Notes under the pieces: generated by a model | What the model saw: the letters and a program-made list of their open reading frames with translations, nothing else | What the model was told of the DNA's origin: nothing | Database searches by the model: none | Origin: Herpetosiphonaceae bacterium | GTDB lineage: Bacteria; Chloroflexota; Chloroflexia; Chloroflexales; Herpetosiphonaceae | Assembly (NCBI GenBank): GCA_013538855.1 | Contig: JABXJS010000050.1 | Span: 1-43,133, forward strand | Length of the DNA: 43,133 nucleotides | Direction: 5' to 3' | Position numbers and translations under genes: made by a program | Part shown: positions 1 through 43,133 of the stretch, piece after piece | Layout of the letters: every line of letters starts with the position of its first letter | How positions within the stretch are numbered: the stretch's first letter is position 1

Positions 1-213
1 CAGCGCCAGCGGCAATGCCGCCCCGCTGTTGCCGTCGCCCGCCGTGCGCCGAGCGCAGACCTGACACTGGCGCACGCATAGCGGCGAGAATCACGCGCTA
101 GTTTTCAGCAACAACGGCGTAGCCAGATATGAACATGCCCAGTGGCGTGAATCACACGCGCCGTCCTGCTTGTAGCCAGGACGGCGCGTGTGATGCTTGC
201 AGATATGCCGACG
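1..213. other. Window edge, no assigned gene
   Basis: No complete gene is visible. Three plus-strand frames are open from the window edge and stop at positions 62-64, 79-81 and 99-101, so the C-terminal tail of a plus-strand gene may end here, but the fragments are too short to recognise. The rest is spacer, followed by the long hairpin at 151-194 that separates this edge from the minus-strand sortase gene. Confidence 0.4.
151..194. terminator. Long perfect hairpin downstream of sortase gene
   Basis: An 18-bp perfect inverted repeat (151-168 with 177-194) encloses an 8-base loop. It lies 20 bp past the sortase stop codon. There is no T-tract on either side, so it is a terminator-like or 3'-end-stabilising hairpin rather than a classical intrinsic terminator. 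It could serve both the minus-strand sortase gene and a plus-strand gene ending at the window edge. Confidence 0.6.
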
Positions 214-1017
214 CTAGTTAAGCGGCTCGGCGATCGTGATGAGGCGGTGAGTTAGCTCAACGCCCTGCTCGCCGATGACCTTATCGCCGATGCACGAGAC
301 GAGCGTTACGCGCTCGGAGCCGACGGGCAGAATGTACTGCACCTGATCCGGCGTGGCCCAAACCTGCTGTGTCACCGCATAGGCGTGCTCGGTACCGTCG
401 GCGGTGTAGACCACCACCTTGTCGCCGATCTGGGCGTTTTTGAGGTTGGCGAACGGGGCCGGGATGTCGGGCGAGTCTTTCCAGCGCAGCACATGGCCCC
501 AGAACACGACATTTTCGCCTTCGCCTGGCCGTGCGCTGAGGTTATACCAGCCAACGTCGTGCTTGGGCACGATCGGCACGCGCTGCTCGTCGAGGCCCAC
601 CGAGATTGGCTCGGCGTCGATGCCGACCGACGGCAGCATCACGCGCACAGGCACGTCGGGGTTGCTTTCCGGGTTGGGCTTTGGCTCGGGCTTGGGCGTG
701 GGCGGCGCGTTCTCCTCGGAGAGATTGGGCGTATCCAGCTCGGCTGGCTCGGCGGTGATCTCCGGCGGCACTGTCTGGGTTGGCAGCGGCGATGGTGTGG
801 GTGCAGGTGTGCGCGTTGGCCGCGGCGTGCGCGTTGGCCCGGCCGTCGCCGTTGGAAGCGCGGTGGCGGTGGCAATCGGCGTGGCGCTGGCGGCGGCGGT
901 CGGCGCGCTGGCCTGGGCCACTGTGGTTGCTGTGCTGGCCGGTGTCGAGGTGGCCTGACTGCTGCCACACGCGGTCAGCACCAGCACCAGCAGCCCAGAC
1001 GCAAGTATACGACGCAT
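214..1017 (-). CDS. Lipoprotein sortase-family cysteine transpeptidase (class D/E/F-like)
   Basis: Sortase-fold protein of 267 residues. Starting at the ATG at 1017, preceded by AAGGAG, gives a lipoprotein signal peptide with lipobox LTAC, so Cys17 would be lipidated and the enzyme held on the outer face of the membrane. Residues 21-121 are a Thr/Pro/Ala-rich linker, as in wall-spanning regions. The catalytic domain (about 122-267) shows the three sortase signatures: His175 in WGH, Cys242 in TLVSC and Arg258 in THR. Sortases cleave a C-terminal sorting signal and join the protein to an amine, but no substrate or pilin gene lies nearby. A longer reading frame begins at 1068 but would bury the signal peptide. 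Own promoter at 1059-1087. The sortase call is firm; class and substrate are unknown. Confidence 0.85.
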   Translation of the reverse strand: MRRILASGLLVLVLTACGSSQATSTPASTATTVAQASAPTAAASATPIATATALPTATAGPTRTPRPTRTPAPTPSPLPTQTVPPEITAEPAELDTPNLSEENAPPTPKPEPKPNPESNPDVPVRVMLPSVGIDAEPISVGLDEQRVPIVPKHDVGWYNLSARPGEGENVVFWGHVLRWKDSPDIPAPFANLKNAQIGDKVVVYTADGTEHAYAVTQQVWATPDQVQYILPVGSERVTLVSCIGDKVIGEQGVELTHRLITIAEPLN

Positions 1018-1058
1018 TGAGTTCTCCTTGTCCGGTGGTTCAGGGTTATGTCGCGCCG

Positions 1059-1087
1059 AATGTACCACGCCGCCCGCTGTTGGTCAA
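1059..1087 (-). promoter_or_regulatory. Promoter of the sortase gene
   Basis: On the minus strand, TTGACC (1087-1082) is separated by 17 bp from TACATT (1064-1059). The expected start is near 1052, about 35 bases before the ATG at 1017. It lies in the 89-bp gap after uvrD, so the sortase can be transcribed independently of the helicase gene. Confidence 0.5.
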
Positions 1088-1106
1088 ACCATCATCTAGG
1101 CTTAAC

Positions 1107-3359
1107 CTAATCAACTTTTTCAAGCTTGGCAAAGGCCGCCAGCAGCTTCTTCACGCCCTTGCCTGGGAAGGCCACCGTCACCTCTTCGTCGTCGCCCACC
1201 AGCTTGCTGGTGATGACGGTGCCCTGGCCAAACAGTGCGTGGCGCACCTTCTGGCCCGCGCTCCACTGCGTCTCTGTCTGCGCTGGCCGCTCTGGGCGCG
1301 GTTTCGGGCGCGTCGACTGCGCGCTGGCTTGCTCCCACATGCTCTTGCCGCTGGGCGCAGGCATGCGCCGGATGCCAGGCTGCGGCGGTGCGATACGCTC
1401 GCGGGTTGGCGCGCGCTCGATCTGCTCGTCGGGCACGTCGGACAGGAAGCGCGAGGGCACTGTCTGCTCGAAGCGGCCCCACAGCGCGCGCCGGAAGGCG
1501 TACATCAGGTACAGCCGCTCTTTGGCGCGTGTCACGCCCACGTAGAGCAGCCGCCGCTCCTCCTCCAGGCTGTCGATGTCGCTGACCGAGCGCGAGTGTG
1601 GTAGCAGGCCCTCCTCCAAGCCCACGATGAACACCACCGGGTACTCTAGGCCCTTGGCCTGATGCAGCGTGATCAGCGTCACGCCTGGCTCCTGGTCGCG
1701 ATCGAGCGTGTCAACATCGCTGATCAGCGCGACCTCCTCCAGAAACGTTGGCAGCTGTAGCTCGACGGCCAGACCGATGTACTCGTTGGCCACGTTGTGC
1801 AGCTCAAGCACGTTCTCCCAGCGGCTCTCGGCATCCTCCTCGCCATACTCGGCCACCAGCGCTTGCTGATAGTCGAGTCGATCCAGCAGACGCTGCAAAA
1901 TCTCGGGCAGGTACAGCTCATGTTTTTGATCGATCAGCCCTTGGATGAAGCGCGCGAATCCAGCCAGGGCCGCGCGCGCCCGGCCGCCGAACGGGTGCTG
2001 AACCTCGTGCTCGTCGATCAGCAGCTGCAGCGCCGCCCACAGCGGCACATCCATCTCGCGCGCCCAGCCGATGGCCTGATCGAGCGTCTTTGCGCCAATG
2101 CCGCGCGTGGGCGTGTTGATGATGCGCAGCAGGCTTACCTCGTCGCTGGGATTGTGGATCACGCGCAGGTAGGCCAGCAGATCCTTGACCTCCTTGCGCT
2201 CATAGAAGCGCGTGCCGCCGACCAGCTTGTAGCGGATGTTGCGGCTGATCATCGCCTCCTCCAGCGCGCGCGACTGCGCGTTGGTGCGGTACATCACGGC
2301 GAAGTCGCTGAGTTCATAGGGATTGCGTGCGCGCGCGCGGATGATCTCATCGGCCACCCAGCGCGCCTCCTCGTCGCCGTCGTAGGACTCGATCAGCTTG
2401 GCCTGCACGCCCTCGGTCTGCTCGGTCCAGATCGAGGTGGTGTGGCGGCGGTCGGTGGCGGCGCTGATGATCGACTGCGCCACGTCCAAGATCGGCTGCG
2501 TCGAGCGATAGTTCTGCTCCAGCGGGATGATCTTCACATCGGGGTGGCTCTCCTCGAACTCGTGCACATTCGCCAGCCGTGCGCCGCGCCAGGCGTAGAT
2601 CGACTGCTGGATGTCGCCGATCAAGAAGTAGTTGTTGTGCTTTGCGCCAACTTGGTTGATCAGCGCATACTGCACGCGGTTGGTGTCCTGCACCTCATCG
2701 ACCATGACGTGCAAAAACTGGTTCTGATAGCGCTCCAGCACGCTAGGATTCGTCTCGAACAGCTGGACGATCTTGAGCAGCAGGTCGTCGAAGTCGAGGC
2801 CGTTGTTGGCGCGCAGCTTCTTCTCGTACAGCTCAAAGCAGCGCGCCACGATCTCATCAAAGTACGAGTTGGCCTGATAGGCGAACTCGCTGGGGCCGAG
2901 CATCTCGTTCTTGGCGGCGGAGATGCGGCTGTGGATCGAGCGCGGGTGGTAGTTTTTCGGATCAAGGTCTAGCTCTGCGAGCACCTGCCCAATCAGCCGC
3001 TGCTGGTCGTCGCTGTCGTAGATGACAAAGTCGCGCCCGCGCCCGAGGTGTTCGATGTCGTGGCGCAGCCAGCGCGCGCAGATCGAGTGGAACGTGCCCA
3101 TCACCACCTGGTGTGCCGGGCCTTCGCCGATCAGCTTGGCCAGGCGCTCGCGCATCTCGCGCGCGGCCTTGTTGGTGAAGGTCACAGCAAGGATCTGCCA
3201 CGGGCGCACGCCCACCGCGTTGATCAAGTAGGCGATGCGGTGCGTCAGCACGCGCGTTTTGCCAGAGCCAGGCCCAGCTAAGACGAGCACCGGCCCCTCG
3301 ATGGCCAGCACCGCTTTTTGTTGTTGCGGGTTCAGCCCCGCCAGCAGTGGGTGTTGCAT
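1107..3359 (-). CDS. pcrA: UvrD/PcrA-type ATP-dependent DNA helicase (SF1A)
   Basis: A 750-residue 3'-5' DNA helicase, typical length for UvrD/PcrA, acting in nucleotide excision repair, mismatch repair, removal of RecA filaments and replication-transcription conflicts. Visible motifs: Walker A GPGSGKT (29-35), the TFTNKAA motif (about 60-66), Walker B DEVQDTN (221-227, where DEFQDTN or DEYQDTN is usual), QQSIYAWRGA (251-260), LEQNYRS, TLHQAKGLEYP and VGVTRAKERL. The C-terminal 50 residues carry the KVxHxxFGxGTV signature of the PcrA Tudor-like domain, which in other bacteria contacts RNA polymerase. A variable, Pro/Arg-rich linker precedes it. It lies 48 bp downstream of recF on the same strand, so the two are probably co-transcribed. 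Whether to call it UvrD or PcrA is a naming matter. Confidence 0.95.
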   Translation of the reverse strand: MQHPLLAGLNPQQQKAVLAIEGPVLVLAGPGSGKTRVLTHRIAYLINAVGVRPWQILAVTFTNKAAREMRERLAKLIGEGPAHQVVMGTFHSICARWLRHDIEHLGRGRDFVIYDSDDQQRLIGQVLAELDLDPKNYHPRSIHSRISAAKNEMLGPSEFAYQANSYFDEIVARCFELYEKKLRANNGLDFDDLLLKIVQLFETNPSVLERYQNQFLHVMVDEVQDTNRVQYALINQVGAKHNNYFLIGDIQQSIYAWRGARLANVHEFEESHPDVKIIPLEQNYRSTQPILDVAQSIISAATDRRHTTSIWTEQTEGVQAKLIESYDGDEEARWVADEIIRARARNPYELSDFAVMYRTNAQSRALEEAMISRNIRYKLVGGTRFYERKEVKDLLAYLRVIHNPSDEVSLLRIINTPTRGIGAKTLDQAIGWAREMDVPLWAALQLLIDEHEVQHPFGGRARAALAGFARFIQGLIDQKHELYLPEILQRLLDRLDYQQALVAEYGEEDAESRWENVLELHNVANEYIGLAVELQLPTFLEEVALISDVDTLDRDQEPGVTLITLHQAKGLEYPVVFIVGLEEGLLPHSRSVSDIDSLEEERRLLYVGVTRAKERLYLMYAFRRALWGRFEQTVPSRFLSDVPDEQIERAPTRERIAPPQPGIRRMPAPSGKSMWEQASAQSTRPKPRPERPAQTETQWSAGQKVRHALFGQGTVITSKLVGDDEEVTVAFPGKGVKKLLAAFAKLEKVD

Positions 3360-3407
3360 ACATACCTCGTTTGTGTCGCGTAGATCGCGGTATGGCGCTC
3401 GCTGGGC

Positions 3408-4565
3408 CTAGGCTGGGAAGACTTGGCCGTGGTCAACGTGCATCCGCGTCACTTGCTTCAAAAAGCTCGGCGCAAAATCATCAAGGTCGGTGGCGGTGAT
3501 CAGCGCTTGTTGGTCCGGCCGCACAATCGCATGCATCAGATGCTCGCGCCGCTGGCTATCTAGCTCGGACAGCAGGTCATCAAGCAGCAGCACTGGCCGA
3601 TCACCGGTGCGCTCGCGCATCAGCTCCGCCTCCGCCAGCCGGAGGGCGAGCGTGGTTGCCCGCTGCTGCCCGCGCGATCCGAACACGCCGACCTCGCGCT
3701 CGGCGAGCAGGATCGACAGATCATCGCGATGCGGGCCGCTCAGGGTCATGCCGCGCTCCACCTCGGCGCGGCGCTGCTGCTTGAGCACATGGGCGAAGGC
3801 GGCGGCATCGTCGGCCGCGGTCGTATCGATGTAGCGCAGCGTTAGCTCCAGGTCGCTGCCGGTGATCTCGGTGTAGATCGTCTGCACCAGCTTGCTCAGC
3901 CGCTCGACGGCCTGCCGCCGCTCGCGCAGCACGCGCGCGCCCGCGCTGGTCAGCTCCTCATCCCAAAACAGCAGCTCATCGCCTGCGCGCTGGGTGCGGC
4001 GCTGGTCGCGCCAGGTCCTCAGCAGGCTGTTGCGCTGGGCCAGCACCTGATTGTAGCGCGCCAGCGCCCGCACATAGCCATGGTCGATCTGTGAGAGCGT
4101 CACATCGAGGTAGCGTCGCCGCTCGGCGGGCGAGCCGGTCACGAGGTTCACATCCTGCGGGGCGAACATCACGACCCGCAGCTGCCCGATCAGATCGATT
4201 GCGCGTCGATTGATGCCGTTGACCTTGATTGTTTTCTGCGAGGAGGGCAGCAGATCGCCGCCGGAGCCATATTTGCGCTGGATAACCACATCGAGCTTCA
4301 GCGGCTCGGCCGCGCCGACGTGCACCACCGTGCTCAGGCGCGCAAACGGTGGCAGCCCCAGGTCGCCCTGTGCCTCTAGCGCGATCAGCTCGCGGTCAGC
4401 CGAGGCCCGTGGCGAGCGGGTTGTCGCCAGATAGAAGAGCGCTTCCAGCAGCGTCGTCTTGCCCGCTGCGTTGGACCCGTAGAACAGCGTCACGCCGTGT
4501 GGCAGGTCTAGGTTGAGCCGACGATAGAGGCGGAAATCTTGCAGCACCAGGCGCGAAACGTACAT
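3408..4565 (-). CDS. recF: DNA replication and repair protein RecF
   Basis: SMC-like ATPase that, with RecO and RecR, loads RecA at single-strand gaps. Walker A GSNAAGKT is at residues 30-37, the signature-like motif LSGPHRDDL lies in the C-terminal half, and LLLDDLLSELD supplies Walker B plus D-loop. The 385-residue length is usual. I chose the ATG at 4565 because RecF proteins start with MYxxxLxLxxFR and a GGGAAAG stretch precedes it; an in-frame ATG at 4577 adds four residues and has no clear ribosome binding site. It is not next to dnaA, dnaN or gyrB here, unlike in many bacteria, and is followed by the UvrD/PcrA gene. A -10-like TATAAT sits at 4778-4773 on the minus strand, which would give a leader of about 200 bases. 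Confidence 0.95.
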   Translation of the reverse strand: MYVSRLVLQDFRLYRRLNLDLPHGVTLFYGSNAAGKTTLLEALFYLATTRSPRASADRELIALEAQGDLGLPPFARLSTVVHVGAAEPLKLDVVIQRKYGSGGDLLPSSQKTIKVNGINRRAIDLIGQLRVVMFAPQDVNLVTGSPAERRRYLDVTLSQIDHGYVRALARYNQVLAQRNSLLRTWRDQRRTQRAGDELLFWDEELTSAGARVLRERRQAVERLSKLVQTIYTEITGSDLELTLRYIDTTAADDAAAFAHVLKQQRRAEVERGMTLSGPHRDDLSILLAEREVGVFGSRGQQRATTLALRLAEAELMRERTGDRPVLLLDDLLSELDSQRREHLMHAIVRPDQQALITATDLDDFAPSFLKQVTRMHVDHGQVFPA

Positions 4566-4772
4566 CCACTTTCCCATTCAATCAAAAACGTAGCCAGGTG
4601 CGCGGGGCGCTGCCGCGCTGTGGGAGCGGGCTGCGCCCTAATCTCCCAATCGTTTCCTGCTCAACAGGCATTGTTCACTGCGCAGATGGCGGCACGTTGC
4701 CGCAGGTCTGGCAGCCGCTACCACGACCTTTTTTCTAGCGCTGGTCCAGCAGTCGCACTGATGTGACATAGC

Positions 4773-4778
4773 ATTATA
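4773..4778 (-). promoter_or_regulatory. Possible -10 element for recF
   Basis: TATAAT on the minus strand in the 250-bp gap between the hydrolase and recF genes. The only -35-like hexamer, TTCGAC near 4804, is 19 bp away, so support is weak. No other gene is visible in the gap 4566-4816. Confidence 0.3.
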
Positions 4779-4816
4779 CTAGATGCAGCACCGTGGAGTC
4801 GAACACGTGAGCGATT

Positions 4817-5713
4817 TCAGTGCAGCGCCAGCCAGTCCGTCACCCAGCGCATGCACAGCGGCTCGCGCTCGCCAAATGGCAGGTGCCCCACGCCAGGCAT
4901 GGCCGCCAGATACGCATTCGGCAGCGTCTCGCTGAGCCAGCGCCCCTGCTTGAAGGGCACAACCGGATCGCGCGTGCCATGGATGATCAGCGTAGGCTTG
5001 TTGAACGGCCGTGCCTGTACCTGCGCCCGCAGATCTGCCTGTGCGATCACGCGCGCAGTGCCGCTGATGCCCAGCAGCGGCGTATGCTGGTAGGCGTGAT
5101 AGCCCTCGCGGACCGCCAGCGCCGTGTGCGGATTGTTGAACAGCCCCGCCCAGTCGGCGGCGAAGCCCGCCAGCGAGAGAAAAAACACGCGCCGCGAGAG
5201 TCGCCCGCCTGCCAGGGTGGCGCGCACGGCCTGGTGCAGCAGCAGCGGATGCCGCGCCAGCCGCGCCCACAGCCCGATGATACCGCGCAGCTCGCCCCAC
5301 ACGACTGGGCTGATCAGCACCAGCCGCTCGACAAGCTCCGGCAGCAGCGTTGCCACGCCCAGCGCGATCATTCCGCCTGTCGAGTGCCCGATCAGCGTGA
5401 GCTTGCGCCCGGCGAACTGCTGCGCCAGCGCCGCGCCAACGCTGATAAAATGCGCGGCATCCCAGCTCCAGTAGTGCTGCGGAGCGTAGCGCCGCACCGC
5501 GCCGTGACCAGGCAGCCCCGCCAGCCAGACCTCGCCGCGCTCCCACAGCGCATCCCAGAACCACAGCCGATTATTGGCTGTGAGGCCATGCCAGGCGATG
5601 AACACCTCGTCGCCTTGGCTGCGCTGCAGCAGCGCGATCTCCTCCGGCCCTTTGGTTCCAGCGACGCTCAGCGTGTGGTTGGCGTAGACCGGCAGCGGCG
5701 GGCGCAGGCTCAT
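4817..5713 (-). CDS. Alpha/beta-hydrolase fold protein
   Basis: A 298-residue alpha/beta hydrolase with the full catalytic triad: nucleophile Ser111 in GHSTGG, acid Asp249 in HGTRDPVVP and His277 in GVGHLPFGE. The oxyanion-hole motif WHGLTANNRLW is near residues 41-51, and a helical lid separates the core strands at about 140-230. No signal peptide is seen, so it should be cytoplasmic. The ATG at 5713 has AAGGAG just upstream. It follows the IPP isomerase gene by 15 bp and is the last gene of a probable NYN-isomerase-hydrolase operon. The family covers esterases, haloperoxidases, lactonases and C-C hydrolases; the substrate cannot be read from sequence, though an isoprenoid or lipid ester would fit the neighbour. 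Confidence 0.85.
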   Translation of the reverse strand: MSLRPPLPVYANHTLSVAGTKGPEEIALLQRSQGDEVFIAWHGLTANNRLWFWDALWERGEVWLAGLPGHGAVRRYAPQHYWSWDAAHFISVGAALAQQFAGRKLTLIGHSTGGMIALGVATLLPELVERLVLISPVVWGELRGIIGLWARLARHPLLLHQAVRATLAGGRLSRRVFFLSLAGFAADWAGLFNNPHTALAVREGYHAYQHTPLLGISGTARVIAQADLRAQVQARPFNKPTLIIHGTRDPVVPFKQGRWLSETLPNAYLAAMPGVGHLPFGEREPLCMRWVTDWLALH

Positions 5714-5728
5714 AGGTGCTCCTTTAAC

Positions 5729-6763
5729 TTAAATCGTGCTCAGCGGTGTGCGGCGCAGTGCGGCAAGGTTGGGCGTGCTGGTGCAGAACATCGTGATGCG
5801 CAGCTCGTCGATGAGCGCGCCGATAGCGTCGATGATCGCGTCGGTGCCGCCGCTGTCCTGCGCCGCCAAGTTCGGCGTCGCCGAGGCCGCGATATCCGCC
5901 CCAAGCGCCAGCGCCTTGGCCGCATCAAGGCCAGTGCGCACGCCGCCAGAGCCGATGATCAGCGTATCAGGGCAGGCTGCGCGCACCTGCTGGATGGCCG
6001 CGGCGGTGGGCAGGCCCCAGCTAGCGAATGTTCCGGCGACCCGTCGCCCGCGTGCGGTTGGCTGACGATAGCGCTCGACTTCGCTCCAGCTTGTGCCGCC
6101 AGCGCCAGCCACATCGATCGCCGCCACGCCGACATCAAGCAGCTGGCGTGCGACCCGCCCGCTGATGCCATTGCCAACCTCTTTGGCGATGACCGGCACC
6201 TCAAGCGCCCGACAGACGGCCTCGATGCGCCCGAGCAGCCCGGCGAAGTTTGTGTCGCCCTCGGGCTGCACGGCCTCTTGCAGCGCGTTGAAGTGCAGAA
6301 TGAGCGCGTCGGCCTCGATCATGTCCACCGCCCGCTGGCACTGCTCGACACCGTAGCCATAGTTGAGCTGCACTGCGCCTACGTTGGCCAGCAGCACAAT
6401 CGCTGGGGCGACTCGCCGCACCTGATACGAAGCTGCCTGGCTGGCATCGTGAATCGCCGCGCGCTGCGAGCCGACGCCCATCGCCACGCCTAGCGCCGCC
6501 GCCGCCTCAGCTAGCTGCAGATTGATGCGCTCGGTCGGGGCGGCTCCGCCAGTCATTGAGCTAATCAGAAATGGGGCCTGCAGCTGCTTGTTGAACAGTG
6601 TCGTGCTCAGATCAATATCCTGCAGCGCTAGCTCTGGCAGCGCACAGTGCTCGAATCGGTAGCGCTCGAAGCCGGTTGTCACACCCTTGGCTTTGACATC
6701 TTCGCCTAGCACGATGTTTATATGATCTACTTTGCGCCCTTCAGTTGCGCTCTCGGACATCAT
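5729..6763 (-). CDS. fni: Type 2 isopentenyl-diphosphate delta-isomerase
   Basis: FMN- and NADPH-dependent enzyme that interconverts isopentenyl and dimethylallyl diphosphate for isoprenoid synthesis; cytoplasmic TIM barrel of 344 residues. Conserved features in order: RKVDHI near the N-terminus, SSMTGG (FMN site), GSQRAAI, HFNALQEAVQPEGD (the HLN..QE..QPEGD metal and substrate motif), KEVGNGIS, DVAGAGGTSW, and GSGGVRTGLDAAKALALGAD (phosphate-binding loop). The ATG at 6763 follows AGTGAGG; a GTG at 6772 would be longer but lacks a ribosome binding site. The type 2 enzyme is common in mevalonate-pathway bacteria, including Chloroflexia. Flanked on the same strand by a NYN-domain gene (53 bp upstream) and an alpha/beta hydrolase gene. 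Confidence 0.95.
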   Translation of the reverse strand: MMSESATEGRKVDHINIVLGEDVKAKGVTTGFERYRFEHCALPELALQDIDLSTTLFNKQLQAPFLISSMTGGAAPTERINLQLAEAAAALGVAMGVGSQRAAIHDASQAASYQVRRVAPAIVLLANVGAVQLNYGYGVEQCQRAVDMIEADALILHFNALQEAVQPEGDTNFAGLLGRIEAVCRALEVPVIAKEVGNGISGRVARQLLDVGVAAIDVAGAGGTSWSEVERYRQPTARGRRVAGTFASWGLPTAAAIQQVRAACPDTLIIGSGGVRTGLDAAKALALGADIAASATPNLAAQDSGGTDAIIDAIGALIDELRITMFCTSTPNLAALRRTPLSTI

Positions 6764-6816
6764 CGACCTCACTTTGGCCTACATGCGGCGCTTGCTATGC
6801 CGAACGTGCGCTGTCT

Positions 6817-7572
6817 CTAGAGCACGTCGTCATCCACCCCAAAAAACTTAAGCCACTCGTCAATCTCGTCCGGGTGCACCGGCGGCGGCGGCTTGTGCAG
6901 CGGCTCGCCCTCCGAAGAGATCGGATGCGGCCCGCCCCGTGAGCGCCGCACACGTCCGTCGGCCTCGCGCGGCACCGGATTGTTGTTGGTTGGCTCCGGC
7001 TCAGATTGTACCGCAAACCGCGGATCGGTTTTTTTCTGCCGACGGCTGGGCAGTGGATTTGGCTTGGGCTTCTTTTGCAGATCGATCGGCGCTTGCGCCA
7101 CATCCTCATCAACGCCAAACACGTCGAACCACTCGCCGAGCTGCTTGCCCGGCACATGGGCGTGGGCCGCAGCGCGCTCGGCGTCAAACGGCGGCGGCGC
7201 ATCCATGGCAGCCAGAATCGCGGCAAACTCATGCGAGCGGATGACGCGCGTCCCCACCTCGTCGGCCACGCTGGTGAGCGCCCGATCTGACGAGACGAGC
7301 ACCCACTCGCGTGGCGAAACCAAGCGCCGAAGCTGCTTAATAATCTTTGTGTCGGCATCCGAGGGCGAGCGCGCAAACTGCACGCTGACATGGTTGGTGC
7401 TGAGCACATTTTGGCCTGGCACGCCGCGATCAAACACCACCACCACGCGCCGGTTGCGGCGCATGGCGAAGCGCCCGAGAATCATCACCAGCTTGGCCTC
7501 GTCGTCGGGATCGCTGAGTTTGAGTGAGCGCATCTGCCCAATTAAGTTGTGTCCATCGATTAAATACGGCAT
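6817..7572 (-). CDS. NYN/PIN-like ribonuclease-domain protein (YacP/Rae1-related)
   Basis: A 251-residue protein whose first 120 residues form a NYN (PIN-like) nuclease domain: LIDGHNLI with Asp6, VVVFDRG with Asp48, SDADTKI with Asp72 and Asp74, and SSDRAL with Asp96. These are the acidic residues that bind the metal in the family, whose best known member, YacP/Rae1 of Bacillus, cleaves mRNA at the ribosome. The C-terminal half is low in complexity, rich in Pro, Arg and Asp, and holds two similar WxxxFGVDxDV segments (about 143-153 and at the very C-terminus), perhaps short binding motifs. AGGAGG precedes the ATG. First gene of the probable operon with the isomerase and hydrolase. An RNA substrate is inferred from the family only. 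Confidence 0.8.
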   Translation of the reverse strand: MPYLIDGHNLIGQMRSLKLSDPDDEAKLVMILGRFAMRRNRRVVVVFDRGVPGQNVLSTNHVSVQFARSPSDADTKIIKQLRRLVSPREWVLVSSDRALTSVADEVGTRVIRSHEFAAILAAMDAPPPFDAERAAAHAHVPGKQLGEWFDVFGVDEDVAQAPIDLQKKPKPNPLPSRRQKKTDPRFAVQSEPEPTNNNPVPREADGRVRRSRGGPHPISSEGEPLHKPPPPVHPDEIDEWLKFFGVDDDVL

Positions 7573-7620
7573 GCGCGGCCTCCTGCCAGCTATACCAATT
7601 TACGTTGTATACCGATCAAT

Positions 7621-8150
7621 GCAAAGCGGTGTGGGGCGCAGCCTCACGCCCCCGGCAGGGTTGGCCCTGCCCCTGCCCAACCCCAGTATGTCCGTTCACG
7701 TAGGCAGCCGCGCAGGGCAACGCGGTGTGGGGCGCAGCCTCACGCCCCCGGCAGGGTTGCACTCTGCCCCTGCCCAACCCCAGTATGTCCGTTCACGTTG
7801 GAAGCCGCGCAGTGCAACGCGGTGTGGGGCGCAGCCTCACGCCCCCGGCAGGGCTGCACCCTGCTTGACCGCGCTAGACCACTGTACGGCAGATTGCGAG
7901 CTCTGCCAAGCGAGCGGGCTAGCTGTCGTACTACGCCCTCGGTAGGGCTGCACTCTGCCCCTGCCCAACCCCAGTATGTCCGTTCATGTTGGCAGCCGCG
8001 CAGTGCAACGCGGTGTGGGGCGCAGCCTCACGCCCCCGGCAGGGTTGGCCCTGCCCCTGTCCGCCCCGGGAAGCCCGTTCACGTAGGCAGCCGCGCAGTG
8101 CAACGCGGTGTGGGGCGCAGCCTCACGCCCCCGGCAGGGTCGGCCCTGTC
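7621..8150. repeat. Tandem array of about six 96-bp units with internal hairpins
   Basis: Near-identical units begin at 7621, 7717, 7814, 8005 and 8100; the unit between 7910 and 8004 keeps only its second half, its first half being replaced by unrelated sequence (about 7861-7932). Spacing is 96, 97, 191 (two units) and 95 bp. Each intact unit contains short inverted repeats: CCGCG with CGCGG, GGGGCG with CGCCCC around a 7-8 base loop, and in most units GGCAGGG with CCCTGCC around TTGG (7654-7671 in the first). GGGTTGG can instead pair with CCAACCC, giving an alternative fold. No mobile-element ends are seen. Confidence 0.85.
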
Positions 8151-8230
8151 CAACGGTGAATCGATATACACCATTGGCTGTATTATAAACAATCGTGTTC
8201 ATGATACCTGATTAAACATAACCTGGATGC

Positions 8231-8278
8231 GTGGAAAGAGTGTGGAAATCTTGTGGAATGCTGTGGATGGCCGGTGGA
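8231..8278 (+). repeat. Five helically phased GTGGA direct repeats
   Basis: GTGGA occurs at 8231, 8242, 8253, 8263 and 8274, that is at steps of 11, 11, 10 and 11 bp, all in the same orientation; the longer shared form is TGTGGA(A/T). The sequence resembles the complement of DnaA boxes (TTATCCACA or TTTTCCACA) but none of the five is a perfect nine-base match. An AT-rich patch lies directly upstream. It could be a DnaA-binding cluster or a phased transcription-factor array for mscS. Confidence 0.6.
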
Positions 8279-8280
8279 TA

Positions 8281-8326
8281 GTGGCATCTGGCCTAGATTC
8301 TGCTTTGGCCATCTAGGCGGAGCCAC
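8281..8326 (+). promoter_or_regulatory. Hairpin in the mscS leader
   Basis: GCCTAGAT (8291-8298) pairs with ATCTAGGC (8311-8318) around a 12-base loop, and an outer GTGGC (8281-8285) pairs with GCCAC (8322-8326). It ends 14 bases before the AGGAGG of mscS. It may be a leader structure; no known riboswitch class is recognised. Confidence 0.4.
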
Positions 8327-8355
8327 CGCTATTGTAAAAAGGAGGAAGTTGCGCG

Positions 8356-9144
8356 ATGAACTGGAGTCTCTACTTTGAGCGCTGGCGTCTAACGCTCATC
8401 GAGTACTGGCCGCGGCTGCTGGCGGTCGTTGTTATTTTGTTGATTCTGCGCTGGCTGGTGCGGCTCGCCAGCCTGGCTACCCGCCGCGTGCTTGGGCGGG
8501 TTGAGCTGGCGGTGGAGATCGAGGACCTGATTGCGCGCTCTGTGCGGATACTGGTTATTATCGCTGGCTTTATCATCATCTTGCTGGTGATGGGCTGGGG
8601 GCAGCTGGCGCTATCGTTTGTGGCCGGCCTAGGCATTAGCGGGCTGGTGATCGGCTTTGCGCTGCAGGACATCACCAAGAACTTTGCTGCGGGCTTGCTG
8701 CTGCTCTTTCAGCGCCCATTTCGCATCGGCGACCGTATCGCTATTGCTGGCGAGGAGGGCATTGTGCAGGAGCTGGCGCTACGTGCAACGACGATTCGCA
8801 CCGATGATGGCCGCGAGGTCTTTATTCCCAACGCTACCATCTACACTGGCAACATTGCCAACCTGACGCGCTACACCTATCGGCGCTACATGCTGCCGCT
8901 CAAGCTCAAGGGCACAACGCCTCTGCCAGAGGCTATTCCGCTGCTTGAGGCAGCGCTGCGCCAGAGCAAGCCGGTGCAGTCTCAGCCAGCAGCCGAGGTG
9001 CTCATCACCAACGTCGCGAGCGATCCCATCGAGGTCACGGCCCGTTTTTGGCTGCCTGCGCGCGATATTGATGCGCAGCTGGTGCTCTCACAGATCGCGC
9101 AGCACCTCCGCGCCGTAGCGAGCGAGCGTGGCTGGCTCGTGTAG
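8356..9144 (+). CDS. Small-conductance mechanosensitive channel, MscS family
   Basis: A 262-residue membrane protein that would open under membrane tension and release solutes on osmotic downshock. Residues 15-35 and 55-75 are hydrophobic helices; the pore helix region GLGISGLVIGFALQ (about 92-105) is Gly/Ala-rich as in MscS TM3, followed by the conserved DITKNFAAGLLLL, the beta domain (RPFRIGDRIAIAGEEGIV, then TTIRTDDGREVFIPNATI) and a C-terminal alpha/beta domain. Length is close to E. coli MscS (286). AGGAGG precedes the ATG. The leader contains phased repeats and a hairpin. It converges with rex, with the rex terminator in the gap. Confidence 0.9.
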   Translation: MNWSLYFERWRLTLIEYWPRLLAVVVILLILRWLVRLASLATRRVLGRVELAVEIEDLIARSVRILVIIAGFIIILLVMGWGQLALSFVAGLGISGLVIGFALQDITKNFAAGLLLLFQRPFRIGDRIAIAGEEGIVQELALRATTIRTDDGREVFIPNATIYTGNIANLTRYTYRRYMLPLKLKGTTPLPEAIPLLEAALRQSKPVQSQPAAEVLITNVASDPIEVTARFWLPARDIDAQLVLSQIAQHLRAVASERGWLV

Positions 9145-9148
9145 CCTA

Positions 9149-9181
9149 AACCCAAAAAGACGCCACGGTGGTCGTGGCGTC
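9149..9181 (-). terminator. Intrinsic terminator of rex
   Basis: A 9-bp perfect stem (9159-9167 with 9173-9181, loop GTGGT) is followed on the minus strand by TCTTTTTGGG, a usable T-tract. It lies 21 bp past the rex stop codon, in the gap to the convergent mscS gene. Confidence 0.75.
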
Positions 9182-9202
9182 GCGGAGCAACAAAAAAGAG
9201 CG

Positions 9203-9862
9203 TTACTGTTGATCGACGTGAGAGCGGGCCTCCTCACGTGCGAGATAGTAGGTCATGCTGTGGAGCAGAGCCACTGGATCGATATGGCGAACCCACACAC
9301 CATCGGGAACCTGCACCACAATCGGCGCATAGTTAAGGATGCCGCGCACGCCATGTTCAACGAGTTGATCAACAACCTGCTGCGCTTGGCTCGCTGGAAC
9401 AGCTACAATCGCCAGCCGAATATGCTGGTTGTCGATGAGCTTGGCCATCTCGGCATACGATTGCACGATGAGCCGGCCTAAATCCATACCCACTTTGTCT
9501 GGATCGTTATCGAATACACCAACAATATTGATGCCACGTGTGGAGAACCCCTCGTAGCGTGCGATGGCTTGGCCTAGCTGGCCAGCGCCAACCAGCGCCA
9601 CCGGCCATGAGTCGGTCAGGCCGAGGATGCGCCGAATATGCCCTAGCAGGTACTCGACGTTGTAGCCAATGCCCTGCTTGCCGAACTCACCAAAGTACGA
9701 GAGGTCTTTGCGGATCTGCGCAGCTGTGACACCAATCCGCTCGCCCAGCTCCTGCGACGAAACCGACTCAATGCCTTCCTCCGCCAAATAGGCCAGACTG
9801 CGTGCATAGATCGGCAACCGCCGCACAACAACATCTGGAATAGTGATCGGGGAGATATCCAT
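9203..9862 (-). CDS. rex: Redox-sensing transcriptional repressor Rex
   Basis: Homodimeric repressor that senses the NADH/NAD+ ratio and controls fermentation and respiratory genes. The 219 residues show an N-terminal winged helix (about 10-75, with [23 protein letters not shown], the highly conserved Rex recognition-helix region) and a Rossmann domain with GAGQLG at 92-97 binding the dinucleotide, VFDNDP for the adenosine ribose, and a C-terminal helix for domain swapping. The ATG at 9862 has AGAAGGAG upstream. Its own promoter (9966-9993) carries a perfect palindrome directly over the predicted transcription start, so autoregulation is likely. Downstream is an intrinsic terminator. The AI-2E gene upstream is a separate unit or reads into this promoter region. 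Confidence 0.95.
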
Positions 9863-9948
9863 CCCGCACTCCTTCTTAGTTCGCCCGCCAGCGGAATGGG
9901 TGCGCGGCGGTGCGCTATTAAGCCCCTGGATGGGCGTGCGTGGTTCTA

Positions 9949-9966
9949 TTCACAATGTATTGTGAA
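9949..9966. promoter_or_regulatory. 18-bp palindromic operator at the rex promoter
   Basis: TTCACAATGTATTGTGAA is a perfect palindrome (8-bp arms, 2-bp centre) overlapping the last base of the rex -10 box and covering the predicted start site. It has the half-sites of the known Rex operator (TTGTGAA and TTCACAA) but in swapped order. Binding by Rex itself is the simplest guess, since many Rex genes are autoregulated. Confidence 0.6.
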
Positions 9967-9993
9967 GTATAGTGCAATAATGAACGCTGTCAA
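9966..9993 (-). promoter_or_regulatory. rex promoter
   Basis: On the minus strand TTGACA (9993-9988), 16-bp spacer, TATACT (9971-9966). It matches the sigma-70 consensus closely and points at rex, leaving a leader of about 95 bases. Confidence 0.75.
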
Positions 9994-10012
9994 GCGCGCT
10001 GCTGCCAAGCAG

Positions 10013-11158
10013 CTAGGCCTGATGCGAGGAGTGCGCCGTCTGTGGTGGCGGCGATTCATCATCGATGAGGCTGGGCGGCTCAACCGCTGGCGGCGTGTAC
10101 GTGGCCACATGCTTGGCCTGCTTCACCCGCTTGATCCAGAACTCCTCGACGAGCGTTTGGCCCACAACAGCGAGCGGAATGGCGATGAACGCGCCGACGA
10201 AGCCTAGCAGCTCCACACCGCTGAACAGCGCCAGGATTGCCACCACCGGGTGTGTCTCGACGGCCCGCCCCATCACCTTTGGCGCAAGCACATGCACCTC
10301 GATGTTGCCGATCACAACATGCAGGCCCAGCACCCACAGCGCCAAGCTTGGCTCAACAGTAAAGGCCACGATCATGGTTAGAATCGTGGCCACAAAGCCG
10401 CCAACGTAGGGCACCAGCTCCAGAATGCCGCCGATCACACCTAGCGAGAGCGCGTAGGGCACGCCTAAAATACGCAGCCCTGTGCCAAAACACACGGCAT
10501 AGAACGTTGCAATGACCAGCTGCGCGATCACCCAGCGCCCGAGCCGTCGCCCAATCGTCTTACTAACCGCGAGCAGGCGCGCTTGATAGGCTGTCGGCAC
10601 AAAAATCTCGATCGTGTGCTCGACAATATCGCGCCGACTGAGCAGAAAGAAGCTCAGCACCAGCACAACCAGCAGGTTGATTAAGAAACTGACGGTGGAG
10701 CGCCCAAGCGATATCGCAGCGGAGCCAACGTTGCCGATCAGTGCGGTGAGCGCCTGCGCCGACTGTTGCGCAAAATCGCCGGTCGGCAGCGATGAGCGCA
10801 GCTCTGGAAAGCGCTCAGCGATCAGTTCGCTGCCTTGACGTAGCGGCTCCCCAACCAGCCTTGGCAGCTCTGTGCGCAGAATACCGATCTGCTTTAGCAC
10901 CAGCGGCACTAAAATAAAGCCCATGCCCACCAGCAGCAGCAGCAGTAGCAGGTACACCATCAAGATTGCCAGCGAGCGTGGCAGCTTCAGCCGCTCTAGC
11001 CGATTGACCGCCCCGGAGATACCGACAGCTAACATGACCGACACAAAAAACAGCACGAGCACGTGCTGCAGCAGGATCGTCAGCCACACAGCGGCCAACG
11101 TCAAAACAGTCAGCAGAACCGTCCGAGCGCTTACCCGAACACTAATTTCACGGGCCAT
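10013..11158 (-). CDS. AI-2E family transporter (PerM/TqsA-like membrane protein)
   Basis: A 381-residue polytopic membrane protein of the AI-2E/PerM family (UPF0118), whose members export autoinducer-2, sodium/protons or other small molecules; the substrate here is unknown. Hydrophobic helices near residues 10-75 are followed by a soluble amphipathic stretch (about 80-140) and then more helices, including the conserved GVPYALSLGVIGGILELVPYVG motif and the C-terminal HPVVAILALFSGVELLGFVGAFIAIPLA signature. The last 30 residues are Pro/Ser-rich and probably cytoplasmic. GGAGG precedes the ATG. It lies downstream of the Fur-like gene by 29 bp on the same strand, so dprA-fur-this gene may be one unit. 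A second member lies at 32065-33240. Confidence 0.85.
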   Translation of the reverse strand: MAREISVRVSARTVLLTVLTLAAVWLTILLQHVLVLFFVSVMLAVGISGAVNRLERLKLPRSLAILMVYLLLLLLLVGMGFILVPLVLKQIGILRTELPRLVGEPLRQGSELIAERFPELRSSLPTGDFAQQSAQALTALIGNVGSAAISLGRSTVSFLINLLVVLVLSFFLLSRRDIVEHTIEIFVPTAYQARLLAVSKTIGRRLGRWVIAQLVIATFYAVCFGTGLRILGVPYALSLGVIGGILELVPYVGGFVATILTMIVAFTVEPSLALWVLGLHVVIGNIEVHVLAPKVMGRAVETHPVVAILALFSGVELLGFVGAFIAIPLAVVGQTLVEEFWIKRVKQAKHVATYTPPAVEPPSLIDDESPPPQTAHSSHQA

Positions 11159-11187
11159 ACGTCCTCCGCTGCGCTGTGCGCGCTAGG

Positions 11188-11625
11188 CTACGATGATGAT
11201 GACGCTGAAAAGCTCCGCTGTTGCTGACACTGCTGACACAGGCCAAAAGCCTCTAGCGCATGGCCCTCGATCATAAAGCCTGTGCGCTTCCCAAGCTGTG
11301 TAAGCAGCCCGTCGATGTCGCAGGTATCGAATACAACTGACTTGCCACAGTCGGTGCACACGAGGCGATGCTTGTGCGGCTCGCTGCTGATGTAGGCGTG
11401 CTCACCTTCGTCACGATGGACCCGCGCCAGCCAGTGGTTCGCAGTCAGTGTCTCAAGCGTACGATAGATGGTCGCGCGACCTACCGTCGGCAGATCGTGT
11501 ACCATCTGTTCGGCGGTGAAGGCCTCTTGCGCGCGCGCGATATACGCCACGATCATTCGCCGTGGGTTGGTGATTCGCAAGCCATCGTTGCTAAGCTCGC
11601 GTAAGACTTGGGCTTCCCAGTCCAT
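11188..11625 (-). CDS. Fur-family metal- or peroxide-responsive repressor
   Basis: A 145-residue Fur-family regulator. The winged helix is in residues 1-80 (LRITNPRRMIVAYI, then VGRATIYRTLETL as recognition helix). The dimerisation domain has HKHRLVCTDC, with Cys90 and Cys93, and a C-terminal Cys130/Cys133 pair, which together make the structural zinc site. A regulatory-metal His/Asp set is present (SSEPHKHR, FD100, EGH122), but whether iron, zinc, manganese or peroxide is sensed cannot be told from this. AAGGAAA precedes the ATG, only 10 bp after the dprA stop codon, so it is translated from the dprA transcript. No Fur box was recognised in the window. Confidence 0.9.
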   Translation of the reverse strand: MDWEAQVLRELSNDGLRITNPRRMIVAYIARAQEAFTAEQMVHDLPTVGRATIYRTLETLTANHWLARVHRDEGEHAYISSEPHKHRLVCTDCGKSVVFDTCDIDGLLTQLGKRTGFMIEGHALEAFGLCQQCQQQRSFSASSSS

Positions 11626-11635
11626 AGCTGTTTCC

Positions 11636-12742
11636 TTAATATTTTCGGCGATGCAGACTGGGCCGTGCCAGAACGTAGTGCATCGGCGATGGCTGCCGTA
11701 CCATGCCCTTGAGCTCCATCATGCCTAGCGTGGCCGCAGTATCGGCGGCTCCCAGGCCGCTGGCGCGACATAGCGCATCAATGTGCTGCGGCTCGCCGAC
11801 AAGCCACGGCAGCAGCAGGGCCTCGGCTGGGGTCTCGGGCACGATCTCGCTCACTGTTTGTTGCACATGAATCGTGTCAAGCTGAAGCTGGGAGAGTATG
11901 TCGTCAACTGAGCGCACTGGTACTGCTCCATCGTAGATGAGTTGGTTCGGCCCGTCGCTCGTGCGGCTTAATATTGATCCTGGCACTGCAAACACATCCC
12001 GGCCTTGGTCGAGGGCAAACTTGGCCGTGATCAGCGCCCCTGAGCGTGCACCTGCTTCGACTACCAGCACACCAAGTGCCAAGGCGCTGATTAGGCGGTT
12101 GCGCGCGGGAAAATTGCCGCTCACTGGCACCATTGTTGGCGCATACTCCGAGAAGAGCACACCTTGCGTGGCAATCTGCTCGGCAAGCCGTGTGTGCTGC
12201 TGCGGGTAGATGGAGCGCAGCCCGCTGCCCAGCACAGCGATGGTGCGGCCGCCGCTGGCCAACGCTGCTTGGTGCGCCTGCGCATCAATGCCCAGCGCTA
12301 GCCCCGAAACCACGGTGATGCCAGCATGGGCTAGCTCGCTAGCGATCTGGTAGGCGACCTCGCGGCCATAGGGTGTGGGGTTGCGCGTGCCGACCACGGC
12401 CAGTGCCCAGCGATCACACGTATGCAGCGCTCCGCGCATATAAAGGAGCAACGGCGCATGCACCATGCTCGCCAGCTGTGGCGGGTACGCCGCGTCGCCC
12501 TCGATCACCACGCTGATCCCCGCTGCTTCGATCGCCGCCCATTCGGCGGCTAGATCAAGGCTGACCCTGGCTGTTTGCCACGCTTGGATCGAGCGCCGAT
12601 CAATGCCTGCCGCCTGCCAGTCGGCGCTCGTGGCGTGCCAGGCGGCCTGGGCTGAGCCACAGTAGTTGATCAGCGTGCGCACACGCTGCGGCCCCAGTCC
12701 TGCTGTCAAGTTAAAGGCCAGCAGCGCTGAACGTTCATCCAT
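11636..12742 (-). CDS. dprA: DNA-processing protein DprA (Smf)
   Basis: Binds incoming single-stranded DNA and loads RecA during natural transformation. The 368-residue protein has an N-terminal helix-hairpin-helix/SAM-like region (1-70), the Rossmann-like core with VVGTRNPTPYGREVA, VSGLALGIDAQAH, IAVLGSGLRSIYP, the FPARNRLISALALGVLVVEAGARSG signature (NR.I..LS..vvVvEa..kSG) and AVPGSI, and a C-terminal winged-helix domain (about 300-368). AAAGGAG precedes the ATG at 12742. A TATAAT on the minus strand at 12777-12772 is a likely -10. Its presence suggests transformation or at least DprA-type recombination mediation; no com genes are in the window. Confidence 0.95.
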   Translation of the reverse strand: MDERSALLAFNLTAGLGPQRVRTLINYCGSAQAAWHATSADWQAAGIDRRSIQAWQTARVSLDLAAEWAAIEAAGISVVIEGDAAYPPQLASMVHAPLLLYMRGALHTCDRWALAVVGTRNPTPYGREVAYQIASELAHAGITVVSGLALGIDAQAHQAALASGGRTIAVLGSGLRSIYPQQHTRLAEQIATQGVLFSEYAPTMVPVSGNFPARNRLISALALGVLVVEAGARSGALITAKFALDQGRDVFAVPGSILSRTSDGPNQLIYDGAVPVRSVDDILSQLQLDTIHVQQTVSEIVPETPAEALLLPWLVGEPQHIDALCRASGLGAADTAATLGMMELKGMVRQPSPMHYVLARPSLHRRKY

Positions 12743-12771
12743 TCTCGTGCTCCTTTCTCCCTCTTGCTGGC

Positions 12772-12777
12772 ATTATA
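12772..12777 (-). promoter_or_regulatory. -10 element of dprA
   Basis: TATAAT on the minus strand, 30 bp before the dprA start, with only a weak -35-like TTAAGC 16 bp upstream. It lies in the 224-bp divergent gap 12743-12966 shared with the histidine kinase gene. On the plus strand the same gap has TTACAA (12891-12896), 16 bp, TACAAT (12913-12918), a weaker candidate for the kinase. Confidence 0.4.
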
Positions 12778-12966
12778 CATCACCTCGATTCGTGCTTAAT
12801 ATCAGCACGACCGCTGCTAGACAGCGCCATGCAAAATCGCTATGCTGAGGGTATGCGTTGCCTGCCCTAGCCGATCTGTCCCTGATCCGGTTACAATAGA
12901 TCTTGGATCGACTACAATGCGTGCTAAACAGCCTTCGGCTCCGCAACCACCAGAAAGAGGTTACGC

Positions 12967-15900
12967 ATGGCTGATACGGATACTGGATCTGGCTCGAATG
13001 ATGAGCGCCTAATCCATGCTGCATCTCCGGCATTCTTACATCAACAGTTGATGCAAGTTCGTGCTGCTCTGGCCGCAAAAGAGCAGGTGCAGCAGCATCT
13101 TTTTGCCCACTCACCAGCCATGATGTGTGTTGCTGATCCTGTCTCGCTGCGCATCATAAAGGCCAACCCCGCTATCTGCGAATTCTATGGCTATCCAGCG
13201 ACCGAGCTGCTCAAGCTTACGCTCGCAGACCTCTGTACTGGCGAGGCTGCTGCCCAGCTCCGGCGGCTTGGCTCTGTTAGCGCTCCGGCCACCGTGGAGC
13301 TGCAGCAGCGCTGTCGGCAAGGCTCTGTCTGCGATGTTAAGCTGAGCATCGCGCCATTTATGCAGCGCGGCAAGCCGCAGTGGTGGTGTATCGTGCACGA
13401 TGTGACGAGTCTCAAGCGCTCGATGCTGCAGCAGCAGCGCCAGCGCGAGTACTTGGCGCTGCTGCACGAGGCGACCTTGGCTGTGCTGGAACAAACAGCG
13501 CTCGAAGATCTGCTCCATACCCTGCTGGAGCAGATCAGCCTGCTGGTTGCCCCTGACATCAGCAATATTTTTTTGTTCGATCAGCAGCGGCATATCCTGC
13601 GCCTGCACCTCTCAAGTAGCTCGTTTAGCCCGATCGGTGCCGAGGTAACCTACGGCGTTGGGCTGATTGGTAAAATTTGGGCATCCGGCGAGATGATTGT
13701 GCTCGATGACTATAGCACGTGGCCCCATCGCTTGACCAACACGCATTTGCCCAACACCCATGCTGTGGCCGGATTTCCGCTTAAGTCGCAGGATCAGATC
13801 GTCGGCGTTTTGGCTGTGTCCTACACTGCACCTGGCAGCACGTTTGGCCCCGATGAGCTCGGTGTGCTGGAGCAGATCGGCAAGCTGGCCTCGCTCGCCA
13901 TCGAGAAGACGAATCTGTATGCTGCTACGCATAGTGAGCTTACCGAGCGCAGACGCGCCGAAAACTCGCTGCGTCAGCTCACCGAGCGCTTTCAGTTGGC
14001 AGAGGAGGTGGTCAACGGCGGCATCTACGATATTGATATGCTGACTCAGCATACTGTGGTGACAGCCGGCTTTAGCCGTGTGTTTGGCTATACCTCCGAC
14101 GATGTCGCGAGCGATATGAACTGGTGGTCCGAGCGTGTGCACCCCGATGATCGCTCGTTCGCAATCGACGATTATCTGCATGCGCTGCCCACCGCCAATA
14201 GCTTTACCGCCACCTATCGCTTTCGCATCAAGAGCGGCGAGTATCGCTATGTGTTCGATAATGTCAAGATCTTGCGCGATGATCACGGGCAGCTCCTGCG
14301 CGTTGTTGGCTCCATGACCGATGTGACGGACCAGCTTCAGTCCGAGCGCGCCCTCCAAGCCAGCGAGGAGCGCTATCGTTCGCTTGTGGAGGCATCGCCG
14401 TATGCGATCGGCATTGTGGTCGATAATCACCTGATGTACCTTAATCCTACTGGCCTGCGCCTCATCGGCGCTGCGAGCCTTGAAGATGTGCTGCTGCTGC
14501 CTATCGCGCAGTTCTTGCCGACGAGCGATGACTATGATCTCGATATTTACGAGCGCCTGCCCCTTGCCGAGGGCGAGATGCTGCGCTTAGCCCATGTCGA
14601 GTACCGCGATCTGCAGGGCCGCACTGTCTGCGCTGAGTTGACGCTCGTCGGCACCTCGTACCAGAATCAGGCGGCTACGCTGGTGCTCGGCCACGATATC
14701 ACCGACCGTGTGCGCGCCGAGCAGTCGCTGCGCGAGCGCGAGGAGCAGTATCGCCAGATGGTCGATCTCGCCCCTATGCCGATTATTGTTCATCGCCACG
14801 GCGCGATCGTCTATGTCAATGCGCGTGCGGTGGAGTACAGTGGAGCCACCAGCGCTGCCGAGATCGTCGGCCGCTCTATTCTTGCCTTTGTGCATCACGA
14901 CGATCACCCGACGCTCCAAGCGGAGCTCGATGATCCCGCTGTTGGTTCAACAGCCGCGATTGTGCGCTTTCTCCACGCTACGGCTGGCGTGCGTCACGTG
15001 GAGTACTCGGCCACGGTCGTTGAGTACGGCGGCAGCCCCGCCCGTCAGATGATCCTCAACGATATTACGCTGCGGAAGTACGCCGAAGAGCAGCGTTTGC
15101 AGTTCGAGCGGCGCTTGCTCGAAACCCAAAAGCTCGAAAGCTTGGGCGTGCTCGCTGGCGGCATCGCCCATGATTTCAACAACCTCCTGGTGTCCATCCT
15201 TGGCAATGCCAGTTTGGCCTTGTACGACCTTCCTCCAGACTCTCCAGCCTACACGCTGATCCAGAACCTGGAGCGCGCCGCTCGCCAGGCGGCTGACCTA
15301 ACCAATCAGATGTTGATGTATTCAGGACGAAGCTTGATTGAAATGTGTGCTATCAATCTTGGAACATTGGTGCAGGAGATGCTGCATCTACTACAGGTAT
15401 CGATCGCGAAGTCGGCGCAGCTGGTGTGTGATATTCCCGCCGATCTGCCCTTCGTACAAGGCGATCCGACACAGCTGCGCCAAGTGGTGATGAATCTGGT
15501 GATCAATGCGTCCGAGGCGCTCGCTGCTAGCGGTGGCACCATCTCGGTGAGCCTTGGTACGTTTACGGTCACCGCCGACTACTTGGCTCAACATAGCGCT
15601 GCCGAGCAGCTCGCTGTCGGTGAGTATGTCTATCTCGACGTGAGCGACACCGGCGGCGGTATGGATGCCGAGACGCAAGCGCGCATGTTCGAGCCATTTT
15701 TTACGACCAAGTTCACCGGTCGCGGCTTGGGCCTCGCTGCTGTGCAGGGGATTGTGCGCAGCCACGCTGGCGCGCTGCACGTTGTGAGCAATCTAGGCCA
15801 CGGCACAACCGTGCGCATGCTCTTGCCGCAGGTTCAGCAGTCGGCTCCGCAACCGGCCGCCGATCCTCCCGCTCAACCTAGCGCCGAGCCTGGCGGTACC

Positions 15901-16266
15901 ATCTTGGTGATCGACGATGAGCCTGATGTGCGCATGGTCGTGGAGCGTATTCTGAAGCGCCTTGGCTTTAAGGTGATCAGCGCCGCCGATGGCGCATCAG
16001 GCGTGCGACTGCTCCGCCAGCATGAGTCGGAGATTCGCGGCGTGCTGCTCGACTTGACGATGCCAACCATGGACGGCGAGACGACCCTCCAGCAGCTTCA
16101 GCTTATTCAGCCCGATCTAAAGGTGATTCTGATGAGCGGCTATAATGAGCAGATGATCTCCGAGCGCTTTCGTGGACGTAATCTGGTCGGCTTTCTCTCG
16201 AAGCCTTTTATGATCAGTGATCTGCGCGAGAAGCTGGCCCTCTTCAATCGCGAGAGCGCTGGCTAA
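12967..16266 (+). CDS. Multi-PAS/GAF hybrid sensor histidine kinase with receiver domain
   Basis: A 1099-residue soluble sensor kinase. Order: coiled start; PAS (about 35-150); GAF (about 165-315); PAS (about 335-460, with the WWSERVHPDD motif of PAS_3 domains); PAS (about 465-590); PAS (about 595-715); HisKA with phospho-acceptor His735 in GGIAHDFNNLL; HATPase_c with N-box NLVINASEAL, G1 DVSDTGGGMD, F-box FEPFFTTKF and G2 GRGLGLA; a Pro/Ala-rich linker; and a C-terminal receiver with Asp983/Asp984, phospho-acceptor Asp1029 and Lys1079. No membrane segment is seen, so it senses a cytoplasmic signal (ligand, redox or light through PAS/GAF). With a receiver but no HPt domain, it either autoregulates or passes phosphate through an outside HPt. 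No response regulator is adjacent. AAAGAGG precedes the ATG. Confidence 0.92.
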   Translation: MADTDTGSGSNDERLIHAASPAFLHQQLMQVRAALAAKEQVQQHLFAHSPAMMCVADPVSLRIIKANPAICEFYGYPATELLKLTLADLCTGEAAAQLRRLGSVSAPATVELQQRCRQGSVCDVKLSIAPFMQRGKPQWWCIVHDVTSLKRSMLQQQRQREYLALLHEATLAVLEQTALEDLLHTLLEQISLLVAPDISNIFLFDQQRHILRLHLSSSSFSPIGAEVTYGVGLIGKIWASGEMIVLDDYSTWPHRLTNTHLPNTHAVAGFPLKSQDQIVGVLAVSYTAPGSTFGPDELGVLEQIGKLASLAIEKTNLYAATHSELTERRRAENSLRQLTERFQLAEEVVNGGIYDIDMLTQHTVVTAGFSRVFGYTSDDVASDMNWWSERVHPDDRSFAIDDYLHALPTANSFTATYRFRIKSGEYRYVFDNVKILRDDHGQLLRVVGSMTDVTDQLQSERALQASEERYRSLVEASPYAIGIVVDNHLMYLNPTGLRLIGAASLEDVLLLPIAQFLPTSDDYDLDIYERLPLAEGEMLRLAHVEYRDLQGRTVCAELTLVGTSYQNQAATLVLGHDITDRVRAEQSLREREEQYRQMVDLAPMPIIVHRHGAIVYVNARAVEYSGATSAAEIVGRSILAFVHHDDHPTLQAELDDPAVGSTAAIVRFLHATAGVRHVEYSATVVEYGGSPARQMILNDITLRKYAEEQRLQFERRLLETQKLESLGVLAGGIAHDFNNLLVSILGNASLALYDLPPDSPAYTLIQNLERAARQAADLTNQMLMYSGRSLIEMCAINLGTLVQEMLHLLQVSIAKSAQLVCDIPADLPFVQGDPTQLRQVVMNLVINASEALAASGGTISVSLGTFTVTADYLAQHSAAEQLAVGEYVYLDVSDTGGGMDAETQARMFEPFFTTKFTGRGLGLAAVQGIVRSHAGALHVVSNLGHGTTVRMLLPQVQQSAPQPAADPPAQPSAEPGGTILVIDDEPDVRMVVERILKRLGFKVISAADGASGVRLLRQHESEIRGVLLDLTMPTMDGETTLQQLQLIQPDLKVILMSGYNEQMISERFRGRNLVGFLSKPFMISDLREKLALFNRESAG

Positions 16267-16377
16267 CAGCGCCGCGCCAGGCTTAGCAGCAAAATTGGGA
16301 ACATTGGGCTGTGGCGGCATACAGCTTGGTTCCGTATGATGTGCGTATCTCTCTGTCGTGCACAAGGAGGATTCCCT

Positions 16378-16587
16378 ATGGCTGGACCAAGAACTGCCTC
16401 ACCCTGGCCGTTCCGCTTTATGATTCTTACTGGTGTTGTCATTATTGCCTTTGCTGCCGTTGCATTTGGCGCGCTGATGCAGTCCGAGCCTAACTTTGGC
16501 TTGGCTTTCCCGCTGTTTGCCGGTATTGTTGCGCTGATTTTGTTCGAGGTTGTGCTGATGGTGATTAACAATCGCCAGCAGCGCTAG
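16378..16587 (+). CDS. Small two-helix membrane protein
   Basis: A 69-residue protein starting at the ATG at 16378, which has a strong AAGGAGG eight bases upstream; a frame open from 16336 is longer but has no such site. Two hydrophobic stretches (about 13-34 and 40-62) are joined by a short loop, and the protein ends in a basic tail NNRQQR, so both ends should be cytoplasmic. I do not recognise a family. It lies 111 bp after the histidine kinase and ends at a 21-bp hairpin. It could be an accessory to the kinase or independent. Confidence 0.7.
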   Translation: MAGPRTASPWPFRFMILTGVVIIAFAAVAFGALMQSEPNFGLAFPLFAGIVALILFEVVLMVINNRQQR

Positions 16588-16596
16588 CCCGCTGCC

Positions 16597-16645
16597 AGCC
16601 GCAAGCGTAACACGCTGCCTCTGACAGCGTGTTACGCTTGCGGCT
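16597..16645. terminator. 21-bp perfect hairpin between convergent genes
   Basis: Arms 16597-16617 and 16625-16645 are perfectly complementary, with a 7-base loop. The right arm overlaps the hisB stop codon. There is no T-tract in either direction. It probably ends both the small membrane protein transcript and the hisB transcript. Confidence 0.7.
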
Positions 16646-17240
16646 AGCCCACAAGGCTGCCTTTGGTGCTGGGCACGCTGTCGCCAAGCCGCGGGTCGCG
16701 CCGTGTGGCTGTGTCGAGCGCCCGCGCTAGCGCCTTGAACAGCGCCTCGGCCTTGTGATGGTCGTTGCGCCCATATTCAACGCGCGCATGCAGCGTCATA
16801 TGCGCGTGCACCGCCAGCGTTTCGAACACATGCTCAACTAAATCGCACGTTAGCCCACCGATCTGCGGTGTGCTCCACTGACACTGGAGGACGTGGTACG
16901 GCCGTCCGCTGAGGTCGATCGCCACAAACGCCAGCGCCTCATCCATTGGCACATACGCATGCGCTGTGCGCGTCACGCCCGCTTTGTCGCCAAGCGCCTG
17001 CGCAATCGCTTGCCCCAGACAGATCGCCACGTCTTCCACTGAGTGGTGCTCGTCGATGTGCAGATCGCCCTCGCACGTGATCGTGAGGTCAAACTGTCCA
17101 TGGCGGGCAAAGCTTTCTAGAAAATGATCGTACATGCCGATGCCGGTGCTGATGCTGGCCTGGCCGCTTCCATCTAAGGTGAGCGTTAGGCTGATGGCGG
17201 TCTCACGCGTTGTGCGGTTGATGGTCGCTGTTCGTGTCAT
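16644..17240 (-). CDS. hisB: Imidazoleglycerol-phosphate dehydratase
   Basis: Catalyses the sixth step of histidine synthesis, dehydrating imidazoleglycerol phosphate to imidazoleacetol phosphate; a manganese enzyme forming 24-mers. The 198 residues match the usual length. Seen are [19 protein letters not shown], the metal-binding [17 protein letters not shown] repeat, [16 protein letters not shown], the second repeat region [16 protein letters not shown], and [19 protein letters not shown] with the second metal-binding His pair. It is monofunctional: the histidinol-phosphate phosphatase domain found in enterobacterial HisB is absent. GGGAG precedes the ATG. No other his genes are in the window, so the pathway is dispersed. 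It lies 73 bp downstream of a methyltransferase gene on the same strand. Confidence 0.95.
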
Positions 17241-17313
17241 GGCTGCTCCCTAAAATAGCGATAGCCCCGCCATAGCTGTGCTGCCATAGCCGGGCTACAT
17301 GCGCGTACTGGCG

Positions 17314-18087
17314 CTATGGTTTTTCGATGATTATGCCGTACATGTTCATCATCTCTTCGTCGCCACTGCCCGCCACCTGCCAGGCTGGGTCAAGGTCGAG
17401 CCACTGGCTCAGCGGCTGCAAGCCTGGCGCGGTGATGTGCCAGCGCTCAATCAGCTTCTCAACATTGTCACGGCTGCGCAGGTAAAGCTCGGTGCCCATC
17501 TGCCGGTAGATGCCATGGATCTGCTGCACCCGTGGGTGGTAGATGTCGCCGATCGCCCACGAGATTGCAACCTGCGAGCCGGACGCACACCAGTTATATA
17601 GCTGGCCGAGGATGTTTTTAATCGCTAGATCGCTCATCATGTAGGCAATGCCGATGAAGCAGGTGGCGATCAACCGCTCGTCAGCGAAAAAGTCGCTCGC
17701 GCCAGCCAGCAGCGTTTGAATCTGGCTCACATCAACCTGCATATAGCGCACGTTGGCGTTGGTGCCTAGAATATCGTGCGCATAGGCCACGGTCACCGGG
17801 TCCGAGTCACTATAGATCACTTTGGCTGCTGGCGCGATCTCGTGAATGTAGCCTTGCGTTGGCAGGCCGCTGGCTAGATCAAGGTAGCAGTTAAATCCAC
17901 GCTGTGCGAGTTGGTGCACAGCCTCGTGCAAGAACCAGCGGTTAAGGCGCATAGCGTTGCGCAGCGATGGCATCAGCTGCTGGAGATGCTGGGCGGCCCG
18001 CCGGTCAACTTCGAAGTTGTGATTTCCGCCCAGCAGGTAGTCGTAGATGCGCCCGCTGTTGGGCTTGCTCGTGTCAACTGGCTGCAT
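17314..18087 (-). CDS. SAM-dependent methyltransferase, DUF574/Methyltransf_19 family
   Basis: A 257-residue putative S-adenosylmethionine methyltransferase. The N-terminus DTSKPNSGRIYDYLLGGNHNFEVDRRAA closely follows the family signature (D.s.Ps.aRvYDYlLGG..Nf..DR.aa), then LNRWFLHEAVHQLAQRG, the SAM-binding LDLASGLPTQG (motif I), VIYSDSDPVTVAYA (acidic loop) and a C-terminal half ending in WLDLDPAWQVAGSGDEEMMNMYGIIIEKP. The start at 18087 follows GGGCGG and places the signature at the N-terminus, as usual; the frame is open to 18177 but that part overlaps the upstream gene. The family is mostly known from actinomycetes and its substrates are undefined. It is 13 bp downstream of a small helical protein and likely co-transcribed. 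Confidence 0.85.
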   Translation of the reverse strand: MQPVDTSKPNSGRIYDYLLGGNHNFEVDRRAAQHLQQLMPSLRNAMRLNRWFLHEAVHQLAQRGFNCYLDLASGLPTQGYIHEIAPAAKVIYSDSDPVTVAYAHDILGTNANVRYMQVDVSQIQTLLAGASDFFADERLIATCFIGIAYMMSDLAIKNILGQLYNWCASGSQVAISWAIGDIYHPRVQQIHGIYRQMGTELYLRSRDNVEKLIERWHITAPGLQPLSQWLDLDPAWQVAGSGDEEMMNMYGIIIEKP

Positions 18088-18100
18088 ATCCCAACCGCCC

Positions 18101-18484
18101 TTAAAATGGTCGTGCATGCTGCACCGCACGGCGTAGTCGCTCTTGCTCCGCACGAACTCTGCTGAGCTGATGCTCAACGTAGCTCTCGATAAGCTCGCTC
18201 ATGCGCCGCCCGGTCTCAAGCACTTCGCCTGGCGCGTTGTAGCGCAGATGCTGCGCCTGCACTGCTTGCCACACAGCCAGCAGACTGTGCAGACCGACGC
18301 CCTGCTGGCTGAGCGTGTGCCCAAGCGTAACGGCGGCCTCGCCTGTATCAGCATTCAAAAATTGGGCTAGCTGCATGGCTAAGGTGTCAAGTCGCGTCGG
18401 TGGCAGATTGCCACTGTTGGCGAAGGCGTTGGCGCGCAGTGCTCCACGTACCACTGCGGTCACATCAATTGTGCTAAACATCAT
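18101..18484 (-). CDS. Small helical protein resembling a sensor N-terminal module
   Basis: A 127-residue, all-helical, soluble protein with GGAG before its ATG. It ends in a charged helix RVRAEQERLRRAVQHA, and its pattern (FANSGNLPPTRLDTLAMQLAQFLN, then a run of leucine-rich helices) resembles the N-terminal module that precedes STAS, GAF or kinase domains in RsbR-type regulators. Here it stands alone and is followed 13 bp later by the DUF574 methyltransferase gene. Resemblance is by eye only; it could equally be an uncharacterised family. No catalytic residues are apparent. Confidence 0.6.
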   Translation of the reverse strand: MMFSTIDVTAVVRGALRANAFANSGNLPPTRLDTLAMQLAQFLNADTGEAAVTLGHTLSQQGVGLHSLLAVWQAVQAQHLRYNAPGEVLETGRRMSELIESYVEHQLSRVRAEQERLRRAVQHARPF

Positions 18485-18650
18485 CCAGACTCTCCAGCTT
18501 AGGCCATGGTCCCAGATACCACAGCTGGTTATCGGTCGCTTTAAATCATATGTTAAGATATTTTAGTTTTTTGGGCAAATGACCGATATAGCCTTCTCGT
18601 CCTATTGGTGTCTGGTGCTCTGGCGCGGTGGCTGGAGTGGGGGCGGTGGC

Positions 18651-18679
18651 GCAGCGCCGATGGCCATGATCGGCGCTGC
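18651..18679. terminator. Hairpin downstream of the ABC exporter genes
   Basis: An 11-bp perfect stem (18651-18661 with 18669-18679, 7-base loop) lies 9 bp past the stop of the last ABC gene. No T-tract follows on the minus strand. It fits the other T-less hairpins found after genes in this window. Confidence 0.6.
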
Positions 18680-18687
18680 TGGTGGGC

Positions 18688-20502
18688 CTACGCTTCAACC
18701 GATGAGCGCTGGCTGCCGCGTGACTCGATGTAGCTCAGCGATTGGTGGCGGAAGTAGGTGTCGTAGAGCTCGGCGTAGTGGCCGCCCTGCGCCATCAGCT
18801 GCTCATGATTGCCGCTCTCGATGATCCGCCCATGATCAAGCACAATGATGCGATCCGCCGAGCGCACTGTCGAGAGCCGGTGGGCGATCAAGATGGAGGT
18901 CGCCTGCGCGAGAATAAGGTCCGTCGCCGCCTGAATCTGTGTCTCGGTGAAAGGGTCGATGCTCGCTGTCGCCTCGTCTAAGATGAAGATCGCCGGGCGG
19001 CTGGCCAGCACCCGTGTGAGCGCTACCAGCTGCCGCTGGCCAAGCGAAAGCCGCGCTCCACGCTCGCCAACCTGGGTGTTTAGCCCCTCTGGCAGCGTGT
19101 CGAGCCACTCGCCACCGCCAATCTGGCGCGCAAACTCGGCGATCTCGGCGTCGCTTAGCTCCGGCGCAGCATAGCGGATGTTGTCGGCGATGGTGCCGTC
19201 AAAGAGAAATGGCGTCTGCGACACAATGCCCATCTGCGCGCGGAAGCTGTGCAGGTCAAGGCTGCGGATGTCTACACCATCTATTAAAATAGATCCGCCC
19301 TGGAATTCGTAGAAGCGCGCGATCAGCTTGGCGATGCTCGACTTGCCTGCGCCCGTGTGCCCGACCAGCGCTACGCTCTCGCCTGGCGCGATGTGCAGCG
19401 TGAAGTCGCGCAGCACCGGCTCTTTGTTCTTGTAGCTAAAGTCGACGTTGACGAAGTCCACCTTGCCTTTGAGTTCGATCTGCTTGGCGGCGCTCTGCTG
19501 CACCGTTGGCTCGGCGTCGATCAGCGCAAACACGCGCTCGGCCGCGGCTAACCCAGCCTGGAGCTGGCTCCAAAATGCCGAGAGATTGAGCACCGGAAAC
19601 CAAAACAGATCCACCGAGCGCACAAACACGTACCACGATCCAACTGTGATGATGGCCTCGAGCGCCGACATGCCGCCCCAGTACACCAGGCCCGCTGTGG
19701 CAAAGCCCGATAAAATATTGAGCGTAGGGAAGACGTTCGACAGCACAAAGCCGCGCCGTAGGTTCACGCCATACGATTGGTTGTTGATCTCGATGAACTC
19801 TCCATAGATGCGGCGCTCCTGGCGAAAGTTCTTGGCTACGCTGATGCCGGTGACCGCCTCTTGGATGGCGCTGTTCACGTTGGCGATCACCTGAAAGCCC
19901 TTGCGTGTTACAAAGCGCGCGATGCGCCGAAAGCCCAGCGCGATCAGCACAACCAGCGGCGTGAAGCCCAGAATGCCCAGCGTCAGCCGCCACGAGGTCG
20001 AGAACAAGTACACCAGCAGAATCATCACGGTCAGCAGCTGGCTGATGATCTCCGTTACGAGCCGCGATACTTGGGCGAACTCCTGCGTGTCGGAGGTGAT
20101 GCGGCTGATAATGCGCCCTGATTTGAACTCATCAAAGAATGATAGATCATGGCTGATCGCCGCCTGGAACGCATCGTTGCGCATCTGTCCAACAACATCA
20201 GCGATCACCCGTGCTGTCAGCCGCTGGCGCGCCACGTTGATCACCCACACCAGCACGCCGATCACAATCACGCCGACCGCTAGCCCCAGCAGCAGACTCC
20301 AGTTCTCCTGGCCCTGCAGCTGTCCGATCACGTTGGCGACGATAATCGGCTGCAGCGCGTTCAGGCCCGAGAAAAAAGCGGTCAGCAGCGAGATCCAGAG
20401 CACCTGCTTCCCATGCGCTCTGAAGTAGCGCCCAATGCGCCGGATCAATGTGCGATCGTCATACTGACGATCATATGCTTCTGTATCTAGACCTGCAAAC
20501 AT
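18688..20502 (-). CDS. ABC exporter half-transporter, consensus ATPase subunit
   Basis: A 604-residue half-transporter with a six-helix membrane domain (about 35-320) and an ATPase domain (about 340-590). Walker A GHTGAGKSS is at 381-389, the signature reads LSLGQ at 485-489 rather than LSGGQ, and Walker B is IFILDEATAS with catalytic Glu510. H-loop: IAHRLSTV. Its partner, encoded 30 bp upstream, has the opposite asymmetry, so the two most likely form a heterodimeric multidrug- or lipid-type exporter like TM287/288 or BmrC/BmrD. AAAGGAAAGG precedes the ATG. Substrate unknown. Confidence 0.9.
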   Translation of the reverse strand: MFAGLDTEAYDRQYDDRTLIRRIGRYFRAHGKQVLWISLLTAFFSGLNALQPIIVANVIGQLQGQENWSLLLGLAVGVIVIGVLVWVINVARQRLTARVIADVVGQMRNDAFQAAISHDLSFFDEFKSGRIISRITSDTQEFAQVSRLVTEIISQLLTVMILLVYLFSTSWRLTLGILGFTPLVVLIALGFRRIARFVTRKGFQVIANVNSAIQEAVTGISVAKNFRQERRIYGEFIEINNQSYGVNLRRGFVLSNVFPTLNILSGFATAGLVYWGGMSALEAIITVGSWYVFVRSVDLFWFPVLNLSAFWSQLQAGLAAAERVFALIDAEPTVQQSAAKQIELKGKVDFVNVDFSYKNKEPVLRDFTLHIAPGESVALVGHTGAGKSSIAKLIARFYEFQGGSILIDGVDIRSLDLHSFRAQMGIVSQTPFLFDGTIADNIRYAAPELSDAEIAEFARQIGGGEWLDTLPEGLNTQVGERGARLSLGQRQLVALTRVLASRPAIFILDEATASIDPFTETQIQAATDLILAQATSILIAHRLSTVRSADRIIVLDHGRIIESGNHEQLMAQGGHYAELYDTYFRHQSLSYIESRGSQRSSVEA

Positions 20503-20532
20503 AGCCTTTCCTTTGCTTCGTGGCTGGCGCGG

Positions 20533-22287
<1,755 letters not shown>

Positions 22288-22305
22288 AATTGCCCCTTGT
22301 AGCAC

Positions 22306-22616
22306 GAACCTCCTGTTATTCTACCAGTATTTATGCCGCCAAACCCACTACTTATGACTGATTGAGCATAGCGTTATAGTGATAACACTCAGCGCTGTGT
22401 TTTAGGCTGGTGCTGCGCGCAGGGTCAGGCCACGCTATGTCCAGCCGAGCCAGCGATTGCATCAAAAACCATAGCCAAAACGCGGCAAAAACTGCACATA
22501 ACAGATGCTTGCGCATGGCGAACAGGTGTGCTATACTGCGCGTGTGGCGTTGGCAAGTGAGTGCACGCCTCATCTTTTTCTGTTCTAAACCAGAGCCAGT
22601 ACAAGGAGTCCGAGTA
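22306..22616. other. Divergent gap with ABC operon and recA promoters
   Basis: It contains the -10-like TAGAAT for the ABC operon (22323-22318, minus) and the recA promoter with a LexA-like box (22509-22537, plus). A 73-codon minus-strand frame (22352-22573) crosses the recA promoter and has no convincing start, so I do not count it as a gene. Nothing else is visible. Confidence 0.6.
22509..22537 (+). promoter_or_regulatory. recA promoter with LexA-like box in the spacer
   Basis: TTGCGC (22509-22514), 17-bp spacer, TATACT (22532-22537) with an extended TG at 22529-22530. Inside the spacer, CGAACAGGTGTGCT (22519-22532) matches the Gram-positive LexA consensus CGAACRNRYGTTYC at 12 of 14 positions. 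A repressor there would block polymerase, as expected of SOS control. Confidence 0.65.
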
Positions 22617-23690
22617 ATGCCAATTTCACCCGAAAAAGAGAAGGCGTTAGCCGCAGCGATCAGCCAGATCGACCGTCAGTTCGGCAAAGGCTCGATCATG
22701 AAAATGAGCGACAACCGTCTCTCGATCGAAGCCATTCCCACCGGTTCGATTGCGCTTGACCTCGCATTGGGTGTTGGAGGTATTCCGCGCGGCCGTGTTA
22801 CCGAAATCTACGGCCCGGAAAGTTCCGGTAAAACCACGCTAACCCAGCACATCATCGCTGAGGCCCAGAAGATCGGCGGCGTCACGGCGTTCATCGACGC
22901 TGAACACGCATTCGATCCGGTCTACGCGGCGAACTGTGGTGTGAATGTTGAGGATCTGCTGGTCTCCCAGCCCGATACTGGCGAGCAGGCCCTTGAGATC
23001 TGCGAGACGCTGGTGCGCTCCGGTGCCATCGACGTCATCATCGTCGACTCGGTCGCCGCGCTCGTGCCCCGCGCCGAGATCGAGGGCGATATGGGCGACT
23101 CGCACGTCGGCCTCCAGGCCCGCCTGATGTCGCAGGCCCTGCGCAAGCTCTCCGGCGCTGTCGCGAAATCGCGCACCGCCCTGATCTTTATCAACCAGCT
23201 GCGCATGAAGATCGGCGTGATGTTTGGCAACCCCGAGACAACCACCGGCGGCAACGCGCTTAAGTTCTATGCCTCTGTGCGCCTCGACATTCGCCGCATC
23301 GATCGCATCAAACAGGGCACCGACGAGATCGGCTCCCGCGTGCGCGTGAAGGTCGTCAAAAATAAAGTTGCGCCGCCCTTCCGCCAGGCCGAGTTCGACA
23401 TTATGTTCAACGAGGGCATCTCACGCGAGGGCAACATTCTTGACGTTGGTGTCTCGCTCGATATTATCCGCAAGAGCGGCGCATGGTTCTACCTCGGCGA
23501 AGATCGCCTGGGCCAGGGCCGCGAGAACGCCAAGAACTTCTTGAAGGAAAATCCGGCCCTCTGCGACGAGATCGAGCGCCTGATCCGCGCCTCCGCCTCC
23601 ATGGCCCCCGCCGCGAAAGTCTTCGCTGGCGCCGAGGAGGCCGATGGCGACGCCGGCGGCGATGTCGATGAGGTTTTTGACGACGAATAA
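22617..23690 (+). CDS. recA: Recombinase RecA
   Basis: Forms filaments on single-stranded DNA, drives strand exchange and triggers LexA self-cleavage. The 357 residues show MKMSDNR and the [18 protein letters not shown] start of the core, Walker A GPESSGKT (66-73), [35 protein letters not shown] (Walker B and loop L1), [37 protein letters not shown] (loop L2) and the acidic C-terminal tail ending DVDEVFDDE. The ATG at 22617 has AAGGAG eight bases upstream; the frame extends upstream to 22410, but that stretch contains the promoter and is not translated. Codon use is strongly C-biased, as in well-expressed genes. recX follows after an intrinsic terminator. Confidence 0.98.
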
Positions 23691-23720
23691 GCGCCAAGCG
23701 CCACTGCGCTGAAGCACATT

Positions 23721-23759
23721 GTCGGCAACGAGCGCGTCTCGTTGCCGACTGTTTTTTAA
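23721..23759 (+). terminator. Intrinsic terminator between recA and recX
   Basis: A 12-bp perfect stem (23721-23732 with 23738-23749, loop CGCGT) is followed by TGTTTTTT. The recX ribosome binding site AAGGAG begins within the last bases of this region, so recX is reached mainly by read-through. Confidence 0.85.
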
Positions 23760-23768
23760 GGAGCAGCG

Positions 23769-24422
23769 ATGCCCGCCGGAACAATCACCGCCCTCCAAGT
23801 CCAAGAGCGCGATAAAGAGCGCGTCAATGTCTTCGTCGATGACGCTTTCGCCATCGGCATCAGTCTGCGCACGCTCCAGCAGCAAAATCTCTACAAGGGC
23901 AAGGTCCTCGACGACCATGCGTGGCAGCAGCTCGTCGACGCCGAGCAGATGGACAAGGCCTACAACGCCGCGCTGCACTTTCTCGCCGCGCGCCCGCGCT
24001 CTATCCGCGAGATCCACGACCGCCTGCGCCAAAAGGGCTATCCCGCCGATCATATCGAGGCCGCTATCGCCCGCCTAGAGCACCTCGGCCTCGCCGATGA
24101 CCAAGCTTTCGCCCGCTTCTGGGTCGAGAATCGCCAGGCCTGCCGCCCGCGCTCCCAGCGCGCCCTACAGTCCGAACTGATGCAGAAAGGCGTTGATCGC
24201 CAGATTATCGAGCAGACGCTGGCTACGTTGACCAGCGACGAAGAAGAGGAGTCGAGCGCCTGGACAATCGCGCGGGCTGCTGTGCGCCGCTACGCCAGCG
24301 CCCCCGATAAAATGACCTTTAGCCGCAAGCTGGGGGCCTATCTCGGCCGCCGTGGCTTTGGTTTCGATGTGATCCGCCTCATCATCGACGAGCTGTGGGC
24401 CGAGGTACACGGCGAGGACTAA
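23769..24422 (+). CDS. recX: RecA regulatory protein RecX
   Basis: Binds RecA filaments and usually restrains their extension. The 217-residue protein is all-helical with the typical three tandem three-helix repeats: LQQQNLYKGKVLDDHAWQQL, then ALHFLAARPRSIREIHDRLRQKGYPADHIEAAIARLEHLGLADDQAFARFWVENR, and a third ending GRRGFGFDVIRLIIDELW. AAGGAG precedes the ATG. The N-terminal 40 residues form a small beta-rich segment common in Gram-positive-type RecX. The recA-recX order is conserved across bacteria, and a terminator between them keeps RecX below RecA. Confidence 0.92.
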   Translation: MPAGTITALQVQERDKERVNVFVDDAFAIGISLRTLQQQNLYKGKVLDDHAWQQLVDAEQMDKAYNAALHFLAARPRSIREIHDRLRQKGYPADHIEAAIARLEHLGLADDQAFARFWVENRQACRPRSQRALQSELMQKGVDRQIIEQTLATLTSDEEEESSAWTIARAAVRRYASAPDKMTFSRKLGAYLGRRGFGFDVIRLIIDELWAEVHGED

Positions 24423-24487
24423 AGTGCTTGTACAATAGCGCCTGTCGCACTGCGACTGCTGGCCATCCTCAGTAGAATGGAGCTGCT

Positions 24488-25309
24488 GTGATCACTCGTT
24501 TGCTTGTTGGCGCTCTCGCCAGCCTCCTCATCGGTGGCGCGGCCTACCGGCGGCGCTCGCTGACGTGGAGCGGCTGGCTCGGTGCGGTGATCGTCGGCAC
24601 GCTGACGGTCGGCTGTGGTGGCTGGCTCTGGGGCGGGCTGATCGTGGTCTTTTTTGTCTCCTCTACCGTGCTCTCACAAGTTGGCCACCAGCGCAAAGCT
24701 CACCTCAGCGCACTGCTGTGGGAGAAGGGCGATCAGCGCGATTTCGCCCAGGTTATGGCCAATGGGGCTGTGCCAACGCTGGCGGCGGTCGGCTACGCGC
24801 TCTGGCCGCAGCCTGCTTGGTGGGCCGTGGCCCTGGGTGCGCTGGCCACCGCCACCGCCGATACCTGGGCCACTGAGATCGGCGTGCTTAGCTCGCGGCC
24901 ACCACGCCACATGATTACGCTTCAGCCGATCAGCGCTGGCATGTCCGGCGGTGTCTCGCCGCTAGGCTGGCTGGCGAGCTTGCTTGGCGCGCTGCTCATC
25001 GCGCTGGCTGCGTGGCTGGGGCACCTGCTCGGCTGGGGTATTCCCCTGCGGACGCGCGCATGGGTGCCGCTGGCTACACTGGCTGGTGGCTTCTGCGGCA
25101 GCACCTTCGACAGCCTGCTTGGCGCGCTGTGGCAGGTTGCGTACTGGTGTCCACAGTGTGATCAGCCAACCGAGCGCCACATCCATCGCTGCGGTGCAGC
25201 AACCACCTACTATCGCGGCCTGCCCTGGCTCAACAACGATGTCGTCAATGCGCTCAGCTTGCTCGCTGGCGCAGGCGTGGCGCTGCTCACCTATGCGCTG
25301 CTCGGCTAG
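24488..25309 (+). CDS. DUF92 family integral membrane protein
   Basis: A 273-residue polytopic membrane protein with a GTG start preceded by GGAG. About seven hydrophobic helices are seen. Family hallmarks: the N-terminal LVGALASLLIGGAAYRRRSLTWSGWLGAVIVGTL, QVMANGAVPTL, the TATADTWATEIGVLS motif with conserved Asp/Glu, and a C-terminal GGFCGSTFDSLLGALWQ followed by a short Cys/His segment (YWCPQCDQPTERHIHRCG) and LNNDVVNALS. DUF92 proteins include a plant plastid phytyl-phosphate kinase (VTE6), so a lipid-alcohol phosphate role is conceivable but unproven for bacteria. It lies 65 bp after recX. The four-residue-set Cys2-His-Cys segment might bind zinc. Confidence 0.85.
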   Translation: MITRLLVGALASLLIGGAAYRRRSLTWSGWLGAVIVGTLTVGCGGWLWGGLIVVFFVSSTVLSQVGHQRKAHLSALLWEKGDQRDFAQVMANGAVPTLAAVGYALWPQPAWWAVALGALATATADTWATEIGVLSSRPPRHMITLQPISAGMSGGVSPLGWLASLLGALLIALAAWLGHLLGWGIPLRTRAWVPLATLAGGFCGSTFDSLLGALWQVAYWCPQCDQPTERHIHRCGAATTYYRGLPWLNNDVVNALSLLAGAGVALLTYALLG

Positions 25310-25367
25310 CGCTACAATTTGCTCATTTTGCGCTTTGCTCGTACCATTGGGCCAGTTATTAAGCGTC

Positions 25368-25460
25368 GTTTAGCGTGATTTTAATGATTTGACGTGCTGC
25401 GTCATGCGTGCTAAACTCGCCATACCCCCGAATGTCTCCGCACGGAACGTCTATGCGTTC
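25368..25460 (+). promoter_or_regulatory. Promoter with nested inverted repeats for the EtfD-like gene
   Basis: TTGACG (25389-25394), 17 bp, TAAACT (25412-25417) with extended TG. Three inverted repeats overlap or follow it: GTTTAGC (25368-25374) with GCTAAAC (25410-25416); TGACG (25390-25394) with CGTCA (25400-25404); and GAACG (25445-25449) with CGTTC (25456-25460), downstream of the predicted start. The promoter is well supported; the dyads are candidate operators. Confidence 0.65.
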
Positions 25461-25483
25461 TTGTCGTTCAACGAGGAACTTGC

Positions 25484-27772
25484 ATGAATCCAACGCTTAT
25501 GCTTGCTGATCAGGTCATTCCAGTTCGTGAGATCTACTGGAACCTGCCGGAATGGATCGAGATCTTTCTCTATGTCGTTGCGATCGGGGCCATCGGCGTG
25601 ATGTTTTTCAAGATGTACCAGGACGTCATGCTCTGGCGCAAAGGCCACGCTGTGGCGCGCTCGGCCAGCTTTGGCAGCCGCGTCTGGTCCACAACCGCCG
25701 ACATCTTTGGCCAGAAGCGCGTGCTGCGTGATCGTGTGCCGGGAATTATGCACACGTTTATCTTCTACGGCTTTCTGGCGCTGTTTATTGGCACCGATAT
25801 CATCGCCGCCGAGGCCGATTTTACGATCCCACTCGCTGGCGATCAGGCTGGTAAAATTCTCACCGGCGGCTTCTATCAATATTACGAGCTGATCCTCGAT
25901 GTGATGGGCCTGGTGTTCTTTGTCGGTTTGGTCTGGGCCACAGTCCGTCGCTACCGCGTCAAGCCCACCCGCCTCGATAACCGCCGCACCGATCTGTGGG
26001 TGCTTGGCTCCCTCTTCTTTATTCTGGTTGGTGGCTACTTGATCGAGGGCCTGCGTCTGGCCAATCAGACGATGGCGGTGTCTGGCCCCAACGGCTCGGT
26101 TGTCGAAGCTATCGTCTATGAGCAGAGCTGGGCCAAGTGGTCGGTCTTTGGCTATCCGCTCGCCGCGCTGCTGCGCGCGCTTGGCCTCGGCGTGACTCGC
26201 GCCGCCGATGGCTCGCTGGTGACCAGCGGTGTGGCCCTGGCCACGCACCAGGCGCTGTGGATCACCCACATGATCGTCGTGTTCGCCTTTGTGGCCTCGA
26301 TCCCGTTCTCGAAGTTTCGCCACATCTTCTACACGCCGCTCAATAACTTATTCCGCGACACCGACCCCAAGGGCGCGCTCGATCCTATTCCCAACATGGA
26401 GGCAGAGCTTGAGAAAGACGAGCCGAAGCTTGGCGTCCAGAGCCTGGGCGACTTCAGCTGGAAGCGGCGCATGGACTTCGACGCCTGTATGCGCTGCGGC
26501 CGCTGCCAGGCCAACTGCCCCGCCTTCGCCGCCGGCACCGAGCTGTCGCCGAAGTGGCTGATCACGAAGATGAGCGATCTGATGCACGGTGGTCCCATCC
26601 TCAAGCGTGATGGCACCATCGTGATGGTGCAGTCTGGCCCCGTCAGCGGCGATGCTCTGCACTCTGGCGGCGTCACCGCCAATGTCGATCCGGCCGGCCA
26701 CAATGTGCGCGTCGTTGAGGGCGCGATCGAGACGCTGCCGCTCTACGAAAACGAGATCGTCACCGAGAACGAGCTGTGGTCGTGTACCACCTGCCGCGCC
26801 TGTATGACCGAGTGTCCGGCCACCATTGAGCACGTCGACGATATCATCGACTTCCGCCGCAATCTCACGATGGTGCTTGGTGAGATTCCCTCTGGCGTGA
26901 AGACGGTGCTCCAGGGCATCGAGCGCTCCGGCAACCCGTGGAAGCTGCCGCAGCGCAGCCGCACCGAGTGGGCCGCTGGCCTTGATGTGCCCACCTTGGC
27001 TGAAAAAGAAGAGGTCGAGGTGCTCTACTGGGTCGGCTGCGCGCCATCCTATGATGATCGCTCCAAAAAGACCGCGCGCGCAATGGTCCAGCTGATGCAG
27101 CGCGCCGGTGTCGACTTCGCCATCCTGGGCGACGAGGAGACCTGTACCGGCGATCCCGCCCGCCGCATGGGCGAGGAGCTGCTCTACGAGCAGCAGGCCA
27201 CCACCAACAACGAGACCTTCAGCCAGTATAAGTTCAAGAAGGTTGTGACAACCTGCGCCCACTGCTTCAACACGATCAAAAACGAGTATCCGCAGTTCGG
27301 CGGCAAGGCCGGCATCGACTACGAGGTCATCCACCACACTGAGTACCTCAACGATCTCGTGGAGCAGGGCAAGCTCACCCCGACTGTGCCGCTCAACCAG
27401 AAGGTCGTCTATCACGACCCCTGCTATATCGGCCGCTACAACGATATCTACGAGGAGCCGCGCAGCGTTCTGCAGCATATTCCTGGCGTCGAGTTGGTCG
27501 AGGCCGGCGAGCGCAACCGCGAGAAGGCCATGTGCTGTGGTGGCGGCGGCGGCAATGTCTGGATGGAGGGCTGGGGCGATAAAGGCATCAACGTCATTCG
27601 CCTTGAGCAGCTTCAGACCAACCAGCCCGACACGGTGGCGATGGGCTGCCCCTTCTGTATGGTCATGTTCGAGGACGCCGCCAAGAACACCGGCCAGGGC
27701 GAGACGCTTGGCCGCAAGGATGTTGCCGAGATGTTGCTCGAATCCTTGGAGCCGGAGACGCCTAGCGCCTAG
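25484..27772 (+). CDS. EtfD/HdrD-like membrane Fe-S oxidoreductase (probable ETF:quinone link)
   Basis: A 762-residue fusion. Residues 20-285 hold about six membrane helices of the nitrate-reductase-gamma/cytochrome b type, with His90, His132-like aromatic region and His255/His262 as possible haem ligands. Next come two [4Fe-4S] ferredoxin motifs: Cys335/338/341/345 and Cys434/437/440/444. The C-terminal half has two CCG domains as in heterodisulfide reductase HdrB/HdrD: Cys519, Cys554, Cys591/594 and Cys647, Cys684/685, Cys722/725. This architecture matches Rv0338c (EtfD) of mycobacteria, which passes electrons from electron-transfer flavoprotein to menaquinone during fatty acid oxidation. 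No etfAB genes are adjacent. Alternatives are a GlcF/LutA-type or Hdr-like reductase. GAGGAA precedes the ATG; own promoter and terminator make it a single-gene unit. Confidence 0.88.
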   Translation: MNPTLMLADQVIPVREIYWNLPEWIEIFLYVVAIGAIGVMFFKMYQDVMLWRKGHAVARSASFGSRVWSTTADIFGQKRVLRDRVPGIMHTFIFYGFLALFIGTDIIAAEADFTIPLAGDQAGKILTGGFYQYYELILDVMGLVFFVGLVWATVRRYRVKPTRLDNRRTDLWVLGSLFFILVGGYLIEGLRLANQTMAVSGPNGSVVEAIVYEQSWAKWSVFGYPLAALLRALGLGVTRAADGSLVTSGVALATHQALWITHMIVVFAFVASIPFSKFRHIFYTPLNNLFRDTDPKGALDPIPNMEAELEKDEPKLGVQSLGDFSWKRRMDFDACMRCGRCQANCPAFAAGTELSPKWLITKMSDLMHGGPILKRDGTIVMVQSGPVSGDALHSGGVTANVDPAGHNVRVVEGAIETLPLYENEIVTENELWSCTTCRACMTECPATIEHVDDIIDFRRNLTMVLGEIPSGVKTVLQGIERSGNPWKLPQRSRTEWAAGLDVPTLAEKEEVEVLYWVGCAPSYDDRSKKTARAMVQLMQRAGVDFAILGDEETCTGDPARRMGEELLYEQQATTNNETFSQYKFKKVVTTCAHCFNTIKNEYPQFGGKAGIDYEVIHHTEYLNDLVEQGKLTPTVPLNQKVVYHDPCYIGRYNDIYEEPRSVLQHIPGVELVEAGERNREKAMCCGGGGGNVWMEGWGDKGINVIRLEQLQTNQPDTVAMGCPFCMVMFEDAAKNTGQGETLGRKDVAEMLLESLEPETPSA

Positions 27773-27789
27773 CAGTCGCTAAAGCACCA

Positions 27790-27828
27790 AGCCCCGCCGG
27801 TCGCACGCTGTGACCGGCGGGGCTTTTG
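27790..27828 (+). terminator. Intrinsic terminator of the EtfD-like gene
   Basis: A 13-bp perfect stem (27790-27802 with 27812-27824, 9-base loop) followed by TTTTG. It begins 18 bp past the stop codon. Confidence 0.85.
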
Positions 27829-28094
27829 TGTGCTTGCTGCCGAATGCCGCGCGTGGCTCAGTCTGCTGCTGGGATGGGGAGCGGCGAATAAAGAACCCGC
27901 CGAGGTGTGTGGCTGTGTCGCTGCGCAGGTGACCGTGGCACCTGCGCTGGTGCGGCGCACGACCATGGCGTGCAGAGCGCGGAGCCGTGACCGTGGCACG
28001 GCGCAGCCGACCCGCTGACGCAGGCAGTGGGGCGCAGCTAGCACCAAGCCCTGGCTAGCCTAGAGACCGTTGCTGCTGCGCTGGTGGCTTGGCG
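27829..28094. other. Non-coding gap with a three-hairpin array
   Basis: No gene is seen between the terminator and the end of the DUF3592 gene; short frames on both strands lack start signals. The gap contains three successive hairpins with the loop ACC(G/A)TGG (27923-28002) and a 12-base match, GTGGGGCGCAGC at 28027-28038, to the 96-bp repeat unit of the 7.6-8.15 kb region. Confidence 0.6.
27923..28002. repeat. Three consecutive hairpins sharing an ACC(G/A)TGG loop
   Basis: Hairpin 1: GCGCAGGTG (27923-27931) with CACCTGCGC (27939-27947), loop ACCGTGG. Hairpin 2: GCACG (27957-27961) with CGTGC (27969-27973), loop ACCATGG. Hairpin 3: GCCGTG (27984-27989) with CACGGC (27997-28002), loop ACCGTGG. 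Loops are identical or one base apart while the stems differ but remain paired. Loop-to-loop spacing is 30 and 28 bp. Confidence 0.6.
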
Positions 28095-28559
28095 CTAGTA
28101 GGTTGGACTGCGCCGCTGAAACAGCAGAAATACGCCAAATGCCACCGCCCCCGCGCTGCCGATGGTGATGACGGCAAAGATCACCACAAGCATGCCATAG
28201 GCATCGATGGTGTTGACGGTGTTGTGGTCTGGATTACGCGCATCGTAGTGCACGGTGATGGGGCTGTTGCTGCTGTAGCGGCAGAGCGTATCTTCGCCAA
28301 TCGAAGTGTTGGTGTAGCGTTGGCCATTGACATAAAATTCGTAGTTCAGCGTGCATGTGCTGCGGCGATAGCGCCGCGAGCTGCTGGTGCTCGTCTCGTA
28401 GCGCACACTCTCGCGGCGAAAGAGCACGAGGCCCTGCGCGGTGCTGCCGCTGTTGAGCATGCGCATGGTTGGCAGCACGCCCGAGAATTGGAAAAGTCCT
28501 AGCCCTAGGACAAAGCCGAGCAGTCCAAGCACAATAAACGATACGGCATTCTGACGCAT
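28095..28559 (-). CDS. DUF3592 domain membrane protein
   Basis: A 154-residue protein. The ATG at 28559 has GGGAGGA upstream; the frame is open to 28772 but that part lacks signals. A hydrophobic helix (about 5-30) is followed by an extracytoplasmic beta-rich domain with TCTLNYEFYVNGQRYTNTSI and the closing ITVHYDARNPDHNTV, which is the DUF3592 signature (v.V.YdP.nP), and a second helix (about 120-145). Function unknown in the family. Two cysteines (in STCTLNY and EDTLCRYS) could form a disulfide. It converges with the EtfD-like gene. Confidence 0.75.
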   Translation of the reverse strand: MRQNAVSFIVLGLLGFVLGLGLFQFSGVLPTMRMLNSGSTAQGLVLFRRESVRYETSTSSSRRYRRSTCTLNYEFYVNGQRYTNTSIGEDTLCRYSSNSPITVHYDARNPDHNTVNTIDAYGMLVVIFAVITIGSAGAVAFGVFLLFQRRSPTY

Positions 28560-29030
28560 GTGGTCCTCCCGCTTCTGTAGGTGCAGTGCGTATGCGGTTG
28601 CGTTGGCGCTAGCGTTAGCGCTGGAGCAAAAAGTATGTGCCAAAGGCCGCCATTGCCGTGTGCGGCCGTGGTTTTGTACCGTGATCTCCGTCGCGCTCCA
28701 GAACCGCTGAGCGCAATGTGCATAAAAACTGCCGTGGAGCGCTAGTTTCCATACGGCTGTTTGGCGTATCACGTTGCTCGATTGTGGTGAGGCCCAGGCT
28801 GTGCGCTGCTGCGGGGCTATGGTTTAGGAGGATGCTGCGCGTGTGGTTTGTTGCTGGCTGTGCTACAGCAGGGCCTGGCCTTGCTCAGCCGCTGGCGGTG
28901 GGGTGCCGAGCGCCAAGCGGCGACGTGTCAAGCGTCTGCAGCGGCACGGGTGCTGAATGTGCCATCGCCGCCTGAAGCACCGCAGGCGGCGATGGCGTTC
29001 TGCTACTGAACTGATCGCGGGCCAGCGGTG
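28560..29030. other. 471-bp gap, no gene recognised
   Basis: Between the DUF3592 gene and the end of the thioredoxin gene (both minus). A plus-strand frame at 28718-28975 has no ribosome binding site and an unlikely Cys/Trp-rich composition, so I leave it out. The only structured element is the hairpin at 28961-28996. Confidence 0.5.
28961..28996. terminator. 14-bp hairpin downstream of the thioredoxin gene
   Basis: Perfect arms 28961-28974 and 28983-28996 with an 8-base loop, 34 bp past the thioredoxin stop codon. No T-tract on the minus strand. Confidence 0.55.
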
Positions 29031-29744
29031 CTAGACATGTGCTGCTAGGCGCTGCTTGAGCGCCGACAGCGGCTGCGCGCCGACGATTTGGTCGACAACA
29101 CGTCCATTTTTGAAGATCAGCAGGGTTGGAATGCTCATCACATTGAAGCGCTGGGCCGTGGCTGGATTTTCATCGACGTTGAGCTTGCCGACCACCGCTC
29201 GTCCGGCGAACTCTTGTGCCAGCGCATCAATGCTTGGTGCGATGGTGCGGCATGGCCCGCACCAGGCGGCCCAGAAATCGACGAGCACGGGCTGTGCGCC
29301 TTTGATCGTTTGCTCAAAGTTGGCGTCGGTCAGTTTAAGCGGTGTTCCGCCGCCTTGGGCGGGATGATCGGCAAAGGGTTCGCTGCTGGCCTGGGCCAGC
29401 TTGGGCAGCGGCTCCCCCTGCGCAAAGGCCGCGAGCGCTGGCCGCAGCTGCTCCGCTGTTAGTGCGCCCTGTGTGCGTCCAACCACCGCGCCGTTGTGCA
29501 CAAAGACAAGCGTGGGCACAGCTTTGACCGCATAGTCGGCGACGAGCTTCGGGTTATCCTCGACGTTGATTTTAGCAAACAGAATGCGGCCCTCGAACTG
29601 AATCGCTAGCAGCGCTAGCTCCTTATCGAGCGCTGCGGTGGCGCTGGTCTTTGGACGGTAGAATACAGCTACCAGCGGCAGTCCGGTGGCAAGCACGCGG
29701 TCAAAGCTCTGCTCGTTGGTATGGATAGGTGTTGAGAACGTCAT
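29031..29744 (-). CDS. Tandem thioredoxin-domain protein with an inactive first domain
   Basis: A 237-residue protein of two thioredoxin folds. The second (about 135-237) is canonical: [15 protein letters not shown] with the active Cys162-Cys165 pair, [10 protein letters not shown] and cis-Pro in [11 protein letters not shown]. The first (about 1-112) has the same fold signals ([25 protein letters not shown], cis-Pro in [11 protein letters not shown]) but KTSA where CxxC should be, so it cannot do disulfide exchange. A short Gln/Pro/Gly-rich linker joins them. No signal peptide, so cytoplasmic. The ATG at 29744 has AAGGAG upstream; the frame extends upstream to 29927 but without signals. The first domain may bind substrates. 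A perfect LexA-box core lies 178 bp upstream, next to a TATACT. Confidence 0.88.
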
Positions 29745-29912
29745 TGTTCGCTCCTTGGCTATACGCTGCTTGCTGCTTGAACATACGTCGGTCTCGATAG
29801 TGCTACGTGACGCACCTATGTTTGCAGACAAGGGCACAATTTTCGTCTGTCGATGCGTTTGGCGGTATCTGCATGTATTGTAGGACGAATTATGGGCCAT
29901 GTGCGCTAGAGA

Positions 29913-29933
29913 AGTATAAAAGAACATATGTTC
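29913..29933 (-). promoter_or_regulatory. LexA-box-like palindrome next to a -10 box, thioredoxin gene
   Basis: GAACATATGTTC (29922-29933) is a perfect palindrome and fits the Gram-positive LexA core GAACN4GTTC exactly; with flanks it matches 12 of 14 consensus positions. On the minus strand TATACT (29918-29913) follows immediately, so the box would lie in the promoter spacer of the thioredoxin gene. No good -35 is seen, and the leader would be about 160 bases. Confidence 0.5.
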
Positions 29934-29967
29934 GTGGTTTTTGTGGCTTGTACAGCCATTTCACTGC

Positions 29968-29997
29968 TTGACGCTAGCAAAATAACATCGCTATAAT
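29968..29997 (+). promoter_or_regulatory. Promoter of the VanW gene
   Basis: TTGACG (29968-29973), 18-bp spacer, TATAAT (29992-29997). The predicted start near 30004 leaves a leader of about 77 bases. It is probably shared with the AI-2E gene downstream. Confidence 0.75.
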
Positions 29998-30080
29998 AGC
30001 TGTATGCTTAATGAGCCCCCCTAGCGATCCTAATCGAGCTTCACCTATCAAGACACGATTGGATCAAGAGAACTTTCGCT

Positions 30081-32045
30081 ATGTCGGTAGCTGGCGCTAC
30101 ACATCATCCACAGGCAATCGCATACGCCAAAGCTGGACTCATGGCGATCCTTGAGGGTCGGTATCAGCGCAGCCGGGCCTTTCTTGAGCGTGCTGTCGCC
30201 CTCGACCCGATGCTTGGCGAGGCGTGGCGCTGGCTCGGTGCCCTCCACGATGGCTCGAAGCGTGCGATTTGTTTACAGTGGGCGCAGCGCTCGATACCGC
30301 ATGCCACGATTCCGCCGCTGCCACAGCCGCGCGAGGTGTCTCCGCCAGCTATTCCAGCTGCACAGTCCACGCCAGCTGCGCACGCGGAAGCAGAGCCAGC
30401 AGGTGCGGCGACCAGCCTACGCTCACCGTGGCGCACCTGGACCATGGCCACGACCACGCTGGTGTTGGCCTCGCTTGTTGCGCTGGGCGGCTTTGAGCTA
30501 GCCTATGCTGATCGGATCTATCCTGGCGTGCAGGCCTTTGGTGTCTCGCTGAGCGGCATGGCTGCGTCTGAGGCGCAGGGTGTGCTGGCTCCACGCCTGA
30601 CTGCATGGGCCGCGCAGTCGCTGAACATTCAGGCGGGCGACCAGCAGTGGACGCTGCCGCTTGGTCGGCTGGTCAACTTTGATCCGCAGCATGTAGCGAC
30701 ATCAGCGTACCAGGTTGGGCGTAGTGGCTCGTGGAGCAGTCGGCTGCACGCGCAGGGCCATGCGCTGCTGCGCGATCTGCCTGTGCCGGGGCTAGCGCTG
30801 CCCGAGGCGACGCTGACGCAGCTGCTTGATGCGGTTGCAGAACAGGTGGATCGGCCTGCGCAGTCGGCCATCCTGCACCATGGCGACGATGGCGCGTGGC
30901 TGATCATCGACGATCAGGTGGGGCAAGTGCTTGATCGCGCCGCTGCCCGCCAAGCCATTGTCGACTACTGGAGCAGCATCGACTGGGCGGGGCAGCCCCA
31001 TGCTGGCTCCCTGCGGCTGCCGGTCCAAACGCTTGCGCCAGCCCAGACCAGCGCCGATCTACAGCCGAAGCTGCCGCAAATCCAAGCGCAAACTGCCGCG
31101 CCGCTGCTGCTGAAAACCGCCGATCAAGAGTGGGCGCTGGAGCGCGCGCCGCTGCTGAATGTTACGCAGCCCTGGCGGCCAGGCCAGCCGATCGCTGCTG
31201 ATCGCACAGCGATTCGTGCACAGCTCAGCGAGCTTGCTGCTGCCTATGATCGTCAGCCGCAGCCCTCCATGCTGGTGCGCGAGGGCAACTTCGCCCGCGA
31301 GTGGCGCTTGCCGCAAACTGGCCGCGCCCTTGATGTTGACGCCGCTGCGGACCTGGTGGTCGCTGAGCTAGAGCACCCCAGCGACCAGCCGCTCACGCTG
31401 CCTGTGGTCACGACTCAGCCGCCACCTGGCGATCTGGAGCAGCTGGGCATTATTGCGCAGATCGGCCAGGGCAAGTCACAGTTCGCCTCGTACTCCTCGC
31501 CGAATCGCGATGCCAATGTGCAGGTGGGCGGCAGCGAGTTCGACGGGCTGCTGATCGCCCCCGGCGAGGTGCTGTCGTTTGATGCGACGGTTGGCGAGAT
31601 CAGCGCTGCGAAAGGCTATGCGCTGGGCGAGATGATTGCCGGCGGCGTGGTGGTGCCAAGCTTTGGCGGCGGTATTTGCCAGGTCTCAACAACCCTCTTC
31701 CGGGCGGCGTTTTGGTCGGGCCTTGATGTTGTCGAGCGCCACTTCCACTCCTGGCGGCTGGCCTGGTACGAGGTCGATGCACCGCCGGGCATGGATGCCA
31801 CGATTGCGCTTGGCGGCCCTGATCTTAAGCTGCGCAACAACACCGCTGGCTACATCTTGATCGATGTTGACACCGATCTAAGCGCGAAGACGCAAACCTT
31901 CACCCTTTATGGCACGCCTCGTGATATTGAAGTGCGTATGCTTGGCCCGGACTGGGCTGGCGGCGGCATAGTCATCACGCGCCAAATTTTCCAAGACCAA
32001 AATCTTATACAGGAAGATCACTGGGCCAGCTACTACACACAGTGA
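30081..32045 (+). CDS. VanW family membrane-anchored protein with N-terminal TPR-like segment
   Basis: A 654-residue protein. Residues 8-75 look like tetratricopeptide-type helices (AIAYAKAGLMAILEGRYQRSRAFLERAVALDPMLGEAWRWLGAL), followed by a Pro/Ala-rich linker, one membrane helix (about 118-140), an extracellular region with two domains resembling the peptidoglycan-binding-4 type (about 150-300 and 335-455), and a C-terminal VanW domain (about 475-620) with FDATVGEISAAKGYALGEMIAGG, the hallmark GGGICQVSTTLFRAAFWSGL and ERHFHSW. VanW proteins occur in vancomycin-resistance and cell-wall loci, but their activity is unknown. The TPR part would be cytoplasmic and the VanW part outside. The ribosome binding site is weak (AAGAGA). 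Followed after 19 bp by an AI-2E gene. Confidence 0.88.
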   Translation: MSVAGATHHPQAIAYAKAGLMAILEGRYQRSRAFLERAVALDPMLGEAWRWLGALHDGSKRAICLQWAQRSIPHATIPPLPQPREVSPPAIPAAQSTPAAHAEAEPAGAATSLRSPWRTWTMATTTLVLASLVALGGFELAYADRIYPGVQAFGVSLSGMAASEAQGVLAPRLTAWAAQSLNIQAGDQQWTLPLGRLVNFDPQHVATSAYQVGRSGSWSSRLHAQGHALLRDLPVPGLALPEATLTQLLDAVAEQVDRPAQSAILHHGDDGAWLIIDDQVGQVLDRAAARQAIVDYWSSIDWAGQPHAGSLRLPVQTLAPAQTSADLQPKLPQIQAQTAAPLLLKTADQEWALERAPLLNVTQPWRPGQPIAADRTAIRAQLSELAAAYDRQPQPSMLVREGNFAREWRLPQTGRALDVDAAADLVVAELEHPSDQPLTLPVVTTQPPPGDLEQLGIIAQIGQGKSQFASYSSPNRDANVQVGGSEFDGLLIAPGEVLSFDATVGEISAAKGYALGEMIAGGVVVPSFGGGICQVSTTLFRAAFWSGLDVVERHFHSWRLAWYEVDAPPGMDATIALGGPDLKLRNNTAGYILIDVDTDLSAKTQTFTLYGTPRDIEVRMLGPDWAGGGIVITRQIFQDQNLIQEDHWASYYTQ

Positions 32046-32064
32046 TCGCCTGGAAGGAGCTTGT

Positions 32065-33240
32065 GTGGAACAGCCATCGTCTGCGTTGACGGTTCCCTCC
32101 TGGCGTACTCTGGTGCGCTGGACGCTATTAATTGGGGTGATCTGGCTCGTTAGCTGGATGCTCTGGAGCACTGGCACATCGCTGATCCCATTTATTCTCG
32201 GCCTCGTGTTCGCCTATCTCTTGCTGCCACTGGTGAGCTTTTTGAGCCGCTGGCTGCCGCGCTGGGCGGCTATCGTGGTTATCTACCTTGGCGGAATTGG
32301 CGCGCTGGTGGCGGCGGTGATGTTTATCTTTCCGCCGGTGATTAATCAGGTGACTAACTTTTTTGGTGAGCTGCCCGATTTTTGGCAAAATACCGCCCAG
32401 CCCTTTGTGCAAGACCAGCTGACCTGGTACAACGAGCAGGTGCCTGAGAGCGTCCGCAGCGAGATTGACACACAGGTGACCAACGCGACGAACACGCTCA
32501 AAGAAAACGCCTCGACATATGTGCAGAATATCGGTAGCACGCTGCTCTCTGGCATATCGAGCATTTTCCGCACGCTGATCTTCCTGGCCGGCTTTCTGAT
32601 CGTGCCCTTCTGGCTTTTCTATGTGCTGCTCGACGCCGATAAGGGCAAGCGGGCGTTTGATCGCCTGCTGCCGGAAAAGCTGCGTGCTGATATCTGGTCG
32701 ATGCTGACGATTGTTGATCGCGTCTTTGCCGCCTACATCCGGGGTCAGCTCACGCTGGGGCTGATCGTGGGCGTGATGTCGTATGTTGGTCTTTGGGGCG
32801 TTGATCTTATTTTTGGCGTCGAGGTACCCTACAAGCTGCTGCTTAGCGTGGTGGCTGGCTTCACCGAGCTTATTCCCGTCATCGGCCCGATTCTCGGCGC
32901 TATCCCAGCGGTGATCGTGGGCCTGACACAGAGCGTTACCGCCGCGCTGATCATCGGCGGCTTGTATGTCTTGATTCAACAGGTCGAGAACCATATCCTG
33001 GTGCCGCGCATTATCGGCAGCGTGGTCGAGATCCACGCGGCGGTGCTGATGGTGCTGCTGGTGGTCTCCGCAGAGCTAGCGGGCTTGATCGGGGTGATTT
33101 TCTCTGCGCCCTTGGCCGCAGTGGGCCGCGACATCTACATGTATCTCAATGGCCGTCTGCGCCAGCCCGATGATCCGCGCTACCTTCCTGCTGGGGCGCT
33201 GCCCATCCGCGCCTCTGAGGTCAAGGATATGGATGGCTGA
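32065..33240 (+). CDS. AI-2E family transporter (second copy)
   Basis: A 391-residue polytopic membrane protein with a GTG start (AAGGAG five bases upstream; spacing from the VanW stop 19 bp, so co-transcribed). Helices at about 15-60 and 65-85, a soluble region 90-165, then helices including the conserved VEVPYKLLLSVVAGFTELIPVIGPILGAIPAV and EIHAAVLMVLLVVSAELAGLIGVIFSAPLAA. Closest by eye to the YtvI/PerM branch. Coupling with a VanW cell-envelope protein suggests a role in export or envelope homeostasis, but the substrate is unknown. A bidirectional hairpin follows. Confidence 0.87.
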   Translation: MEQPSSALTVPSWRTLVRWTLLIGVIWLVSWMLWSTGTSLIPFILGLVFAYLLLPLVSFLSRWLPRWAAIVVIYLGGIGALVAAVMFIFPPVINQVTNFFGELPDFWQNTAQPFVQDQLTWYNEQVPESVRSEIDTQVTNATNTLKENASTYVQNIGSTLLSGISSIFRTLIFLAGFLIVPFWLFYVLLDADKGKRAFDRLLPEKLRADIWSMLTIVDRVFAAYIRGQLTLGLIVGVMSYVGLWGVDLIFGVEVPYKLLLSVVAGFTELIPVIGPILGAIPAVIVGLTQSVTAALIIGGLYVLIQQVENHILVPRIIGSVVEIHAAVLMVLLVVSAELAGLIGVIFSAPLAAVGRDIYMYLNGRLRQPDDPRYLPAGALPIRASEVKDMDG

Positions 33241-33262
33241 GGCCACGCTGGAGCTAAAACAC

Positions 33263-33292
33263 AACAGCCAGGTCGCTGATGGCCTGGCTGTT
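33263..33292. terminator. Bidirectional hairpin between convergent genes
   Basis: A 10-bp perfect stem (33263-33272 with 33283-33292, 10-base loop). On the minus strand it is followed by GTGTTTTA, and on the plus strand by CTCGTTTA, both weak T-tracts. It separates the AI-2E gene and the HD-domain gene. Confidence 0.65.
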
Positions 33293-33297
33293 CTCGT

Positions 33298-33810
33298 TTA
33301 GATTTCCAAGTCGAGCGCTGAGCGCAGCCGCTGGCGGTGCAGACGCTTGGGCTTAGGCCGGTAGAATGGATCGCTGAGCTGTAGCTGGCGCTTACGGCGC
33401 TGCGACTCGCCGCGCAGCATGCCGCGCACATATGCCGTCAGATCGGCCATCGAGGCGGCCTTATCGGCAACGGTTAAGATCCAGCCTTCGCGGCTGGTTG
33501 GGGCCGGGGCAAACGGGTACATATGCGAGACGATCGCTTCGCATACGGCGGGATCTTCGCCCTGCGCGGCGGCCCAGCGTGCGGCAACTTCGCCATGGTT
33601 GGCCAGCGTGCCATAGCGCGAGTTAATGTCGTGCAGCATCCCGGCGCGTGTGCAGACGCGTACATCGGCGTTGAGCCAGAGCGCTATACGATATGAGAAT
33701 CGCGTAACGCGAATGATGTGATCATACTTGGAAATACCGTGATGGAGGTGATCGCGCATCTCGATAATTTTAGGATGGTCGATCAAGTCATCAACCAGTG
33801 TTAGATCCAT
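33298..33810 (-). CDS. HD-domain metal-dependent phosphohydrolase
   Basis: A 170-residue HD-superfamily protein. The metal-binding set is His31 (YDHIIRV), His60-Asp61 (GMLHDI) and Asp116 (VADKAAS), which is complete. Such proteins hydrolyse phosphate esters, for example nucleotides or phosphorylated metabolites; the substrate is not evident. The C-terminal 40 residues are very basic (ESQRRKRQL, RPKPKRLHRQRLR), which suggests nucleic-acid contact. I start at the ATG at 33810 (GGGGAG upstream); a TTG at 33876 is not a start because it is the -35 box of the gene's own promoter. Confidence 0.85.
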   Translation of the reverse strand: MDLTLVDDLIDHPKIIEMRDHLHHGISKYDHIIRVTRFSYRIALWLNADVRVCTRAGMLHDINSRYGTLANHGEVAARWAAAQGEDPAVCEAIVSHMYPFAPAPTSREGWILTVADKAASMADLTAYVRGMLRGESQRRKRQLQLSDPFYRPKPKRLHRQRLRSALDLEI

Positions 33811-33846
33811 AGCTCCCCCGTATCTAACGACCGGACGTAGGGTTGT

Positions 33847-33876
33847 AGTATAGCAAAAACGTGTCTTTATTGTCAA
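33847..33876 (-). promoter_or_regulatory. Promoter of the HD-domain gene
   Basis: Minus strand: TTGACA (33876-33871), 18-bp spacer, TATACT (33852-33847) with an extended TG two bases before it. It gives a leader of about 30 bases. Confidence 0.75.
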
Positions 33877-33952
33877 CCTACCCGGAAGTCTAAGCGCCTC
33901 TAGTACTCTCTCCGCAGAAAGTGTACCAAGGTGGTATGGATGCTAGGCGAGC

Positions 33953-34594
33953 CTAATCTACGGTTCCTGTCGATATAAAGACAGCGCCCTCGGCGATGTT
34001 GATCGTGCGATCGGCGATACGCTCAAGATTATGGGCGACCCACAAGTAGTAGGTGGCGCGCTCTAGCACAGCAGGCTGCTCGCGCATGGTGGTGAAAGCC
34101 CAGGCGGTCATAGTTCTATACAGGTCATCAACAACGTTATCGTCGGCCTCAAGCCGCTCAAGCGCCTGTGCGTCGCGCTGATGCAGCGCGCTGAGCGCTG
34201 CTTTGAGCATGGCCTGTGACTGTGTGGCCATTGCTGCGATCTGCTCGGGCAGAATCAGGGGCGGCAAGCTCGCACAGCGCAGCACCAGCTCGGCGATGCC
34301 CTCAGCATAGTCGCCGATGCGCTCTAGCTCCGAGGCGAGACTCAAAATGGTGCTGACCAGGCGCAGGTCGCGTGCCAGCGGCTGCTGCCGCGCAATCAAG
34401 TCCAACGCCGAGCGCTCTAGCGCATAGCGGCGCTGGTCAATCAGCGAGTCGTTGGTGATCACCTGCTTGGCAAAGCCCAGCGACTCGTGCTCTAAGGCCC
34501 AGAGCGCGGCGTGCACGGCGCTCTGCACATCTGTGCCAAGCTGCGCTAGCTCGCTCTCTAGGTCGGCCAGTACATGCCGATAATGCTCTCGCAC
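33953..34594 (-). CDS. phoU: Phosphate signalling and transport regulator PhoU
   Basis: A 213-residue, all-helical protein with two PhoU three-helix repeats (about 5-95 and 115-205), each with the conserved E(R)xxDxxxxI/A pattern that binds metal: ELERIGDYAEGIAELV in the first, NLERIADRTINIAEGAVF in the second. PhoU links the Pst transporter to the PhoR kinase and limits phosphate uptake when phosphate is plentiful. GTG start with AGGAG five bases upstream, 8 bp after the pstB stop codon. Last gene of the pst operon. No PhoR/PhoP pair is in the window. Confidence 0.93.
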   Translation of the reverse strand: MREHYRHVLADLESELAQLGTDVQSAVHAALWALEHESLGFAKQVITNDSLIDQRRYALERSALDLIARQQPLARDLRLVSTILSLASELERIGDYAEGIAELVLRCASLPPLILPEQIAAMATQSQAMLKAALSALHQRDAQALERLEADDNVVDDLYRTMTAWAFTTMREQPAVLERATYYLWVAHNLERIADRTINIAEGAVFISTGTVD

Positions 34595-34602
34595 CTTTGC
34601 TC

Positions 34603-35466
34603 CTAACCGAACCGACCGGTGATGTAATCTTCGGTGCGCTTGTCCTGCGGGTTGGTGAAGATTGTTCCCGTTGGCCCGTACTCAACCATCTCACCAGAGC
34701 GCTGCTCGTTCATCATGAAGAACGCGGTGTAGTCCGAGGCGCGCGCGGCCTGCTGCATGTTATGGGTCACGATCACGATGGTGTAGCGTCCGCGCAGATC
34801 CATCATGAGCTCTTCGATCTTCAGCGTGCTGATCGGGTCGAGCGCCGAGCATGGCTCGTCCATCAGCACAACCTCTGGCTCAGGCGCGATCGCGCGGGCA
34901 ATGCACAGGCGCTGCTGCTGCCCGCCGGAGAGGCCCGTTGCTGGCGTCTTCAGCCGATCTTTGACATCATCCCACAGCGCGGCGCGCCGCAGACTCTCCT
35001 GCACCCGGTCCTCAAGCTCGCTTTTGCTTAGCTTCAGGCGGCGCAGGCCGAAGGCGACATTGTCGAAAATCGACTTAGGAAAGGGATTGGGGCGCTGAAA
35101 GACCATGCCAACGTGGCGGCGCAGCTCCACCACATCGACGCGTGGATCATAGATGTTGGTACTATCAAGCAGCACGCGCCCGTCTGTGCGCACCGAAGGG
35201 ATGAGATCGTTCATGCGATTGAGCGAGCGCAGCAGCGTCGATTTACCACAGCCGGATGGGCCAATAAAGGCCGTAATCCGCCCCTCCACAATCTGCAAGT
35301 TGATGCCGCTGATAGCCTTGAATGCGCCATAGTAGAGTGAGAAATCTTCGACCTGCATTTTATGGCCCAAGGCATCGGCAGCCTGATTTGCTGTTTGCAC
35401 GGTTACTCCAACGCGCGGAGTGCTCGCAACCTCGGCGGTTTGACGCTTGGCGATCACATCGCTCAT
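34603..35466 (-). CDS. pstB: Phosphate ABC transporter ATPase PstB, copy 1
   Basis: ATP-binding subunit of the high-affinity phosphate importer, 287 residues. Walker [10 protein letters not shown], then [15 protein letters not shown] (PstB signature), Q-loop [24 protein letters not shown], Walker [14 protein letters not shown], and H-loop [18 protein letters not shown]; all consensus. An N-terminal extension of about 35 residues precedes the core ([10 protein letters not shown]), longer than usual. The ATG at 35466 has AAGGAG six bases before it. It is the second of two pstB genes in the operon. Confidence 0.93.
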
Positions 35467-35496
35467 CACAAACTCCTTGTAGTCGTGTGCTCCAGA

Positions 35497-36327
35497 TTAG
35501 CCAACACGACCAGTAATGTACTCTTCGGTCCGGTGATCTTGGGGGGTGGTAAAGATCTGCCCAGTTGGCGCATACTCCACAAGCTCGCCAACTGACTTCT
35601 CATCATGGCGCTCGACCATAAACACGCCCGTTCGATCCGATACACGGGCCGCTTGTTGCATATTGTGTGTAACAATCACTATTGTAAACTGCTTTTTTAG
35701 TTCGATCATCAGCTCTTCAATGCGGAAGGTTGCGACTGGGTCAAGCGCCGAGCATGGCTCATCCATCAGCAGCACATCTGGCTCAATCGCAATCGCGCGT
35801 GCGATACACAGGCGCTGCTGCTGCCCGCCCGACAGCGCAAGCCCCGACTGCTGGAGCTTATCTTTGACCTCATCCCACAGCGCCGCCTGGCGCAGCGAGC
35901 GCTCGACGATCTCGTCAAGCGTGCGCTTGTTCTTGATGCCACCAAGCCGTAGCCCAATCGCAATATTCTCATACACCGAGCGCGTGCGTAATGGAGTCGG
36001 GAGCTGAAAGACCATGCCAACCCGCCGCCGCACCAGCGTCGCATCAATATCCTGCGCGTAGATATCTTCACCGTCGAGCAGCACGGTGCCCTCGGCGCGT
36101 GCGCCCAAGATTGCCTCGTGCATACGGTTGAGACAGCGCAGCAGCGTTGATTTGCCACAGCCCGACGGCCCAATCAGCGCGGTGATCTCGTTTGGATGGA
36201 TCGTCATGGTCACATCGCGCACGGCGAGCTTGGGGCCATAGTAGGCGTTGAGGTTTTTGATCTCCAGCTGGCTGCCAGTTTTCGCGGCTTCTGGCTGCGC
36301 ACTTACGCTTGCTTCTGTCATCGCCAT
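35497..36327 (-). CDS. pstB: Phosphate ABC transporter ATPase PstB, copy 2
   Basis: A 276-residue paralogue of the downstream PstB. Walker [26 protein letters not shown]-loop [16 protein letters not shown] (differing from the usual QxPNPFP), LSGGQQQRL and Walker [14 protein letters not shown] are all intact. The ATG at 36327 has AGGAG seven bases before it; that ribosome binding site overlaps the pstA stop codon, so translation is probably coupled. The frame runs upstream to 36381 without signals. The altered Q-loop suggests different coupling to the PstC/PstA membrane domains. Confidence 0.92.
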
Positions 36328-36337
36328 TGCTGTGCTC

Positions 36338-37210
36338 CTAAACTCGTCGGCGTGTCGCCACACGCACCAGAATATTGACAACCAAGACGAGTGCCGTCAG
36401 CACAAATGCCGCGCCCCACAGCACCTTGTACTGCTCTGGGCTTGTCAGCTCGTCGAGCGTGCGATAAATGTACATCGGCAGGCTGCCCATGGAGCCAAAG
36501 ACATTGTACTCGACGCTGTTGGACACAAAGACGGTTACGATCAGCGGCGCTGTCTCGCCAGCCGCACGGGCAAAGGCAAGCATAATGCCAGTGAGAATGC
36601 CGCCGGTCGCCGCCGGTAGCACCACGGTCAGGATCGCCTTCCACTGCGGCACGCCCAGCGCCACCGCGGCCTCGCGCACCGTCTGCGGCACCAGCTTCAA
36701 AATTTCCTCGGTGGTGCGCACAATAATCGGGATCATCAGCAAGGCCAGCGCGACCGAGCCATAGAACGCATATTTTTCTTTGGTCGTCTTAACCAGCACA
36801 ATATAGACGACCACACCAGCGATGATCGACGGCGAGCCGCTGAGCACGTCGGTGGCGAAGCGCACAAACGAGGCGAAGCGCCCTTTGCCATATTCCGAAA
36901 GATAGATGCCCGCCAGCAGTCCGATTGGCAGCGCAATCAGGGTAGCGGTCCCAGCGATCAGCAGCGTACCGATGATCGCATAGCGGATGCCGCCCACATC
37001 GGAGGCCGAGCCGTCCAGCGAAAGCTCCGGCACCTTGTAGTCTGTCGAGAGAAAGTGCCATGAGATGGCGCTTGCGCCTTGGATGACGATGTAGCCCAAG
37101 ATCAAAAACAGCGGGATGAGCGCGAGCAGTGTGGCGACAACCGTCATGCTGCGCATAATGCGGTCAACCAGCTTGCGCCGCCGGTAGCGGGCCATGTTGA
37201 GTGTTTTCAT
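36338..37210 (-). CDS. pstA: Phosphate ABC transporter permease PstA
   Basis: A 290-residue inner-membrane subunit of the Pst importer with about six helices and the permease EAA loop [24 protein letters not shown] that contacts PstB. The sequence [17 protein letters not shown] and [10 protein letters not shown] are family marks. I start at the ATG at 37210, whose first base is the last base of the pstC stop codon (TAATG), so the two are translationally coupled; AGGAG is ten bases upstream. A longer frame to 37249 would overlap pstC. Confidence 0.92.
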
Positions 37211-38187
37211 TAGTGGATCGCTCCTGCCGGACCCCGGCTCACGCGCCAAACCAACAGCCGTGCGATGGCATTCAGCAGCAGCGTGATGCCAAATAGCACC
37301 AGCGCAACCAAGATTAGCGCACTTCCGTGCAAATCGCTGTTGGCGTTGGGCAGCTGATTCGCAATCAGCGACGCCGCCGTCTGCGCTGGCTTGACCGGCG
37401 AGCTAATCGCCATGCGGTTGCCAATCACCATGGTCGCCGCCAGCGTCTCGCCAAGCGCACGGCCCAGACCCAGCATCACACCGCCGATGATGCCCGCCTT
37501 GGAGTAGGGCAGCACCGACTTCCAGATCGTCTCCCAGCGGGTTGCGCCGAGCGCCAGCATCGCTTCGCGCTGGTGATTGGGCACAACCGTGAGCACATCG
37601 CGGGTGATCGAGGCGATTGTCGGCAGGATCATAATGCCGAGGATGATGCCGGCCACAAGCAAGTTTTTCGGCTTTGGATCGGCTAAAAACTGGAGTGACG
37701 AGCCAAAGCGCTCGGCCAGCGGTTTGTTGATCGTATCGAGCAAGAATGGCCCAAGCACTAGCGCGCCCCACAGGCCGTAGATCACGCTCGGAATAGCCGC
37801 CAGCAGCTCGACTAAAAACGAGAGCGGCGTGCGCAGCTGTAGCGGGCATAGCTCCGCCAAAAATACCCCTACAAAAACGCCGATCGGCCCAGCCAGAACG
37901 AGCGCGATCAGCGAGGTCATAAGCGTGCCGTAGACAGCCGCCAGCGCCCCAAACTCCTCGCGCCCTTGGACCGGATTCCATGCATCAACAAACAAGAAGT
38001 CAAACCCAACATACTGACGTGCTTCGGCTGAGCCGTTCCAAATCACCAAGCCGATCATTACGACCAAGCCGATGACCACGCCAGCAAACGCTAGCGTGAG
38101 CAGACGAAAGACCGAGTCACCATGCTGGGTTTTTTGCTTGAGGCGTCTGATCCAGGTGGTCTGTTCTGCAATTCGAAACTGGGCCAT
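37210..38187 (-). CDS. pstC: Phosphate ABC transporter permease PstC
   Basis: A 325-residue inner-membrane subunit. N-terminal helix (about 24-48), a large loop, then five further helices; the EAA motif is LTVVPNHQREAMLALGATRWETIWKSVLP, and LAELCPLQLRTPLSFLVELLAAIPSVIYGLWGAL and GLGRALGETLAATMVIGN are family marks. The ATG at 38187 has GAGGAGGAA upstream; the frame is open to 38232 without need. It follows pstS after an 85-bp gap containing a hairpin. Confidence 0.92.
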   Translation of the reverse strand: MAQFRIAEQTTWIRRLKQKTQHGDSVFRLLTLAFAGVVIGLVVMIGLVIWNGSAEARQYVGFDFLFVDAWNPVQGREEFGALAAVYGTLMTSLIALVLAGPIGVFVGVFLAELCPLQLRTPLSFLVELLAAIPSVIYGLWGALVLGPFLLDTINKPLAERFGSSLQFLADPKPKNLLVAGIILGIMILPTIASITRDVLTVVPNHQREAMLALGATRWETIWKSVLPYSKAGIIGGVMLGLGRALGETLAATMVIGNRMAISSPVKPAQTAASLIANQLPNANSDLHGSALILVALVLFGITLLLNAIARLLVWRVSRGPAGAIH

Positions 38188-38214
38188 CGCGTTCCTCCTC
38201 GGGTGGAAGATATG

Positions 38215-38252
38215 GCAGCAGGGGGCGCTCATTCAAGAGCGTCCCCTGCCGC
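38215..38252 (-). other. Stem-loop in the pstS-pstC gap
   Basis: Arms 38215-38230 and 38237-38252 pair with few mismatches (an 11-bp core including one G-T pair, loop of 6). No T-tract follows. In the pst operon such a stem could protect the pstS 3' end or cause partial termination so that the binding protein is made in excess. Confidence 0.45.
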
Positions 38253-38272
38253 AAATCTACGGGTGTGTGCCG

Positions 38273-39475
38273 CTATGGGCGGGTGAAAACCTGTTTGCCA
38301 TCAACAGTGACCATCTCAAGCTTCTCTACCGCTTTCTGCTTGACGGCGGTCGGCAGCGGCGCGAAGCCCAAGGACTTGGCGGCTTCATCGCCATCGGCCA
38401 GCGCCCAGTACAGGAAGTCGGTCAGCGCCTTGGCTTTGGCCTCATCCTTCATGTTCTGGTGCACCAGGATCCAGGTGAAGCCAGAGATTGGGTAGGCGTT
38501 GTCACCTTCCGGCGGATTGACGATATCGATGCGCAGATCGTCGGGCAGCTCGCTCAGGAAGCCCTCGGCGGTGGCGGACACCGTGTCGAGGCTTGGCTCA
38601 ACGTACTTGCCGGCGGCGTTTTTGATCGCCGGAGCTGGCAGCTTGTTGCCCAGCGCGTAGATCAGCTCGACATAGCCAATTGCGCCCTCGGTGCTCGAAA
38701 CAGCCTTGGCAACGCCATCGTTCTTCTGCTCACCCTGACCAACCGGCCACTCGACCGACTTGCCAGCCCCAACTTTTTCTTTGAACTCGGGGCTAACCGA
38801 GCTTAGGTACGTGGTAAAGATGCTGTTGGTGCCCGAGCCGTCGGCGCGATACACAACGGTGATCGGGGTGTCGGGCAGCGTCACGCCCGGATTATCGGCA
38901 GCGATAGCCGCATCATTCCAGCTGGTGATGTTGCCCAAGAAGATGTTAGCCAAAGTGTCAGGGCTGAACTGCAATTTGTCAACATCGGGCAGGTTGTAGG
39001 TCGCCACAACCGCACCGGCAACCATCGGGATGTGCAGCGCGTCGGGAACTTTGCTCAGCTCCTCGTCGGACAGGAAGGCGTCGCTAGCACCGAAGTCGGT
39101 GATGCCATCGGTGAAATCCTTGACGCCCTGGCCCGAGCCAACGTTCTGATAGTTGATCGTCACACCTGGAGCGACGCTCTTGTACCCTTCAACCCATTTC
39201 TGGTAGATCTTGGCGGGGAAGCTAGCGCCCGAGCCTTCCAGTTCGGCGGTCACGCTGGTGTCCGGGTTAGCGGCGGCCAGCGCCTCGGCTGAGCCAGTTG
39301 TCGCAGCCTTGGTTGGCTCGGCGGCTGGCTCGGCTTTGGTCGGCTCGGTCGTTGGCTCAGTCTGGGATGTGTTGCCACCAGTGGCAGGGGTGTTGGTTGC
39401 GGTCTCGCTGCCACAGGCGGCTAGCAGACTCATCACCATAACCATCATCAGCACTGCGCTGAGTACCTTGCGCAT
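38273..39475 (-). CDS. pstS: Phosphate-binding lipoprotein PstS
   Basis: A 400-residue periplasm- or wall-side binding lipoprotein that delivers phosphate to PstC/PstA. The signal peptide ends in lipobox LAAC with Cys21 lipidated; residues 22-65 are a Thr/Pro/Ala/Glu-rich linker; the binding core starts at LEGSGASFPAKIYQKWVEGYK and includes NYQNVGSGQGVKDFTDGITDFGASDAFLS and VYRADGSGTNSIFTTYLS, the phosphate-binding loops. GGAGG precedes the ATG. First gene of pstS-C-A-B-B-phoU. The promoter region carries a PhoP-box-like direct repeat at 39567-39583, suggesting induction by phosphate starvation. Confidence 0.95.
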   Translation of the reverse strand: MRKVLSAVLMMVMVMSLLAACGSETATNTPATGGNTSQTEPTTEPTKAEPAAEPTKAATTGSAEALAAANPDTSVTAELEGSGASFPAKIYQKWVEGYKSVAPGVTINYQNVGSGQGVKDFTDGITDFGASDAFLSDEELSKVPDALHIPMVAGAVVATYNLPDVDKLQFSPDTLANIFLGNITSWNDAAIAADNPGVTLPDTPITVVYRADGSGTNSIFTTYLSSVSPEFKEKVGAGKSVEWPVGQGEQKNDGVAKAVSSTEGAIGYVELIYALGNKLPAPAIKNAAGKYVEPSLDTVSATAEGFLSELPDDLRIDIVNPPEGDNAYPISGFTWILVHQNMKDEAKAKALTDFLYWALADGDEAAKSLGFAPLPTAVKQKAVEKLEMVTVDGKQVFTRP

Positions 39476-39529
39476 GGATATCCTCCGTAAACATCTGTTT
39501 CCAGCGACGAATTTCGCTGCACAGTAAAA

Positions 39530-39583
39530 ATTGTATCGCGCCGCTTTTAATTGGGCGTGATACCCATGTTAAGTTTGTGTTAA
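39530..39583 (-). promoter_or_regulatory. PhoP-box-like direct repeat and -10 of the pst operon
   Basis: On the minus strand TTAACA (39583-39578), 5 bases, TTAACA (39572-39567): two copies at an 11-bp period, the spacing and sequence of Bacillus PhoP boxes (TT(A/C/T)A(C/T)A). A weaker third copy, ATCACG, is at 39561-39556. TACAAT (39535-39530) is the likely -10; there is no -35, as is usual in promoters activated by PhoP/PhoB. Confidence 0.6.
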
Positions 39584-39677
39584 ATGTCACGGATCAGATG
39601 ATGGGCTGCGAAGGCTCGTGTGTTGCGTCGTGTGGGCTAGATGCTACTGGTTGCTACGGAGAAGTCATGTGTAATGC

Positions 39678-39923
39678 TTACAGCTCGACGACGCTCAGCC
39701 CCCGGTGCTGAAGGAACTCGCGCACCGCTTGGCCATCTGGCACGGCGATCACCTGGCGCGTGTCGGCGTAGCAGAGGATAAACTCCACCGTGCGCACAGC
39801 GCCGCTTGGCGAGCGGTAGGCATCGCGGCCGAGCACCGGTGTCTCAATCCACCATCCACTCCGCAGACGCTCTTGGATGTTGTGCAGGCGTGGATGCACG
39901 GTATCATTATTTGCTGGCACCAT
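39678..39923 (-). CDS. Small hypothetical protein
   Basis: An 81-residue soluble protein. The ATG at 39923 has AGGAG six bases upstream; an in-frame ATG at 39968 has no such site. The sequence has RLRSGWWIETPVLGRDAYRSPSG, then a beta-like run TVEFILCYADTRQVIAVPDGQAVREFLQHRGLSVVEL, which suggests a compact alpha/beta domain. I recognise no family. It lies about 200 bp upstream of pstS on the same strand, apparently as its own unit. An inverted repeat GTTAA (39942-39946) with TTAAC (39962-39966) precedes it. Confidence 0.6.
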   Translation of the reverse strand: MVPANNDTVHPRLHNIQERLRSGWWIETPVLGRDAYRSPSGAVRTVEFILCYADTRQVIAVPDGQAVREFLQHRGLSVVEL

Positions 39924-40091
39924 TGCTAGCTCCTGTCCTACGTTAAGCATGTCCACCATCCTTAACATTTAGCGCAAATAGCGTGAGCAAGTTTAGGGCC
40001 GAAACCGTTGCCCTAAGCAGCACTGTAGAGTTTGAGCGTTATGTCATAATTAAGCAGGCGTCAAATCAGCATAAGCTTTAAGCGGAGATGC

Positions 40092-40097
40092 TATAAT
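40092..40097 (+). promoter_or_regulatory. -10 element upstream of the large membrane protein gene
   Basis: TATAAT, 40 bp before the start codon at 40137. No good -35 hexamer is seen at the expected distance. Confidence 0.4.
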
Positions 40098-40136
40098 CCC
40101 TCGCGGTACTGATTGCTTGTCTGATGAGGTTATGCT

Positions 40137-42968
40137 ATGCGTCTGGTGTTGGGGTTGCTGCTGCTGCCTGTGTTTCTGTATCTGCCTGGCTATCTCTGGG
40201 TGCGTGTGGCGCTGCGCTCAACCGACGTACTCAAGCAAACCTATGTCTGTGTTGCCGCCAGCACGATCTGGTCTGGCTGGCTGGCCCTAACGCTGGCCGA
40301 GCTAGGCTGGTTTGCGCTGCCCACAATGGTGGTCCTGACGCTGCTGTGCTGTGCTGTCGCGCTAGCTGTCGGCCAGCGCTGGGGCCTGGCTACCATCCAT
40401 CCAGAGCCACAGCCGCGCTGGGAGCTGTGGGCGTATGGCGCGATCTTGGTCCTGTTTGCGTTGTGTGTATCACGGCCGTTCGAAACCGTGCTTGGCGGCC
40501 GCGACGCCGGCGTGTATCCCAATACCGGCTATGCGATCGCCCGCACTGGCGGCATTGTGCAGCACGAGCCACTGATCGCCGAGATCGGCGCAGCGCTCGC
40601 TAGCCCCGATCCAGCTATCCGCGAGCCAGCCGAGCAGGTCTACTCGAATTTTCTTGGCAATCAGGGCAAGGAGCGCTTTATTGCCACGCGCTTCACCCAG
40701 TCGGGCTTCTTTATTAATGAGGGCGAGGCGAGCCAAGGGCGCGTTGTGCCGCAGTTCTTTCATCTGTACCCAGCCTGGATTGCTCTCTGGACAAGCCTGT
40801 TTGGTCTGCATGGCGGTTTGTTGGCCACTGGTCTGCTGGGCCTGCTGGCTGTGTGGGGCATTGCACTGACCGCTCGGCAGCTGTTGCCAGGGCGGCGAGG
40901 TCGGCTCGCTGGGCTGACGGCGCTGCTGTTGCTCGCCTTCAACACGCTGCAAATCTGGTTTAGCCGCTACACAACATCTGATATTAATGCGCAAATGCTG
41001 CTCTGGACTGGGCTAGCGCTGTGGGCTACATGGCTTGGCCTGCCCGCATCTGCACGCAGCCGCCGCAGCGATGTGCTCTTCGGCGGTCTGATCGGGCTGT
41101 CCATTGGCCAGCTGGTGCTTACGCGCATCGATTTTTTTTGGGGCGTTGGGCCATACTTGCTGCTGCTGCTGTGGGTCTGGATAAGCCATCGCTGGCAGCG
41201 GGGCTACACCGCACTCGCGCTGATGCTGCTGGCGATGCTGGCGCAAGGTGTGGCGCACATTATTCTGATCTCACGCGCTTACTTTTTCGACACCGCCTTT
41301 GCCAAGCTGCAAGATACCTCGGCGCTGGTGTCGCGCATCGCCATTTATTTCTACACACCGAAGCTGCAGGAGGTCTGGCGCACCAACAATCGCGCGCACG
41401 CGATCTACTTCAATCAGCCACGCCTCCTGCTGGAGATCGCCGCGCTTGGTCTGCTGCTTGGTGGTTTGTGGGCGTTATGGCGCTGGCCTAGGCTGCTGCG
41501 GCAGCTAGAGACCTGGGGGCAGCGTTGGTTTAGATGGACAGCGCTTGGGTTAAGCCTCTGCATCGGCGTGCTGATCTTCTACGCGTACGCTATTCGTCCG
41601 CAAATCCTCTCCTGGGCCGTGGTGACTCAGCCATGGGCGCATCGGAGTGTGTGGGAGAGCTTCATCGGTGCGCCCATCCCGCTGCCCGCTGATGCCCCCA
41701 ACGAGCAGCAGCAGCGCGTGGTTGTGCTGGCTAATCTGGTGCGGCTTGGCTGGTACCTCTCGCCGCTCGGTGTGCTGCTGGGCGGCGCAGGGCTGGTCGG
41801 CTGGATCGCCCGTGATCTCAATCGGCGCTCGGCGCTGGTGCTGCTGATCGCTGTGGCCTATGGCGGCTTTTATATCCGCGACACCTACGGCACGGCCGAG
41901 CAGACCTACATTTACATTGCCCGGCGCTTCTTATCTGGCGCGCTGCCAGCCTTTACGCTTGGCAGCGCCTGGCTTGTGAGCGCCTGGCTCACCGCCCGTC
42001 GTCGCTGGCTTCAGCTTGTTGGTGCTGGATCACTTGCGCTGCTGCTGCTGTTTTTGGTCGGCACTGGCTGGCGCGCTGTGCGCCACGTCGAGTATGCCGG
42101 GGCGCTCGACACACTAGCGGCGTTTGCCGACCAGATTGAGCCAAACGCTGTCGTGATTATGCGCGGCGGTGATCGCGATGCACCCTCCAATGTAGCTACG
42201 CCGCTGCGCTATACCTTTAACCGCGATGTGCTGGTGGCCTACAGCCCCAATCCGCTGCTCTATCGCGACCTGCTAGCAGCGCAGATTGAGCGCTGGGAGA
42301 CTGAGGGACGGCCAGTCTATCTGCTGCTTGGCTCGAACGGCGGTGTGCTGAACTTCCCTGGCTGGGAGCCGGTGGATCGCGGACTATTCGAGATGGACCT
42401 GCCAGAGTGGCAGCAGCTCCAAAATCAAAAGCCTTTCACCTATGGCTGGATTCATTTTAACTATCGGCTTTATGCGCTAGAGCCAGCCGCGCCGCAGCTC
42501 AGCCAAGCGCCGGTTGAGCTGGCGCTGACCGACTATCGCTGGCAGCTGCGCGGCTTCTACCCGCCCGAGACAGATCGCTTAGGCCAGCAGTATGCCTGGA
42601 CTGATGGAGCCGCCGCGCTGATCCTTCCGCCGCGTGCGGTTTCATCAACCTTGGAGCTTGAGCTGGGGTTAGGCAGCGCGCTGCCGCCCTCACTGACCTC
42701 CCAGCCAGTAGCGATTTGTCCACAGCTGATCGCGCTTAACCAAACAACGCTTAACCTTCCCTGTCAGAGTGTCGCTAGCCAGCAGCCGCAGGCATACCGG
42801 TGGCAGTTGCCGCCTTTGCCTGCTAGCGGCGGAGCCTGGCAGGTCAGCTTGCCAAGCCGCACATGGGTGCCAAATGCCTACGTCAACGAGTACCCAACGC
42901 CACCGAACGATGGCCGCGCCCTGGGGGTGCAGTGGACCGGCGGGCGCTGGATTCCCGCCGCCCCTTAA
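40137..42968 (+). CDS. Large polytopic membrane protein, probable GT-C-type glycosyltransferase
   Basis: A 943-residue integral membrane protein with about twelve helices in residues 1-640 and a soluble C-terminal domain (about 650-943). The first extracytoplasmic loop contains GGRDAGVYPNT with Asp123, the position and style of the catalytic Asp in GT-C enzymes such as the GT39/ArnT/PMT groups, which use polyprenyl-phosphate sugars. Another family-like feature is FSRYTTSDINAQMLLW in a luminal loop. The C-terminal part has beta-rich repeats but no known domain that I recognise. The acceptor is unknown; cell-envelope glycan or glycoprotein synthesis is likely. The start at 40137 follows GAGG; codon use matches its neighbours. 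Confidence 0.75.
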   Translation: MRLVLGLLLLPVFLYLPGYLWVRVALRSTDVLKQTYVCVAASTIWSGWLALTLAELGWFALPTMVVLTLLCCAVALAVGQRWGLATIHPEPQPRWELWAYGAILVLFALCVSRPFETVLGGRDAGVYPNTGYAIARTGGIVQHEPLIAEIGAALASPDPAIREPAEQVYSNFLGNQGKERFIATRFTQSGFFINEGEASQGRVVPQFFHLYPAWIALWTSLFGLHGGLLATGLLGLLAVWGIALTARQLLPGRRGRLAGLTALLLLAFNTLQIWFSRYTTSDINAQMLLWTGLALWATWLGLPASARSRRSDVLFGGLIGLSIGQLVLTRIDFFWGVGPYLLLLLWVWISHRWQRGYTALALMLLAMLAQGVAHIILISRAYFFDTAFAKLQDTSALVSRIAIYFYTPKLQEVWRTNNRAHAIYFNQPRLLLEIAALGLLLGGLWALWRWPRLLRQLETWGQRWFRWTALGLSLCIGVLIFYAYAIRPQILSWAVVTQPWAHRSVWESFIGAPIPLPADAPNEQQQRVVVLANLVRLGWYLSPLGVLLGGAGLVGWIARDLNRRSALVLLIAVAYGGFYIRDTYGTAEQTYIYIARRFLSGALPAFTLGSAWLVSAWLTARRRWLQLVGAGSLALLLLFLVGTGWRAVRHVEYAGALDTLAAFADQIEPNAVVIMRGGDRDAPSNVATPLRYTFNRDVLVAYSPNPLLYRDLLAAQIERWETEGRPVYLLLGSNGGVLNFPGWEPVDRGLFEMDLPEWQQLQNQKPFTYGWIHFNYRLYALEPAAPQLSQAPVELALTDYRWQLRGFYPPETDRLGQQYAWTDGAAALILPPRAVSSTLELELGLGSALPPSLTSQPVAICPQLIALNQTTLNLPCQSVASQQPQAYRWQLPPLPASGGAWQVSLPSRTWVPNAYVNEYPTPPNDGRALGVQWTGGRWIPAAP

Positions 42969-43133
42969 GCGCTGGACAAACGATTAAGAAAAAATTTGGT
43001 ACTATCGCACTATGGGGAATTACGTCAATAACTTGTATACTCAGTAGATCACAGGACTCCCTGGGGCCAGGGTAAACGGTGTGGCGGCCGAATCGTGCGG
43101 TATCCTTTGTGGTGCCAACCAAGAAAGGAACCG
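42969..43133 (+). other. Upstream region of a gene beyond the window
   Basis: A TATACT at 43036-43041, an inverted repeat CCCTGG (43059-43064) with CCAGGG (43067-43072), and AGAAAGGAA at the very end, which looks like a ribosome binding site for a plus-strand gene starting just past the edge. The -35 is not evident. No hairpin terminator for the preceding gene is seen. Confidence 0.4.

Follow-up and report, generated by a model that had tools for sequence, protein, structure and literature searches.

A helically phased GTGGA array upstream of mscS as a candidate operator, and a likely replication origin of Chloroflexales beside a nuclease gene

What is the role of five evenly spaced copies of GTGGA that lie upstream of a mechanosensitive channel gene in the genome of a Herpetosiphonaceae bacterium? 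They occur in a window of 43,133 bp, which is the entire contig C261 of a draft assembly of 6.3 Mb in 285 contigs. A preliminary description of the window offered three readings of the repeats: a small origin of replication, a DnaA-titration site or a phased activator array for mscS. Here we ask whether the array is a product of chance, whether it marks the origin of this genome and, if not, which protein might bind it.

Results

The array is real and one of a kind in the assembly

All five repeats were confirmed on the + strand in the same orientation, with starts at 8231, 8242, 8253, 8263 and 8274; the array thus spans 8231-8278, in steps of 11, 11, 10 and 11 bp. The longer core first proposed for the repeats, TGTGGA(A/T), held only in part, as GTGGA is present in every unit and the leading T is not, the preceding base being C, T, T, T and G in turn. 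Written as 9-mers the units are, in order, CGTGGAAAG, TGTGGAAAT, TGTGGAATG, TGTGGATGG and GGTGGATAG, which match the DnaA-box sequence TGTGGATAA (see below) at 6, 7, 6, 7 and 7 of 9 positions.

First-order Markov simulations of the window, 100 in all, gave at most 3 GTGGA copies within 50 bp, and none of 40 simulations contained four or five copies of any 5-mer at steps of 10-11 bp. The genome-wide expectation for such arrays of five GTGGA is about 8e-8 (for GTGGA alone). When the 6.3-Mb assembly was searched for GTGGA triplets in 10-11 bp steps the array was the sole match, and the array region used as a DNA query against 60 relatives matched only itself. Pairs of the form TGTGGA-N3..6-TGTGGA were not enriched in the source genome compared to a reversed-pattern control. 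The array is therefore confirmed as real, far beyond chance and one of a kind in this assembly.

The array lies upstream of mscS and is missing at the mscS genes of the relatives compared

The array sits in a 783-bp gap that separates two divergent genes. The likely target is the mscS-family mechanosensitive channel gene at 8356-9144 on the + strand (PF00924, 1.5e-23), whose ATG is 78 bp downstream of the array; the other possible target is the NYN/YacP-domain gene at 6817-7572 on the - strand (PF05991, 1.1e-12). The AT-rich 65 bp that had been described upstream of the repeats is indeed there: the patch at 8158-8222 is 32% GC compared to 61% for the contig, and only 0.07% of 65-bp segments are equally AT-rich. 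This patch is a possible promoter region, and a scan found no consensus sigma-70 promoter. Upstream of the patch, at 7620-8140, is a GC-rich tandem repeat of 97 bp in 5.4 copies, one member of a dispersed family that has 66 matches across the genome.

Two further elements were seen on the mscS side of the gap. A weak sigma-54-like element, TGGCCTAGATTCTGCT (GG-N10-GC), lies at 8289-8304 on the + strand and is speculative; as a reading that stands alone, a sigma-54 promoter was rejected, for although the genome carries rpoN, the site is weak. An imperfect hairpin built on GCCTAGAT / ATCTAGGC can be drawn in the mscS leader at 8272-8334 (+ strand). The leader folded no better than shuffled sequences (z -0.7) and had no match in Rfam, and a structured RNA leader was rejected on these grounds.

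The nearest relatives used for comparison included six Herpetosiphon genomes, among them H. aurantiacus DSM 785. The MscS proteins of these closest relatives are 58-59% identical to that of the source genome, and no array was found within 500 bp upstream of mscS in the six Herpetosiphon species or in more distant relatives; neither was a GTGGA array found near the other mscS-family genes of the source genome. Any control exerted through the array would therefore be, at most, a lineage-specific control of one gene, and the evidence on the array comes from one genome of its genus, in draft assembly.

The origin of replication probably lies elsewhere

The suggestion that the array is a small origin was not supported. 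GC skew is -0.022 to the left and -0.021 to the right of 8.2 kb, so that there is no switch of sign at the array within this one contig of a draft, and a search of the window that allowed up to 3 mismatches found no parS. The AT-rich patch adjoins the array, as AT-rich DNA does at an oriC, but the locus lacks the conservation in relatives that an oriC should have; it is the locus described next that is conserved instead. The longest DnaA-trio run by the array was 1 on either flank and strand, a test of low power since the likely origin cluster of the same genome itself gave only 2.

When 158 genomes of the class were searched by pattern, phased GTGGA arrays turned up at 34 places in 27 genomes, compared to 7 places for the reversed control. 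All six Herpetosiphon genomes have a single array, in the same intergenic region on the 3' side of a gene for a bifunctional nuclease (BFN, PF02577), and a GTGGA cluster is present at almost all BFN loci of the order. At 25 of the 34 listed BFN loci (L139-L173; L155 and L171 are one locus listed twice, so the distinct loci are one fewer) three same-facing GTGGA, most of them inside TGTGGATAA, are spaced at exactly 21 and 20 bp, and two further loci have spacings of 22/22 or 22/20. The exact 21/20 spacing is lost in Herpetosiphon. The source genome retains it, with copies at L169:10836, 10857 and 10877 (about C133:22835-22880) in a DnaA-box cluster 3' of BFN at C133:22715-22890 (L169:10716-10890). 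An inverted repeat, CCTAGAT/ATCTAGG, is found both in the window and in the BFN cluster of Herpetosiphon; it was taken as a coincidence because the half-sites stand in opposite order.

The parS sequence TGTTTCACGTGAAACA was found in 37 of 50 genomes, at 1-4 copies per genome. Two exact and five near parS sites of the source genome are at C133:6438-10007, at a distance of 12-16 kb from the BFN gene and about 13 kb from the DnaA-box cluster; the 10 kb around dnaA, which is on contig C6, contain none. A separate small group of boxes is present upstream of dnaA. With parS at C133 and none in the window or around dnaA, the origin of the source genome is most likely on C133 rather than at the array. 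In single-contig or near-complete genomes parS and BFN are 2.0 kb (G028), 1.7 kb (G030), 31 kb (G007) and 60-100 kb (G013) apart, and in drafts that have both on one contig about 2-28 kb; several drafts have them on separate contigs, which is uninformative either way. The BFN locus of Chloroflexus aurantiacus is beside the only exact parS of that genome.

The 5,258,541-bp contig of C. aurantiacus was also sampled for skew, cumulatively, in 40 pieces of 20 kb. The cumulative skew has its minimum near 2.10 Mb (-7.8) and stands at -7.6 at BFN (1.967 Mb), while dnaA, at 0.75 kb, is in the middle of a slope. A two-arm step fit was best near 3.0 Mb, leaving 0.721 of the variance compared to 0.751 at BFN, which indicates that skew taken by itself is noisy. 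In the samples from H. aurantiacus skew goes from minus to plus near BFN (5.50 to 5.63 Mb), but a positive stretch at 5.0-5.2 Mb puts the global minimum of the cumulative curve at 4.875 Mb; here the fraction of variance left by the fit was 0.741 at BFN, 0.812 at dnaA and 0.644 at the best position. Taken with the conserved spacing and parS, the DnaA-box trio on the side of BFN is likely to be the oriC of Chloroflexales, away from dnaA. In the literature searched, on Chloroflexota origins and on DUF151 with oriC, no paper was found that assigns an origin to BFN.

Three other groups of sites came out of these searches. Three TATCCACA DnaA boxes, two of them 11 bp apart, are present in the parS region of the source genome at C133:9184-9271. 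Another family of the class has phased GTGGA clusters in a conserved neighbourhood (L113-L115), possibly the origin of that family, with neighbouring genes that from their translations were named by eye as metallophosphoesterase-like, beta-clamp-like and ligase-like. Finally, a GTGGA triplet at L106:9929 (G030) is flanked by CRISPR-type repeats and is therefore probably a spacer and not a DnaA array.

The repeats resemble weak DnaA boxes

At both the BFN and the dnaA loci of the order the GTGGA core extends to TGTGGATAA. Within the BFN clusters 108 of 218 same-strand GTGGA pairs are in 10.5-bp phase where about 21% would be expected, and the spacings peak at 20-21 and 41 bp; the BFN loci are related by descent and these pairs are accordingly not independent counts. 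The flanks of the five array boxes score higher than those of random GTGGA (p = 0.037), yet their mean score is 0.3 compared to 2.1 in true clusters. Only the flanks are informative in this comparison, since the clusters of the profile were chosen by GTGGA density and the core is given by construction. Thus, with 6-7 of 9 matches and a flank score well under that of true clusters, there are no good DnaA boxes in the array.

Weak boxes are nevertheless used by DnaA. At E. coli oriC ATP-DnaA assembles cooperatively, head to tail, on clusters of boxes that match only weakly (PMC5742627). Because ATP-DnaA fills weak same-direction boxes there, DnaA is the leading named candidate for the array, whose spacing is that of a low-affinity DnaA filament, with boxes in the same direction at about 10-11 bp. 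The array shares with the low-affinity arrays in both halves of oriC a row of imperfect same-direction boxes (PMC5742627); it differs from them in being outside the origin, with no flanking high-affinity box, parS or skew switch, and in that DnaA binding here is only predicted. With the BFN module of Chloroflexales it has in common the GTGGA core, the single orientation and the helical phasing; unlike the good TGTGGATAA boxes of that module, 21 and 20 bp apart at 25 of 34 listed loci, those of the array are weak and 10-11 bp apart.

Discussion

The array may be a helically phased operator upstream of mscS, to which one protein would bind cooperatively and head to tail. The best single candidate for this protein is DnaA, which could occupy the repeats as a row of low-affinity boxes in steps of about 11 bp (a 9-bp box and a 2-bp gap). 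We hold this reading tentatively, at somewhat below an even chance; the array, its phasing, its uniqueness in the assembly, its intergenic place and its weak likeness to DnaA boxes are observed, and from them we infer the binding of a protein, its identity as DnaA and the role of mscS as target. Against DnaA, the best box agrees with TGTGGATAA at only 7 of 9 positions, and the array is missing at the mscS of the relatives compared and at the remaining members of the mscS family in this genome. Were a DnaA filament to form on the array it would couple the expression of mscS to the replication initiator, through its level or its state; that channel expression is indeed tied to the initiator in this way, by a row of weak DnaA boxes outside the origin, is, on these data, rather unlikely. 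Two of the readings first offered, the phased activator array for mscS and the DnaA-titration site, survive: the place of the array upstream of mscS fits regulation, its boxes are weak matches to DnaA boxes and its phasing is like that of DnaA arrays.

Another regulator is nearly as likely as DnaA. The array could be an operator for a different cooperative regulator of mscS, for example a response regulator of the OmpR/PhoB family or an enhancer-binding protein that acts on a putative sigma-54 promoter at 8289-8304, and the weak match to DnaA boxes leaves room for such a protein. OmpR/PhoB sites are 7-bp direct repeats with 4-bp gaps, in steps of 11 bp, and the array resembles these operators in its direct repeats, its 11-bp steps and its place upstream of a stress-related gene, mscS being a plausible target in osmotic stress. 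It departs from them in having five repeats, an odd number being unusual for dimeric response regulators, and in having no match to a known consensus. RpoN is encoded and the weak GG-N10-GC is just downstream of the array, but matches as good as this occur by chance at 145 positions in the window (both strands). Furthermore, since the array is unique, the regulator would have no second target of such architecture.

It is quite unlikely that the array is neutral sequence, a degenerate 11-bp minisatellite beside the 97-bp tandem repeat. The dispersed repeat directly upstream would suit such an explanation, but at a score as low as 30 Tandem Repeats Finder still did not list the array. Moreover, GTGGA is 100% identical across the units and the spacer positions are, by our own count, about 37% identical between units, a pattern that is not expected from neutral decay and does not have the look of a decayed tandem duplication. 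Nearly random spacers beside identical cores suggest, in this one genome, that selection on the core, and not a recent duplication, accounts for the pattern.

A site like datA of E. coli, which would titrate or inactivate DnaA with no role in the regulation of mscS, is very doubtful. The array is, like datA, a cluster of DnaA-like boxes outside the origin, on a contig with no origin marks, and its boxes share one direction, as the essential datA boxes do (PMC5742627). However, the minimal region of datA includes an IHF site as well as two high-affinity boxes (PMC5742627), whereas the array has no high-affinity box, and it was not found at the mscS of relatives. That the array and the AT-rich patch together form the chromosomal origin is extremely unlikely, for although AT-rich DNA adjoins phased DnaA-like boxes, the good boxes of this genome cluster on C133, next to BFN and on a contig with parS sites, and the window has neither parS nor a skew switch; the DnaA-trio test, of low power, gave no run longer than 1 beside the array.

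If the array is bound by DnaA, it would be a rare example of a DnaA filament site outside the origin that controls an osmotic-safety gene, and would, if true, link control of the cell cycle and of turgor via DnaA and mscS; we know of no earlier description of a link of this kind. The check on the origin, for its part, pointed to a likely origin for the whole order, a conserved DnaA-box trio beside a nuclease gene and not beside dnaA, which gives a concrete and testable position for the origin in Chloroflexus, Herpetosiphon and their relatives.
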